Shown: in pieces, positions 1 through 56,365 of the stretch
Numbering within the stretch: position 1 is the stretch's first letter
How the letters are laid out: each line of letters begins with the position of its first letter
DNA from: Bacteroidota bacterium
GTDB taxonomy: Bacteria; Bacteroidota; Bacteroidia; Bacteroidales; Prolixibacteraceae
Direction of reading: 5' to 3'
Length of the DNA: 56,365 nt
NCBI GenBank assembly: GCA_023251435.1
Contig: JAHEYU010000035.1
Span: 1-56,365, forward strand
Notes under the pieces: generated by a model
What the model was told of the DNA's origin: nothing
The model's database searches: none
Seen by the model: the letters and a program-made list of their open reading frames with translations, nothing else
Made by a program: the position numbers and the translations under genes

Positions 1-300
1 AAAGGCATCCGATAATTCACGCATTTTGGCTTTTCGCTCCATCATATCGCCTGACACAATAATCTCGTGCGCATGAACAGAAGCAAGATTAAAATCGCGT
101 AATTTTTCAGGAATAATGCCAATGGTTTTTGCGCCGTGGTTATTGGCCTCGCGGGTTACAACATCCATTGTGCCAACATTCGAGCCGCCGTTGATGAGGC
201 AATATTTTGACTGTCCGATTAATCGCGCCAAATCAATGGCTTCGTTCACATAAGCATCGTCAATCGCGTTGCTTGATGAGGAAAATACACAAATATTCAT
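1..300 (-). CDS. LOG-family protein (putative nucleoside 5'-monophosphate phosphoribohydrolase), N-terminal part
   Basis: The first 100 residues are present and the gene continues past the left edge. The protein opens with MNICVFSSSSN, a Rossmann-type nucleotide-binding strand. It continues with LINGGSNVGTMD and a GAKTIGIIPE strand and reaches MMERKAKM, the conserved M-x-x-R-K-x-x-M segment of LOG/TIGR00730 proteins. The PGGxGT catalytic motif would follow and lies outside the window. Family members release the base from nucleoside monophosphates (the cytokinin-activating LOG reaction), but bacterial roles are often unknown. The ATG at the right end is the first start in frame. The gene lies downstream of gyrB on the same strand, separated by an inverted repeat. 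Confidence 0.8.
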   Translation of the reverse strand, partial: MNICVFSSSSNAIDDAYVNEAIDLARLIGQSKYCLINGGSNVGTMDVVTREANNHGAKTIGIIPEKLRDFNLASVHAHEIIVSGDMMERKAKMRELSDAF

Positions 301-324
301 CTTGATTTATTTACTATTAAAACA

Positions 325-384
325 ATTTACGATTTACTGTTTATGCATTATCTTAGATAATAGCACAAATAGTAAATCGTAAAT
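325..384. repeat. Inverted repeat A1 (TTTACGATT family)
   Basis: The arms ATTTACGATTTACT (325-338) and AGTAAATCGTAAAT (371-384) are perfect 14-bp complements. The loop contains a second small stem, ATTATCT/AGATAAT. The element fills the gyrB to LOG-gene gap. Similar arms occur near 21.1 kb and 26.4 kb. It could act as a 3' stem-loop for gyrB mRNA. Confidence 0.7.
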
Positions 385-402
385 AAAAAAATCGTATTTG
401 TT

Positions 403-2733
<2,331 letters not shown>

Positions 2734-4494
2734 TTAGAATGAATAACTGATTCCGGCCATCCAGTTCAGGCTTTTATTGGTGTAACCCAACCATTGTTCG
2801 TACCGCTGAAATCCAAAATTATTAAGCTTCGCAAAGAAGCTTAAAGATTTGCTGAATTGGTACTCTCCGCCCACATTCAGGTCAATAATCGGATCCATTT
2901 CAACTGTCATTGATGGAGCTGAGGAGAACGACGGTTCACTCACAAGAGCTGTTCTTTTACCCACCAAATAAATGTCTGTAGTAAATTTTAGCTGTTCTGT
3001 TGGTTTATATATTCCTGAAAAGGTAAGATCAAAATTGGGCATCTGCCAGGCGTTTTCGATCGTTTCCAATTCATAAGAATAATAGTTTCCTAAGAGATGA
3101 AGCGAAAAATTTTCTGAAACCGAATGCATTACTTCACCCGATAGTTTCAGGACTTTTAAATCATCATATACCCAGTCGAACGTATTATTTAACCTTCGTG
3201 GCCCAATTGGTGAAAGATTCAGCACATCCCGGCCATAAAGCATATAAAAATGCTGATCATTCACTTTCGAATACGAAGCTTCGGCCACATAATTGGTCTT
3301 CGAACTGATTTTTCCTTTTAACCCTCCTGAAACAATGTACTTGTAATTTGTATTTAAAACATCGTGAAACGGATTGATGTAAGGATTTTCAGCAGCGATG
3401 TTTGAATGGGTATTGTGCTGCAAATGCCCGTCAACTCCGGCAAACAGCGTTAGTATCTGCGGAACCGGCGACCATTCGGCTTTTACTTTTGGCCAGAAAA
3501 GCATTGTGGCATCGGCATCATCATCAAAAACAATGGTCGAATTCAATCCCACCTGCAACCGTGCAATGTCGGTTTGCCACATCACCGAAGGATTGGCTTT
3601 GATGAGAATTTGTTGTTTTGGCCCGAAACTGCCCGAGAAATTATTTATTAAACTGTCGGCAGTGTAATAAGTTAACGAGGCATTCAGCAATCCGGTTGTT
3701 TTTCCGAATTTCTTGTGAACGTCTCCCAAAAGCAATAACTGGTTCTCTGATTGTCCTGTTTTGCTCCTGAAATGTTGATAGTTCAGGCCAAAATCATAAT
3801 TGAAATCGGTAGCCGGCAATTTCCCGCTTTTTAGATTTATAGCTGCAATTCCTTTTGCAAAATACTGTTTGTCCTGATAGTTGGGAATCATTGCATCTTT
3901 CTCGACGTCGGTTAGCAAATCGCCGGTATAGCCGTAATAAGTGAATGCCTTGCGTTCGAACGACAGACTGCCCGAAAGTGTTGACCGGCGGAAGAATTTT
4001 TCGCCAAATATCGCGGCAGTGTTTTCCGATTCTGGGGCTTTCACTTTGTCGTCGTTCAGTAGTTTTACCTTTCCGTAGGAAGAAAGGTGTTTAAAATGCA
4101 TCCCGAAATTGGAGTTTTTATCGGGTTGCGAATTGAAGAACAGCTCGCCGTAAGGAGTCAGGTAATTTCCCAATCCCAGTTTCAATAATCCCATTTCCAT
4201 GGTGGGTTTGGGTTCTCCAACCATTTTTGCCGCTGCCACCGGGTTGGGGTCGAAAGTCGAAAAAATTGGTTTGCTGAAAATCGAATAATCGAAAGTGGGC
4301 GCCTCGGTTGGCTCTGCTTTTATCTTCGGAATATCATTGATCTTTTCTGCTTCCGAAACGGTGGGCTGGTAAGCTTTTGTTACCTCCACTTCTTGCCTTA
4401 ATCTGATGGTATCTTTTTGTGCCATTGCGTTTTCGGCGCTTAAAAAAAGAGCGGCAATTAACAGGCTTAAAGCGAAATATTGTTGTTTTTTCAT
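2734..4494 (-). CDS. Outer-membrane beta-barrel protein, TonB-receptor-like
   Basis: This 586-residue exported protein has a Sec signal peptide (residues 1-25, cleavage after AMA). A short N-terminal segment, VEVTKAYQPTVSEAEK, is followed by a long series of alternating amphipathic strands. The protein ends in GISYSF, with the terminal aromatic typical of BAM-recognised barrels. No TonB plug or CarboxypepD repeat is evident, so it is a barrel of unknown cargo. It sits 35 bp behind the large TPR lipid-envelope gene on the same strand, so the two are probably co-transcribed and may form one outer-membrane assembly. The substrate cannot be inferred. Confidence 0.7.
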   Translation of the reverse strand: MKKQQYFALSLLIAALFLSAENAMAQKDTIRLRQEVEVTKAYQPTVSEAEKINDIPKIKAEPTEAPTFDYSIFSKPIFSTFDPNPVAAAKMVGEPKPTMEMGLLKLGLGNYLTPYGELFFNSQPDKNSNFGMHFKHLSSYGKVKLLNDDKVKAPESENTAAIFGEKFFRRSTLSGSLSFERKAFTYYGYTGDLLTDVEKDAMIPNYQDKQYFAKGIAAINLKSGKLPATDFNYDFGLNYQHFRSKTGQSENQLLLLGDVHKKFGKTTGLLNASLTYYTADSLINNFSGSFGPKQQILIKANPSVMWQTDIARLQVGLNSTIVFDDDADATMLFWPKVKAEWSPVPQILTLFAGVDGHLQHNTHSNIAAENPYINPFHDVLNTNYKYIVSGGLKGKISSKTNYVAEASYSKVNDQHFYMLYGRDVLNLSPIGPRRLNNTFDWVYDDLKVLKLSGEVMHSVSENFSLHLLGNYYSYELETIENAWQMPNFDLTFSGIYKPTEQLKFTTDIYLVGKRTALVSEPSFSSAPSMTVEMDPIIDLNVGGEYQFSKSLSFFAKLNNFGFQRYEQWLGYTNKSLNWMAGISYSF

Positions 4495-4529
4495 TTTTTT
4501 TTTTTACTTTTCAGAATTGAGAATAAAAA

Positions 4530-7500
4530 TTATTTTCCGCTGCCAATGTTTATTTCGAGTGGTTTCGCCTCGTTTTTTGTTTGAGTGGCTTCACTGGCTT
4601 CAATCAGTTGCAATTTTTTTCGGGTTGCTTCCATAATTCCGTCATTTGGTTCCGGATAATTCTCCTCGATACTTTTCAGCGTATGCTTGGCCTGAAATTC
4701 ATCTCCGTTTTTCAGATAAATATCCGACAGCAAAATGAAGCTTTTAGCTAGCCAGAACTGATGGGGCGAATTTTTATCAATGAAGTCGAGTATCTCTTTT
4801 TCAGCTTCTTTCAGTTTTTGTTTACTGTATAGAATTTCGGCTACCAAAAATTTAGATTCGGCACCTTCTGCTGAATTTGTATCGGTTGAAAGCTTCGTTA
4901 AGATTGGCAAAGCTTTGTCTTTGTCGCCGGTTCGGTAATACGATAATGCCAGCATGTAATTTGTTTCACGTTTCAGGATATCCGATACTTTTTCGGAGGC
5001 AAGTATGTGATTGGCAGCTGCTATGCAGGCCGCATAATTTTCGAGCTGGAACTGGCAGCGCATAATTCCGGTTACAGCATTCATCAGGTTATTTCCAGAA
5101 TCCGATATTTTCGACAGCCGGTTGAAATAGGCCAGCGCCTGCGTGTAATTCTTCGCATTGTATTGTAATCCACCGGCCTTCAGCAACGAGGTTTCTGTAA
5201 ACATGTTGTCGTTCTGGCCAATTACAAATTCATACGATTGCAGTGCTTTTGCATTTTCGCCTTCGCTGTAAAGTATTTCGGCCATGTAAAACTTCGAATT
5301 CAGAACAAAGCTGCCGTTAGGAAATTGACCGAGATATCTTTCAAACTGCAATCTGGCCTTTTTGTCTTTGGCAAGGTATAGTTTTTCGGCTGCCCGGTAG
5401 GTAAGTGAATCCTGCTCGCTGATAGAAACCTGAACTCCGGAGCCTAACTTTCCGGTGTAGGCAAAGTAAGCATCCACATCATTCATTTCGACGTAGTTAT
5501 TTTTTATTCCGGCCAGTGCCGCCTGCGTTTCGGGGCTGTTGGGCGATCGGTCGATCACTTGTTTGTAATATCCGATCGAAGTCTGGTATTCGTTGGCATT
5601 GTAGTAAATCAATCCCAGCTGAACCAACGCTTTGTTCATGAAACTGCCTTGCGGAAATTTGCTGATCAGATTTTTGTAATATCCGATGGCTGGCTCCGGC
5701 AGGTTGGTTCGCTCATAAGTGCGGCCCAGTTCGTACAAAGCATCGTCCTGAAAGGAGGAATTCGGATAATTCTGAACCAGCGATTGCAATGAACGTATTT
5801 TTGCCTGATGATCGCGCTGCAAACCAAGGCAAAGCGATTTCTGGAAAAGCGCATAATCGGCATCGTACAGATTCATGCGAACCGATTGATCGTAATGCGA
5901 AATTGCCGATGTGTAATCACGGTTCATAAAATAACAGTCGCCCAGCCTGTTGCTGGCATCGGCCACTTTATCACTTCGCGAGCTTCCTTCAAGGTTTAAG
6001 TATTTCCTGAAAAAGTCGGTCGCTCCCTGGTAGTCTTTTAGCTGAAAATAGGCGTATGCCAGATTGTAATGAGCCAGTTTATACTCCGGAAGCAAAGACG
6101 ATCCGGGGGCTTTCATAAAACTACTATATCCCGAAACAGCATCATTAAAATTGTTCAGACGATAATTTGCTTCTGATTTCCAGTATAGAGACAGTGCCTT
6201 GTAATTTCTGTCAAAATCTCCGGCATCGAGCGATTTGTCGAAGTTTTCGACTGCTCCCGAATAGTCGAGGTTATTGAAACATTCGAGTGCACGGAAATAG
6301 GCCACACGCTGGTAAGCTTTTTTTACCGATGGACTTTTAACCTTTATATTTTCGATCGAAGCCATTGCATCGCGGTAATTGCTGGTGCTCATGTAAACTT
6401 TTACAAGGTAATCATAGGCGACATCGTTTCTCTCGGCATTTGGGTACGAGGCAATGTATTTGTCGAATGCTTTGATGGTTTCGTTAAAAGGCGAGTACGA
6501 TAATTCGTAGGTGATTTTGGCATAATTGAACAGCGCATCTTCCTTTATTTTTGCATCGAATTCGAATTCAGATGCTGCCTGAAATGCCTGCCGCGCTTTG
6601 TTTTTGTCGTTGGTTACCACATAACAGTCGGCCAGATGATAATAGGCATTCTGCGCCAGTTCATCTTTCCCTTTCGAAGCGATTTCTAAATGAGGAATTG
6701 CCTTTGCCTCTTCGTTGCCCAAATAGTAGCAATAACCAAGCATGTAATTTTCTTCGCGTCCACGGTTCTTTTTGTCTGAAAGATAGAATTCCAGAAATTG
6801 GGTAGCCTCTTTAAACTGGCGCAAATGGAAGTATGAGTCGCCCAGAATACGGGCAAGTTCAGGTTGCTGATCGGCTGCCACAGTGTTGATGAGCGGCGCA
6901 GTGTATTCCACCACTTCGCTGTATTTACCCTGCTTGTAATAAATCTGACTAATATAAAATGGGATTACCTTCTCGAAAACCGGGTTTTTCTTCAGTTTTA
7001 AAAATTCCTGAAGAGCCGATTCGTAGTTGCCTTTCAGGTAATGAATATGTCCGTAGTAGTATTGTGCAGGAGCAGCATACAATGAGTTTCCGTCTTTTAT
7101 TTCTGTAAAATTGGTTGCAGCGGCATCCATTTTCTCCAGTTCAAAATTCGAATATCCGCGCAGGTAATAGAAATGCGCCAATTCCTCACCGGTTATTTTT
7201 CTTTTGTCGAAATCTTCAAGCGTCTTTAATACAGCCGAATATTTCTTTTTGTCGAACTGGTAAATTGCCAGCTCAAACAACGCTTTGTTCATGAACGAGC
7301 TTTCAGGAAACTGATCCATAAATTCTGTAATTTCTTCTTCCGCGTTTCGGTTGTCGAGTTTTAATCCGCACAAGGCTTTGTAGAACAAGGCTTCGGCCCT
7401 TACCTGCGAATTTTCGTCTGATTGTTCAGCAATTTGCTCAAACTGCCTGATCGCTGATATATAATTTCGGGCAGAATAAAGCTCTTTGGCTTTCTGGATA

Positions 7501-7601
7501 TCTTGTCCGGAAGATTGATAATAAATAGTTTGCTGTGCTTTCAGCAGGCCTGGCAGAAGTGCAGCCCACATTAGTATGAGGATAAACCGGTTTGCCTTCA
7601 T
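4530..7601 (-). CDS. Large exported tetratricopeptide-repeat protein
   Basis: The protein has 1023 residues and a Sec signal (residues 1-22, ending LLKAQ). Almost the whole mature chain consists of TPR-like helical hairpins: A-L-x-x-F, GxxxxxxxY and YxLGxxYY signatures recur about every 34-37 residues. Several units read FPxSSFxxxALFxLG, as in the periplasmic CpoB/YbgF and BamD families. It is probably a periplasmic or outer-membrane scaffold. It is the first gene of a two-gene unit with the beta-barrel protein and is divergent from ftsE. No catalytic domain is visible. This architecture is common in Bacteroidota but its function is not established. Confidence 0.75.
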   Translation of the reverse strand: MKANRFILILMWAALLPGLLKAQQTIYYQSSGQDIQKAKELYSARNYISAIRQFEQIAEQSDENSQVRAEALFYKALCGLKLDNRNAEEEITEFMDQFPESSFMNKALFELAIYQFDKKKYSAVLKTLEDFDKRKITGEELAHFYYLRGYSNFELEKMDAAATNFTEIKDGNSLYAAPAQYYYGHIHYLKGNYESALQEFLKLKKNPVFEKVIPFYISQIYYKQGKYSEVVEYTAPLINTVAADQQPELARILGDSYFHLRQFKEATQFLEFYLSDKKNRGREENYMLGYCYYLGNEEAKAIPHLEIASKGKDELAQNAYYHLADCYVVTNDKNKARQAFQAASEFEFDAKIKEDALFNYAKITYELSYSPFNETIKAFDKYIASYPNAERNDVAYDYLVKVYMSTSNYRDAMASIENIKVKSPSVKKAYQRVAYFRALECFNNLDYSGAVENFDKSLDAGDFDRNYKALSLYWKSEANYRLNNFNDAVSGYSSFMKAPGSSLLPEYKLAHYNLAYAYFQLKDYQGATDFFRKYLNLEGSSRSDKVADASNRLGDCYFMNRDYTSAISHYDQSVRMNLYDADYALFQKSLCLGLQRDHQAKIRSLQSLVQNYPNSSFQDDALYELGRTYERTNLPEPAIGYYKNLISKFPQGSFMNKALVQLGLIYYNANEYQTSIGYYKQVIDRSPNSPETQAALAGIKNNYVEMNDVDAYFAYTGKLGSGVQVSISEQDSLTYRAAEKLYLAKDKKARLQFERYLGQFPNGSFVLNSKFYMAEILYSEGENAKALQSYEFVIGQNDNMFTETSLLKAGGLQYNAKNYTQALAYFNRLSKISDSGNNLMNAVTGIMRCQFQLENYAACIAAANHILASEKVSDILKRETNYMLALSYYRTGDKDKALPILTKLSTDTNSAEGAESKFLVAEILYSKQKLKEAEKEILDFIDKNSPHQFWLAKSFILLSDIYLKNGDEFQAKHTLKSIEENYPEPNDGIMEATRKKLQLIEASEATQTKNEAKPLEINIGSGK

Positions 7602-7739
7602 CGTATATTCGGTTATTAGAATGAATCTGATTAAAACGTAAAATTACCAATGAAATTGGACTTGGTTACACAAATTGTACCATTTCTAAACAAAAACTGA
7701 TAATTGGGCTCTGTTAGTATTTGGTTGAATAAAAAAAAT

Positions 7740-7747
7740 TAGTTTTG
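7740..7747 (+). promoter_or_regulatory. -7 promoter element of ftsE
   Basis: TAGTTTTG matches the Bacteroidota -7 consensus TAnnTTTG. It lies 24 bp before the chosen ftsE start. A TTTG at 7720-7723 could be the -33 element, though the 16-bp spacing is slightly short. Confidence 0.5.
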
Positions 7748-7771
7748 CACTTATACCAATTCGTACTACCA

Positions 7772-8470
7772 ATGTCAGAAGAAAACATCATAGAACTCGT
7801 TAATGCAGACATCGTTCAGCGCGATCACGTGGTACTTTCAGATATTAGCCTGGAGATTAAAACCGGCGAATTTGTTTACCTGATAGGGAAAGTGGGAAGT
7901 GGAAAATCGAGCCTGATAAAAACGCTGAATGCAGAATTGCCGCTGACAAAAGGTGCAGGAAAAGTATCCGGATTCGATCTGGCAGAACTTAAATCACGCG
8001 AAATCCCATTTCTAAGACGCAAGTTAGGTGTTGTTTTTCAGGATTTCAGGTTACTAAGCGACCGGAATGTTTACGATAATCTGGCGTTTGTGCTGAAAGC
8101 CACTGACTGGAAAGACGAAAAGGAAATTGAAGACCGGGTTTTTCAAGTGCTCGATAAAGTGGCTATGACCCACAAATTAATGTCGATGACGCATCAGTTG
8201 TCGGGCGGAGAGCAGCAAAGGGTTGTAATTGCAAGGGCTTTACTTAATAATCCTGAAATAATTCTGGCTGACGAGCCCACCGGAAATCTCGATCCGCAAA
8301 CATCTATTGATTTGCTTCAGATTTTTAAAGACCTGAATGAGCAGGGTAAAACAGTGGTAATTGCTACCCACGATTATCCGCTTATCCGCCGTTTCCCTGC
8401 ACGTATCATTACAGTTGACGAGCAAAAGATTTATGAAACGGTAATTACCCGTAAAGAAAACAAGGGGTAA
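7772..8470 (+). CDS. ftsE: Cell-division ABC-type ATPase FtsE
   Basis: This 232-residue ATPase subunit of the FtsEX complex couples the divisome to septal peptidoglycan hydrolysis. Walker A is GKVGSGKSS (39-47), the Q-loop is VVFQD, the signature is LSGGEQQ (143-149) and Walker B is [13 protein letters not shown] (from 163). The open frame extends nine codons upstream from a TTG, but the ATG at 7772 starts the conserved MSEENIIEL and sits at a sensible distance from the -7 box, so I start there. No ftsX is adjacent, so its partner must be encoded elsewhere. A LolD-type ATPase is the alternative. Confidence 0.85.
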
Positions 8471-8512
8471 AAGACGACTCGGTTATAGACTCTTAGTTTG
8501 ATCGAAATATTC

Positions 8513-8520
8513 TATTTTTG
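8513..8520 (+). promoter_or_regulatory. -7 promoter element of the cyclophilin gene
   Basis: TATTTTTG fits TAnnTTTG and lies 24 bp before the cyclophilin ATG. No well-spaced -33 element is seen. Confidence 0.45.
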
Positions 8521-8544
8521 TGCCCACATTTAAAATATAAAACA

Positions 8545-8982
8545 ATGAGCAAAGCAGAAATTTATACCAGTAAAGGTGTTATGAAAGTGAACTTTTATGA
8601 CGAAGACGCACCTGGAACAGTTGAAAACTTTACCAAACTTTCGAAAAGTGGTTTTTACGACGGACTCACCTTCCACCGCGTAATTCCTGATTTTGTGATT
8701 CAGGGAGGTTGCCCCAACGGAACTGGCGCAGGTGGTCCCGGCTATAAAATCCCTTGCGAACTTGATGGCGAAAATCAGTATCACGACCGTGGTGTATTGT
8801 CTATGGCCCATGCCGGACGTAACACCGGTGGTTCACAGTTTTTTGTCTGTCACAGTCGCCGCAATACCTCGCATCTCGATCGCAAACATACCTGCTTCGG
8901 CAAGGTTTACGAAGGCCTCGAAGTAATTGATGCCATTCGCCAGGGCGATTTAATTGAAAAAATCGTTATTGTTGAAGAATAG
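8545..8982 (+). CDS. Peptidyl-prolyl cis-trans isomerase, cyclophilin type
   Basis: This is a single-domain cyclophilin of 145 residues with no signal peptide, so probably cytosolic (PpiB-like). Active-site motifs are present: FHRVIPDFVIQGG with the catalytic Arg, GSQFFV, and HLDRKHTCFGKV, where the usual HLDGKH glycine is Arg. It catalyses isomerisation of Xaa-Pro bonds during folding. The open frame begins earlier with a TTG inside the promoter box, but the ATG encoding MSKAEIYTSKG is the evident start. A strong hairpin terminator follows directly. Confidence 0.92.
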   Translation: MSKAEIYTSKGVMKVNFYDEDAPGTVENFTKLSKSGFYDGLTFHRVIPDFVIQGGCPNGTGAGGPGYKIPCELDGENQYHDRGVLSMAHAGRNTGGSQFFVCHSRRNTSHLDRKHTCFGKVYEGLEVIDAIRQGDLIEKIVIVEE

Positions 8983-8990
8983 ATTTTAGA

Positions 8991-9016
8991 AACCCCGCCA
9001 AGAGCGGGGTTTTTTA
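8991..9016 (+). terminator. Rho-independent terminator after the cyclophilin gene
   Basis: AACCCCG and CGGGGTT form a stem around a short loop, followed by a run of T. It isolates the toxin-antitoxin pair downstream. Confidence 0.85.
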
Positions 9017-9072
9017 TGATTATAGGGTTCTGAATTTCGGAGTGAGGAAATATCACCCAAAATAACTATAGA

Positions 9073-9103
9073 TTTGAATTCCTTATATAAGTACTTATAT
9101 TTG
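9073..9103 (+). promoter_or_regulatory. Promoter of the yefM-yoeB operon
   Basis: TTTG (9073-9076) and TATATTTG (9096-9103) are separated by 19 bp, an essentially perfect Bacteroidota -33/-7 promoter. The first ATG with homology follows 33 bp later. Confidence 0.75.
9085..9100. promoter_or_regulatory. Palindromic operator overlapping the yefM promoter
   Basis: ATATAAGTACTTATAT is a perfect 16-bp palindrome overlapping the -7 box. YefM-YoeB complexes are known to repress their own promoters by binding palindromes with GTAC-containing cores. A further GTAC lies just downstream at about 9104. Repression by the antitoxin is inferred. Confidence 0.6.
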
Positions 9104-9136
9104 TACCTGATTAGTAACTTAATAATACAATTGGTC

Positions 9137-9391
9137 ATGATAGCAGCAAACTTCACGGAATTTAGGACTGGGCTTAAGAAGTTCCTTGACGAAGTTGAGG
9201 AAAACAACGAAACATTGGTTGTTAAACGAGGAACCGGAAAAGGCACAGTTGTGATTTCATTGAATGAATATAATTCAATCATGGAAACATTGCATCTGTT
9301 AAGCTCAAGGACAAATGCAGAACGATTGTACGAATCAATTCAGCAATTGAAAGAGGGTAAAGGATTTCAGAAACAATTGATCGGGGAATAA
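9137..9391 (+). CDS. yefM: Antitoxin of the YefM/Phd family
   Basis: This 84-residue antitoxin should neutralise the YoeB toxin encoded next to it. The N-terminal part has the Phd/YefM DNA-binding fold pattern (FTEFRTGLKKFLDEVEENNETLVVKR, then GTVVISLNEYNSIMETLHLL). The C-terminal tail, rich in Lys and Glu, is the toxin-binding segment. An in-frame start at 9074 would overlap the promoter, so the ATG at 9137 is chosen. Its TAA shares one base with the ATG of the toxin gene (TAATG), implying translational coupling. The locus is AT-rich compared with its neighbours. Confidence 0.88.
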   Translation: MIAANFTEFRTGLKKFLDEVEENNETLVVKRGTGKGTVVISLNEYNSIMETLHLLSSRTNAERLYESIQQLKEGKGFQKQLIGE

Positions 9392-9651
9392 TGAAGATTA
9401 TCTTTTCTCCAAACTCATGGGAGGAATATGTTTCCTGGCAAACCGAAGACAAAAAAATGCTTCGGAAAATAAATGAACTTATAAAAGATATTCAACGAAA
9501 TCCTTTTGAAGGCAAGGGTAAACCAGAACCATTAAAATACGATTTGTCTGGGTACTGGTCACGTCGGATTGATCGTGAACACAGATTGGTTTATGATTAT
9601 TCTGAAAATGAACTCCAGATTATAAGCTGCCGATATCATTACGACCGATAA
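9391..9651 (+). CDS. yoeB: Txe/YoeB-family mRNA interferase toxin
   Basis: This 86-residue RelE-superfamily ribonuclease cleaves mRNA at the ribosomal A site. The catalytic residues fall at the same numbers as in E. coli YoeB: Glu46, Arg65, His83 and Tyr84, the last two inside the terminal CRYHYDR. The toxin therefore looks intact. It overlaps the antitoxin gene by one base. The next gene, an EamA exporter, has its own possible -7 box and is unrelated. Confidence 0.93.
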   Translation: MKIIFSPNSWEEYVSWQTEDKKMLRKINELIKDIQRNPFEGKGKPEPLKYDLSGYWSRRIDREHRLVYDYSENELQIISCRYHYDR

Positions 9652-9712
9652 TTGTCAGTAATTGTTCCGAATAATGTTTGTAGGTTTGTGCTTTTTACTA
9701 TAAAATATCGGT

Positions 9713-10600
9713 ATGTCGGATAATTCGAGAGGGGTTCTGTTGACATTGGGATCGGTCGTGTTTTTTGCACTGATGGCTGTTTTGGTAAAGGCCATTCCAA
9801 ATGTATCAAGCTATCAAACCACCTTTTTTCGCTTTGCAATTGGGCTGGGCATTATCGGAATCCTGTCGCTTTTCGGAATTATCAACCTTAAATTCAACGA
9901 CAAAAAAAATCTTTTCTGGCGCGGACTGGTGGGCGGAGTTGCAGTTTACCTGTTCTATCTGGCCATCATTAAACTTGGGGTAGGCAAGGGGTCGGTGTAT
10001 ATTTATTCGTATCCTATTTTTGCCACTTTGTTCAGTATGCTAATCCTGAAAGAGAAAGTGGAGCCCATTAAATTTGTTGTCATTTTCATTTCGTTTGCCG
10101 GTCTGATTTTGCTTTCGGTGGGCGGCGGGAAGGAATCACTGGCTGGATTGGGAATTTACGAACTGATTGCCATTGCCGGTTCAATTACAACAGGGCTGGC
10201 CGTTGTGTTTGTGAAAAAGCTGCACGACAGCGATAATTCTTACGCTATTTTCTTTTCTCAATGCATTGTCGGGTTCTGGATGTTTCTGATTCCTTCAGGA
10301 GCAACACAGGCAAAGGGCGATATGTCGGAGTTGTTCCTGCTTGTTCTGGTAGGAGTTGTGGCCACCATCGGGCAGCTTTTTATGACCGAAGGTTACCGTT
10401 ACGTGAATGTGGCCACCGGATCGCTGCTACAGTCGATGGTTCCGGTTTTTAACCTGCTCTCCGGATGGTTGATTTTTCATGAACAATTTACAACCATCGA
10501 AATGGCTGGCGCATTTGTAATTGTTAGTTCCTGTTTCGCCCTGGTAATTATTAATTTCAGGATTGGCAAAAAGACCCGGATATTGAAATTGGTTGAATAA
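9713..10600 (+). CDS. DMT-superfamily (EamA) transporter
   Basis: This 295-residue integral membrane protein has about ten hydrophobic helices in two EamA repeats (roughly 8-135 and 150-285). Typical family phrases are FFRFAIGLG and the proline-containing YSYPIFATLFSMLILKEK of repeat 1, mirrored by QSMVPVFNLLSGWLIFHEQ in repeat 2. Family members export amino acids, nucleosides or other small metabolites, and the substrate cannot be read from sequence. A TAGGTTTG at 9681-9688 may be its -7 box. It stands as a single gene. Confidence 0.85.
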   Translation: MSDNSRGVLLTLGSVVFFALMAVLVKAIPNVSSYQTTFFRFAIGLGIIGILSLFGIINLKFNDKKNLFWRGLVGGVAVYLFYLAIIKLGVGKGSVYIYSYPIFATLFSMLILKEKVEPIKFVVIFISFAGLILLSVGGGKESLAGLGIYELIAIAGSITTGLAVVFVKKLHDSDNSYAIFFSQCIVGFWMFLIPSGATQAKGDMSELFLLVLVGVVATIGQLFMTEGYRYVNVATGSLLQSMVPVFNLLSGWLIFHEQFTTIEMAGAFVIVSSCFALVIINFRIGKKTRILKLVE

Positions 10601-10647
10601 AAATTCTTAAACTTGACAATTAAACTAAAACCAATACATCATAACAC

Positions 10648-12225
10648 ATGAACAACTTGAAAAGACAAACCAATGTTTGGGCCACTTTGGCTTTTACAGT
10701 ATTATTTTCGCAAATGGCCTGTACTCCAACCAATTTGTCAAAAGAAAATGTGATCCCCAAACCGGTATCGGTTGTTACTACCGGCGATTCATTCGATTTG
10801 ACCGATCAAACCGATATTTACGTTCAGAGCGAATCTGCCGGATTATTGCAAATCGGGCAATATCTGGCCGATAAGCTGAATCCTTCAACCGGTCTGGCTA
10901 TTGGTGTAAAATCCACCAGTGAAATCCCCGCTTCCGGAAATATATATTTAGCGCTTTCGGAGAATGATGCTGAACTGGGCGACGAAGGTTACGAATTGAC
11001 TATTACCGATAAATTGGTTAAAGTGACAGCCAACAAACCCGCCGGATTATTTTACGGAATTCAGACCATCCGCCAGCTTTTACCTTCGAAGGTGGAATTG
11101 GCTACTGAGCAGAAAGGCCCGTGGAAAATAGCGACCGGAACCATCCGCGATTATCCTGAGTATGGTTATCGTGGATCTATGCTCGATGTTGCCCGTCATT
11201 TCTTTGGTGTGGCAGATGTGAAAAACTACATCGACCAACTGGCAACCTACAAAATGAACGTATTGCATTTGCATTTGTCTGACGATCAGGGCTGGCGCAT
11301 TGAAATTAAGTCGTGGCCAAACCTCACAGCTTACGGTGCAAAAACCGAAGTGGGCGGTGGCGAAGGTGGTTTTTACACACAGGAGCAATATACCGATATC
11401 GTGAAATATGCGCAGGAACGCTTCATTACCATAATTCCTGAAATTGATATGCCGGGACATACCAATGCAGCAGTTGCTTCTTATCCGGAACTGAATGGAA
11501 ATGGCAAAACACCGGATTTATATACCGGAATTGAGGTCGGGTTTAGTACGCTTGACACAAAAAAAGAAATTACCTACAAATTTATTGACGATGTGATTAG
11601 AGAATTGGCAGCGCTCACCCCAGGCGAATACATTCATATTGGCGGCGACGAATCGCATGTAACCAAAATCGAAGATTACATCCCGTTCATCAACCGTGTT
11701 CAGGACATTGTTGAAGCGCATGGTAAAAAAGTACTCGGATGGGACGAAATCGCGCTTGCCACACTCAAACCAAATACGGTGGTGCAATATTGGGCAAAGG
11801 CAGAAAATGCAATAAAAGGTGTGCAGCAAGGTGCAAAAGTACTAATGTCGCCAGCAGTAAATGCCTACCTCGATATGCAGTACGATTCTACCAGCACTTA
11901 TGGCTTGCATTGGGCTGCTTACATCGAAGTTGACAAAGGCTATAACTGGGATCCGGCCAGTTTGGTTCCTGAAATCAAAAAGGAAAATATCATTGGAATT
12001 GAAGCGCCACTTTGGTCCGAAACTGTTTCGAACCGGTTGGAAGCCGAATACCTGATTTTTCCGCGCTTGCTGGGTTATGCCGAAATTGGATGGACTCCTG
12101 CTGAATTGCGTAACTGGGATGAATATAAAGTTCGCCTCGCCAGTCACGGCGAACGGATGAAAGCCATGAACATCAGTTTTTTTCCTTCGAAAGTGGTGCC
12201 GTGGGATGCAAAGGATAAGAAATAA
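10648..12225 (+). CDS. Beta-N-acetylhexosaminidase, GH20, probable lipoprotein
   Basis: This 525-residue glycosidase removes terminal beta-GlcNAc/GalNAc. The N-terminus has a hydrophobic signal ending FSQMAC, an imperfect lipobox suggesting lipid anchoring at Cys25. The GH20b N-terminal domain spans about 30-165. The catalytic TIM barrel begins at YRGSMLDVARHF, then HLHLSDDQGWRIEI and IDMPGH. HIGGDES contains the substrate-assisted pair Asp334-Glu335. WSETVS and YLIFPRLLGYAEIGW are the late substrate-binding strands. It ends with the usual RL..HGERM helix. It probably takes part in chitooligosaccharide, glycan or peptidoglycan scavenging. Confidence 0.92.
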   Translation: MNNLKRQTNVWATLAFTVLFSQMACTPTNLSKENVIPKPVSVVTTGDSFDLTDQTDIYVQSESAGLLQIGQYLADKLNPSTGLAIGVKSTSEIPASGNIYLALSENDAELGDEGYELTITDKLVKVTANKPAGLFYGIQTIRQLLPSKVELATEQKGPWKIATGTIRDYPEYGYRGSMLDVARHFFGVADVKNYIDQLATYKMNVLHLHLSDDQGWRIEIKSWPNLTAYGAKTEVGGGEGGFYTQEQYTDIVKYAQERFITIIPEIDMPGHTNAAVASYPELNGNGKTPDLYTGIEVGFSTLDTKKEITYKFIDDVIRELAALTPGEYIHIGGDESHVTKIEDYIPFINRVQDIVEAHGKKVLGWDEIALATLKPNTVVQYWAKAENAIKGVQQGAKVLMSPAVNAYLDMQYDSTSTYGLHWAAYIEVDKGYNWDPASLVPEIKKENIIGIEAPLWSETVSNRLEAEYLIFPRLLGYAEIGWTPAELRNWDEYKVRLASHGERMKAMNISFFPSKVVPWDAKDKK

Positions 12226-12247
12226 CAATCAATCATATAAAATTTCA

Positions 12248-12280
12248 AACAAGCGCTCCTTTATTGGGGCGTTTGTTGTT
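12248..12280 (+). terminator. Terminator after the GH20 gene
   Basis: AACAAGCGCTCC pairs with GGGGCGTTTGTT across a short loop and is followed by a T-rich stretch. Confidence 0.7.
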
Positions 12281-12321
12281 TTATATTGAATATATTTAGT
12301 GCAAACTAGCTTTGCTGCCAA

Positions 12322-14724
12322 ATGAAAAAACTTATTACCGCTGTTCTTTTTGTAACAACCTTATTTATCCAGCTTCAGGCTCAAAATATCGAAGAATGGA
12401 TTAACTCTAAAAAGCCGCTTCTTTTTGAGAAATTGTATCTGCATGTCGATCGAGAATTGTATGCACCGGGCGACATTATCTGGATGAAAGCCTATCAGGT
12501 AAACGGAATTACCCATCAACTCAATTCAAATTACAGAAACATATTTATTCAGCTGGTTGCCGAAGATGGACGCATCGTAAAAGATTTGATGCTGTTTTCT
12601 ATTCAGGGTCAGGCCAATGGCGAATTTAAAACCGATTCGCTGGCCGATGGAGCATATACCATCAGGGCATTTACCCGCTACCTGAAAAATTATGGAGAGG
12701 AAGCTTTCTTCCATAAAAAAATACGGATCACCAAATCTCTTGGTTCGCTTGATATGACAGGGAAAAGTGAATCGGACGATTCGAAGATTGATGTTGCTTT
12801 TTTGCCTGAAGGCGGAAGCATGGTACTCAATGCGGTAAATACTGTGGCATTCAAAGCCATTAACCAAAAAGGGAAAGGAATTTACGTGACCGGAAGAATT
12901 CTGGACGATCTGGGAGACACGATCGTTTCGTTCGGTTCCAGCTATCTCGGAATGGGAAAGTTACTCCTGATGCCGGTTGACGACAGAACTTATTATGCTA
13001 CGATCGATCGTTATCCTGAAATGAAAATACCGCTTCCTAAAGCCATTGAAAAGGGTATTTGCCTGAATTATAAAATGGATGAAAAATCGTTACTATTTGA
13101 AATATCGACAAACATGAATCAGGGGAATTATCCCGAATTTTATTTTGTTGCTACTCACAAGGGCGGTTTCCTTTTTTACAAATCAATAAAAATGAGTGAT
13201 TTTGTTCAGGCCATCAGCATTGATAAAAAGCTTTTCCCAGGTGGAATTTCAAAGATCACCTTGCTCGACACGGCATTGAATCCGATTGCAGAACGACTCA
13301 TTTTTATTGATAACGGTAAAGGTGATTTATTGAATATCGGATTAAATCAGAAGGAATTCAAGCCCCGCGAGAAAGTTGAAATGGTTGTTGATGCACAGTT
13401 GGAGCCGGGCGATTCCGTAGCTTCAACCATGTCGGTTTCTGTGGTAAACAAAAATTATTTCAGTACCGGCGAGAATAGCCAAAACATTAAGAGTTATTTG
13501 CTGCTCGACTCCGAATTGAAAGGCGCTATCGAGTCGCCGGCTTCTTATTTTGTTGACGATCAATTGCATACTTCGGCCGAAAAACTCGATTTACTGATGC
13601 TGGTTCACGGATGGAGAACCTATCTGTGGGACGATGCTGAGAAAAAACCAATCGCTTCACTCGAAGATTGGAATGATGCCGGAATTGATATTTCAGGTTC
13701 AGTAAAAAAGCTTTTGTGGAATGCTCCGCTTGCTGATGCTTCTGTATTTTTGGATTATGCATTCAGGAATTTTCGGATCGGCGAAACCACTTCCAGTCAG
13801 GCTGGAAGGTTTCATTTCAGCCATATTTACTTTGTTGATAATTTAAGAGTAATGATCAATGCAAGGACGAAGAACGGAACCAGTAATACTGAAATTATAC
13901 TCGATCCATTGCCAAAAAAAGATTCATTAGTTTCAGTTGGTAGTTTAAACAAGGCATGCTTTGATATCGATCTGAATCTGGATTTTATGCGTGACAGCTA
14001 TAATAAACTTTCGAAAGAACTGGAATATGATCCGGAAACAGGAGGTATTCTGTTGCAAAGTATTGATATAATACAAGATCAAAAAAGCGCGATTATTCGC
14101 AGTTCCGGAGCCTATCCCTGGGCAGATAAAACACTGATAATTACCAGAAACGACTACAATTTCCTGACTGTACTCGATTATTTGAGGAATAAAGTGTCAA
14201 CGCTGACTGATTACGGAGATGTGGTCATGATAAAAAATAAGCCTGTAACTTTTATGGTTGACGGTCTGGATAGTCAATATAGTTTTAATGAGCTTAGAAC
14301 CATGCGAATGCATGAAATTGAAACAATTGACATATTGAATCCCGGTTTTCGCAAAGGTTTTGAATTGGGTTCGCTGGGAACGGTTGACGAAACCGGATTG
14401 ATTGCCATTTACAGAAAACCAAATCCTGATATAATGCAAAGCGATCAGTATGTGAAAGGCAGAGTAATGCCTGATATAAAAGGTTTTCCAGTGCCAAGAA
14501 AGTTTTATTCACCGGAATATACACTCGAAAATATTGAATCACCTAAGCCTGACTTCCGGCCTACTTTATTATGGGAACCCAATGTTGACTTTATAAACGG
14601 CAAGGCAAACATCGGATTTTTCACTTCGGATGTACCAAGCGAGTATGTTGTTACTTTGGAAGCGATAACCAAAAACGGAAAAATCTGTTTTGGAACCACC
14701 AGCTTTCAGGTTGGTAAAAAGTAG
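12322..14724 (+). CDS. Exported MG2-like / TonB plug-like surface protein
   Basis: The protein has 800 residues with a Sec signal (1-20). Residues about 28-130 contain [21 protein letters not shown] and [13 protein letters not shown], the macroglobulin MG2-like module of a Bacteroidota-specific family. A carboxypeptidase-regulatory-like segment follows at about 460-520. Near 650-690, [30 protein letters not shown] resembles the TonB-receptor plug. The C-terminal part, ending in beta-rich [21 protein letters not shown], has no barrel. Such proteins are usually predicted to be envelope-associated and are poorly understood. It is a single gene between two terminated units. Confidence 0.7.
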
Positions 14725-14737
14725 TTAATTTTCTTTC

Positions 14738-14745
14738 TATCTTTG
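14738..14745 (+). promoter_or_regulatory. -7 promoter element of leuS
   Basis: TATCTTTG matches TAnnTTTG and lies 38 bp before the leuS ATG. The -33 match is weak. Confidence 0.5.
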
Positions 14746-14783
14746 CGGCTCATTTATCAGAACCCTTAAATCAATCGCATAAA

Positions 14784-17435
14784 ATGGAATATAAATTCTG
14801 GGAAATTGAGCCGAAATGGCAGCAATACTGGGAGGAAAACAAGACCTTCAAAACCGAAAACGACTTCTCGAAACCAAAATATTACGTGCTCGACATGTTT
14901 CCGTATCCTTCAGGAGCGGGCTTGCATGTTGGTCACCCCGAAGGTTACACGGCTACCGATATTATGTGCCGCTACAAACGCATGAAAGGTTTCAACGTGC
15001 TGCACCCGATGGGATGGGACGCTTTCGGATTGCCTGCCGAACAGTACGCTATTCAGACCGGAACGCACCCTGCCGTTACCACCAATAAAAATTGCGACAA
15101 TTTCCGCCGACAGATCAAATCACTGGGTTTGAGCTACGACTGGGACCGCGAAATCAATACCACCGACCCCAAATATTTCCGCTGGACACAGTGGATTTTC
15201 ACTAAACTATACAATTGCTGGTTCGATCCTGAAGCCGGAAAAGGTCGCCCAATCAGCGAACTGCCCATTCCTGCAGAAATTCAAACACAAGGTCAAGTTG
15301 CTGTAAACAAATATATTGGCGAAAAACGCCTGGCTTATTACGACAATGCACAGGTTTGGTGGTGCCAGTCGTGCAAAACGGTTTGTGCCAACGAAGAAGT
15401 GTTGACCGACGGTTCGCACGAAAAATGCGGCAATCAGGTGACACGCAAAAACCTGAAACAATGGTTGCTCCGGATTCCGCATTACGCCGAGCGTTTGTTG
15501 CAGGGTTTGGATGATTTGGATTGGCCGGAAGGCGTAAAAGACATGCAGAAAAACTGGATCGGCAAATCGACCGGTGCCGAAGTTGATTTTGCCATTGAAG
15601 GATCAACAGAAAAACTGCGTGTTTACACCACTCGTCCTGATACTTTGTTCGGGGCAACTTATATGGTTGTTTGTCCTGAACATCCAATGCTCGAAAGCTT
15701 GGTTACCCCTGAAAACGCTGAACAAGTAAATAAATATTTACAAGCTGCTTCGCTGAAATCGGATTTGGACCGCACAGAACTGGCCAAAGATAAAACCGGA
15801 GTTTTCACCGGAAGCAACGCCATCAACCCGATTACTGGTCTGCCAATCCCAATCTGGGTGGCCGATTATGTGCTGATGGGCTATGGAACCGGTGCCATTA
15901 TGGCTGTTCCGGCACACGATAACCGCGACTTCGAATTCGCTCAAAAATTCAATATTCCGGTGATTTGTATTCTTGATCCAAAGAGCGCCGATGAAGAAAC
16001 CCGTGCAAAAGTCTTGGCTGGCGAAGCCTGCTGGACAGAAGACGGAGCTTACATCAATTCTGCCAATCCGGCTATAGGTCTCGACCTGAATGGCCTGAAC
16101 AAAAAAGACGGAATTGCCAAAGTCGTTGAATGGCTGGGCGAAAACGAAATTGGAAAAGCCACCATTAATTTCAGGCTGCGCGACTGGTTATTTAGTCGTC
16201 AGCGTTACTGGGGTGAGCCATTTCCCGTGATTCACTGGGAAGATGGTGAAGTAACTTTGGTTGAAGAAAATCTTCCGGTTGAACTTCCGGCGATGGAAAA
16301 ATACGAGCCGGGCGAAGGTGGCGAATCTCCATTGGCCAACGCAACCGACTGGTTGTATGTGACCGACAAAAATGGTCGCAAAGGCCGCCGCGAAACCAAT
16401 ACCATGCCGCAGTGGGCTGGCTCTTGCTGGTACTATCTGCGCTACATTGATCCGAATAATGACGAATCAATCTTCGACAAAAAGCTCGAAAACTACTGGA
16501 TGCCTGTTGATTTGTACGTGGGTGGCGCTGAACATGCAGTTTTGCATTTGTTGTATTCGCGTTTCTGGCACAAAGTGCTGTTCGATTTGGGAATCGTTTC
16601 AACCAGCGAACCTTTCCAGAAGTTGTTTAATCAGGGAATGATTCTGGCTTTTGCTTACCAAACGTCAACAGGTGCAAAAGTTGCAAGCGATTTGGTTGAA
16701 GAAAAAGAAGGTAAATATTTCCATACTGAAACAGGAGAGGAATTAAGTCAGATTGTGGCTAAAATGTCGAAATCGCTGAAAAATGTAGTGAACCCCGATG
16801 ATGTGGTGGCCAAGTTTGGTGCCGACTCGCTTCGTTTGTACGAAATGTTTATGGGTCCGCTCGACGATACCAAACCCTGGGCTGAAAATGGTGTGAAGGG
16901 AGTTTTCGGCTTCCTGAACCGCGCTGCCCGTTTCTTCGGAACTCCTGAAAATATTGTGGACGAGGCCGACGACAAGGAAACGCTGAAACTTTTGCATCAA
17001 ACGATCAGCAAAGTGGCTTTCGACATCGAAAACATGAAATTCAATACAGGAATTTCGGCGCTGATGATTTTCAATAATCTGGCAATGAAGAAGGGAAAAG
17101 TAAGCAAACAAACGGCTGAAATTTTCGCAAAAATATTGTCGCCTTATGCGCCTCACCTTGCCGAAGAATTGTGGCAGATGTATGGAAATACCGAAACGCT
17201 GGCTTATGCGCCCTGGCCAGCAGTTGACCCGGCTCTGCTGACCGAAGACGTGTTTGAATACCCGGTTTCGTTCAACGGAAAAGTTCGCTTTAAACTGGAA
17301 TTTGCGGTTGGAACTCCCAATGCAGAAATCGAAGCGGCTGTTTTGGCTCACGAAACTTCCATCAAATGGCTCGAAGGCAAAGCGCCTAAAAAGGTAATTG
17401 TGGTTCCAAATAAAATCGTGAACGTGGTGATTTAA
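14784..17435 (+). CDS. leuS: Leucyl-tRNA synthetase
   Basis: This 883-residue class I aminoacyl-tRNA synthetase charges tRNA-Leu. The HIGH motif appears as HVGH (48-51) within [16 protein letters not shown]. The KMSKS loop is at 660-664. The CP1 editing domain contains [14 protein letters not shown] and [14 protein letters not shown], the hydrolytic site for mischarged Ile/Met. The CxxC pair CQSC in the ZN1 insertion is present. The C-terminal anticodon-binding domain ends [12 protein letters not shown] hairpin terminator follows seven bases after the stop and is duplicated about 470 bp downstream. Confidence 0.97.
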
Positions 17436-17441
17436 AATCAA

Positions 17442-17490
17442 TTTTACCGAAGATATGAAAAGCGCAGGGCGAGAGTTCTGCGCTTTTTTA
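17442..17490 (+). repeat. Direct repeat, copy 1 (leuS terminator segment)
   Basis: This is a segment of about 48 bp directly after leuS, running from TTTTACCGAAGATATG through the hairpin. It recurs at 17911-17958 with only about four or five differences. The two copies bracket the small antitoxin-like gene. Confidence 0.85.
17459..17489 (+). terminator. leuS terminator
   Basis: AAAGCGCAG pairs with CTGCGCTTT around a ten-base loop, followed by a T run. Confidence 0.88.
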
Positions 17491-17516
17491 GTTTAATAAA
17501 AATGTAGTTTTTTTGT

Positions 17517-17524
17517 TACATTTG
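17517..17524 (+). promoter_or_regulatory. -7 element of the orphan antitoxin-like gene
   Basis: TACATTTG matches TAnnTTTG and is 16 bp before the ATG, implying a very short leader. Confidence 0.45.
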
Positions 17525-17539
17525 TGGAAAGCAGCAAAT

Positions 17540-17842
17540 ATGAATACAATAGAAATTAGAGCCAATTTTCACCAGTTGATTGATCAGATCAATAATGAGC
17601 AATTGTTGATTAAACTCTATCATATTATGGAGCAAGCAATCGCAACAGCCGATGGTAAATTGTGGTCAAGATTAAGTGATGACGAGCAAATCGAATTGTT
17701 AAGGATTGAAGGTGAAGTTCAATCGGATCAGAATCTGATCGCGAACGGTCAAATGCTTGAAGAAAGGTATAAGCAGTCATTAAAAAATCCTCAGGAAGGG
17801 AAAAGTTGGGCAGAAGTAAAAAACGGCCTTCTTAACCGATAA
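17540..17842 (+). CDS. Antitoxin-like small protein without adjacent toxin
   Basis: This soluble, helical, acidic 100-residue protein begins MNTIEIRANFHQLIDQINNEQ. This N-terminus (MNTxEL/I..xxHxLIDxIxNxxLL) resembles small Bacteroidota addiction-module antitoxins that normally precede a RelE/ParE-type toxin. No toxin follows; after the stop there are only about 70 bp and then a second copy of the leuS terminator. The ATG at 17540 is preferred to an upstream in-frame start that would overlap the -7 box. Function as an antitoxin is inferred from resemblance only. Confidence 0.55.
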   Translation: MNTIEIRANFHQLIDQINNEQLLIKLYHIMEQAIATADGKLWSRLSDDEQIELLRIEGEVQSDQNLIANGQMLEERYKQSLKNPQEGKSWAEVKNGLLNR

Positions 17843-17910
17843 AAATCATTTTAGCAGAAATCCAAAAGTTTTAAGGAAGCGGATAAGTCCAGTAATCAAA
17901 AAGAGATAGA

Positions 17911-17958
17911 GTTTGCCGAAAATATGGAAAGCGCAGGGCGAGAGTTCTGCGTTTTTTT
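17911..17958 (+). repeat. Direct repeat, copy 2 (leuS terminator segment)
   Basis: This is the second copy of the post-leuS segment. It runs GTTTGCCGAAAATATG and then the same hairpin. It bounds the orphan antitoxin-like gene on the right. Confidence 0.85.
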
Positions 17959-17960
17959 TT
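17928..17960 (+). terminator. Terminator after the orphan antitoxin-like gene
   Basis: This is the same stem as the leuS terminator, with one base change giving a G-U pair, followed by ten T residues. Confidence 0.85.
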
Positions 17961-18114
17961 ATGAATATTTCTTCAATGTGACCTTTTTGTTAAGTATTTC
18001 ATTTGCTGATTTTTCACATAAAATGACGGTATTGAAGATCTTTCTTTTGCAGCCGTAAAATATATCCGTATTTTGTGTTCAAATCCGGATAGCAACAATC
18101 AAATTCATTTGAAA

Positions 18115-18984
18115 ATGACGCTTCAAAAAAAAGAAAAACTTCTGCAAATCATTCAGGATTATGTGATTATTACTTTTGGTTTGATTTTATACGCCCTCTC
18201 ATGGACCTTTTTTCTCGTTCCGGCGCAAATTACGGGTGGCGGGGTGAGCGGTCTGGCTGCTGTTATTTTTTATAGCTATAAAATTCCAATCGGGTTGACT
18301 TTTTTTTCTGTCAACCTTATTCTGGTGTCAATCGCCATCAAGGTACTGGGTGCAAGCTTTGGTGTAAAAACCATTTACAGCATGGTAGTAATATCGATTG
18401 CTTTTAGCGTATTGCCAACATTGCCTTCAGGAGCGATTATTCAGGATAATTTTCTGTCTTCCGTTTTAGGCGGAATGATGGGTGGCGCCGGCATCGGGAT
18501 CGTTTTTTCGAGAGGCGGCAGCACCGGCGGAACCGATATTATTGCTATGATTATTAACAAGTACCGGAATATCAGTCCGGGACGGATTATTTTGTATTGT
18601 GATGTGATTATTATCGGGTCGTCGTATTTTCTGGTTCATTCGCTCGAGAAAATGGTTTACGGATTTGTGTCCATGGCAGTGGTTTCTTATACCCTCGATG
18701 CTTTCCTAAGCGGATCGAATGCATCAGCCCAGATATTTATTTTCTCGCCCAAATACGAAGAAATTGCCGATTTTATTAACAGTGAATTCGGACGCGGGGT
18801 AACTGCTATGGACGGTAAGGGCTGGTACACACAGAATAATGTTACGGTTTTGATTACTGTTGTAAGGAAAAAGGAAACCAGCATCCTTTTCCGAAAAGTG
18901 AAGGAAATCGACCCAAATGCTTTTATTTCGATGGCCAGCGTAATGGGAGTTTACGGGCAGGGCTTCGATAAAATAAAGGGTTGA
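18115..18984 (+). CDS. YitT-family membrane protein
   Basis: The protein has 289 residues. About five or six transmembrane helices fill residues 15-205, with the YitT signatures FLVPAQITGGGVSGLA and SRGGSTGGTDIIAMII. The cytosolic DUF2179 domain follows (about 210-285: ASAQIFIFSPKYEEIADFI, then RGVTAMDGKGWYTQ). Members are widespread and have been linked to small-molecule transport, but the substrate is unknown. An earlier TTG in frame exists; the ATG encoding MTLQKKEKL is preferred because it opens a typical positively charged N-terminus. It is a single gene. Confidence 0.85.
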   Translation: MTLQKKEKLLQIIQDYVIITFGLILYALSWTFFLVPAQITGGGVSGLAAVIFYSYKIPIGLTFFSVNLILVSIAIKVLGASFGVKTIYSMVVISIAFSVLPTLPSGAIIQDNFLSSVLGGMMGGAGIGIVFSRGGSTGGTDIIAMIINKYRNISPGRIILYCDVIIIGSSYFLVHSLEKMVYGFVSMAVVSYTLDAFLSGSNASAQIFIFSPKYEEIADFINSEFGRGVTAMDGKGWYTQNNVTVLITVVRKKETSILFRKVKEIDPNAFISMASVMGVYGQGFDKIKG

Positions 18985-19151
18985 CGACTTGTTTCGCTGC
19001 CGTTAACATTTTTTAACCGATTTGTAAATCATACTGGCATAGATTGTTGTACAGGCGCAGAAGTGTTTAGAATCAGTTGCGGTGTCTTAAAATGGGTAGT
19101 TCAGCACAGAGACCGTTTGAAAATTACTATTTTTGGGAACACTGAATTTTT

Positions 19152-19198
19152 AAACCGGAAAAATGCTTTCCTCCTGAGTTGAAGTATTTTCCCGGTTT
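19152..19198 (+). promoter_or_regulatory. Leader hairpin upstream of the M23 peptidase gene
   Basis: AAACCGGAAAAAT and ATTTTCCCGGTTT are nearly perfect complements (12 of 13) around a loop of about 21 bases. It lies between a TATTTTTG -7 box (19128-19135) and the start codon, so it would be in the 5' leader. There is no T run, so it is not a simple terminator. Confidence 0.5.
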
Positions 19199-19223
19199 GC
19201 TATTATAAAGAAAGAAAACAAGC

Positions 19224-20504
19224 ATGAAGATTATTATTCCGCAAAAGTTTCAAAGATTAAAACGAATCCTGATTTGGGTCGTTTCGTTCATCGTATTACT
19301 GCAAGTTGCCTATTTTATTTTCGATCGTTACGAAACCAGACGGATAATGAAGGAATTGGCTATGGAGAAGGAAATTGTAAAACCTGCTCCGGTAATGCTC
19401 TTCAATTTTCCTGTTGATTCGTTTAAGATTACTTCAGGACAAGTAAGATCAGGACAGAATCTTTCGGCAATCTTAAGTAAACAAGGAATTTCGATGACTA
19501 AGATTGATGAGATTTCGAAGAAATCGGTTTTGACTTTTGATGTGCGTAAAATGAAGGTGAACAATCAATACTATTTCTTTAAAAATAAGAATGACTCATC
19601 GAAGATTGAATACTTTATTTACGAAATAGACAAGGTAAATTATGTGGTTTATCAATTAAGCGACAGCCTTCGGATTTCGAAAGAGCAAAAACCCATTACT
19701 ACACTTGTTAAAACTGCGAGTGGCGTTATTACTTCATCACTTTGGAATGCCATGGCAGCGCAGGCACTCGATTACAAATTAATTATGGACCTTTCGGAAA
19801 TCTACCAATGGAGCATCGATTTCTTTGGAATTCAGAAGGGTGATAAGTTCAGGATTATTTTTGAAGAAGATTTTGTTTACGGGAAATCGATCGGTACCGG
19901 ACGTATTTTTGCTGCACAGTTTTTTCATGCCAATGAAAATTTCTATGCTTTCAGGTTTAATCAAAACAACGAGGACATTTACTTTGATGATAAAGGCAAA
20001 AGCCTGAAAAAAGCTTTTCTAAAAGCTCCTCTGGTATTCAACCGGATCAGTTCTCAGTTTTCAAATGCACGGTTTCATCCGGTACTAAAGATTTACCGTC
20101 CGCATCACGGGGTTGATTATGCCGCGCCAACAGGTACACCGGTACAATCTATCAGCGATGGCACTGTGATAGCAAAAGCCTATCAGGCAAGCGGGGGAGG
20201 TAATTATGTGAAGATTAAGCACAATGCGGTTTATACGACCAGTTACATGCACTTAAGTAAGTTTGGATCTGGCATCGCAAATGGTGTTAGAGTAAAACAA
20301 GGTCAGATAATCGGCTATGTAGGCTCAACCGGTCTGTCTTCGGGCCCGCATCTCGATTATCGGGTTTTTATGAACGGAAAGCCTGTTAATCCGCTTACCA
20401 TTAAATCGCCGCCAACCGAACCTGTTTTTGAAAAAAACATGAAAGAATATACGGCAATGCGCGATTCGATGATGGTTAAGCTGAATGAAATCAAGAATTT
20501 TTAG
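19224..20504 (+). CDS. M23-family cell-wall endopeptidase, membrane-anchored
   Basis: The protein has 426 residues. One N-terminal transmembrane segment (about 13-30) anchors it, leaving a periplasmic chain. Residues about 65-120 form a LysM/OapA-like region (SGQNLSAILSKQGIS). The C-terminal LytM domain has His294 and Asp298 (HHGVD), catalytic His343 (YMHLSKF) and His376 (GPHLDYR), a complete zinc site. It should cleave peptidoglycan cross-links, as MepM does. The spacer lacks coiled coil, so it is not EnvC-like. A leader hairpin precedes it and a strong bidirectional terminator follows. Confidence 0.9.
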   Translation: MKIIIPQKFQRLKRILIWVVSFIVLLQVAYFIFDRYETRRIMKELAMEKEIVKPAPVMLFNFPVDSFKITSGQVRSGQNLSAILSKQGISMTKIDEISKKSVLTFDVRKMKVNNQYYFFKNKNDSSKIEYFIYEIDKVNYVVYQLSDSLRISKEQKPITTLVKTASGVITSSLWNAMAAQALDYKLIMDLSEIYQWSIDFFGIQKGDKFRIIFEEDFVYGKSIGTGRIFAAQFFHANENFYAFRFNQNNEDIYFDDKGKSLKKAFLKAPLVFNRISSQFSNARFHPVLKIYRPHHGVDYAAPTGTPVQSISDGTVIAKAYQASGGGNYVKIKHNAVYTTSYMHLSKFGSGIANGVRVKQGQIIGYVGSTGLSSGPHLDYRVFMNGKPVNPLTIKSPPTEPVFEKNMKEYTAMRDSMMVKLNEIKNF

Positions 20505-20525
20505 AATAAGTGCCAACTGAAATAG

Positions 20526-20565
20526 GAAAAGCCTGCTTTGAATCAACAGAGCAGGCTTTTCTTTT
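20526..20565. terminator. Bidirectional terminator between M23 and SpoU genes
   Basis: AAAAGCCTGCT and AGCAGGCTTTT form a stem flanked by A-rich and T-rich sides. It lies between two convergent genes. Confidence 0.85.
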
Positions 20566-20575
20566 GAGTAAATGT

Positions 20576-21106
20576 CTATGATCGGAGTTTGTAAACCAGA
20601 TCCCATAAAACAATACCGGCACTCACCGAAATGTTGAACGAATGTTTGGTTCCGTATTGAGGGATTTCTATTGCTCCGTCGCACATATTTACGACCGATT
20701 GTTGTACACCTTTCACTTCATTTCCGAAAACCAAAGCAAGTTTCTCTTCTTTTTCAGGTGTAAAATCCGGAAGTGAAATGCTGTTTTCAACCTGCTCTAC
20801 TGCAAAAACCCGGCACCCATTTTCCTGAAGTTTTAAAATTGCCGTTTCAGTTTCTTCATAATATTCCCATGGAACCGATTTTTCGGCATCGAGTGCGGTT
20901 TTGTGGATGTCTTTGTTGGGTGGTGTAGCAGTTATCCCGCACAAAATCACTTTTTCAATCAGTAAAGCATCCGAAGTCCGAAACACGGAGCCAATGTTGT
21001 TACAGCTCCTGATATTGTCAAGAACGACTGTAATCGGAGTCTTTTCAATCTCCTTGTATTCGTCAACCGAAAGGCGGTCGAGCTCTGAATTTTTTAGTTT
21101 ACGCAT
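20576..21106 (-). CDS. SpoU/TrmH-family RNA 2'-O-methyltransferase
   Basis: This 176-residue SPOUT methyltransferase lacks an N-terminal RNA-binding extension. The three motifs are intact: NIRSCNNIGSVFRT (motif 1), LALVFGNEVKGV (motif 2) and IEIPQYGTKHSFNISVSAGIVLWDL (motif 3, which forms the trefoil knot SAM site). It would methylate a ribose 2'-OH in tRNA or rRNA, and the target cannot be assigned. It is the second gene after arcA on the minus strand, but a TTTACGATT-type inverted repeat lies upstream, so co-transcription with arcA is uncertain. Confidence 0.88.
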   Translation of the reverse strand: MRKLKNSELDRLSVDEYKEIEKTPITVVLDNIRSCNNIGSVFRTSDALLIEKVILCGITATPPNKDIHKTALDAEKSVPWEYYEETETAILKLQENGCRVFAVEQVENSISLPDFTPEKEEKLALVFGNEVKGVQQSVVNMCDGAIEIPQYGTKHSFNISVSAGIVLWDLVYKLRS

Positions 21107-21112
21107 CTTATT

Positions 21113-21190
21113 GATTTACTATTATTCAATTTACGATTTACGATTTTTATTAAATAGTCAATCGTAAATAACTAAATCGTAAATAATTAG
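21113..21190. repeat. Inverted repeat A2 (TTTACGATT family)
   Basis: The left side stutters TTTACGATTTACGATT and the right side carries AATCGTAAAT and AAATCGTAAATAAT, giving alternative stems. It fills the gap between the SpoU gene and arcA. Confidence 0.65.
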
Positions 21191-22455
21191 ATTGTCTTTC
21201 TACGGATGGGCATCGACATGCAACGCGCGCCGCCGCCGCCACGTGCAAGCTCGGAGCCGGGAATAGTCACAACGCATTTTCCTTCAGGAACATCGCACAA
21301 TCCGTTCAATAAATCTTTTGCCTGAATAATTTGAAATCCATTCAGGTTTAGTTGTTCTATGGTATGAACATTCCGTTCGTAGCCAATTACTTTTCCGGGA
21401 GCGAAAGCAAAAAAGTTGGCGCCGCTGTGCCATTGTTCGCGTTCCTGTGTCCAGCTGTCAATTCCGCCGCCGCATCTGATCGGTTTTAGGTCGATTCCAA
21501 GTTTTTTAAGTGCTTTGGGTAGATTTTTTTCTTCTTCAATGCTTATAACTTCTCCGTTTTCAACCTGAATATGAATGGTATGAAAACGGTTTGTTCCCAT
21601 GATCAGCGGCTCGTAAACCATACATGCATCTATGTCGAGAAAGGTAAAAACCATGTCGAGGTGAATGAACGATTCCGGTGTATCCGGCAATTCCTGAATC
21701 AGGATATGGCGCAAACCGGCTTTTTTTGCTTTGATATTTTCGAGAATAAAGTCGATGCCCTGCGTACTGGTTCTGATTCCGGTACCGATAACCAGCACAT
21801 CTTCGCGCCCAACCTGGAAGTCGCCGCCTTCGATTGAAATGCCCGGATATTTCGAAATTATTTCAGGAGTATTTGGATTGATAGTGGTGGTTTCGAGCAA
21901 AGGATGGTAATTGAAAATCGCATCCATAATAACAGCTTCGCGGTCGCGAACTTTACTGGCCATTTTGCCAATTAATACCTCGTTTCCAAACGACATGGAA
22001 GCATCGCGCGTGAAAAGAAAATTGTGCAGTGGCCGAAGACTGAACCGTTCGAGACTCAGATAACGGGTTAGGTTATTTCGTTCGAGATAGACTCCCTGAA
22101 TCAGTTGCCTTGCAAGTTCTCCGGCACTCTGCTCCATGAGTTTGGGCAAAATTTCCATTGCCCCTTCGTTGATGCAGATATTTTTCAGCAGCGAAGTTTT
22201 TACCTGATGATCGTTTAAAACATCAGATAATAAATCCCTGACTTCAAACGTACGCGAAACTTTATTCAGTACCCCTTTGAAAATGGCATATTCTTCACCG
22301 GCAACCGATAGGTTCAGAATGTCGCTGTAAAGCGCGCGTTCAGCATTTTCAGGCGTCATTTCTTCAACTTCCAGTCCGGGCGTATGAACTATAACTCCTT
22401 CGAGTTGGCCAATCTCAGAACAAACTTCGATTTTAATTTTTTGATTTGGTTGCAT
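21187..22455 (-). CDS. arcA: Arginine deiminase
   Basis: The enzyme has 422 residues and hydrolyses L-arginine to citrulline and ammonia. Active-site motifs are FTRD (148-151), EGGD (209-212), HLDMVFTFLD (265-274) and the nucleophile Cys412 in GGGARCMSMP. All are present, so it should be active. No ornithine carbamoyltransferase, carbamate kinase or antiporter gene is adjacent, so the full ADI pathway is not encoded here. It is divergent from the DUF4294 gene. Confidence 0.95.
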   Translation of the reverse strand: MQPNQKIKIEVCSEIGQLEGVIVHTPGLEVEEMTPENAERALYSDILNLSVAGEEYAIFKGVLNKVSRTFEVRDLLSDVLNDHQVKTSLLKNICINEGAMEILPKLMEQSAGELARQLIQGVYLERNNLTRYLSLERFSLRPLHNFLFTRDASMSFGNEVLIGKMASKVRDREAVIMDAIFNYHPLLETTTINPNTPEIISKYPGISIEGGDFQVGREDVLVIGTGIRTSTQGIDFILENIKAKKAGLRHILIQELPDTPESFIHLDMVFTFLDIDACMVYEPLIMGTNRFHTIHIQVENGEVISIEEEKNLPKALKKLGIDLKPIRCGGGIDSWTQEREQWHSGANFFAFAPGKVIGYERNVHTIEQLNLNGFQIIQAKDLLNGLCDVPEGKCVVTIPGSELARGGGGARCMSMPIRRKTI

Positions 22456-22479
22456 ATTCTATTTTTTAATCGGGCGCCC

Positions 22480-22487
22480 CAAAGATA
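22480..22487 (-). promoter_or_regulatory. -7 element of arcA
   Basis: Read on the minus strand this is TATCTTTG, a perfect TAnnTTTG, 24 bp before the arcA ATG. Confidence 0.5.
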
Positions 22488-22575
22488 CAAACATTGGCAT
22501 GTGGATAATCGAAACTTTTTTTAATCGTTTCAGTTTTATAACATATAACTATCTTCGTTGCGGAAAACAGAAACA

Positions 22576-23163
22576 ATGAGTAAGTATTTTTTGATATGGA
22601 TTATTTTTCTTCTGGCTTTGCCGGCTGTGACTGCTCAGACTCCGACCGTCCCCAATTATGTAGGAGGGATTAAGTTAGATAACGACACAATTCCTCACAT
22701 TGAATTGCCCCAGATAAACGTATTCCCGAAAGCCCGGTTTAAATCGAAGCAGGAGGAACAGCAATACTGGCGGCTGGTATGGAAGGTTAAAAAAGTATAT
22801 CCTTATGCAAAAGAGGCATCAAGGCTTTATCAAAAGTATCAGCAGGATGTTCCTGAAAATGCTAAGCGACGCGACCGCCGGGTGTATGTAAAAAAAGCGG
22901 AAGATGAACTGATGAAACTTTATGGTCCCAAGCTGAAACAAATGTCGATTTCTGAAGGCAGGATTCTGATCAAATTAATCGATCGCGAAACCCATAATAC
23001 CTCTTATGATTTAATCGATCAGGTTAAAGGAAGTGTTCCGGCCGTTTTTTGGCAAGGCATTGCCCGCATTTTTGGGAACAATCTGAAATCGCATTACGAT
23101 CCTTATGGCGAAGATCGCCAGATAGAACAGATTATCATGTATATAGAAGCCGGATTGATCTGA
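22576..23163 (+). CDS. Exported DUF4294 protein
   Basis: The protein has 195 residues. A Sec signal (residues 1-20, ending VTAQ) is followed by PNYVGGIKLDNDTIPHIELPQINVFP. The DUF4294 core follows (about 60-180: YWRLVWKVKKVYPYAKEA, then GRILIKLIDRETHNTSYDLI and FWQGIARIFGNNLKSHYDPYGEDRQIE). The family is found almost only in Bacteroidota and has no known function. The open frame begins at a TTG six codons earlier; the ATG is chosen because it directly precedes the signal peptide. Confidence 0.8.
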   Translation: MSKYFLIWIIFLLALPAVTAQTPTVPNYVGGIKLDNDTIPHIELPQINVFPKARFKSKQEEQQYWRLVWKVKKVYPYAKEASRLYQKYQQDVPENAKRRDRRVYVKKAEDELMKLYGPKLKQMSISEGRILIKLIDRETHNTSYDLIDQVKGSVPAVFWQGIARIFGNNLKSHYDPYGEDRQIEQIIMYIEAGLI

Positions 23164-23170
23164 AGTTATT

Positions 23171-23198
23171 TGAACACTGCGATTGATCACTGATTTTT
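23171..23198. repeat. Short intergenic repeat E1
   Basis: TGAACACTGCGATTGATCACTG followed by T residues recurs almost identically at 49283-49308. Both copies sit just past a gene end. Confidence 0.5.
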
Positions 23199-24614
23199 CT
23201 AAATCCCTTTCCCTTTTACACATTCCATTACAGTGTAAATCAGTATTTTGAAATCGACATAAAGAGAGATGTTTTTGAGATACACCATATCGTACTGCAG
23301 TCGTTCAACCATTTCGTCAACATTCGAAGCATAGCCGTATTTTACCTGTCCCCATGATGTGATTCCGGGCCTTAGTTTCTGAAGGTGAGTTACATACGGT
23401 GCAATTTGTGCAATTTGCTCGATGTAGAATTTACGCTCGGGACGAGGGCCAACCAACGACATTTCACCCAGAATTACATTCATGAATTGTGGAATTTCGT
23501 CGAGGTGGGTCTTTCTCATGAACATACCAATTTTGGTAATGCGGGAGTCGTTCGAGCTAGAAAGTAAGGGCCCATTTGTTTCGGCATCGTTTACCATGGT
23601 TCTGAATTTATAGATGGTAAATGGCTTCCCGAATTTTCCGATGCGTTCCTGTTTATATAAAACCGGTCCTTTGGAACTGGATTTTATCATGATGGCCAGA
23701 ATCAGATAAACCGGAGAAAAAATGATCATTGCAATCAGAGAAGCAATAACATCCAGCAACCGTTTAATATTTTCCTGCCAAACGGGCATTAATCCGTTGG
23801 AGATTTTTAGCAACGGACTGCTGTAAATTGTACTTGTTTTTGCCTGATTTGAAAGAATATCGAATAAATCGGGGATTCCCCAGACTGCGTGAGTCCGGTT
23901 TTCGAGCATTGTAAGTATCTCGCTAATAAGTTTGTGTTCAGTCGATTCAATGGCAATAATAATTTCTTCAACCTCCATTTCATCAATTACTTTTTGAAGG
24001 TTTTTATAGCTTCCAAGGTTGGGCGTATACTTTTCAAGAGGAAAGCTTTTTCTTTCGTCAACAGTGAGGAATCCGATAATTTTATTTCCTGCAGGCCTTG
24101 TCTGTGCCATCATGTCTTCCACCAGTCTTAAAGCTTTTTGGTTTCCTCCAATGATGATGGTGTTAAAACCGATAACTCGTTTGTGTATTTTGTGTATCGT
24201 GTGAGTAGTAATAATCAGTCGGAACAGATAGGTAAATCCGAAATGCAGTCCGAGAAGCGTAAAATAAAGGTTATAGTATTTTTTGTAATCGCTTATCGAG
24301 TCATTCAGCAATAATAGAAAGAAAATTATAGTTACTCCACCTACCGAAGTCATAATAGTTTTTCCCAGTTCGAGCAGACGCGATTTGCGGTAAATGTTAG
24401 AATACTGCCCGGTAATGTAGTAAATAGTAACCCAGAAAACTGGAATAAAGAACAGTGCGAGGTAATATTTGTCAGTAAGTTCAAGCGGGATTTCGATACC
24501 GTATTTCAGCGGTTCGATATAGATTTTCCGGTAGAAATAGAATAAGGTCCAACTTACAATTGCGGCAATAATATCGAATACCAGATACCTGGCTACATGT
24601 AATTTTTTATTCAT
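23199..24614 (-). CDS. Polyprenyl-phosphate glycosylphosphotransferase (WcaJ/WbaP type)
   Basis: This 471-residue enzyme transfers a hexose-1-phosphate to undecaprenyl phosphate to start exopolysaccharide or O-antigen repeat units. Four N-terminal transmembrane helices cover about 8-140. A CoA-binding-like Rossmann domain follows (IIIGGNQKALRLVEDM, about 153-168). The re-entrant membrane helix begins at KRLLDVIAS (284). The catalytic domain shows YKFRTM (335-340), LDEIPQ (371-375) with the Asp-Glu pair, and SLVGPRPE (386-393). The start is the first ATG, 65 bp after a TACTTTTG -7 box. It is followed upstream by a Gfo/Idh-like gene on the same strand. No glycan cluster is present. Confidence 0.9.
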   Translation of the reverse strand: MNKKLHVARYLVFDIIAAIVSWTLFYFYRKIYIEPLKYGIEIPLELTDKYYLALFFIPVFWVTIYYITGQYSNIYRKSRLLELGKTIMTSVGGVTIIFFLLLLNDSISDYKKYYNLYFTLLGLHFGFTYLFRLIITTHTIHKIHKRVIGFNTIIIGGNQKALRLVEDMMAQTRPAGNKIIGFLTVDERKSFPLEKYTPNLGSYKNLQKVIDEMEVEEIIIAIESTEHKLISEILTMLENRTHAVWGIPDLFDILSNQAKTSTIYSSPLLKISNGLMPVWQENIKRLLDVIASLIAMIIFSPVYLILAIMIKSSSKGPVLYKQERIGKFGKPFTIYKFRTMVNDAETNGPLLSSSNDSRITKIGMFMRKTHLDEIPQFMNVILGEMSLVGPRPERKFYIEQIAQIAPYVTHLQKLRPGITSWGQVKYGYASNVDEMVERLQYDMVYLKNISLYVDFKILIYTVMECVKGKGI

Positions 24615-24678
24615 AGAAATAAATTGGTAGCTGATTTCATACGTACGTACGAACGCTTCAATTTTTAAAATATTGCGG

Positions 24679-24686
24679 CAAAAGTA
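24679..24686 (-). promoter_or_regulatory. -7 element of the glycosylphosphotransferase gene
   Basis: On the minus strand this reads TACTTTTG. The leader between it and the ATG contains CGTACGTACG, a 10-bp palindrome (24642-24651) that could be an operator or part of the leader structure. Confidence 0.45.
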
Positions 24687-24697
24687 AACTTTTTAAA

Positions 24698-25540
24698 TTA
24701 AAACTGAATTTCGTTGAAACGTAAATGTTCGCTGATTTCGTTAATAATACGATTTCCGTTTAGTAAATTGTCGAACGAATTAGCCTGTTTTTCCCTTTGT
24801 CGAATAATTCTGATGAAGTTTTCGATGGCGGTATATTCCTGATTTAAATGTGGATAAGAGATGTAAAGCGGGTTGTTGAATTCGAATTTTGTTCGTCCTG
24901 CTTTGCTGAATATTTCACAATATCCAGAAGCTTTTTCCTCCGAAAGAGTTAGGGTTGCTACGCTGCTATTTTCATATTCAATCCGAACATTTACAACTAT
25001 CTGTCCATTGGCATCAATCAGACCGAACACATCGGTTTTTTTGTAATTGCTTTGAACTACCCGGTTGATGGCAGTGACCAGCAGCAGCATTTCGCTGGCT
25101 GGTTTTATGGTCAAACCTTCGAAACAAGTTCGCAAATTTATCAGAAGGGGTTTCACATAGTTGTTCTGAAACGGGTCGAAATGCGGAATGAAATCAAACG
25201 GATTGTATATGAAATTTACAATTCCTGCCTCTTTTTCAAGGTCGATCAATTCTTTAATTTCACGGACATTCAGATTTGGAATTGTTCGCAGATAGATGTG
25301 TTTACTCTTTCTAAGTATCAGTCTGATAAGGTCGCTACTGATGCTTTTTTCGCTCAGAATCAGAATGGCGTCCGACTGTTCCATTAATTCGGAAGGGCTG
25401 AAAAGCACTTTGAAGTCGTTCGGAACTGTTGCATTTCCGGAGAAATACACCCCTGCAATATCAGCCTCGGGCATCTTTTTTAGATGCCTCATTAGTTCTA
25501 TATTGCTCGATTGGTCGCCAAAAATTCCGAGTTTTAACAT
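24698..25540 (-). CDS. Gfo/Idh/MocA-like protein with degenerate nucleotide-binding motif
   Basis: This 280-residue protein begins MLKLGIFGDQSSNIELMRHLKKMPEADIAGVYF. That is the layout of a Gfo/Idh/MocA Rossmann domain, but the glycine pattern is degenerate. Residues about 60-115 (QSDAILILSEKSISSDLIRLILRKSKHIYLRTIP) follow the family topology. The C-terminal half keeps the sheet that packs against the cofactor domain (VATLTLSEEKASGYCEIFSKAGRTKFEF). The EKP catalytic motif is not evident (LRTIP replaces it). It may be a non-catalytic or diverged dehydrogenase tied to polysaccharide initiation next door. The assignment is structural resemblance only. Confidence 0.5.
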   Translation of the reverse strand: MLKLGIFGDQSSNIELMRHLKKMPEADIAGVYFSGNATVPNDFKVLFSPSELMEQSDAILILSEKSISSDLIRLILRKSKHIYLRTIPNLNVREIKELIDLEKEAGIVNFIYNPFDFIPHFDPFQNNYVKPLLINLRTCFEGLTIKPASEMLLLVTAINRVVQSNYKKTDVFGLIDANGQIVVNVRIEYENSSVATLTLSEEKASGYCEIFSKAGRTKFEFNNPLYISYPHLNQEYTAIENFIRIIRQREKQANSFDNLLNGNRIINEISEHLRFNEIQF

Positions 25541-25652
25541 ACTTGCAAAATAGGAATAAATTAAAATCAGTAATATTGCTGGCCTAAATACTTTTCAACG
25601 TCGATTGTTAATAATCTTTGCTTTTACAGGTTTTTTGAACCTGCTAATTAGC

Positions 25653-25660
25653 TATTTTTG
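25653..25660 (+). promoter_or_regulatory. -7 element of pcm
   Basis: TATTTTTG matches TAnnTTTG and ends 15 bp before the chosen ATG. It overlaps the TTG that would otherwise extend the pcm frame. CAGGTT/AACCTG (25627-25643) form a small inverted repeat just upstream. Confidence 0.5.
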
Positions 25661-25675
25661 AAAAAAGGATTTTCT

Positions 25676-26326
25676 ATGGAGTTTCAGGATACATTACGTC
25701 ATCAGGGTTTACGGAAAAGATTGGTGGAAGGTATTCGTATTAAGGGGATTAAAGATGAAAAAGTACTGGAGGCTATCGGGAATGTCCCGAGGCATCTGTT
25801 TATGGACAGCAGTTTTCTTCAGTTCGCATATAAAGATCAGGCGTTTCCGATCGGGGCGGGTCAAACAATCAGCCAGCCTTTCACAGTTGCCATACAGACT
25901 CAGCTTTTGCAGGTTGAGCGGTACGATAAAATTCTGGAGGTCGGCACCGGTTCAGGCTATCAGGCAGCCGTTTTACTCGAACTTGGAGCAGCCGTTTATA
26001 CCATTGAAAGGCAACGCGAGTTGTACCTGAAGACTCAGACACTTCTTCCTCAAATCGGTTATCATCCTAAATTATTTTACGGCGATGGCTACAAAGGCCT
26101 GCCAACTTATGGGCCTTTCGATAAAATTATTATTACCGCCGGAGCTCCTGTAATTCCTGAAGAATTACTTACACAGTTAAAAGTGGGCGGCCGGATGGTA
26201 ATTCCGATGGGCCCCCGCGAAAAACAAACCATGTATGTATTGGTAAAAACCAGCGAAACCGAATATTACAAAGAATCGCACGGAACATTTGTGTTTGTCC
26301 CGATGTTGAAAGGCGTAGATAAATGA
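25676..26326 (+). CDS. pcm: Protein-L-isoaspartate O-methyltransferase
   Basis: This 216-residue repair enzyme methylates L-isoaspartyl residues in aged proteins using SAM. Class I methyltransferase motif I is LEVGTGSGYQAA (87-98). The family-specific GQTISQP (62-68) and the VPRHLFM segment (37-43) contact the substrate. FDKIIITAGAPVIPEELL is motif II/III. The start is moved from a TTG to the ATG encoding MEFQDTLRHQG because the TTG lies inside the -7 box. It is a single gene. Confidence 0.95.
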   Translation: MEFQDTLRHQGLRKRLVEGIRIKGIKDEKVLEAIGNVPRHLFMDSSFLQFAYKDQAFPIGAGQTISQPFTVAIQTQLLQVERYDKILEVGTGSGYQAAVLLELGAAVYTIERQRELYLKTQTLLPQIGYHPKLFYGDGYKGLPTYGPFDKIIITAGAPVIPEELLTQLKVGGRMVIPMGPREKQTMYVLVKTSETEYYKESHGTFVFVPMLKGVDK

Positions 26327-26416
26327 TTTACTATTTTTTCATTTACTATTTACCATTTCTGCGTTCAACATGGTTTTCAAATCGTAAATTGTAAATAGTC
26401 CAATTGTAAATAATTC
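26327..26416. repeat. Inverted repeat A3 (TTTACGATT family)
   Basis: The left side repeats ATTTACTATT and ATTTACCATTT. The right side repeats AAATCGTAAATTGTAAATAG and AATTGTAAATAATT. Together they form an imperfect long stem between pcm and the MBL gene. Confidence 0.6.
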
Positions 26417-26419
26417 AAT

Positions 26420-27058
26420 ATGTTGCAAATTAAAAAATTCACCTTCAATCCGGTACAGGAAAATACCTTCGTATTATTCGACGAAACCGGCGAGTGCGCC
26501 ATTATTGATGCGGGATGTTATTTCGAAAATGAACGGTTGGAACTCGACGCTTTTATTGCCGAAAAGCAGTTAAAACCTGTCCGGCTGATCAATACCCATT
26601 GTCATTTCGACCACATCATGGGCATAAACCATTGCAAGGCAAAATACCAACTTGAGTTTGAATGTCATCCAGATGAAGCCATTTTGGTTGAGCAGGCTGC
26701 CGAACACGGTGATCTGTTTGCTATTCCGATGGAGCCGGTTGATGCGCCGGATGCTTTTTTTGAGGAAGGCGACAAGATAACTTTCGGAAATTCGTATTTG
26801 CAGGTTATTGCAGCTCCGGGCCATTCGCCGGGTGGTGTGGTTTTCTATAATCCTGAACAAAAAATACTGATTGCCGGTGATGTACTTTTCTACGGAAGCA
26901 TTGGTCGCACTGATCTTCCCGGAGGTAGTTTTGATCGATTGGTTGGAAATATTACCTCAAAACTGCTCACGTTACCTGAAGAAACAGTGGTTTTTTGCGG
27001 TCATGGCCCCGAAACCACCATTGGATTTGAAAAAAAGAATAATCCATTTTTGACGTAA
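26420..27058 (+). CDS. MBL-fold metallo-hydrolase (glyoxalase II-like)
   Basis: This 212-residue protein of the glyoxalase II subgroup has a complete metal site: THCHFDH (His60, His62, Asp64, His65), PGHSPG (His135), AGDVLF (Asp154) and CGHGPET (His195). It lacks the C-terminal HAGH domain, so it is a YcbL-type stand-alone hydrolase of thioesters or a related substrate. The start is directly behind the inverted repeat. The next gene is an unrelated toxin-antitoxin pair. Confidence 0.88.
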   Translation: MLQIKKFTFNPVQENTFVLFDETGECAIIDAGCYFENERLELDAFIAEKQLKPVRLINTHCHFDHIMGINHCKAKYQLEFECHPDEAILVEQAAEHGDLFAIPMEPVDAPDAFFEEGDKITFGNSYLQVIAAPGHSPGGVVFYNPEQKILIAGDVLFYGSIGRTDLPGGSFDRLVGNITSKLLTLPEETVVFCGHGPETTIGFEKKNNPFLT

Positions 27059-27125
27059 TCAGGTTCACTTTGATTCACCCAATCTCGAACTTTCTTAAGG
27101 GTAACTTTTAAAAGAGGATTTTGAT

Positions 27126-27133
27126 TATCTTTG
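27126..27133 (+). promoter_or_regulatory. -7 element of the DUF2281/PIN toxin-antitoxin operon
   Basis: TATCTTTG ends only four bases before the antitoxin ATG, so the transcript would be leaderless or nearly so. Confidence 0.5.
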
Positions 27134-27137
27134 ATTT

Positions 27138-27347
27138 ATGAAAGCAATAAAAGAAATAGAAGCAAAAATCAGTCAGTTATCTCCGGGGTTAATTGATGAG
27201 TTGGAACATTTTTTAGACTGCTTGATCAACAAAAATAATGTTCATCAACCATCAAAATTAAGACAGAATTGGGCTGGAGGTTTAAAAGATATTAACATGT
27301 CTTCCATCGAATTGCAAAAGAAAGCTTTAAATTGGAGACAAAAATGA
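27138..27347 (+). CDS. DUF2281/VapB-like antitoxin
   Basis: This 69-residue protein begins MKAIKEIEAKISQLSPGLIDELEHFLDCLI. It ends with the family tail, NWAGGLKDINMSSIELQKKALNWR, which matches the usual D/NWAGxLKD...SxELQxKALxWR of DUF2281 antitoxins. It lacks an obvious DNA-binding N-terminus. Its TGA overlaps the ATG of the PIN gene by the ATGA arrangement. It should hold the PIN toxin inactive. Confidence 0.82.
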   Translation: MKAIKEIEAKISQLSPGLIDELEHFLDCLINKNNVHQPSKLRQNWAGGLKDINMSSIELQKKALNWRQK

Positions 27348-27781
27348 GTTACCTGGTTGACACCAATATTTGGCTTGAACGTTTATTAGATCAGGAAAAA
27401 TCTGAAGTTGTTTCTCAATTCCTTGAGAACATCCCATTAAGTGATCTATTCGTCAGTGACTTCACTATTCATTCGATTGGCGTTATTCTTTCCAGATTTA
27501 AAAAATTTGGTGTACTTTCTGAATTTTTGGATGACTTATTTGTAAATGGGCAAATCGGACAACTTTCGCTGAATCCAAATGAATTAATGCAGTTCATTTC
27601 CAATATACAGGAATTCAATCTTGATTTCGATGATGCTTACCAACTTTCTGTTTCTCAAAAATATGACTTAGTTATAGTAACTTTCGATAAAGACTTTAAC
27701 ACAAAGGGCATACGCAAAAATACTCCTGAAGAAATAATTCAGCAGCTGGGAACAACAGACTGGGATTCATTAATTGTATAA
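27344..27781 (+). CDS. PIN-domain toxin (VapC-like)
   Basis: This 145-residue protein opens MSYLVDTNIWLERLL with the first PIN acidic residue, Asp6. Other acidic positions are Asp96/Asp97 (FDDAYQL) and Asp115 (TFDKDF). The position that carries Glu in classical VapC (here about 43, in DFTIHSIGVIL) is His, which seems to be usual for this PIN subgroup. PIN toxins are magnesium-dependent ribonucleases, often cutting tRNA or rRNA. The start is set at the ATGA overlap with the antitoxin rather than four codons earlier. The locus is AT-rich relative to its flanks. Confidence 0.85.
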   Translation: MSYLVDTNIWLERLLDQEKSEVVSQFLENIPLSDLFVSDFTIHSIGVILSRFKKFGVLSEFLDDLFVNGQIGQLSLNPNELMQFISNIQEFNLDFDDAYQLSVSQKYDLVIVTFDKDFNTKGIRKNTPEEIIQQLGTTDWDSLIV

Positions 27782-27834
27782 TGGGACTACAATTCATAAT
27801 TAATTAAATACAAAAAAAAATCAATATCGAAACT

Positions 27835-27853
27835 CTCCTATCTGAAATAGGAG
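27835..27853 (+). terminator. Possible hairpin after the PIN toxin gene
   Basis: CTCCTAT and ATAGGAG pair around a five-base loop. It lacks a T run, so it may be a weak terminator or part of the gcvP leader. Confidence 0.35.
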
Positions 27854-27934
27854 GGGCTAATAAAAATCATTTTAAACGATCCCCAATCTTCGTAAACTTG
27901 CACCCTCAAAACAGAAACAAAAATCTTAAATAAT

Positions 27935-30799
27935 ATGGCAAGCGATAAATTTGTAATGCGCCACATTGGGCCACGCGACCACGAAATTCAGGAAATGCTG
28001 AACGTTCTTGGCGTTTCAACATTGGACGAATTGATGAGTCAGACCGTTCCGGAAAATATCAGGCTGAAACAGCCGTTGAAACTGGAAGACGGATTGACTG
28101 AACGTCAGTATTTTCGCAAGATTCTGGCTTTGGCTGCGCAAAATAAAGTCTATAACACCTACATCGGGATGGGTTATTACGACACCATCACCCCGGCAGT
28201 AATTCTCCGGAATGTGTTGGAAAACCCGGTTTGGTACACCAGCTACACGCCTTACCAGGCCGAAATTTCGCAGGGGCGTTTGGAAGCATTGCTGAATTTT
28301 CAGACGATGGTTTGCGACCTGACTGGCATGGAAATGGCCAATGCAGGCCTGCTCGACGAAGCGACCGCTGCCGCCGAATCGATGGTGATGATGATGAACT
28401 CTCGTTCGAGAGCCAAAGCAAAAGCCAATGCCAACGTGGTTTGGGTTGACGAAAAAGTGTGGCCTCAAACACTGGATGTTTTGATTACACGTGCCAATCC
28501 GTTGGGTATCGAACTGAAAGTGGCTGATTGGAAAAACTTTGAACTGGATGAAAATACCTTTGGCCTAATCGTTCAATACCCCAATTCCGACGGACAAATC
28601 GTCGATTATTCATCGCTGGTAAAAGCTGCCCACGAAAAAGAAGTTTTTGTTTCGGTTGCTGCCGATCTTCTTTGCCTTTCAATTCTGACTCCTCCGGGAG
28701 AATGGGGTGCCGACATCGTTTTTGGAAATTCGCAACGCTTTGGTATCCCGATGGGTTATGGGGGCCCGCACGCTGCATTCTTTGCTTCAAAAGATATTTT
28801 TAAACGAAATATGCCGGGTCGAATCATCGGAGTTTCGAAAGATACACATGGCAAACGCGCGCTCCGCATGGCGCTGCAAACCCGCGAACAGCATATCAAG
28901 CGCGAAAAAGCAACTTCGAATATCTGTACTTCGCAGGCATTGCTGGCCAACATGGCCGGTTTTTACGCCGTGTATCACGGACCGGAGGGGATCACACAAA
29001 TTGCCAACCGCATCCATTGCATTGCGGCTTTGCTCGAAAAGGAAATTACGGCTTTGGGATACCCGCAACTGAACAGCAATTATTTTGATACCATCCGCTT
29101 TGCGTTGCCACGCCACGTAAAACGCGAAGATATTGAATGGCTGTCGCTCGAACTGGAAATGAATTTCCGCTATTTCGAAAATGGAGAAGTAGGTTTAAGT
29201 ATCGACGAAACCACCAATCTCGACGACATCAACTGGATTCTGGAAGTGTTTGCCAAAGCGGCCAATAAACCGCTGGTGAAGATTACCGCTTACCCAAATC
29301 TCTGCACCATTCATCCTGAATTTCTGCGCACTTCGGCCTTTATGCAGCAGGAAGTGTTCAATAAATACCGGTCTGAAACCGAAATGGTTCGCTACATCAA
29401 AAAGCTCGAACACAAAGATATTTCACTCACACATTCCATGATTCCGCTCGGTTCGTGTACCATGAAATTGAATGCGGCGACCGAAATGCTGCCGTTAAGC
29501 TGGATCGAATTTGGCGGTATCCACCCGTTTGTACCGAAAAACCAGGCGCGTGGCTACCATGAAATGATGGAAGAACTGCGCCGCGATTTATCCGAAATCA
29601 CCGGTTTTGCAGATGTCAGCCTTCAGCCAAATTCAGGAGCGGCAGGCGAATATGCCGGATTGATGGTCATTCGCCAATACCACATCAGCAGGGGCGAAGG
29701 ACACCGCGATGTAGCGCTGATTCCATCGTCGGCTCATGGGACCAACCCAGCCAGCGCCGTGATGGCGGGTATGAAAGTAGTGGTTACGCCTTGCGACGAA
29801 CGCGGAAACATTGATGTGGAAGCTTTGCGCCAAAAAGCCGAAGAATTCAAAGATACCTTATCGTGTTTTATGGTAACTTATCCATCCACACACGGAGTTT
29901 ACGAATCTTCGATCACCGAATTGTGCGAGATTATTCATTCGCATGGCGGACAGGTTTACATGGACGGCGCCAACATGAATGCGCAGGTTGGTTTGACCAA
30001 TCCTAGCCGTATTGGAGCCGATGTTTGTCACCTGAATTTGCACAAGACATTCGCCATTCCTCACGGAGGAGGTGGTCCGGGTGTTGGCCCGATTGCCGTT
30101 GCGCCACATCTGGTAGAATTCCTGCCATCGCATCCGGTGATGAACAACGGACATGTGGGGATTACCGCTGTTTCTGCTGGACCGTGGGGAAGCGCTTCGG
30201 TGCTGCCAATTACCTACGGATACATTAAAATGCTGGGTGCCGACGGACTCAAACGTGCTTCTGAAATCGCTATTTTGAATGCAAACTACATTGCCAATGC
30301 TTTAAAAGACAACTACGGAATTTTATATACGGGCGAAAATGGCCGTTGCGCCCACGAAATGATTCTGGAATGCCGCCACCTGAAAGCCGCTTCGGGCATT
30401 ACCGAAGGCGACATTGCTAAACGGTTGATGGATTATGGCTTCCATGCGCCAACACTTTCATTTCCGGTTCACGGAACATTGATGGTTGAACCAACCGAAA
30501 GCGAATCGAAACAGGAACTCGATCGTTTCATTGAAGCGCTGACCGGCATTTTCAACGAAATTCAGGCCGTTGCTTCGGGCGAAATGGACAAGGAAGATAA
30601 TCCGCTGAAAAATGCGCCACATACTTCGGATGTGGTTACTGCCGACGACTGGAATCATTCGTACAGCCGCCAGACAGCAGTTTTTCCATTAGTTTGGCTG
30701 AAGGAAAACAAATACTGGCCGCCAATTGGCCGTGTTGACGATGCCTTTGGCGACCGCAACCTGGTTTGCACCTGCGAACCGATTGAGAGTTACAAATAA
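27935..30799 (+). CDS. gcvP: Glycine dehydrogenase (decarboxylating), P-protein
   Basis: This 954-residue PLP enzyme of the glycine cleavage system decarboxylates glycine and transfers aminomethyl to the H-protein lipoyl group. The two halves of the alpha/beta type are fused. The PLP lysine is Lys704 in HLNLHKTFAIPHGGGGPG. Other signatures are MIPLGSCTMKLNA, SSAHGTNPASAVMAG, and the N-terminal RHIGPRDHEIQEML and YTPYQAEISQGRLE. No gcvT or gcvH is adjacent. Its last about 60 bp are present again, diverged, at 31301-31360. Confidence 0.97.
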   Translation: MASDKFVMRHIGPRDHEIQEMLNVLGVSTLDELMSQTVPENIRLKQPLKLEDGLTERQYFRKILALAAQNKVYNTYIGMGYYDTITPAVILRNVLENPVWYTSYTPYQAEISQGRLEALLNFQTMVCDLTGMEMANAGLLDEATAAAESMVMMMNSRSRAKAKANANVVWVDEKVWPQTLDVLITRANPLGIELKVADWKNFELDENTFGLIVQYPNSDGQIVDYSSLVKAAHEKEVFVSVAADLLCLSILTPPGEWGADIVFGNSQRFGIPMGYGGPHAAFFASKDIFKRNMPGRIIGVSKDTHGKRALRMALQTREQHIKREKATSNICTSQALLANMAGFYAVYHGPEGITQIANRIHCIAALLEKEITALGYPQLNSNYFDTIRFALPRHVKREDIEWLSLELEMNFRYFENGEVGLSIDETTNLDDINWILEVFAKAANKPLVKITAYPNLCTIHPEFLRTSAFMQQEVFNKYRSETEMVRYIKKLEHKDISLTHSMIPLGSCTMKLNAATEMLPLSWIEFGGIHPFVPKNQARGYHEMMEELRRDLSEITGFADVSLQPNSGAAGEYAGLMVIRQYHISRGEGHRDVALIPSSAHGTNPASAVMAGMKVVVTPCDERGNIDVEALRQKAEEFKDTLSCFMVTYPSTHGVYESSITELCEIIHSHGGQVYMDGANMNAQVGLTNPSRIGADVCHLNLHKTFAIPHGGGGPGVGPIAVAPHLVEFLPSHPVMNNGHVGITAVSAGPWGSASVLPITYGYIKMLGADGLKRASEIAILNANYIANALKDNYGILYTGENGRCAHEMILECRHLKAASGITEGDIAKRLMDYGFHAPTLSFPVHGTLMVEPTESESKQELDRFIEALTGIFNEIQAVASGEMDKEDNPLKNAPHTSDVVTADDWNHSYSRQTAVFPLVWLKENKYWPPIGRVDDAFGDRNLVCTCEPIESYK

Positions 30800-30800
30800 G
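30741..30800 (+). repeat. Direct repeat, copy 1 (3' end of gcvP)
   Basis: This is the end of the functional gcvP, encoding DAFGDRNLVCTCEPIESYK and the stop. It matches 31301-31360 at about 51 of 60 positions. Confidence 0.9.
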
Positions 30801-30824
30801 AAAAGAATTCGTTTTTAAAAAGTT

Positions 30825-30861
30825 AATCCTAACAGGTTTCAAAAATCTGTTAGGATTTTTT
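30825..30861 (+). terminator. gcvP terminator
   Basis: AATCCTAACAG pairs with CTGTTAGGATT and is followed by a T run. Confidence 0.88.
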
Positions 30862-30872
30862 ATTAGGATAAA

Positions 30873-30889
30873 GTTGTCAATTTGTCAAC
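30873..30889. promoter_or_regulatory. Near-palindromic operator over the higA -33 element
   Basis: GTTGTCAATTTGTCAAC has the symmetric form GTTG-n-CAA-n-TTG-n-CAAC. HigA-type HTH antitoxins repress their own promoters, so this is a likely binding site. Confidence 0.5.
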
Positions 30890-30902
30890 TCTGCTACCTT
30901 TG
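30874..30902 (+). promoter_or_regulatory. Promoter of the orphan higA
   Basis: TTG (30874-30876) and TACCTTTG (30895-30902) are spaced by 18 bp, a good -33/-7 pair. The ATG lies 42 bp beyond. Confidence 0.65.
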
Positions 30903-30944
30903 CTGCAGGTATATTCACCAAATTTTTGGGAGGGAGAAGAAAAT

Positions 30945-31301
30945 ATGATAACAACAATAATAAAAACAGACGAAGAATACGAAAATGCCCTGACTCGAAT
31001 TGAGGCAATAATGGATGCTAAACCCAATACTCCGGAAGGCGACGAACTCGAATTGCTTAGCTTGCTCGTTGAAAAATATGAGCAGGAAAAATACCCGCTC
31101 CCTGAAGCCGACCCGGTTGATGTAATCCGTTACTACATGGAACAAAGAGGGCTGAAGGCGAAGGATTTGGTAGGTATAATTGGCGACAAGGCCATCGTTT
31201 CAAAAATCATGAACCGGGAGCGGAAACTAAACTTACAAATGGTTCGAAATCTTCATCAAAAGGCTAAAATTCCATACAGTTTATTGATGAACGAGTATTA
31301 A
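30945..31301 (+). CDS. higA: HigA-type HTH antitoxin, no toxin adjacent
   Basis: The protein has 118 residues. The N-terminal half (TDEEYENALTRIEAIMDAKPNTPEGDELELLSLLVEKYE) is the DUF-like lead of HigA antitoxins paired with HigB-type toxins. The C-terminal half is a Cro/C1 HTH (DVIRYYMEQRGLKAKDLVGIIGDKAIVSKIMNRERKLNLQMVRNL). The start at 30945 has a purine-rich GGAGGGAGAAG before it, unusually strong for this phylum. HigB normally precedes HigA, but the 145 bp upstream hold only the gcvP terminator and this promoter. The stop codon abuts a second copy of the gcvP 3' end. Confidence 0.85.
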   Translation: MITTIIKTDEEYENALTRIEAIMDAKPNTPEGDELELLSLLVEKYEQEKYPLPEADPVDVIRYYMEQRGLKAKDLVGIIGDKAIVSKIMNRERKLNLQMVRNLHQKAKIPYSLLMNEY

Positions 31302-31360
31302 TGCCTTTGGCGACCGCAATCAGACTTGCACCTGCGAACCGATTGAAAGCAATAAGTAAG
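31301..31360 (+). pseudogene. Remnant of a second gcvP 3' end
   Basis: The segment encodes NAFGDRNQTCTCEPIESNK and a stop in one frame, matching the gcvP C-terminus except L-V to Q-T and Y to N. Several other differences are synonymous, as expected between orthologues rather than a fresh duplication. It begins at the last base of the higA stop. No further gcvP sequence lies upstream, so it is only a tail. Confidence 0.85.
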
Positions 31361-31638
31361 AAAGATTTTTTTAACCGTTTAAAATTTGGGATTTCTAATC
31401 TTTTTTCATATAATTATTTATAAATAACGTCCTATCTCAATATTAACCATTTGCAGATAGAAATGAGTCTATATTGATAATACTAATAGATCATTTAAAA
31501 GAATTAATTTAAACTTTCTTTTAAACTATCGAACCAACCTGTAAATAATGATGATGACATAACTTGATTGGAAGTGATTCAAAGAACCTTCTGAATTGAT
31601 TTATAGACATTCTCTTCTCTGTGATAATAAAGATTATC

Positions 31639-31752
31639 ATGAAGAAAAAACAACAAAATTCTTTAAGGCGCAAAATTGAAATCGTCGCTTTGATTGCACA
31701 GATTATTCAGTCCATTATTGAGATTGTTCATTTGATTGCATTCTTCTTTTGA
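31639..31752 (+). CDS. Possible 37-residue hydrophobic peptide
   Basis: The peptide begins MKKKQQNSLRRKIEIV, with seven basic residues in the first twelve, followed by a single hydrophobic helix of about 24 residues rich in Ile, and ends AFFF. This basic-then-hydrophobic layout is that of small membrane peptides, including type I toxins. A terminator lies about 107 bp downstream. No convincing promoter or known homologue was recognised, and no antisense RNA can be proved from sequence. Confidence 0.35.
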   Translation: MKKKQQNSLRRKIEIVALIAQIIQSIIEIVHLIAFFF

Positions 31753-31858
31753 AAGTCAACAATGTCGTTATTTCTGATTTTTCCACTTAGCTTTATCAAT
31801 CGGAATCCGCATAATAAGAAAGAGTAGAAAGGTTGAGGAATATGACAGGTTAAGTTTT

Positions 31859-31894
31859 AATCCTGATAGGTTTAAAAACCTGTCAGGATTTTTT
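31859..31894 (+). terminator. Terminator in the accessory island
   Basis: AATCCTGATAGGTTT pairs with AACCTGTCAGGATT and is followed by a T run. The stem wording resembles the gcvP terminator. Confidence 0.85.
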
Positions 31895-32085
31895 ACTTTA
31901 AGAACAGGCAATTTGACTCTTTAGATGATAGACTTTGAATAAGAAAAAGGCTTAATCTTCAAGAGTAATTTTTAGAATGGTTAATAATTATTCTCCGACT
32001 AATATGCATCCTGATTTTCTCTATCTTAGAGGATTGATTAATTGATGTTAATAAATCAAAGGTTTTCTTTTAATAAAAACCCACC

Positions 32086-35000
32086 ATGAAAATTATTAAT
32101 GAAATATTTGATATCTGTAAAATTGGAAATATTGAAAGACTCAAAGAAATTCTATTCATTTTAAAGCAGAATGACACAAAAGTATACATTCCTCTGCCAC
32201 ACGAGTATGATGTAGAAGGGATAAATCCTTTATATTGGGATGAAGATGACTTGCCGGATTGCTCATTGTATAATTTTTACTTGGGATCACCTTTAAATGT
32301 CAAAGACAAATACGGAAATACCCCTCTTGTGTATGCGGCAGAAAATGGATCAAAGGAAATCGTCGAATTACTTATCATGAACAATGCAGAGGTTGATTTA
32401 TCCGGGGCACTTGGTTTTACGCCACTAGCATATGCATTGAAAAATGGGCAAAAAGAAGTAGCCAAAATTCTAATTGAAAATGGTGCAAATATTAATATTG
32501 AGGCACATTACAAAATGCCTTTGATCTATTACGCATTACATAATAGAAACATGGAAGTATTTCATTTCCTTGTTAAAATGGGGGCAGATCTTAATTTTGG
32601 ACCTTCATACTTTTATTTGACCTTACTGGGAAAATCATTAATTGATAAGGATTATGAAACTTGCAAAATGCTAATAAATAAAGGAATAGATGTAAACACT
32701 GAAATTTGTTCGGGAAACACCGCTCTTATTTATGTTTCGCAAATTGGCAATAAAGAAATGGTAGAGCTGCTTATTAATCATGGAGCAGATATTAATAAAA
32801 AGGGGTACAAAGATATGACCCCACTTTGGGGGGCATTGAGCAAGGGACATTTAGACATTGTAGAAATACTTATAATTAAAGGCGCCAACGTAAATTTGAA
32901 AGAGATTAATGGGATATCACCTCTTTCTTTTGCTTCTTGTTCAGGATACAAAACAATGGTTGAATTACTAATTGCTCACAACGCTGATGTAAATATTATT
33001 GACGGAGATGGAATGACTCCACTAGCAAACGCCTCTAAAAGTGGAAATAAAGAAATAGTAGAGATTTTAATTCACTATGGTGCCAATGTGAACTTGCATG
33101 TTGATCCCTGGAAGAGCCCCCTCGCTCTTGCGATTATTGGTGGATTTATACCAATTGTTGAAATATTAATTAATCATGGAGCAAATGTGAATGAAGATGA
33201 TAGTTATTGCTTGAATCTCCTCGAATTAGCTATAAAACAAGACATTAAAGAGATTGTTGAATTGCTAATTATCAATGGCGCTAACGTCAACGATCAGTGT
33301 AGTTACGATAATATGACACCACTTGCTCTTGCGTGTGAGAAAGGATTTATATCAATAGCTGAATTACTAATTACGCATAACGCAGATGTTAACGGGAAAC
33401 TTAAGGATGGAAATTCTCCACTTTGTATCGCATCAAAATCAGGTTTTATTTCAATTGTAGAACTTCTTATAAAGCACAATGCTGATGTTAACGAAACGAC
33501 TGAAGGTATTATGACACCAATTGCTTATGCTTCACAATCAGGCCATACATCAATTGTTGAGTTACTAATTTCTCATGGTGCCGAAGTTGATAAAAAGGAT
33601 AAAAATGGAGTTACCCCTTTATTACTAGCAACAAGAGGTGAATTTATGTCTATAATTGAACTTCTAGTTAGAAGTGGAGCTGATGTAAATATCAAAGATG
33701 TCAAAAGAAAAACTCCAATTGCAATTGCTTCAGAAAAGGGGAATGTACAGATTGTTAAATATCTTATCTCAAAAGGTGCAAATTTCGATAGCGATATCTC
33801 AACTCGCTACTTGCTAATCAAAGAATATCATGAAGTTGTTCTTATGCTGAATTCATTAGGAGCCAATGAAAATGGGCTATTACTTTCAGTATTGAAGAAA
33901 GGAATGAAAGAAACATGGAAAATTGATCAAAACAATCGACCTTACAAGCATTTTGAATGGGAGAAGGGCTACAGGGAGATGACAGAAAAAATATTAGAAA
34001 ATGGGGATGGAGTTGATTTCGTTGACTCTGATGGGTTCTCCCCACTAATTCTTTCACTTCTAAGAGGAAGTAAAGAAATAGCAGAAAAAATTATATCAAA
34101 AGCTGCAAATATAAATGTAATAAGCAAAAATGGAGATACACCTTTGATTATCTGTTCCGATTCTGGTTATACTGAATTAGTAGAAATTCTTATCTCAAAA
34201 GGTACAAACGTTAATATTCAAAACAAATATGGAAAATCTCCTCTCATAGTTGCTTCCCAAAAAGGACATTTGGAAATAGTAAAGATGCTAATTTCAAATG
34301 GTGCCATTATAAACATTCATAATAACATAGGAGAAACTCCACTTATTGTTGCATCTAAAAATGGACACTTAGAAATAGTAAAATTGTTACTTTCCAATTC
34401 TGCAAATCTAAATGCTCAAAACATAAATTTTGAAACATCACTTCTTCTTTCTTTAAAAAACGAACATTCCTATCGATACGACAATCCATCTTATATAACG
34501 GTTGAATTGTCACAAGGACATAAAGATGTGGCTGATTTACTAATTTCAAATGGTGCCGAAGTGAATAATAAAGATAAAAATGGACGTACTGCTCTTATGT
34601 ATGCCTCTGAAAACGGACTTATTAATACATCCTCAATATTAATTTTAAAAGGAGCAAATGTGAACGAGAAAGATAATTTCGGCAATACGGCACTTATGTT
34701 TGGGTCATTTAATGGACATGTTCCAATAGCTGAATTACTTATCTCTTTAAATGTAAATGTAAACCAAAAGAATAAAAATGGGAATACTTCACTGATTTAT
34801 GCATCTAAGAACCGACATGTCGGAATCGCTAAATTATTAATTTTGAATGGAGCTAAAGTGGATCGGAAAAACAAAAAAGACGAGACACCATTGCTTTCCA
34901 GTATAGATGCTGGCTGCTATGAAATAGTCAAGCTTCTTATTGAAAACAGTGCTTCCCTTAATAAAGAGAACTATAATAGTATAAACACATTGTTTTTTGC

Positions 35001-35769
35001 AATACAAAGAGCGAACATAGGCAGAGAATATATTGATATCGTAAAATTATTAGTTTCTAAAGTTGCTAATCTTAACGAGTCTGGGGATAATTCTAGGAAT
35101 TCACTTCACCTCGCATGTGAAATTGGAAATAAAGAGATCGTTGAGTTGCTTATTTCAAACGGTGCTTATGTGAATGCAAAAGGTGAGTATATGATGACAC
35201 CTTTATTTTATGCGCTAAAAAATGGACATAAAGAAATTGCAGAATTTCTAATCTTCAGCGGAGCAGACATTAACGTAAAGGCAACATTTTGTAATGAAAC
35301 ATTATTAAGCTCTTCCTTAAGAGATTGTGATTACGAAGCTATAGAAATGCTTATTTCGAAGGGAGCCAATCTCAATATAATGAATGATAATGGGCTTACA
35401 TCTCTTATGTATGCAACATTAAATGAAAAAAATAATGTCGCAAAATTATTGATTTCAAAGGGAGCTGATCTGAATTTAAGAGATAATTGTCAAAAGTCAG
35501 CACTTCTTTATGCGCTAGAAAAAGGAAACAAAGAGATTGCAAAACTATTGATTGAAAACGGAGCCGAAGTAAATATTAAAGATATTAATGGAAAAACGCC
35601 TCTTTATTTTGCATTAATTAAAAGGAATAAAGAATTAGTTGAATTATTAATTTCAAAAGGAGCTTTTTTAAACCTAGAAGAAGAACCATTTAAATCAATT
35701 ATTAGTTTGGCCGATGCATTTGGAGATAATGAATTAGCTGATTTTATCATGCTGTTTAGCTCCAAATAA
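32086..35769 (+). CDS. Giant ankyrin-repeat protein
   Basis: The protein has 1227 residues. After a lead of about 60 residues (KIINEIFDICKIGNIERLKEIL), it is built of about 33 ankyrin repeats with the form NGxTPLxxAxxxGxxEIVxLLIxxGAxVNxx. An interruption near residues 600-640 (TWKIDQNNRPYKHFEWEKGYREMTEKI) divides it into two solenoids. There is no signal peptide, membrane segment or catalytic domain, so it is predicted cytosolic and protein-binding. Base composition is clearly more AT-rich than flanking genes, with A/T-ending codons, which points to transfer. Ankyrin proteins can be effectors, anti-phage components or scaffolds; none is assignable here. Confidence 0.9.
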   Translation: MKIINEIFDICKIGNIERLKEILFILKQNDTKVYIPLPHEYDVEGINPLYWDEDDLPDCSLYNFYLGSPLNVKDKYGNTPLVYAAENGSKEIVELLIMNNAEVDLSGALGFTPLAYALKNGQKEVAKILIENGANINIEAHYKMPLIYYALHNRNMEVFHFLVKMGADLNFGPSYFYLTLLGKSLIDKDYETCKMLINKGIDVNTEICSGNTALIYVSQIGNKEMVELLINHGADINKKGYKDMTPLWGALSKGHLDIVEILIIKGANVNLKEINGISPLSFASCSGYKTMVELLIAHNADVNIIDGDGMTPLANASKSGNKEIVEILIHYGANVNLHVDPWKSPLALAIIGGFIPIVEILINHGANVNEDDSYCLNLLELAIKQDIKEIVELLIINGANVNDQCSYDNMTPLALACEKGFISIAELLITHNADVNGKLKDGNSPLCIASKSGFISIVELLIKHNADVNETTEGIMTPIAYASQSGHTSIVELLISHGAEVDKKDKNGVTPLLLATRGEFMSIIELLVRSGADVNIKDVKRKTPIAIASEKGNVQIVKYLISKGANFDSDISTRYLLIKEYHEVVLMLNSLGANENGLLLSVLKKGMKETWKIDQNNRPYKHFEWEKGYREMTEKILENGDGVDFVDSDGFSPLILSLLRGSKEIAEKIISKAANINVISKNGDTPLIICSDSGYTELVEILISKGTNVNIQNKYGKSPLIVASQKGHLEIVKMLISNGAIINIHNNIGETPLIVASKNGHLEIVKLLLSNSANLNAQNINFETSLLLSLKNEHSYRYDNPSYITVELSQGHKDVADLLISNGAEVNNKDKNGRTALMYASENGLINTSSILILKGANVNEKDNFGNTALMFGSFNGHVPIAELLISLNVNVNQKNKNGNTSLIYASKNRHVGIAKLLILNGAKVDRKNKKDETPLLSSIDAGCYEIVKLLIENSASLNKENYNSINTLFFAIQRANIGREYIDIVKLLVSKVANLNESGDNSRNSLHLACEIGNKEIVELLISNGAYVNAKGEYMMTPLFYALKNGHKEIAEFLIFSGADINVKATFCNETLLSSSLRDCDYEAIEMLISKGANLNIMNDNGLTSLMYATLNEKNNVAKLLISKGADLNLRDNCQKSALLYALEKGNKEIAKLLIENGAEVNIKDINGKTPLYFALIKRNKELVELLISKGAFLNLEEEPFKSIISLADAFGDNELADFIMLFSSK

Positions 35770-36020
35770 TCACTATATGATAATATTTAATAATGCGTAT
35801 CCGAATTACATAGGTGAATTTTAGTAGCATCTGCCATTTTAAATTCAACCCGTTCCTGGTTGGCTTTACTCCATGTTTCCTTTGCCTCCAGCGGTGCCGG
35901 GGGATAGTAAACTCCTTGGGAGTTACAAAACCGTAAAACTTGTATGGTATCAATGTTTAAACCTGACAGGTGGGGTGTGAATCATGATGATGAGTGGTTG
36001 TTTTTTTATTAGTTTTTGAC

Positions 36021-36080
36021 GGTCTTCCAGACGCTGACAGGTCGAGCCCCTATTGGAAAACCTGTCAGCGTCCGAAGGCC
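36021..36080. repeat. Large hairpin with GACGCTGACAGGT arms
   Basis: GACGCTGACAGGT (36030-36042) is perfectly complementary to ACCTGTCAGCGTC (36060-36072). Flanking GGTCTTCC/GAAGGCC lengthens the stem to over 20 bp. No T run follows, so it looks like a REP-type element or island border rather than a terminator. CTGACAGG words recur at about 35962 and 36081. Confidence 0.6.
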
Positions 36081-36133
36081 CTGACAGCGTTTTGGGACGA
36101 ACTAATCTTACCCTTTGGTGTTTTCTGGGTATT

Positions 36134-36167
36134 AAAAAGTCCGAAGTTTAATGCTTCGGACTTTTTA
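36134..36167. terminator. Bidirectional terminator
   Basis: AAAAAGTCCGAAG and CTTCGGACTTTTT are perfect complements around a seven-base loop. It separates the island from the minus-strand lipoprotein gene. Confidence 0.88.
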
Positions 36168-36169
36168 GT

Positions 36170-36397
36170 TTATCTTCTTTTATTGTATTTTTTCTTTGTT
36201 TGCCCCGGTGCGTAGTTTTTAGCACTTTTTTCTCCGGTCAGTTTTTTCATTTGTCCGGGAGGTTTTTTGCCTGCCGGTCTGCTTTCAATAATTACTCCTT
36301 TTGGATGCCTTAATTTTTGGTACGATTTGCACCCTGTCCCGAAGAATACGAATACTGCGAATAGAAGAATTATAATTAAATAGTTTCTTGTTCTCAT
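36170..36397 (-). CDS. Small lipoprotein with PPGQ-K motif
   Basis: This 75-residue protein has a hydrophobic signal and lipobox FGTGC, giving a lipidated Cys23. The mature part is very basic and carries KKPPGQMKKLTGEKSAKNYAPGQTKKK. This repeated PPGQ/APGQ-K pattern is seen in a small Bacteroidota family sometimes labelled quinol oxidase subunit 4, a name with little support. Its function is unknown. A TACATTTG -7 box lies about 54 bp upstream on its strand. Confidence 0.75.
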   Translation of the reverse strand: MRTRNYLIIILLFAVFVFFGTGCKSYQKLRHPKGVIIESRPAGKKPPGQMKKLTGEKSAKNYAPGQTKKKYNKRR

Positions 36398-36450
36398 TTT
36401 TATGGGGTGTTATTTTTGTTTGATCTATTTTATTTTCAAAATTGTTTGGT

Positions 36451-36458
36451 CAAATGTA
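36451..36458 (-). promoter_or_regulatory. -7 element of the small lipoprotein gene
   Basis: On the minus strand this reads TACATTTG, a perfect TAnnTTTG. No clear -33 partner was found. Confidence 0.4.
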
Positions 36459-36531
36459 ACAGATTTGCCTGCGTAAAAATAACATTTGCCCGTTACTTAT
36501 TTAAAGTTGGTTTTGTTTCTTCCGCATAAGA

Positions 36532-36561
36532 TTGCCTTTTGAAGTCAATTTTTTACTTTTG
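36532..36561 (+). promoter_or_regulatory. Promoter of ispE
   Basis: TTG (36532-36534) and TACTTTTG (36554-36561) are spaced by 19 bp. The ispE ATG begins six bases after the -7 box, so transcription probably starts at or next to the start codon. Confidence 0.6.
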
Positions 36562-36566
36562 CAGTC

Positions 36567-37379
36567 ATGGTCAGATTCCCAAATGCCAAGATAAATATAG
36601 GTTTATATATTACCGAAAAACGATCGGATGGTTTCCATAACCTCGAGACCGTTTTCTTCCCGGTTGACTGGTGCGATGCCCTGGAGATTGCCGATGCCGG
36701 TGAAGTTCAGTTTTCGTCGAGTGGCATTCTGGTTTCGGGCGATGCGGAATCGAATCTGGTGATGAAAGCGTATCGGATGCTTCAAAATGAATTCAGCTTA
36801 CCAGCTTTAAAAATCCATTTGCACAAACAAATTCCTTTTGGCGCCGGACTTGGCGGAGGCTCTTCCGATGGTGCTTTTATGCTTTCGCTATTGAATCATC
36901 ACTTTAATCTGAACATTTCAGGAGAGGATTTGGAGCAATATGCTGCCCGACTGGGAAGTGATTGTCCGTTTTTTATTCGCAATAAACCGGTTTTTGCTTC
37001 AGGAAGAGGCGAAATTATGGAACCATTGCAACTTTCTCTTAACAGTTGGTTCATATTGCTGGTAAAACCTCCGGTCGAAGTTTCGACAGCAAAAGCATTT
37101 CAGTTGGTGGTTCCGGCGAAACCGGCTATTTCGCTGAAAGATTTGATTCAACTTCCTGTTCAGGAATGGAAAGATTGTGTGGTAAATCAGTTCGAATCGT
37201 CTGTTTTTCAGCAGTATCCGGAGGTTGGTAGATTGAAGCAGGCGATGTACGATTTGGGAGCCTCTTATGCTTCAATGTCGGGTAGCGGATCGTGTGTTTT
37301 TGGTCTTTTTAAGGAACTTCCCAACAGGATTGAAAACCTGTTTCCCGCACCATTCTTAACATTCAGTCAAGAATTGTAA
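36567..37379 (+). CDS. ispE: 4-diphosphocytidyl-2-C-methyl-D-erythritol kinase
   Basis: This 270-residue GHMP kinase phosphorylates CDP-methylerythritol in the MEP isoprenoid pathway. The ATP loop is PFGAGLGGGSSDGA (about 90-103). The substrate lysine lies in NAKINIGLYI (Lys8), and the catalytic Asp in RLGSDCPFFI (about 132). GHMP motif 3 is MSGSGSCVFGLF near the C-terminus. It starts at the first ATG, immediately after its promoter. An AT-rich hairpin follows the stop. Presence of ispE means this organism uses the MEP route. Confidence 0.95.
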   Translation: MVRFPNAKINIGLYITEKRSDGFHNLETVFFPVDWCDALEIADAGEVQFSSSGILVSGDAESNLVMKAYRMLQNEFSLPALKIHLHKQIPFGAGLGGGSSDGAFMLSLLNHHFNLNISGEDLEQYAARLGSDCPFFIRNKPVFASGRGEIMEPLQLSLNSWFILLVKPPVEVSTAKAFQLVVPAKPAISLKDLIQLPVQEWKDCVVNQFESSVFQQYPEVGRLKQAMYDLGASYASMSGSGSCVFGLFKELPNRIENLFPAPFLTFSQEL

Positions 37380-37532
37380 TCTTTTTAAGTTTTAATTAAG
37401 ATAAGTTTATCTTTTAATTAACTGTTGCGTCAGTAACTTTTTGGCTTTTCGTGAGTCTTAATAGTGAAAACAAAAAGAAACAGAAATCACCCGGGTAATC
37501 ACCGGGAAGCAAACAATTAAAAGATTAAAATT

Positions 37533-37922
37533 ATGAAAATGAAAATTAGAACATTTATTGCAATGTGTGCACTGGGAATTATTGGAATCACCAACATCAG
37601 CGCAACAGCCGACAACAAAAAGGTATTTAATGCCGGAATTGTTACAGAAACCGAAGAAGTATTGAACATCGAATCGTGGATGACCGAAGGAAGTTACTGG
37701 ACTTCGGAAACAAAAGTGAGTGCAATTGAAGCAGAGGAAGCTTTTGAAGTTGAATCGTGGATGATTGATGAAAGTTTTTGGACTTCGGAATCAAGTGTTA
37801 TTACGCTGGAAACGGAAGAAGCTCTTGAAGTAGAATTATGGATGACAGATGAAAGTTTTTGGACTTCAGAAGAGGCTTTAGTTGTTGAACCATGGATGAC
37901 AAATGAAAGCTTATGGAATTAA
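37533..37922 (+). CDS. Secreted acidic protein with W-M repeats
   Basis: The protein has 129 residues with a Sec signal (about 1-24, ISA). The mature chain is very acidic and contains four imperfect repeats of E-x-W-M-[TI]-[DEN]-[EG]-S-[FYL]-W with tryptophans at 49, 76, 103 and 121. The first three are exactly 27 residues apart, and the repeats are also visible in the DNA. There is no Cys and no catalytic motif. Short repeat proteins of this EEALxVExWM style occur in Bacteroidota without a known role. It is a single gene ended by a terminator. Confidence 0.8.
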   Translation: MKMKIRTFIAMCALGIIGITNISATADNKKVFNAGIVTETEEVLNIESWMTEGSYWTSETKVSAIEAEEAFEVESWMIDESFWTSESSVITLETEEALEVELWMTDESFWTSEEALVVEPWMTNESLWN

Positions 37923-37955
37923 GCCTTTCTTACCCGAAATGTAGATTCTACATAT

Positions 37956-37993
37956 AACAGAGCTGTTCCATACCGGAGCGGCTCTGTTTTTTA
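37956..37993 (+). terminator. Terminator after the W-M repeat gene
   Basis: AACAGAGC pairs with GCTCTGTT and a T run follows. It lies against the convergent exporter gene. Confidence 0.75.
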
Positions 37994-38500
37994 TTACCCA
38001 GCCACAGTTTTCTTTTCCTTCATCAATTTCGATTTTTTAATCGATTCCTTTCTCATAATCAACATTGGCAAGGCCACTCCAATTCCGAGCGAGATGAGTA
38101 TAAACATCGCTTTTGCTCCATTATTTACGGTTTGGATGAGGGTTTGCAGATAGGCGTCTGTATTTTCAATGCTGGTCAAAGCAATTAATCCGAGCATCAT
38201 GTTGTAAGCAAAAAAGCCTGGAACCATTGGTATTACTGATGGAATTGAAAAAACCAATGGCGGACTTTTTCTCATGTGAGCCATTTTTATGCTAATAATC
38301 CCGATAACGGTTGCACCCAAAAATGAAGCGAAAACAATTCCGGATTCAAAATACATGGCTGTAAATTTTACTACCCCGCCGATTGCTCCAAGCGCCCAAA
38401 TCGGAAAAATAACCCTACGCGGAACATTAAAAAGAATAGCAAAACCAATGGCTGCAATGCCCGCCCAAACACTTTTTGAAAATATTTCGAGTAAAATCAT
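37994..38500 (-). CDS. Threonine/serine exporter, YjjB-like subunit
   Basis: This 168-residue membrane protein has about five helices and matches the C-terminal (DUF3815) half of ThrE exporters: NVPRRVIFPIWALGAIGGVVKF, then FSIPSVIPMVPGFFAYNMMLGL. It lies one base downstream of the gene for the other half, so the two are translated together and probably form one heteromeric exporter. The YjjP/YjjB pair in E. coli exports succinate; ThrE exports threonine and serine, so the substrate is open. Confidence 0.85.
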   Translation of the reverse strand: MILLEIFSKSVWAGIAAIGFAILFNVPRRVIFPIWALGAIGGVVKFTAMYFESGIVFASFLGATVIGIISIKMAHMRKSPPLVFSIPSVIPMVPGFFAYNMMLGLIALTSIENTDAYLQTLIQTVNNGAKAMFILISLGIGVALPMLIMRKESIKKSKLMKEKKTVAG

Positions 38501-38501
38501 G

Positions 38502-39269
38502 TCAAAAGTTTAAAATCATTTTTGCTGCAAAAAGTCCCATCGCAATAGCGAAAGCAATCATTAGTCCATTCATGGCCCGCACCATCCCATTCTGAATGTT
38601 TCCGTCCATAAGGTCGGTTACAGAGTTGATTAGCGGAATACCCGGAACCAGAAAAAGTACAGAAGTCGCAACCGCCTTATCGGGCTGTAAGCCAATGCTG
38701 AAATGTTCGGCCAGTCCGGCAATCAAGGTAGCCACGAAAGCTGCAAAAAACACACACAAGTAAGGATTGAATTTTAACCGGTGGGCTTCTTGCCGGGTAA
38801 ATAACCCGGCAACAGTTGCCACAAATGCAACAGTCATTTCAATATGTCCACCACCAAAAATGTGGCAGAAAGCAGCACCGGCGAGGCCAACCAGCGATAA
38901 AACCACCAAACGCGGGTAATGTGGCAGCGATTTTAAGCGTTTCAGTTCTTCCGATATCTGGGCAATCGTCCAGTTATCTTCCAGCACATTCCAGCTTAAA
39001 TGGCTAATTCCACTCACCATCCTGAAATTAACCCCATGCGGCGAGATTCGTTTCATCCGGCTAAAAAAATGTTCCTGCTCTTTTTCGATAATGGTAAGCA
39101 TCAATGCACGTTGGGTTATAAGCAGTTCGATGCCATATCCCAACCCTTTGGCAATTCGCTCCATCGTAAGCCGGGTGCGGTGGGTACTGGCGCCCGAGCT
39201 CATCAGCAACGACCCAACTTCGAGCAGTATATTGCCCGCCGATTGAGCATCTTCATTTAATCTCTTCAT
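38502..39269 (-). CDS. Threonine/serine exporter, YjjP-like subunit
   Basis: The protein has 255 residues. The N-terminal cytosolic part (DAQSAGNILLEVGSLLMSSGASTHRTRLTMERIAKGLG) is the DUF1212/ThrE signature. About five transmembrane helices fill the C-terminal half (from about 130), including LVPGIPLINSVTDLMDGN. It pairs with the downstream YjjB-like gene. A TACTTTTG box on its strand (39304-39311) is a possible -7 element. Confidence 0.88.
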   Translation of the reverse strand: MKRLNEDAQSAGNILLEVGSLLMSSGASTHRTRLTMERIAKGLGYGIELLITQRALMLTIIEKEQEHFFSRMKRISPHGVNFRMVSGISHLSWNVLEDNWTIAQISEELKRLKSLPHYPRLVVLSLVGLAGAAFCHIFGGGHIEMTVAFVATVAGLFTRQEAHRLKFNPYLCVFFAAFVATLIAGLAEHFSIGLQPDKAVATSVLFLVPGIPLINSVTDLMDGNIQNGMVRAMNGLMIAFAIAMGLFAAKMILNF

Positions 39270-39430
39270 TTATAGAATTTCTGATCGTTTGTGAAAGTAA
39301 TAACAAAAGTAGGTTTTTCAACTATCACCGCCTTTAGCTCAATCCTATATTACTCTTAACTGAATGAAAAGTTTACATTTGATGCTGTTAAACCTAATTC
39401 AGGCGAACTTGTTATTCTGAAAAAACTAAA

Positions 39431-40111
39431 ATGCCCAAAGCCGAAGAATACAAGAACAAGCCGATTGAACTTTTAGAGGTAACGATCACCCAAAATCACG
39501 AAATTTCGCCGGAAGTGCATTTAATTTCGTGGAAACGTACGCATGATTTTATTCCGGGACAAGTCGTTAAAATTACGCTCGATCCGACTGTTCCACCTCG
39601 GATTTACAGTGTTTGCAGCGGGAACGATGATCCGGAAATAAGTGTTCTGTTTAATGTCAAGGAAGATGGTGTTTTAACACCACGCTTGTCGGCGGTAATT
39701 CCGGGCATGAAAATCCTTGTTACCAAACCTTATGGCAGTTTTAAAGATGGCAAAAAACCGGCATGGTGGATTGCCACCGGAACCGGAATCGCGCCATTTT
39801 ACAGCATGTTCCGCTCCGGAATTTCAGAAAATAAAACGTTGATACACGGTGTTCGTCATTTAAACCAGTTTTATTTCGAAGATGAACTTGAATGGGCGAT
39901 GGGCACGCGTTATGTGCGTTGCTGCTCGCAGGAGCAATCGTGTGATGTTTTTCCGGGTCGCGTGACCAAATATCTCACTGAATTAAATGATCTGCCAACC
40001 AATATAAACTATTATCTTTGCGGCAAGGCCCTGATGGTTGTCGAAGTACGCGATTTGCTTATTTCACGTGGTGTTCCGTACGAAAACATACTGGCCGAAA
40101 TCTATTTTTAG
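39431..40111 (+). CDS. Ferredoxin/flavodoxin-NADP reductase-like flavoprotein
   Basis: This 226-residue FNR-superfamily oxidoreductase has the FAD motif PRIYSVCSG (RxYS), the phosphate-binding turn LTPRLSAVIPG, the NAD(P) motif WWIATGTGIAPFYSMF and a C-terminal YLCGKALMVVEVRDLL segment, and it ends EIYF. There is no iron-sulfur domain. It probably moves electrons between NADPH and a ferredoxin or flavodoxin. It ends 20 bp before rlmN and may be co-transcribed with it, possibly supplying reducing power for radical-SAM chemistry; that link is inference. Confidence 0.85.
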   Translation: MPKAEEYKNKPIELLEVTITQNHEISPEVHLISWKRTHDFIPGQVVKITLDPTVPPRIYSVCSGNDDPEISVLFNVKEDGVLTPRLSAVIPGMKILVTKPYGSFKDGKKPAWWIATGTGIAPFYSMFRSGISENKTLIHGVRHLNQFYFEDELEWAMGTRYVRCCSQEQSCDVFPGRVTKYLTELNDLPTNINYYLCGKALMVVEVRDLLISRGVPYENILAEIYF

Positions 40112-40131
40112 TTCGCTTTTTTTTCTCTATT

Positions 40132-41148
40132 ATGGAAGCTCTCTTCGGAAAAACACTCAATGAACTTACCGCTTTGGCGCTCGACCTTGGCTTGCCCAAA
40201 TTTGCAGGCAAACAAATGGCCGAATGGCTGTACCAGAAAGACATTAGTTCGATTGAAGAAATGACCAACCTTTCGAAGAAAAACCGCGAATTGCTCAGCA
40301 GTAAATTCGAATTTGGACTGGTTGGTACGACCAAAGTTCAGGAAAGCATAGATGGTACAAAAAAGTATCTTTTCCCGACAGCCAAAGGTAAATTTATTGA
40401 AACCGCAATGATTCCGGATGACGAGCGCAAAACGGTTTGTGTTTCGTCGCAGGTAGGTTGCAAAATGGGTTGCTTGTTTTGCATGACTGGCAAACAGGGT
40501 TTCCAGGGGCAATTAACGGCGGGCGAAATTGTGAACCAAATTCGTAATATTCCTGAATGGCACGAAGTAACCAACATTGTTTATATGGGAATGGGCGAAC
40601 CTTTCGATAATCTGGAAGAAGTTCTAAAAAGCCTCGAAATTCTGACTTCGGAATGGGGATTTGCCATGAGTCCGCGCCGGATAACTGTTTCTACTATTGG
40701 TATTGTACCCGGGATGGTGACCTTTCTGAATCAGTCGGAAGCGCACCTTGCAGTGAGTTTACATACCCCTTTTGACGACGAACGTCAGAGGCTGATGCCG
40801 GTACAGGTTGCCTATCCGCTGGCCGAAGTAATCCGCGAAATTAAAAGTTGGGATTTTGGCCGTCAGCGCCGCGTTTCGTTCGAATACATTGTTTTTAAAG
40901 GCCTGAACGATTCTCCCCGACACGTTCAGGAACTGTGTAAAATACTGAATGGCATCAAATGCCGCATCAACCTTATCCGTTTTCATCCAATTCCCGGCAC
41001 TCCGCTCGAAGGAACCGATGAAAATACATTGCAGAAGTTTAAAGAACTCCTGAACGATAAAGGTATTTTAACCACTATCCGCGCCAGCCGCGGTCAGGAT
41101 ATTTATGCGGCATGCGGGTTGCTGAGTACGAAGGAGATGGTGGGATAG
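40132..41148 (+). CDS. rlmN: 23S rRNA/tRNA (adenine-C2) methyltransferase RlmN
   Basis: This 338-residue radical-SAM enzyme methylates A2503 of 23S rRNA and A37 of some tRNAs. The cluster cysteines are Cys110, Cys114 and Cys117 (CKMGCLFC). The two methyl-shuttle cysteines correspond to Cys103 (TVCVSSQ) and Cys328 (AACGLL). GMGEPFDN is present. The reading frame is open 38 codons further upstream, overlapping the flavoprotein gene; the ATG for MEALFGKTL is clearly the start. Confidence 0.95.
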   Translation: MEALFGKTLNELTALALDLGLPKFAGKQMAEWLYQKDISSIEEMTNLSKKNRELLSSKFEFGLVGTTKVQESIDGTKKYLFPTAKGKFIETAMIPDDERKTVCVSSQVGCKMGCLFCMTGKQGFQGQLTAGEIVNQIRNIPEWHEVTNIVYMGMGEPFDNLEEVLKSLEILTSEWGFAMSPRRITVSTIGIVPGMVTFLNQSEAHLAVSLHTPFDDERQRLMPVQVAYPLAEVIREIKSWDFGRQRRVSFEYIVFKGLNDSPRHVQELCKILNGIKCRINLIRFHPIPGTPLEGTDENTLQKFKELLNDKGILTTIRASRGQDIYAACGLLSTKEMVG

Positions 41149-41182
41149 TGTTGAATCATGTCTTTATAAGAGTGAAAACCAT

Positions 41183-41995
41183 TTAAGCCAATACCTGTCT
41201 AATCTCTAATGAATTTACCATATTGATAACTTTCTCCCATTCGAATGCGGGGCCGATGTCTGTTTTGTCGGTGCGGCAATTTACGTGGGTAACAATTCCG
41301 GAGAAGTTCTTAAAACCGTCCTCGGTCATAATTTCATAACGGTTGGGTTCAAAAAGGAAGTTTTTTGGGATGTTGTATTTAGCGCACAGGAATTTAATCA
41401 GCTTGCCAATGGCTTCGTATTGGGCGTCGGTATAGGTTGCATAATAATCATACCCACGGTATTTGGAATTTAAGCGGGTGTAAAATTCTGTTTCGGCGAT
41501 AGTGCAATACACATCGGTATCTGAATAAGTGGTAACCAGATTGTTCCCGATCAGTTTTAGCGGGCCAATATTCGAAATCTCAATGCCGACACATTCTTTG
41601 CTCATGGGGGTATTGCCGCCAATAGCTGTTTTGCCTAAATGGTAACTCCAGTATTTCGAAGCGAATAGATTGTAAATCAATCCATTTCTTCCGATGACAA
41701 AAGGTACGGAAACATGCTGTTTGGTTAAGGTAGCAATGTCGCCTTTTAGGTAGCCCATGGTAAAATGAAGGGCGATCTTCTTCTTGAACGTCTCTTCAGG
41801 GAAAAAAAAGGATTTGTCGCCGTTTTCGAGAGAACAATTCATTATTTGAATGGTTTCTTCGGATCCGCTAATTTTAAAGATCCCGTCGGTTAAAATAAAC
41901 TTCTTCCCATCGCTGTCCAATCCGTTGGACTGAAAGGAATTTTCGTGATCTGCTATGGCTGATGCTTTCATATTTTTGAAATTAAATTGTTTCAA
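41183..41995 (-). CDS. N-acetylmuramoyl-L-alanine amidase (amidase_2, endolysin-like)
   Basis: The protein has 270 residues and no signal peptide. Zinc-site residues can be placed at His77 (IALHFTMG) and His237 (IVTHVN), with Asp246 in KTDIGPAF (Lys244-x-Asp) as in T7-lysozyme/AmpD folds. The middle shows YWSYHLGKTAIGGN and CVGIEISN. It should cleave the MurNAc-L-Ala bond. Lacking an export signal, it needs a holin-like route or acts on imported fragments. The membrane protein gene just upstream on the same strand (28 bp gap) may supply this route. No other phage genes are near. Confidence 0.85.
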   Translation of the reverse strand: MKQFNFKNMKASAIADHENSFQSNGLDSDGKKFILTDGIFKISGSEETIQIMNCSLENGDKSFFFPEETFKKKIALHFTMGYLKGDIATLTKQHVSVPFVIGRNGLIYNLFASKYWSYHLGKTAIGGNTPMSKECVGIEISNIGPLKLIGNNLVTTYSDTDVYCTIAETEFYTRLNSKYRGYDYYATYTDAQYEAIGKLIKFLCAKYNIPKNFLFEPNRYEIMTEDGFKNFSGIVTHVNCRTDKTDIGPAFEWEKVINMVNSLEIRQVLA

Positions 41996-42023
41996 TTCGT
42001 CAGGAAAGACAGGTTTTGACTCA

Positions 42024-42566
42024 TTAATTCTTTGACTTTCTTTTGTATTCTTTTATTGCCAGCCAGCGGAATAGCAACAGTATGATCATCAGAAACCCAA
42101 AGACAAAAATAGAGGTTCCGTCCTGAATACTTTGGATAAAGGTTTCGGTAGAAAAATTACTTGCTTCATCAAGCGAAAATCCCCAAAAAAGGAAAACAGA
42201 AAATATCAGGGTTATGTTGAAAAGTACCGCCCAAAGCCAACCCAGAACAGAAACGGGGGAGAACGTAAGGAATACCTTCTGAACTACAGTGAGGCGTTGA
42301 TAATCGGTGAGGTTATCTTGTTTTTCGAGCGAACTGACCTGATTCTTCACCTCCTGAATCTCTGCCGATAACTGAAGTTTTAAAGATTCAATTTCTGTTT
42401 CATTAAGAAATTTCGACGACACCTGAAAATATTTGTCCAAAAAATCAATCTTTTTCTGAGCATCTTCCAACAAATTTTTGCGAACACTTGCTTTGTTTAA
42501 TTTGCTTAGGTAAGTGGCAATAAACGGTATCAATGCTGCAAGAATACTGGGTATGATTTTCTCCAT
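42024..42566 (-). CDS. Membrane protein with coiled coil, upstream of the amidase
   Basis: The protein has 180 residues. A hydrophobic N-terminal helix (about 5-20) is followed by a charged coiled-coil-like segment (about 28-88, with heptads such as LKLQLSAEIQEVKNQVSSLEKQ). Two strong transmembrane helices (about 108-133 and 152-172) end in a basic tail, KEYKRKSKN. It resembles no family I can name. Its position before an amidase suggests a holin-like or anchoring partner, but immunity or unrelated roles are possible. Confidence 0.55.
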   Translation of the reverse strand: MEKIIPSILAALIPFIATYLSKLNKASVRKNLLEDAQKKIDFLDKYFQVSSKFLNETEIESLKLQLSAEIQEVKNQVSSLEKQDNLTDYQRLTVVQKVFLTFSPVSVLGWLWAVLFNITLIFSVFLFWGFSLDEASNFSTETFIQSIQDGTSIFVFGFLMIILLLFRWLAIKEYKRKSKN

Positions 42567-42818
42567 AATGCAGGTTTCAGTTTATAATCAAGCTTAACTC
42601 ATTTATTTCAGGTTTAATATTCTTAAAATTAAAACATTAAATAGTCTGGAACAATGGCACAAAAGTGTCATTTTACTTTATTTGCTTGCTGTGAAAAATA
42701 TCTAAGATTCAGTTATTTAATTGACAAAATGGGGTTACCTTATCTAGGATTTTGGTATTAATACATGTTAGTCAGTTCAATTGCCTCTTTTTTATAATTG
42801 ATTTTTTTTTAATTTGAA

Positions 42819-43598
42819 ATGAATAGCGAGTATGATCCGTTGAAAGTTGTAGGTAAAGAATTTCAGAGAAACATAAAAATTGACTCCCTGGATTCTTCCC
42901 GTGCAAATGATTTTGATGCTGAAGTGTCTGGCAACAACCCTTTTGTCCTTTTTAGCAATTGTTTGATCGATTATTCTGGTAGGCAGTTTTCGTGCGTGCA
43001 CGGTCATTGTATGAAGCAAAATAACTGTCTGAAAGTTGACCAATTAAATGACAGGTTATTCTTTCAGGAACTTCATTTTCATCCTGCCGACCGGGTTTTA
43101 TGGTGCGACGAAGTTTTTCCCGATATTTTTAAATTTATGTATTCGGAGCCAAATGCAGAATCTTTTGAATACAGGTTTATTTTCAATCACCGTTATATCA
43201 GGAAAGACGGCAGTGTTTCACAGTTTATGCACGAAGGAGCATTAACTTTTGAAAATGAGACCTGGTTGCCAATTCTGAATCTGAAAGTTTTTTTAGAAAT
43301 AGCCGATATTAAGTCTGATGCAACCATTGTTTTTACTTTGTTCAGATATTCGAATGAAAATGGATTCAGGAAAATTTTCAACAAAGTGTATGGCACAACA
43401 TGCGAGTCTTTTTTATCAAAGCGCGAATTGGAGATTATCAGGCTTTGCTATGAAGGTTTAAGCAGCAAAATGATAGCCGAAAGACTGAACCGCAGCATTC
43501 ATACCATTAAAAACCACAAGCGCCACTGCATGGATAAAACCATGACACATAATATCACCGAACTAATTCACTTTTGTATAAGGAATAACTGGATATAG
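42819..43598 (+). CDS. LuxR-type transcriptional regulator with PAS-like sensor region
   Basis: The protein has 259 residues. The C-terminal 60 (LSKRELEIIRLCYEGLSSKMIAERLNRSIHTIKNHKRHCMDKT) form a LuxR/FixJ-type HTH. The first about 180 residues read as a PAS-like sensor: FRFIFNHRYIRKDGSVSQFMHEG resembles a PAC motif. There is no phospho-acceptor domain. Several Cys and His residues (CVHGHCMKQNNC) near 60-70 could bind metal. Its stop lies nine bases from the stop of the convergent MATE gene. Targets are unknown. Confidence 0.75.
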   Translation: MNSEYDPLKVVGKEFQRNIKIDSLDSSRANDFDAEVSGNNPFVLFSNCLIDYSGRQFSCVHGHCMKQNNCLKVDQLNDRLFFQELHFHPADRVLWCDEVFPDIFKFMYSEPNAESFEYRFIFNHRYIRKDGSVSQFMHEGALTFENETWLPILNLKVFLEIADIKSDATIVFTLFRYSNENGFRKIFNKVYGTTCESFLSKRELEIIRLCYEGLSSKMIAERLNRSIHTIKNHKRHCMDKTMTHNITELIHFCIRNNWI

Positions 43599-43607
43599 GA
43601 AGTGTTT

Positions 43608-44966
43608 TTATTCCTGATCACTAACCGGGTTCTGTTTATTTACAACCACTTTCCCTTTCCATTTGCCGCTTCTGTAATAAATAAGTAGAATTGTTAATCC
43701 GATAAAGGTTCCCATTGGTTCGGCCCACCAAATACCAGTAACGCCAATTATATCCGAAAGAAATGTTGCCGCCGGAATTCGGATGAGGTACAATGCGGTA
43801 AAGGTGGTAATCATCGGAACGAGTGTTGCTCCTGCGCCGCGCAAAAATCCGGTAAAGCTGAACATGACGGAAAAGAGCAGGTAAAAGGATGAAACGATCA
43901 GCAAATATTCTTGTCCGATTTTAATGACCGCCGGATCGGTGGTAAACAACGACATGATGTGTTGTCCGAACAAAATAATAAGCAACGAAGCGAATATGCA
44001 GTAAATCGTCGAGAACAGGAGCGTAGCATGTAGTCCGGTTTTTGCCCGTTTTTCCTGAAATGCGCCCAGGTTCTGCCCAACAAAAGATGACAATGCCGAG
44101 GAAAAAGTAATGGCAGGCATTTTTACAAATGAGTCGATACGCATCGCTGCAGAATATGCTGCAACCGCATTGGTTCCGAAGCCATTTACGATACTCATAA
44201 TGGCCATCATCCCAAAAGCAACAAACGATTGCTGAAACCCTGTCGGAAGTCCGATTCGGATACAACTCCGGAAAATAACGCGGTCGAAAATGTATTTCCG
44301 GAAAGAAAGTTTAATGATTGGATGTTTTTTATTGAGGTAAATGGCGGCAGTAATGAATGCCCCACCTTCTGAAATGATTGTTGCAAAGGCGACTCCCTGA
44401 ATTCCCCATTTGAAAACTACCACGAAAAGCAGGTCTAGCAGAATGTTGTTGATTGTGGCAATGACCATGAAATACAAGGGTGTTTTTGAATCGCCCAATC
44501 CGCGCAAAATACTGCTGATTCCGGCAAATCCGAAGAAAAAAAACATTCCGAGCAGATATATATTCAGATAACTTACCGCCTGCGGCAGAATTTCGTCGGG
44601 CAAAGCCAGAAGTATAAATAGATGTCGGCTGAAAACGATTCCGAGAATAGTAATCAGAATTGAAGAACCCAAAAAGAAAATAAAGATGGTATCGATGGTG
44701 CGTTTTACTTCATCTATTTTTTTTGCCCCAAAATACTGCGAAACAACGGTTGAAGCACCCGAGCCGACTCCAATTACCATCGAAATAAGTGCAAATATGA
44801 TGGGGAACGATGCGCCAACGGCTCCCAGTGCCTCTTTCCCCAAAAACCGTCCAACAATGATACTGTCGATAACATTGTACAGGTTCTGAAAGATATTTCC
44901 GAGAACAAGTGGTACGGAAAACAGCAGAATCAATTTCGCCTCTTTGCCTACAGTAAAGTCTTTCAT
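43608..44966 (-). CDS. MATE-family efflux transporter
   Basis: This 452-residue protein has about twelve transmembrane helices and the two-lobed MATE pattern. FSVPLVLGNIFQNLYNVIDSIIVGRFLGKEALGAVGASFPI opens lobe 1, and GLPTGFQQSFVAFGMMAIMSIVNGFG opens lobe 2. It resembles the NorM/DinF-like branch that exports drugs or cationic metabolites with Na+ or H+. It is convergent with the LuxR-type gene with only nine bases between stops and no terminator hairpin. Confidence 0.9.
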   Translation of the reverse strand: MKDFTVGKEAKLILLFSVPLVLGNIFQNLYNVIDSIIVGRFLGKEALGAVGASFPIIFALISMVIGVGSGASTVVSQYFGAKKIDEVKRTIDTIFIFFLGSSILITILGIVFSRHLFILLALPDEILPQAVSYLNIYLLGMFFFFGFAGISSILRGLGDSKTPLYFMVIATINNILLDLLFVVVFKWGIQGVAFATIISEGGAFITAAIYLNKKHPIIKLSFRKYIFDRVIFRSCIRIGLPTGFQQSFVAFGMMAIMSIVNGFGTNAVAAYSAAMRIDSFVKMPAITFSSALSSFVGQNLGAFQEKRAKTGLHATLLFSTIYCIFASLLIILFGQHIMSLFTTDPAVIKIGQEYLLIVSSFYLLFSVMFSFTGFLRGAGATLVPMITTFTALYLIRIPAATFLSDIIGVTGIWWAEPMGTFIGLTILLIYYRSGKWKGKVVVNKQNPVSDQE

Positions 44967-45092
44967 TTTTCGGGATCAGGCTGCAAAACTCATGAATTAA
45001 TTATTGAAATCAAAATAACAAATGTTTGGTGTTTTTAGCTGTTTGAAAAAGATACCCCAAACAAATGGTTCTGCATATAAGTTAAAAACTTC

Positions 45093-45100
45093 TATTTTTG
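45093..45100 (+). promoter_or_regulatory. -7 element of the low-molecular-weight phosphatase gene
   Basis: TATTTTTG is a perfect TAnnTTTG, 21 bp before the ATG. The -33 match is poor. Confidence 0.45.
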
Positions 45101-45121
45101 TTCTGCACACAATGTAAAAGG

Positions 45122-45598
45122 ATGAAACAAGTACTATTTGTCTGCCTCGGAAATATTTGCAGGAGTCCCGGCGCCGAGGCTGTTTTTAATGCGTTGATTG
45201 AGAAAAACGGGCTGGAAAAAGAGCTAAGTTGCGATTCGGCGGGTACTGATGCCTATCATGTTGGTCAATCGGCTGATTACCGGATGAAACAAGTTGCCAA
45301 AAACAGGGGTTATCAGCTTACCAGTATTTCCCGAAAGGTTAATCCGAAACTCGATTTCGACCGGTTCGACTACATTATAGGCATGGACCGGCAAAATGTT
45401 CGTGACCTGATATCGATGGCCAGAAATGAAACTGACCGGAAGAAAATACATTTAATGACCGATTTTGCTATCAACGGCAAATATAATTCGGTACCCGATC
45501 CTTATTACGGAGGCGATGCCGGTTTTGAACTTGTGCTGGATATTTTGGAAGATGCGTGCGAAGGGCTGATTCGAAAAGTTCGTGGAGAGGCGGGATAA
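45122..45598 (+). CDS. Low-molecular-weight protein-tyrosine phosphatase
   Basis: The enzyme has 158 residues. The P-loop CLGNICRSP gives nucleophile Cys8 and Arg14. The general acid is Asp126 in VPDPYYGG. Both are intact, so it should be active on phosphotyrosine or related small substrates. Genes of this class are often linked to capsule tyrosine kinases, but none is adjacent. The start is the ATG encoding MKQVLFVCLG rather than eight codons earlier. Confidence 0.93.
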   Translation: MKQVLFVCLGNICRSPGAEAVFNALIEKNGLEKELSCDSAGTDAYHVGQSADYRMKQVAKNRGYQLTSISRKVNPKLDFDRFDYIIGMDRQNVRDLISMARNETDRKKIHLMTDFAINGKYNSVPDPYYGGDAGFELVLDILEDACEGLIRKVRGEAG

Positions 45599-45640
45599 AT
45601 ATCTTTCGTAAACTTCGAAACCCCATTTCACTTATAGAAA

Positions 45641-45740
45641 GTCATTGATTGTCATTCATAGTCATTAATTGCCAATCTTCGCAAAGAGACAATTAATGAC
45701 CATTAATGACGTGACGCAAATGACAATAAATGACAACGAC
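45641..45740. repeat. Stuttered inverted repeat B1 (GTCATT family)
   Basis: The left side is GTCATTGATT, GTCATTCATA and GTCATTAATT at an exact ten-base period. The right side carries AATTAATGAC, CATTAATGAC and further TGAC words at the same spacing. The innermost arms GTCATTAATTG/CAATTAATGAC are perfect. It fills the gap between convergent genes. Confidence 0.75.
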
Positions 45741-45744
45741 TGTG

Positions 45745-46452
45745 TTAACCGATTGCAGCGTCCAGAATGCGTTCGACGTGTATTTTTGTGGTGTTGAGTA
45801 ATTCGATATCTTCCATGTCAACACTTTTCAGGATAAAAGGTAATTCGGTACCTCCCAAAATCAGGCTGTCAATTTGCCCTTCGTTGTACATCCTGTTGGC
45901 AATTGCCAGCAAACGGCTTTTTGTTTCAGGCATATATCTTCCGCGTGCCAACTCTTCCATGTAGATTTTGTGAATGTATTTTCGTTCGTCGGGCATGGGT
46001 GTAATAATTTCCATTCCGGCAGCTTCAAAACCTTCCTGAAAAAAATCTCCTTCCATGGTCGAAATTGTTCCGAACAAACCCAGCCTGTGCAGGCCTTTCG
46101 ATTGCGCATAGGCAATTGTTGAATCTACGATACTGACCATTTTAGCTTTAACCCGCTGAACCAATGGTTCGAATACAATATGTGGTGTGTTGGAAGCCAA
46201 AAATACCACTTTAGCTCCGGCTTTTTCGAGAACGAAAATCTCCTCCGACAGGTAGTCAACCAGTTCATCCAGATGCTCATCTGTGATTAGCTCCATCATG
46301 TGGGTCATGTTGATGCTGTTGATGATGATGGATGGATAATTGCGCTGGCCTGTTCGTTCCTGAAAACGGGAAATAAGTCGCTGGTAATAGTCGATTGTCG
46401 ATGAAGGGGCGATTCCCCCAATCATTCCGATGGTTTTAAAATGTTTGAGCAT
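45745..46452 (-). CDS. Aspartate/glutamate racemase-like protein lacking both catalytic cysteines
   Basis: This 235-residue Asp/Glu racemase-superfamily fold begins TIGMIGGIAPSSTIDYYQRL. The two positions that carry catalytic Cys in the family are changed: ASNTPH (Ser87 instead of Cys in the C-N-T-x-H motif) and GGTELP (Gly201 instead of Cys in GCTELP). The fold otherwise appears complete with no frameshift. It therefore probably binds a ligand or catalyses a different reaction, not classical racemisation. It is followed by the YciH gene on the same strand. Confidence 0.8.
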   Translation of the reverse strand: MLKHFKTIGMIGGIAPSSTIDYYQRLISRFQERTGQRNYPSIIINSINMTHMMELITDEHLDELVDYLSEEIFVLEKAGAKVVFLASNTPHIVFEPLVQRVKAKMVSIVDSTIAYAQSKGLHRLGLFGTISTMEGDFFQEGFEAAGMEIITPMPDERKYIHKIYMEELARGRYMPETKSRLLAIANRMYNEGQIDSLILGGTELPFILKSVDMEDIELLNTTKIHVERILDAAIG

Positions 46453-46545
46453 AAGTGAAACGGTTTATATAGAGCGTCAATTAATTGTTTTTTCGAATAA
46501 TTTCCCTTCTCCTCTTTCCGTCGGCTTTTTGGTTCTGTCTCTTTT

Positions 46546-46890
46546 CTATCCTCCCGAACGCTTGACTTTGTAATTTTCATTTTGCAGAATTTCAATCACC
46601 TTGTTGCAAAAGTCTCCCTGAATCAGTATTTCGCCATCTTTGGCAGAGCCTCCCACACCGCATTTGGTTTTCAGGGATTTTGCCAGTGATTTTAAATCTT
46701 CATCTTTCCCGATAAAGCCGGTAATAAGTGTTGCTTTCTTCCCATTCCGCTGCTTCTTATCGAGTTGAACCCGCAGATTCTGCTTATTTGGAGCCAGTGT
46801 TTCCAATTCATTTTCGTCATTGGTCTCGAATCGAAAATCAGGATTTGTTGAGTAAACTGTCCCCAGTCTTTCTTTCCAGTCGTTGGCCAT
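46546..46890 (-). CDS. SUI1/YciH-family translation factor
   Basis: The protein has 114 residues. The SUI1 core (about 35-110) reads LRVQLDKKQRNGKKATLITGFIGKDEDLKSLAKSLKTKCGVGGSAKDGEILIQGDFCNKVIEILQ, the eIF1-like fold with the KKTxGVGGxxK signature. The frame is open upstream into the neighbouring gene, but the ATG encoding MANDWKERLG is the evident start. Bacterial YciH affects start-site fidelity. It lies 37 bp after the pseudo-phosphatase gene. Confidence 0.9.
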   Translation of the reverse strand: MANDWKERLGTVYSTNPDFRFETNDENELETLAPNKQNLRVQLDKKQRNGKKATLITGFIGKDEDLKSLAKSLKTKCGVGGSAKDGEILIQGDFCNKVIEILQNENYKVKRSGG

Positions 46891-46927
46891 TTTTCTGAAA
46901 TTTGCGCTCAAAGATAGTAATTTATCA

Positions 46928-48568
46928 CTACCACAAAACCTCTTCAAGAATACTGCCTGCACAATGATGTGGGATGGGCATGTTTAGTATTTCGAGAATC
47001 GTTGGAACCATATCTTCACCCTTTGTTTTATGGCGTACATGCATACGTTTTACAGCGTTGCCATGCATAATGAACGGTATATTCGTGTTGTCGTTATAAA
47101 TGGTGCGCTGGTATTTAAATACCGGTTGCCAGCCATCTTCGAGCTGATAAAGCACATCGCCCGATCGTTTGAAATTGAATGAGTTGGCAATTACCGCCAA
47201 TTGTCCTTTGGAATAATCGCCCTGCGCAAATGATGAAGAAGGTAATGCGATTTTTACTCCTTCAAACTGATTGATGAAATTGGCAGTTTTTGTCTGGATT
47301 TCCTCCGGAGAAATATTCTTTTTTTCAAGCAACTCGCGGTTAAAGTATAATTGCTGATCGCCAACTACCTCAATATAATCGCCTTGTCCGAAAGTGATGT
47401 TCAGGAATGATTTTAGCAAAGCCACAGCGCTTTCGGGTGAAAAAGTTCCGATTGGCATGTTGAATTCTTCTTTCAGATAATCAGACGGATAGGTTGACGA
47501 ACAGGTGGAAGTTAGCACGACCAAAGAGTTTCCCTTGCCCAGTATTTTATCCAGAAAGTCCATCATTAATGCAATTTCCTGATCCAGGCGCAGGTAAGTG
47601 TCCTGCATTTCGATTGATGCCGGTCCAAAGGAGTTATTTTCGTAATCCATCGAAGTAAAGGTAACAGCCAGAAAATCCGGAAATTCGTCGGTTCCGAGTT
47701 TTTCAGCATGAATCAGGTTGACCGCAAAATCCTTCACGATTGTGTTGCCATACGGAGTGGTTTTCAGAAATTTATAGTCTCCGGCCCGGTCTTTAATTTT
47801 TTTCAGATCGTAAGGGAACGTGTTCCATTTGTCGTAAAAACCTTTTTCAAGCACATAATCGTCGGCCATGCTTTCCTCATAACTTTTTACAGGCAGCAAA
47901 GTTGACCAGTCGCGCTGGGTATATGTTTTTGCAAATTGCTTTTCGTTGAACTGGCGCACCCATTCAGGGAAAATATCGACATAATATGAACTTGAAATCA
48001 TTTTTCCATTCAGCGGGTCGAACCAATATGCTCCGTTGGCAGCGTGTCCGGCCGAAAGCACAGCGCTGACATCGTTCATTGCCACACTGAAAACTTTCGA
48101 TTTGTTGCGGGTATTGATCTTGATGAGGTCGCCGATGGTTGGTGAAAGTAGTTTTGCAGCCGACCGTTCACCTTCTTTCGAGTCGCTCCCAACGGTAATG
48201 AAATAGTCATCGGCAATGCAATTGATTTCCTTTTTTTTCAGGCGGTCGAACCAGGTGTTATTTACAATTCCGTGTGCTGCCGGATAAACTCCTGTAAACA
48301 TGGTGGCTGTTCCTGTAGAAATTTTCTGCACATGCAATTCGAGTTGTGTGTTAGAGCAAACTGCCCCTTCGTTAACCAATCGTTTAAACCCTCCTGCCTG
48401 AAATTTATTCCAGTAGCGCGAAAGATAATCGGTCCGCATCTGATCGACCGAAATCACCACTACCAACTTCGGAATATTGCTTTCGGTATTTTTATTGCTT
48501 TGCGCGATAAGGGAGTTTGCCGACAGAATTGTCAGTAAAACGGAAACAATTATATTTAATTTTGCCAT
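46928..48568 (-). CDS. Exported alkaline-phosphatase-superfamily protein, catalytic site lost
   Basis: This 546-residue protein has a Sec signal (1-22, ending SLIAQ) and the PafA-type layout. VVVISVDQMRTDYL keeps the first metal Asp (Asp42), and FTGVYPAAHGIVNN and GPASIEMQDTYLRLDQEI are conserved. But the position of the nucleophile Thr is Ile83 or nearby, the Asp-x-x-x-His metal motif is DYENN (Asp308, Asn312), and the usual ADHG is STCSS (354-358). The late His-Gly-Ser is also absent. It is thus predicted not to bind the second metal. Its start lies 24 bp after a TACTTTTG box. Confidence 0.85.
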   Translation of the reverse strand: MAKLNIIVSVLLTILSANSLIAQSNKNTESNIPKLVVVISVDQMRTDYLSRYWNKFQAGGFKRLVNEGAVCSNTQLELHVQKISTGTATMFTGVYPAAHGIVNNTWFDRLKKKEINCIADDYFITVGSDSKEGERSAAKLLSPTIGDLIKINTRNKSKVFSVAMNDVSAVLSAGHAANGAYWFDPLNGKMISSSYYVDIFPEWVRQFNEKQFAKTYTQRDWSTLLPVKSYEESMADDYVLEKGFYDKWNTFPYDLKKIKDRAGDYKFLKTTPYGNTIVKDFAVNLIHAEKLGTDEFPDFLAVTFTSMDYENNSFGPASIEMQDTYLRLDQEIALMMDFLDKILGKGNSLVVLTSTCSSTYPSDYLKEEFNMPIGTFSPESAVALLKSFLNITFGQGDYIEVVGDQQLYFNRELLEKKNISPEEIQTKTANFINQFEGVKIALPSSSFAQGDYSKGQLAVIANSFNFKRSGDVLYQLEDGWQPVFKYQRTIYNDNTNIPFIMHGNAVKRMHVRHKTKGEDMVPTILEILNMPIPHHCAGSILEEVLW

Positions 48569-48591
48569 GATCGGGTTTGTTTTTCGAGTGG

Positions 48592-48623
48592 CAAAAGTAT
48601 AAAAACAAAGGATGAATTGCCAA
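48592..48623 (-). promoter_or_regulatory. Promoter of the pseudo-phosphatase gene
   Basis: On the minus strand, TTG (48621-48623) and TACTTTTG (48592-48599) are spaced by 21 bp, an acceptable -33/-7 pair. Confidence 0.5.
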
Positions 48624-48648
48624 TTACTAACCTACAACGAAAACAGAA

Positions 48649-49176
48649 ATGAAAACTTACTTTATCCTGATTTTTTCCTTGTGTTTTAACTTCGGAACTT
48701 ACTTTCAGATTGAAAATCCTGAAAATCAGAAGTCAGCTGTTCTTGAAAAGATGCATTGGCTGATTGAGCGTTCGGACATGAACAAGGTGCGGACCGGATT
48801 TCAGAAAATTTGCGATGAAAACAATTTCCCTTCACTGGTTTCGGGTCTGAAGGATGGAATTTATAAAGGAGCAACACCTTTTGATGATTACGATTATAAA
48901 CACGAAGTGGTGTTCGAAATGAAAAGCGGCAAGGTGATTTCGATTGATTATGACGAAATTCACCGCGAAGGACATGCCAAACAGCACGACGAAGAATATT
49001 GTAAAAAGATGCTTCAGAGCGGAACAACTCCAGCGATTGCTTACCCGAAATACGAATCAGGAATGCTGAACAAGCAGAATTTTAATGAAATTGATGCCGT
49101 TAGCGGAGCCAGTTATTCGCTCTACCGCTTTAAACTGGCGATTCTTTATGCGATGCTGAATTCTGGACAGTTGTAA
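48649..49176 (+). CDS. Exported FMN-binding-domain protein
   Basis: The protein has 175 residues with a Sec-like signal (1-19). The FMN-binding domain is indicated by DGIYKGATPFDDYDYKHEVVFEMKSGKVISIDYDEI (about 69-104) and by DAVSGASYSLYRFKLAI (149-165), where Ser-Gly-Ala-Ser matches the S/T-G-A-T/S FMN-attachment motif. Covalent FMN in such proteins is added by ApbE and serves extracytosolic electron transfer. No ApbE is near. It is convergent with the efflux operon. Confidence 0.75.
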   Translation: MKTYFILIFSLCFNFGTYFQIENPENQKSAVLEKMHWLIERSDMNKVRTGFQKICDENNFPSLVSGLKDGIYKGATPFDDYDYKHEVVFEMKSGKVISIDYDEIHREGHAKQHDEEYCKKMLQSGTTPAIAYPKYESGMLNKQNFNEIDAVSGASYSLYRFKLAILYAMLNSGQL

Positions 49177-49185
49177 AGGGCAAGT

Positions 49186-49274
49186 CAGTCATTTAATAGT
49201 CATTAGGTCATTGATGGTCATTAATTGTTGAGAACCTGCAATGAATGACTATCAATGACGCGAAGCAAATGACT
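49186..49274. repeat. Stuttered inverted repeat B2 (GTCATT family)
   Basis: GTCATTTAAT, GTCATTAG, GTCATTGATG and GTCATTAATTG on the left face CAATGAATGAC, TATCAATGAC and AAATGAC on the right. The right arm shares GACGCGAAGCAAATGAC with B1 (GACGTGACGCAAATGAC), so the two are one family. Confidence 0.75.
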
Positions 49275-49282
49275 AAACTTTA

Positions 49283-49308
49283 CTGAACACTGCGACTGAA
49301 CACTTTTT
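49283..49308. repeat. Short intergenic repeat E2
   Basis: CTGAACACTGCGACTGAACACT followed by T residues matches the copy at 23171. It abuts repeat B2 and the stop of the permease gene, and its T run could help terminate transcription from the plus strand. Confidence 0.5.
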
Positions 49309-50432
49309 TACGCCGTTTTTCTATATCTCAACACCGCCAAACTCAAAAAGGTGAATCCCAAAATACAAAGTGCCACAAACTCGTGAATCAAATCTCCGAA
49401 GTTTGATCCTTTGAGTACGACCATTCGCATCACTTTCATAAAGTGGAAAACCGGATTGGCTTCGTTTACCAGTTGAGCCCAATGTGGCATACTGTCAACC
49501 GGCGTAAAAATACCACCCATCAGGATAAAAATCATCATGAAAAAGTAAGTGACAAACATAACCTGCTGCTGAGTGTCGGCAACAGTTGAAATAAGTAAAC
49601 CCAGGCCCAGAATACCCAACAGGTAAAGAATCCCGAATCCGAAAACCAAACCCAGACTGCCAACAATAGGCAGATTGAAAACCACTTTTGCGATAATCAA
49701 GCCAAACGATAAATCGAACAATGCGATGACTACAAAAGGAATCAGTTTCCCGGTTAAAAACTGGATTTTTTTGATCGGGGTCACATTGAGCTGTTCGATG
49801 GTTCCCTGTTCTTTTTCCTTTACCAGACTCATTCCGGAGAGAAACAACCCGATGAGTGTAACCAATATGGCCAAAACTCCCGGAGCCATGTACCATTTGT
49901 ATTCGAGTTCGGAGTTGTACCAAAAACGCGAAACGGTGTTGATTTGGTAAGGAGCATTAAATTCGGGTAGTCCTTTCCATTCGGCAATGATGTTTTTATT
50001 GAAATCGCGGATGACTGAGGCGGCGTAGGAATATCCGAGTTGTGCAGCTTGTCCGTCGATGGCATTCACGAGTAATTGCAAACTGGCTTTATCGTCGCGG
50101 ATTAAGTCGCGCTCAAATCCTCGCGGAATAACCAAAACCATGTCCTCGGCATTACGCAGAAGTTCATTTTCGCCATCTTCAGGATCGAACGAGGTGTTGT
50201 TAATGGTGAAGAACGGCGAAGCTTCGAGTTTGCCTGCAAGTTCGCGTGAGGTGGACGACATATCTTTATCAACCAGAAAAATATCGACGTTTTTCAGATC
50301 GTAAGTGGCAGCGAAAACCAGCACCAGCATTTGCAGCAGCGGAATCATCACGATCATCCGGAGCATTACTTTGTTGCGCTTTACCTGAATAAACTCTTTT
50401 TGTATGACGTAAAATATTGTTTTCATAAACAA
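49308..50432 (-). CDS. ABC-2 type drug-export permease (YbhR-like)
   Basis: The protein has 374 residues. One N-terminal transmembrane helix (about 25-45), a periplasmic domain of about 120 residues and five C-terminal helices give the ABC2_membrane_3 layout. SGMSLVKEKEQGTIEQLNVTPIKKIQFLTGKLIPF is the cytosolic coupling helix region. It is the last gene of the efflux operon. Its paralogue lies upstream, separated by 302 bp that carry a REP-like element. Confidence 0.9.
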   Translation of the reverse strand: MFMKTIFYVIQKEFIQVKRNKVMLRMIVMIPLLQMLVLVFAATYDLKNVDIFLVDKDMSSTSRELAGKLEASPFFTINNTSFDPEDGENELLRNAEDMVLVIPRGFERDLIRDDKASLQLLVNAIDGQAAQLGYSYAASVIRDFNKNIIAEWKGLPEFNAPYQINTVSRFWYNSELEYKWYMAPGVLAILVTLIGLFLSGMSLVKEKEQGTIEQLNVTPIKKIQFLTGKLIPFVVIALFDLSFGLIIAKVVFNLPIVGSLGLVFGFGILYLLGILGLGLLISTVADTQQQVMFVTYFFMMIFILMGGIFTPVDSMPHWAQLVNEANPVFHFMKVMRMVVLKGSNFGDLIHEFVALCILGFTFLSLAVLRYRKTA

Positions 50433-50468
50433 GTGCCTAAAGTTATTTTCTAAGTCCCATTTGGGATG

Positions 50469-50570
50469 AAATATTTGTAGCCCCGGCTTTTAAGCCGGGG
50501 ACAGATGTTTCAAAGTATTTATGCGCCGATAAGATATAGTTGATTGAAACTTAAATGCATTTTCGGCGCA
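50469..50570. repeat. Double-hairpin repeat D1 (TAGCCCCGG family)
   Basis: AAATATTTGTAGCCCCGGC...GCCGGGG is the first hairpin (50469-50500). TGCGCCGA (50522-50529) and TCGGCGCA (50563-50570) form the second. The same two hairpins occur reversed at 52693-52803. The rest of this 302-bp gap, including a GCTCCGATGGTGC mini-palindrome near 50711, holds no gene on the coding strand. Confidence 0.75.
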
Positions 50571-50734
50571 ATTGATATGTTTCATTTAAAAATTCCATTA
50601 TTACAATATCCGAGGTTATTTCTGTTTCGTCCGAAGGAAATTTATTGTTCTGGCTTGCACGATCCCGCAGACGATTTTTTCATTCATTTCCTTTTTCTAC
50701 CAATATTTCGCTCCGATGGTGCTAAAGTCAAAAT

Positions 50735-51844
50735 TTATTCCAGCCGTATCTTAAAATTCTTAATACTCAAAGCAATAAACACAAAGGTCATAAACATCAA
50801 AATCAGGGTTTCTTTCCAGACAAACAGGATTCCGGTGCCTTTGAGCATGATGTTTTTAATGATGACAATGAACCAACGTGGTGGCATGGCATGGCTGATA
50901 ATTCGCAATGGAAGTGGCATGTTTTCAATCGGGAACATAAATCCTGAAAGCAAAATTGTGGGCAGCATTAACGCCAGTACAGAGATAAACATGGCCACCA
51001 TTTGGTTCGGTGCAATGGTCGAAATCAGGATTCCCAAACTCAACGCCATCATAATAAAAAGGAAACTTTCGGCCATCAGGAAGACGAAACTTCCTTTGAT
51101 CGGCACTCCAAATATGAATACGCCTATCAGGATAATGGTCAGCGCATTGATAAACGACAATAGCAAGTACGGAGTCACTTTTCCCAGCACAATCTGAATC
51201 GGTTTCAGCGGTGAAGCCAGCAAAACTTCCATGGTTCCCAGTTCTTTTTCTTTACTGATCGAAATGGAAGTCATCATGGCCGAAATCAACATCAGAATCA
51301 TGGCCATAATGCCAGGCACAAACATGTAAACGCTTTTCAATCCTTCGTTGTAAAGCATCCTGACTTCAGTATTAATCTGATTGGGCAATTGTAAATTCTG
51401 AAGTTTTTCCTTTTTTACGTAGTCGTTAATAATTCCGGACGCATAGTTGGTCAGTATTCGGGCAGTGTTGGGGTCGGAAGCATCGGCCAGTAGTTGCACT
51501 TCGGCTTTGCCATCGCGCTCCAGGCTTTTCTCAAATTCAGGCCCGAAGGTGACCACCATTTTTACCTTCCCTTTCCGGAACACATCTTCCACATCGTCGC
51601 CTGGCATCAGTTCTTCGCCCAAAACAAAATAGCCCGACGACACCAATTTCGAAGTAATTTCGCGGGTTGTATTGTCGTGAGACTGATAGAGAATCGCAAT
51701 TCTCGAATTCTGAATGTCAGTATTGATCACTTTCCCGAATAGCAGCAACTGTACAATGGGTAAAAGAAAAATAATCATCATCGTTCGCGGATCACGAAAA
51801 ATGTGCAAAAATTCTTTTTTAAGAAATCCTATAAATTGTTTCAT
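50735..51844 (-). CDS. ABC-2 type drug-export permease (YbhS-like)
   Basis: The protein has 369 residues with the same layout as its neighbour permease. The N-terminal helix is preceded by FLKKEFLHIFRDPRTMMIIFLLP; a soluble domain covers about 45-175, followed by five helices. The coupling segment is ISKEKELGTMEVLLASPLKPIQIVLGKVTPYLL. With the downstream permease it should form a heterodimeric membrane channel. Confidence 0.9.
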   Translation of the reverse strand: MKQFIGFLKKEFLHIFRDPRTMMIIFLLPIVQLLLFGKVINTDIQNSRIAILYQSHDNTTREITSKLVSSGYFVLGEELMPGDDVEDVFRKGKVKMVVTFGPEFEKSLERDGKAEVQLLADASDPNTARILTNYASGIINDYVKKEKLQNLQLPNQINTEVRMLYNEGLKSVYMFVPGIMAMILMLISAMMTSISISKEKELGTMEVLLASPLKPIQIVLGKVTPYLLLSFINALTIILIGVFIFGVPIKGSFVFLMAESFLFIMMALSLGILISTIAPNQMVAMFISVLALMLPTILLSGFMFPIENMPLPLRIISHAMPPRWFIVIIKNIMLKGTGILFVWKETLILMFMTFVFIALSIKNFKIRLE

Positions 51845-51852
51845 ATTTAAAA

Positions 51853-51920
51853 GTTACGGGTTGCAGGTTTCGGGTTTCGGGTTGTGATAAACACGCAACC
51901 CGTATCACGTAACCCGCAAC
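51853..51920. repeat. Stuttered inverted repeat C1 (GGGTTRCG family)
   Basis: ACGGGTTGCAGGTTTCGGGTT words on the left face CGCAACCCGTATCACGTAACCCGC on the right, around ATAAAC. It fills the ATPase-permease gap. Confidence 0.7.
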
Positions 51921-51925
51921 GTTTG

Positions 51926-52663
51926 TTATTCTGTATTCCTTGCAATCTTCAGGAAAACCTCGTCCATATTTTTTGCTGAATATTGTTTTTTCAGATTTTC
52001 AGGTGTGTCGAGGGCTTCAATCCGTCCGGCGTTCATAATCGAAACGCGGTTGCAATATTCGGCTTCGTCCATGTAATGTGTGGTTACAAAAACGGTGATT
52101 CCCCGATCTGACGCTTCATAAATCAGGTCCCAGAATTTGCGCCGGGTAATTGGGTCAACACCGCCGGTTGGTTCGTCTAAAAACACAATTTTTGGGTCGT
52201 GAAAAATGGCCACCGAAAAGGCCAATTTTTGTTTCCATCCCAATGGCAACGAGCCAATCAGCGAATCTTTTGCCGATTCAAGTCCCAGGTCTTTAAGTAA
52301 TTTTTGTTGTTTCTCTTTTCTGTCGGATGGAGAAATTCCATAAACTCCGGAGAAAAACCGGATGTTTTCGGCAACAGTCAAATCTTCGTAAAGCGAGAAC
52401 TTCTGGCTCATGTAGCCAATGTTGCGTTTCACTTTTTCGGTTTCCTTGTAAATGTCAAAGCCTGCCACTTTTGCTTCGCCCGAAGTAGGAGAGGATAGCC
52501 CGCACAAGATCTTCATTGCAGTAGTTTTTCCGGCACCGTTGGCTCCCAGAAATCCAAATATTTCGCCCTGATACACATCAAAATTCAGATGATCGTTTGC
52601 TACGAACGAACCGAATTTCTTGACCAGATTGCGTACAGTTATTACCGGAACTTGTTGGTTCAT
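51926..52663 (-). CDS. ABC transporter ATPase (YbhF C-terminal-half-like)
   Basis: This 245-residue ATPase has Walker A GANGAGKTT, Walker B IVFLDEPTGGVDP and the H-loop TTHYMDEAEY. The signature is not LSGGQ but LPLGWKQK, which is exactly what the second nucleotide-binding domain of E. coli YbhF has. The frame opens at a TTG eight codons upstream; the ATG at 52663 follows AAAAAGGTG and is chosen. With the next ATPase it reproduces YbhF as two polypeptides. Confidence 0.9.
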   Translation of the reverse strand: MNQQVPVITVRNLVKKFGSFVANDHLNFDVYQGEIFGFLGANGAGKTTAMKILCGLSSPTSGEAKVAGFDIYKETEKVKRNIGYMSQKFSLYEDLTVAENIRFFSGVYGISPSDRKEKQQKLLKDLGLESAKDSLIGSLPLGWKQKLAFSVAIFHDPKIVFLDEPTGGVDPITRRKFWDLIYEASDRGITVFVTTHYMDEAEYCNRVSIMNAGRIEALDTPENLKKQYSAKNMDEVFLKIARNTE

Positions 52664-52692
52664 TTTGCACCTTTTTATTTTGGTCAATCACT

Positions 52693-52803
52693 TCAGCGCA
52701 TACAATTTTATTTTTCAAATTTGATTTTCGGATGCGCCGATATTTATTTTTCAATCCATTTACCCCGGGTTTCGCGTTGCTGCACCCGGGGCTACAAATA
52801 TTT
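52693..52803. repeat. Double-hairpin repeat D2 (TAGCCCCGG family), inverted
   Basis: This carries the same element as D1 in the opposite orientation: CCCCGGG...CCCGGGG with GTAGCCCCGG on the minus strand, then TCGGCGCAT/ATGCGCTGA. A perfect GACTCC/GGAGTC mini-palindrome lies beside it (52804-52818). The 267-bp gap has no gene. Confidence 0.75.
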
Positions 52804-52930
52804 GACTCCTCTGGAGTCCCGCCTACGTTAGCTTCTATTATTAAATTGTCTTATTTTCAAAGAGAAAATGTATTTTGCTTTCGAGACAAAACTCCCTTCG
52901 CTATTTGGGGGAAGGGTTGGGGATGGGGCT

Positions 52931-53776
52931 TCATTCTTCAATTCCAAGAAGCTCCATAAACACATCCTCGATGGTTGGCTGAATGTCAAAAACTTCCAGA
53001 TTTTGATGATTTTTTCTCATCAGGAAGTTTTCAAATTCTGTTGCTTCCACTTCGTCGTCTTTCCCGGTTACGTGGAGATATTGTCCGAAAGCATACGCTG
53101 AATCTGTTTTTTCGTACGAGCGCAAATCCAGAATCAGGCGGTGCATGTCGTTCGACCTGATTGCATATAGTTTCCGTGTATAACCATCAACTAAATTTCG
53201 GGGAGTGTCAATGTCCAGCACTTTCCCCTTCTGCATCAGCGCCACACGGTTGCAAAGCATTGCCTCGTCCATGTAGGGAGTTGAAACTAAAATGGTGATT
53301 CCTTTTTGCTGAAGGTTTTTTAGCATTTCCCAGAACTCCTTGCGGGAAACGGCATCAACTCCGGTGGTTGGTTCATCCAAAATCAGGATTTCAGGTTTGT
53401 GGATCAGGGCACACGACAAAGCCAGTTTTTGTTTCATTCCTCCTGAAAGTTTTCCGGCCAGGCGTTTTTTAAACGGCTCAATCTGAATGTAAATATCCCG
53501 GATCAAATCGTAATTTTCGGAAACCGTAGTTTTAAAAACGGTCGCAAAAAAGTTCAGGTTTTCTTCCACAGTCAAATCCTGATAAAGAGAAAATCGCCCC
53601 GGCATGTACCCCACCATGTTCCTGATTTTCTTGTAATCTTTTATAACATCGAACCCGTTCATGGTCGCCATACCCTTGTCCTGAATGAGCAAAGTCATAA
53701 GGATTCGCATTAGGGTTGTTTTGCCTGCACCGTCGGGGCCAATCAGGCCAAACAGTTCGCCTTTCTGCACTTCCAT
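52931..53776 (-). CDS. ABC transporter ATPase (YbhF N-terminal-half-like), start unclear
   Basis: The reading frame holds Walker A GPDGAGKTT, signature LSGGMKQKLAL, Walker B ILILDEPTTGVD and the H-loop STPYMDEA. A C-terminal extension follows (about 205-281). The first ATG is at 53776, but homology continues upstream to 53839 as IITIQNISKSYNDVQAITDIS, the usual first strand of such ATPases. No ATG, GTG or TTG lies in that stretch before an in-frame stop, so translation starts either at the internal ATG or at an unusual ATT/ATA codon. It lies upstream of the other ATPase. Confidence 0.85.
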   Translation of the reverse strand: MEVQKGELFGLIGPDGAGKTTLMRILMTLLIQDKGMATMNGFDVIKDYKKIRNMVGYMPGRFSLYQDLTVEENLNFFATVFKTTVSENYDLIRDIYIQIEPFKKRLAGKLSGGMKQKLALSCALIHKPEILILDEPTTGVDAVSRKEFWEMLKNLQQKGITILVSTPYMDEAMLCNRVALMQKGKVLDIDTPRNLVDGYTRKLYAIRSNDMHRLILDLRSYEKTDSAYAFGQYLHVTGKDDEVEATEFENFLMRKNHQNLEVFDIQPTIEDVFMELLGIEE

Positions 53777-53851
53777 CGAAATGTCGGTTATGGCTTGAAC
53801 GTCATTGTAGGATTTGCTGATATTTTGTATTGTTATAATGGCTGCATATTT

Positions 53852-53910
53852 GTTGCGGGTTGCGGGTTACACGATGCGGGTTAACTCGCAACTCGTAACC
53901 CGTATCCCGT
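53852..53910. repeat. Stuttered inverted repeat C2 (GGGTTRCG family)
   Basis: GTTGCGGGTTGCGGGTTAC and GCGGGTT on the left face AACTCGCAACTCGTAACCCGTATCCCG on the right. It directly precedes the ATPase coding homology, whose in-frame stop lies inside the repeat. Confidence 0.7.
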
Positions 53911-53915
53911 TTTTT

Positions 53916-54794
53916 TTAAAACACCACTTCCCCCGGCATCCCGATTTTCAAACTTCCATCATTAGGGACAACTATTTTTACAGCATACATTAGTTTTACG
54001 CGTTCCTCTTTGGTTTGAATGATCTTTGGCGTGAATTCCGATTCCGACGAAATCCAGCTTATTTTTCCGGAGAGAGATTGCATTTCTTTCGCGCCGGAAT
54101 CAATCAGTATTTTAACTTCATTTCCTAATTTCACATTTCGTAATTGAGCGCCTGAAACGTAAACTTTCAGTTCCAGATTCGACAAATCAGCCATTTTAAG
54201 AACCGGTTTGCCGGGAGTTGCCAGTTCACCTGTTTCAAGATAAGTTTCCAGAACAGTTCCTTTGTTCGGGCTTTTGATCTGGCATTTTGCAAGCTGTTCG
54301 TTGAAAAGATCGAGTTGTCGTTTTACTACTTCCATTTCGCTGGCAATTAGCTGAAACTTTGTATTCGTTGCTGAAACCTGTTTATCCAGAACGTTCAATT
54401 GTCCGTTTATATCGTCCATTTGCTGCTGGGTTGCAGCCTTGTCGGCAAACATTTTGGCAATACGTTGCTGCGTAGTTTGAACGTTTTTCTTTTGCTCTTT
54501 CAGTACATTAATTTGAGCAGTCACATTTTGCTTTTTTGTTTCGCTGGCCACCAGTTGAGCTTCGGTTTGCAATTTCTTCAGGATAATTTCTGTGGTATCG
54601 ATCTGGGCAATTAATTTCCCGGCTTTTAGCTGATCACCTTGTTTCACTTCCATCGAAAGCAATTTGCCGGCAGTTTCCGAAGAAACAATGGTTTCAACCG
54701 CCTCAAAGTTTCCATAGGCATCCGATTTTTTCTCGACGTTTTTGCAGGCTCCAAATGCCAGAAAAGCCAATGCTATAAGTAGTAATTTTTTCAT
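53916..54794 (-). CDS. HlyD-type membrane-fusion lipoprotein (YbhG-like)
   Basis: This 292-residue adaptor has lipobox LAFGAC, giving lipidated Cys17. The biotinyl-lipoyl half motif is GKLLSMEVKQGDQLKAGKLIAQID (about 43-66), a coiled-coil hairpin covers about 75-180, and the second lipoyl half is CQIKSPNKGTVLETYLETGELATPGKPVLKM. A beta-barrel domain closes the chain. It links the inner-membrane ABC transporter to the TolC channel next door. Confidence 0.92.
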   Translation of the reverse strand: MKKLLLIALAFLAFGACKNVEKKSDAYGNFEAVETIVSSETAGKLLSMEVKQGDQLKAGKLIAQIDTTEIILKKLQTEAQLVASETKKQNVTAQINVLKEQKKNVQTTQQRIAKMFADKAATQQQMDDINGQLNVLDKQVSATNTKFQLIASEMEVVKRQLDLFNEQLAKCQIKSPNKGTVLETYLETGELATPGKPVLKMADLSNLELKVYVSGAQLRNVKLGNEVKILIDSGAKEMQSLSGKISWISSESEFTPKIIQTKEERVKLMYAVKIVVPNDGSLKIGMPGEVVF

Positions 54795-54849
54795 TGATCT
54801 ATTTTTGATGGTTTATTTTCCGTTAAATTCTGTTCACATATTTCAAAGA

Positions 54850-54880
54850 GGGTTGTAACCCGTAACCCGAATCTCGCAAC
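54850..54880. repeat. Partial repeat C3 (GGGTTRCG family)
   Basis: GGGTTGTAACCCGTAACCCG followed by CTCGCAAC is a shortened member of the C family with only part of the left arm. Confidence 0.6.
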
Positions 54881-54884
54881 ATTC

Positions 54885-56150
54885 TTACTGGTTTCCTCTG
54901 ATGTTGCCCAATTTAATCCGTGCTTCTTTGAGTTGGATTTTATGAGTTTCGAGCATCAGTTTAGCGGTTGTTTCGGCATTTAAATCCTGAATGTAATCCG
55001 CAGTGGTGATGGCTCCGTTTTCAAGTTTCGATGCTGATGTTTTGGTAATCCGTTCGCGAACCAGAATTAATTCCTGATCGCTTTTCAGGAGTTGTGTGAG
55101 TTGGTCGATTTGTTTATTTTGCTGATCGGTGGCCAGATCAATGTTGCGGACAAAGTTTTCCTGCCTGGTTTGGACAATATCCTGCTGAAGTTTTAATACT
55201 TGTTGCTGACGTGATGTGTTTTTCCAGTCCAGCACATTCCAGTTGAAACCCAGCCCAATCAGGTAATAAGTATCGAATTCATTGTTCAGCATATTCAGTC
55301 CGGGTTTTCCGTAACCGGCCTGCCCAAATCCGAAAAGTTTCGGATGGCGCATTCGTTTCAGTATTTCAGAATTGGCATTTAACAGATCATTTTGTTTGGC
55401 AAAAAGATCCAGCTCGGGACGCATCAGCGGTTTGTCCAACAGAATTGGTTCGGCAGTCAAAGCCAGATTTTGCATCTGATTACTTTCTTTTCCAGTCAGA
55501 ATGGCCAATGCCGACAATACTGTTTCCCGATTACTCTTTAGTTCAAGAACCAGTTGATTGGTTTTAATCTGTTCGGCCAACAACTGATCGAGTTCGGAGG
55601 CCAAAACCATTCCGTTTTTAACCGCCGATTCCACAATTTTCTGTCGTTCGCCAAGAGTTTCAGTTTTCTTTTCCAGAATTTTCAGGTTTTCCTGAATCAG
55701 AAAAGAAGTGAAATAAAACTGATTGACTTTTTCTTTTACCTGATACAACTCAACTTCAATCTGTGACTGATTGCCCGCATTTTCGGTTTCATTGATCAAT
55801 TCTTTTGCCTTGCTCAATCCACCATCCCAAATGGTTTGTTTCAGGTCGAGGTAAATTTTGTACTGATCTTTATCAGCAGTCGGGATGTTCATGTTCGGAA
55901 TTGAGATTCCAATTTTGGTCACATCAGATTGGTAAGTCGCTTGTCCGTTCAAGATAAGCTGAGGCAAAAAAGACGTCGAATTGTTCTCGTTTTTCAGGTC
56001 AAGAATCTGCTGGTAAAGACCCGACTGTTTTAAAACCGGATGGTTTTCGCGCGCCCATGTTTGGCATTGTTCCAATGTCAACGCTTCCTGGGCCATCATC
56101 AGATGAACAGGGAGTAGTAAAGCCAGAAGAAGGAGTTTAATTGTTTTCAT
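54885..56150 (-). CDS. TolC-family outer-membrane efflux protein
   Basis: This 421-residue protein has a Sec signal (1-20, ending LMMAQ). Two TolC-type helical-hairpin repeats are visible: LEQCQTWARENHPVLKQSGL opens the first and ELDLFAKQNDLLNANSEIL the second. YLDLKQTIWDGGLSKA and FNWNVLDWKNTSRQQQVLKLQQDI are the usual strand-to-helix turns. It should provide the exit duct for the efflux pump encoded downstream. It starts ten bases after the TetR stop. Confidence 0.92.
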   Translation of the reverse strand: MKTIKLLLLALLLPVHLMMAQEALTLEQCQTWARENHPVLKQSGLYQQILDLKNENNSTSFLPQLILNGQATYQSDVTKIGISIPNMNIPTADKDQYKIYLDLKQTIWDGGLSKAKELINETENAGNQSQIEVELYQVKEKVNQFYFTSFLIQENLKILEKKTETLGERQKIVESAVKNGMVLASELDQLLAEQIKTNQLVLELKSNRETVLSALAILTGKESNQMQNLALTAEPILLDKPLMRPELDLFAKQNDLLNANSEILKRMRHPKLFGFGQAGYGKPGLNMLNNEFDTYYLIGLGFNWNVLDWKNTSRQQQVLKLQQDIVQTRQENFVRNIDLATDQQNKQIDQLTQLLKSDQELILVRERITKTSASKLENGAITTADYIQDLNAETTAKLMLETHKIQLKEARIKLGNIRGNQ

Positions 56151-56160
56151 CTATACTGTT

Positions 56161-56365
56161 TTAATTTTTTACCACTATGGCATCGATCACGAACTTTTTA
56201 ATTACCTCTGCCCGTTCAGCATAAAATGCTTCGAGTGCTTTCTGATCATCTTTAAAAACTACAAAACTTAAAATTGGTCTTGCTGCGAACGGGAAAATGC
56301 ACATTGATATAATATTTACTGCCAGATGTTTGGGTGGCATTTGGATTATTTCTCCACGATCCATG
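56161..56365 (-). CDS. C-terminal end of a TetR-type regulator (partial)
   Basis: Only the last about 67 residues are inside the window, ending ALEAFYAERAEVIKKFVIDAIVVKN. This matches the ligand-domain C-terminus of TetR/AcrR proteins placed at the head of YbhG/F/S/R-like operons. The Met near the right edge is almost certainly internal. The DNA-binding part lies beyond the edge, so the family call is inferred from the tail and the neighbours. Confidence 0.6.
   Translation of the reverse strand, partial: MDRGEIIQMPPKHLAVNIISMCIFPFAARPILSFVVFKDDQKALEAFYAERAEVIKKFVIDAIVVKN

What the first reader, a model, noticed from the sequence alone, without database searches (positions are those of the whole stretch)
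30741..31360. Orphan higA lies between the real gcvP 3' end and a diverged second copy of it
The last 60 bp of gcvP reappear immediately after the higA stop codon at about 85% identity. The copy is still in frame (AFGDRN..CTCEPIES.K-stop) and differs by several synonymous changes plus L-V to Q-T and Y to N. That is orthologue-like divergence, not a fresh duplication. The simplest reading is that a roughly 560-bp unit carrying a foreign gcvP end, its terminator and higA entered at the 3' end of gcvP and displaced the native end downstream. This resembles how islands restore a target gene's end, but without an integrase and with a protein-coding target.
Basis: partly seen in the sequence, partly recalled or inferred. 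Interest (0 to 1): 0.78.

Follow-up and report, generated by a model that had tools for sequence, protein, structure and literature searches.

The report
Orphan antitoxin inserted behind gcvP
A toxin-antitoxin gene pair appears to have slipped in behind a bacterium's glycine-breakdown gene, bringing that gene a new ending and leaving a second, stranded copy of the ending; the toxin was later lost and only its antidote gene remains, apparently still kept intact by selection.

Summary
Confirmed: 59 bp of the gcvP 3' end (30741-30799) recur at 31301-31359, starting inside the higA stop codon (50 of 59 identical). Nine of 23 genomes of the genus carry this higA; the eight that could be named are MAGs, mostly Prolixibacteraceae or unplaced Bacteroidota. 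Five have it behind gcvP: G021 still has the full higB-higA pair, while G000 (this window), G017, G018 and G003 lack higB. The higA-stop/tail junction of the window recurs in G021 and, away from gcvP, in G006, so the scrap can also travel with higBA. Right-hand junctions differ between lineages, none of the tyrosine-integrase rows listed lies near, and no second long gcvP frame was seen: I favour homology-anchored, illegitimate recombination over site-specific integration or decayed duplication. The orphan HigA keeps its operator site and shows dN/dS of 0.03-0.07. Among 21 genus genomes read behind gcvP, only higA inserts carry the scrap. A new variant of known gene-displacement events; moderate interest.

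The parts
27935..30799 (+). gcvP, glycine dehydrogenase; gene in use, with the usual ESYK end
   Evidence: TIGR00461 and PF02347
30741..30799 (+). upstream gcvP tail (the one in use)
   Evidence: sequence; 50 of 59 identical to the downstream copy
30825..30861 (+). T1 hairpin followed by a T run, terminator-like; variant of a palindrome dispersed in the genus
30873..30889 (+). palindromic operator-like site GTTGTCA-N3-TGTCAAC; found at 0-2 mismatches before the operon in all nine higA loci compared
   Evidence: only such site in the window at 2 or fewer mismatches
30895..30902 (+). TACCTTTG, -7 box of the Bacteroidota type (TAnnTTTG, consensus recalled)
   Evidence: sequence
30945..31301 (+). 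orphan higA antitoxin gene, 118 aa; higB missing between promoter and higA
31301..31359 (+). downstream stranded gcvP tail; its first base is the last base of the higA stop codon
31857..31895 (+). second T1 hairpin, direct repeat of the one behind gcvP
32086..35769 (+). ankyrin-repeat gene (1227 aa), further insert between the stranded tail and the native neighbour of gcvP
   Evidence: Ank_2 E=8.2e-193; 31355-33000 matched other genus genomes only at the T1 hairpin
36134..36262 (.). start of the native gcvP neighbour, which abuts the gcvP stop codon in G019
   Evidence: blastn to G019, G017, G018, G009

Best explanation
A type II higB-higA toxin-antitoxin module entered behind gcvP on a piece of related DNA that carried a gcvP 3' end, its terminator and the module. 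Homology in gcvP anchored the left side; the right side, at or just past the higA stop codon, joined illegitimately to a point inside the recipient's own gcvP tail. gcvP thus received a complete new end and the module, and its old end was pushed downstream as a non-coding scrap of about 20 to 104 bp. Later higB was deleted between promoter and higA, and higA was kept as a probably autoregulated solitary antitoxin. Shown: the duplication, the displaced native end in G017/G018, intact higBA behind gcvP in G021, absence of higB here, purifying selection on higA. Inferred: the recombination route (homology-facilitated illegitimate recombination), that the window lineage went through the same steps as G017/G018, and that HigA still binds its operator or neutralises HigB.
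For: Empty site in G019, where gcvP abuts the native neighbour; the same neighbour follows the second tail in G017/G018. G017 second tail closest to G009 gcvP (93/104, next 89); G017 first tail closest to G020 (97/104). G021 has gcvP-T1-higB-higA-tail remnant; HigB is PF09907, E=9.8e-28. Right junctions differ: a shared ATGC point in G000/G006/G021, 104 bp in G017, about 72-86 bp in G018. Of 150 integrase rows listed for 12 genomes none is on the gcvP contig, except in closed G001 where the nearest is about 154 kb off. higA dS G017-G018 is 0.105 against 0.745 for gcvP; dN/dS among the three related orphans 0.026-0.070. Operator-like site in 9 of 9 loci. Same topology described for T6SS effector-immunity insertions (passages of PMC5361080).
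Against: The higA/tail junction is shared by G000, G021 and by G006 away from gcvP, so at least one tail moved with the module and is not a fresh displacement. In the window no sequence behind the second tail matches the native neighbour until 36134, and 31355-33000 has no genus homologue besides T1, so displacement of the native end is not directly shown here. The G017 first tail is also 94/104 identical to G009, so its foreign origin rests on few bases. higA dS G000-G017 (0.418) is close to gcvP dS (0.468), so transfer is not needed for that pair. The leaders of G017 and G018 are 81% identical while higA is 97%, so higA may have been exchanged apart from its flank. gcvP is mosaic across the genus and the left crossover could not be mapped. 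G003 has higA behind gcvP and no second tail. Only PF00589 integrases were sought, in 12 genomes, with 16 of 166 rows unlisted.
Confidence: 0.6

Rival explanations
1. Remnant of an integrative element: a recombinase integrated an island at an attachment site in the gcvP tail, restoring the gene end as islands do at tRNA genes or icd (recalled); everything but the addiction module was later deleted.
For: Gene end is complete; the same higA/tail junction is seen in G000, G021 and G006; the stretch behind gcvP holds inserts of 0.6-5.3 kb in 9 of the 10 genomes in which the native neighbour was located.
Against: Tail copies begin at three different points of gcvP. None of the 150 listed PF00589 rows in 12 genomes is on the gcvP contig, except in closed G001 at about 154 kb (16 rows unlisted; serine recombinases not sought). 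Inserts without higA carry no tail copy above shuffled controls.
Confidence: 0.13
2. The tail is a portable homology arm: a cassette of terminator-higBA-gcvP tail (possibly circular) enters any gcvP by homologous recombination through its own gcvP tail, without needing shared downstream sequence.
For: The module carries tail plus T1 even away from gcvP in G006; the junction is shared by G000, G006, G021, with a faint trace in G002; sequences behind gcvP differ among most of the 12 relatives printed, so gcvP itself would be the common right arm.
Against: 59 bp is short for homologous recombination; G017, G018 and G003 do not have that junction; no circular form or excised state was seen; chimaeric second tails cannot be tested on so few bases.
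Confidence: 0.2
3. Decay of a tandem duplication of gcvP with higA caught between.
For: Two in-frame tails in tandem.
Against: Second tails in the genus are about 20-104 bp and none lies in a long gcvP frame. The second tail in G017 is nearer another species than its own gcvP, and G006 has the tail with higBA away from gcvP.
Confidence: 0.04
4. Assembly artefact of metagenome-assembled genomes.
For: The eight higA-bearing relatives that could be named are MAGs.
Against: The same junction occurs in three genomes of the genus on separate contigs, and tail copies in five of nine higA loci.
Confidence: 0.03

Closest known systems
T6SS effector-immunity displacement arrays and Rhs orphan tips (Vibrio cholerae; PMC5361080, passages seen)
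   Same: New module with a conserved upstream anchor is inserted, the old 3' end of the target gene is shifted downstream, and a protective gene survives without its toxin; homology-facilitated illegitimate recombination is proposed there.
   Different: There the target gene is the toxin itself; here it is an unrelated housekeeping enzyme whose end is complete, and the surviving antitoxin belonged to the incoming module.
Type II HigB-HigA toxin-antitoxin modules
   Same: HigB of relatives is PF09907; HigA resembles HigA chains 5ycl and 5ifg, E about 2e-5; toxin-first gene order in relatives; palindromic operator-like site.
   Different: In the window the toxin gene is gone and higA abuts a stranded gcvP tail.
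PD-Lambda-2 anti-phage system (PMC9519451, passages seen)
   Same: HigB of G021 matches PD-Lambda-2_A (1.3e-33), HigA matches the N-terminal part of PD-Lambda-2_B (1.6e-36).
   Different: HigA here is 118 aa and covers positions 4-120 of 402, so the peptidase domain is absent.
Genomic islands or prophages that restore the 3' end of a protein-coding target (e14 or P21 at icd; recalled, no paper read)
   Same: Target gene end duplicated and the gene left complete.
   Different: No integrase listed near, no constant junction in the genus, very small insert.

Membership tests
HigBA type II toxin-antitoxin | RelE-like HigB toxin encoded upstream of HigA | tested here: not met
   Absent in the window; met in relatives G021, G006, G002, G009, so the window holds a remnant of such a module, not a module.
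HigBA type II toxin-antitoxin | Antitoxin of the HigA family | tested here: met
   Similar to HigA chains 5ycl_A and 5ifg_B, E about 2e-5; but no Pfam family at E up to 1 and no NCBIfam at 1e-3.
HigBA type II toxin-antitoxin | Toxicity and neutralisation; autorepression | not testable with these tools
   Only the shared operator-like site was seen.
PD-Lambda-2 defence system | HigB-like A, Xre-peptidase B, third component C | tested here: not met
   HigA covers 4-120 of the 402-position B profile, so B is not of that build; component C was not searched for as such.
Site-specific integrative element | Integrase gene in or next to the insert | tested here: inconclusive
   All 10 PF00589 rows of G000 are listed and none is on the window's contig; in 12 genomes 150 of 166 rows are listed, none near gcvP. 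Serine recombinases not sought.
Site-specific integrative element | Constant crossover point | tested here: inconclusive
   One point shared by G000, G006, G021, other points in G017 and G018.
Homology-facilitated illegitimate recombination | One homologous side, one illegitimate variable side | tested here: inconclusive
   Variable right side shown; the left crossover in gcvP could not be mapped because gcvP is mosaic.

The most novel reading that the evidence does not exclude
The duplicated gcvP tail is a functional part of a minimal integrase-free mobile cassette: a toxin-antitoxin module that carries the end of a conserved housekeeping gene as its own landing strip, so it can enter that gene in any related species without harming it.
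Probability: 0.2. Interest if true: 0.7.

Novelty: new variant of a known kind. Interest (0 to 1): 0.42.

Why it matters
It catches, across several species, steps by which a toxin-antitoxin module can lodge behind a core metabolic gene without breaking it, and then lose its toxin while the antidote gene stays under selection. If the tail proves to be a portable homology arm, small gene modules could spread between species without any recombinase, which would help explain how such modules scatter through chromosomes.

Tried and rejected
Tandem duplication: in 140 family genomes searched with the last 34 residues of gcvP, no second match lies in a frame longer than 62 aa among the six genomes with a second match below E=0.001; a gcvP copy lacking its tail would not have been seen. 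gcvP tails elsewhere: of 128 genomes drawn from the order, 105 matched at E up to 0.01 and only G000 had a second match. Phage or plasmid carriage: no relative in viral contigs; 8 phage and 499 plasmid records match HigA, all below 60% identity. Cognate toxin elsewhere in G000: only a decayed HigB fragment on C103. Tail behind more distant higA genes: of the 30 higA loci printed, none outside the nine of the genus clade shows one in the 70 bases printed. Mapping the left crossover by sliding identity failed because gcvP is mosaic in the genus. The 110-bp repeat left of the G006 copy lies between genes in the three stretches printed, judged by eye from ORF starts without a library search. The tail copy in G123 (another genus) sits before a homoserine dehydrogenase gene (named by eye), which was not beside gcvP in the fetched stretches of relatives, so its native state is unresolved. 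Rfam at E up to 0.1 over 27500-36600 gave one Thr_leader match below its gathering score. Paper searches: one search returned nothing; some searches were seen as listings only, apart from the passages of PMC5361080 and PMC9519451.
Full report
WHAT IS THERE. gcvP (27935-30799) ends normally. About 26 to 100 bases later follow a hairpin with a T run (T1, 30825-30861), a palindromic site GTTGTCA-N3-TGTCAAC (30873) and a TAnnTTTG promoter box (30895; consensus recalled), then higA (30945-31301). A 59-bp copy of the gcvP end starts on the last base of the higA stop codon and runs to 31359. The copy is 50 of 59 identical, in frame, and far above chance. No further copy was found in the window's genome (G000, 5.7 Mb).

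RELATIVES. The genus has 23 held genomes. A higA at least 80% identical in protein occurs in 9 of 23. Five lie behind gcvP: G000, G003, G017, G018, G021. Four lie elsewhere: G002, G006, G009, G019. G021, G006, G002 and G009 have higB before higA; HigB is PF09907, E=9.8e-28. G000, G017 and G018 lack higB with alignable leaders, G003 lacks it with a leader that seems to hold the last higB codons, and G019 lacks it at another locus: at least three losses by my reading. In G000 the only HigB match is a decayed fragment on C103; in G018 there is none. G003, G017 and G019 have other, more distant HigB genes (39-49% identical).

THE TAIL COPIES. A copy follows higA in G000 (59 bp), G017 (104 bp), G018 (about 72-86 bp), G006 (59 bp, at the locus away from gcvP) and G021 (about 20 bp). 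G002 shows a faint trace (2 mismatches to the junction pattern, a level also reached three times elsewhere in the same search). In the family, 129 of 140 genomes matched the last 34 residues of gcvP at E up to 0.5; a second match below 0.001 exists in six: G000, G006, G017, G018 (all beside higA), G123 and G117 of another genus. In a sample of the order, 105 of 128 matched at E up to 0.01 and only G000 had a second match. Among 21 genus genomes whose sequence behind gcvP was read, a tail copy above shuffled controls was found in G000, G017, G018 and G021 only; G005 is cut by a contig end and G022 has no gcvP tail match.

WHICH TAIL IS NATIVE. In G019 gcvP is followed at once by a hairpin and the sequence I call the native neighbour. 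In G017 and G018 that sequence follows the second tail. The second tail of G017 is closest to gcvP of its relative G009 (93 of 104, next best 89) and only 87 of 104 to its own first tail; its first tail is closest to G020 (97 of 104), with G009 at 94. So in G017 and G018 the downstream tail is the displaced native end and the upstream end came in; the first part rests on flanks, the second on few bases. Against the genus consensus the G017 copy has no amino-acid-changing difference, the G000, G018 and G006 copies have 4, 4 and 5 nt; of 21 tails in use 13 have none, seven 1-3 and one (G015) 4. This fits G017 as the youngest event. In G000 the native neighbour lies at 36134, behind the tail copy, a second T1 and an ankyrin gene, so the window itself does not show what followed the tail originally.

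A HOT SPOT. The native neighbour was located in 10 genomes and is displaced in nine of them, by 0.6 to 5.3 kb; I did not locate it in the other 11, within the stretches held. T1 or another hairpin stands behind gcvP in most of the 12 relatives printed; T1 in strict form occurs in 19 of 23 genomes (the window's own copies are variants and not counted).

THE UNLINKED COPY. In G006 higB-higA-tail-T1 sits between a sprA-like and a TonB-receptor-like gene (names by eye, recalled); G008 has about 25 bp at that place. A gcvP tail there most simply came from a gcvP locus. The junction is the same as in G000 and G021. So the tail travelled with the module at least once.

SELECTION AND TRANSFER. Among the three related orphans dN/dS is 0.026-0.070 (NG86). 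higA dS between G017 and G018 is 0.105 against 0.745 for gcvP; G000-G018 0.348 against 0.877; G000-G017 0.418 against 0.468, so only the first two pairs speak for transfer. The leaders of G017 and G018 are 81% identical against 97% for higA, so higA may have been exchanged apart from its flank. The operator-like site occurs at 0-2 mismatches in 9 of 9 loci; the exact TAnnTTTG box in six, with one-base variants in G018, G009 and G019. HigA is therefore likely a working solitary antitoxin or regulator; this is inference.

MECHANISM. The topology (anchor in a shared gene, new gene end plus module, old gene end pushed back) equals the model given for T6SS effector-immunity arrays and Rhs tips (passages of PMC5361080). 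Variable right junctions fit illegitimate joining; the shared junction in three lineages fits descent or co-transfer. Of 166 PF00589 matches in 12 genomes 150 were listed; none is on the gcvP contig except in closed G001, about 154 kb away; all 10 of G000 are listed and none is on the window's contig. The alternative that the tail is a portable homology arm is kept as the most novel reading.

LIMITS. All inference is from assembled genomes, many of them MAGs; tails are short; gcvP is mosaic; no strain-level comparison of the window species was possible. I saw no paper on higA behind gcvP in the listings (7 of 7, 12 of 435 and 12 of 29 papers listed), which is weak evidence of absence.

Noticed in passing
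window 27138-27781: A DUF2281 gene and a PIN-domain gene stand directly upstream of gcvP, so gcvP is flanked by toxin-antitoxin-type genes on both sides.
   Followed up: no
window 30825-30861 and 31857-31895: CCTGACAGG...CCTGTCAGG hairpins are dispersed through the genus (strict form 0-10 per genome in 23 genomes); terminator or REP-like element.
   Followed up: partly
window 32086-35769: A 1227-aa ankyrin-repeat gene lies between the stranded tail and the native gcvP neighbour.
   Followed up: partly
L082 8008-8190 (G123) and L084 near 460-540 (G117): Two genomes of another genus carry separate gcvP tails (61 codons, and a decayed 25 codons); no higA was noted beside them.
   Followed up: partly
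L006 about 930-1040 (G006): A roughly 110-bp repeat left of the unlinked higBA copy occurs many times in the genus, with several rows in G021.
   Followed up: partly
G000 C103 10032-10139 (L157): Decayed HigB fragment, with what looks by eye like a helix-turn-helix remnant after it.
   Followed up: partly
L037 and L049 (G003, G004): Behind higA in G003 and behind gcvP in G004 lies the same block (78% over 532 bp), so G004 serves as an empty counterpart of G003.
   Followed up: partly
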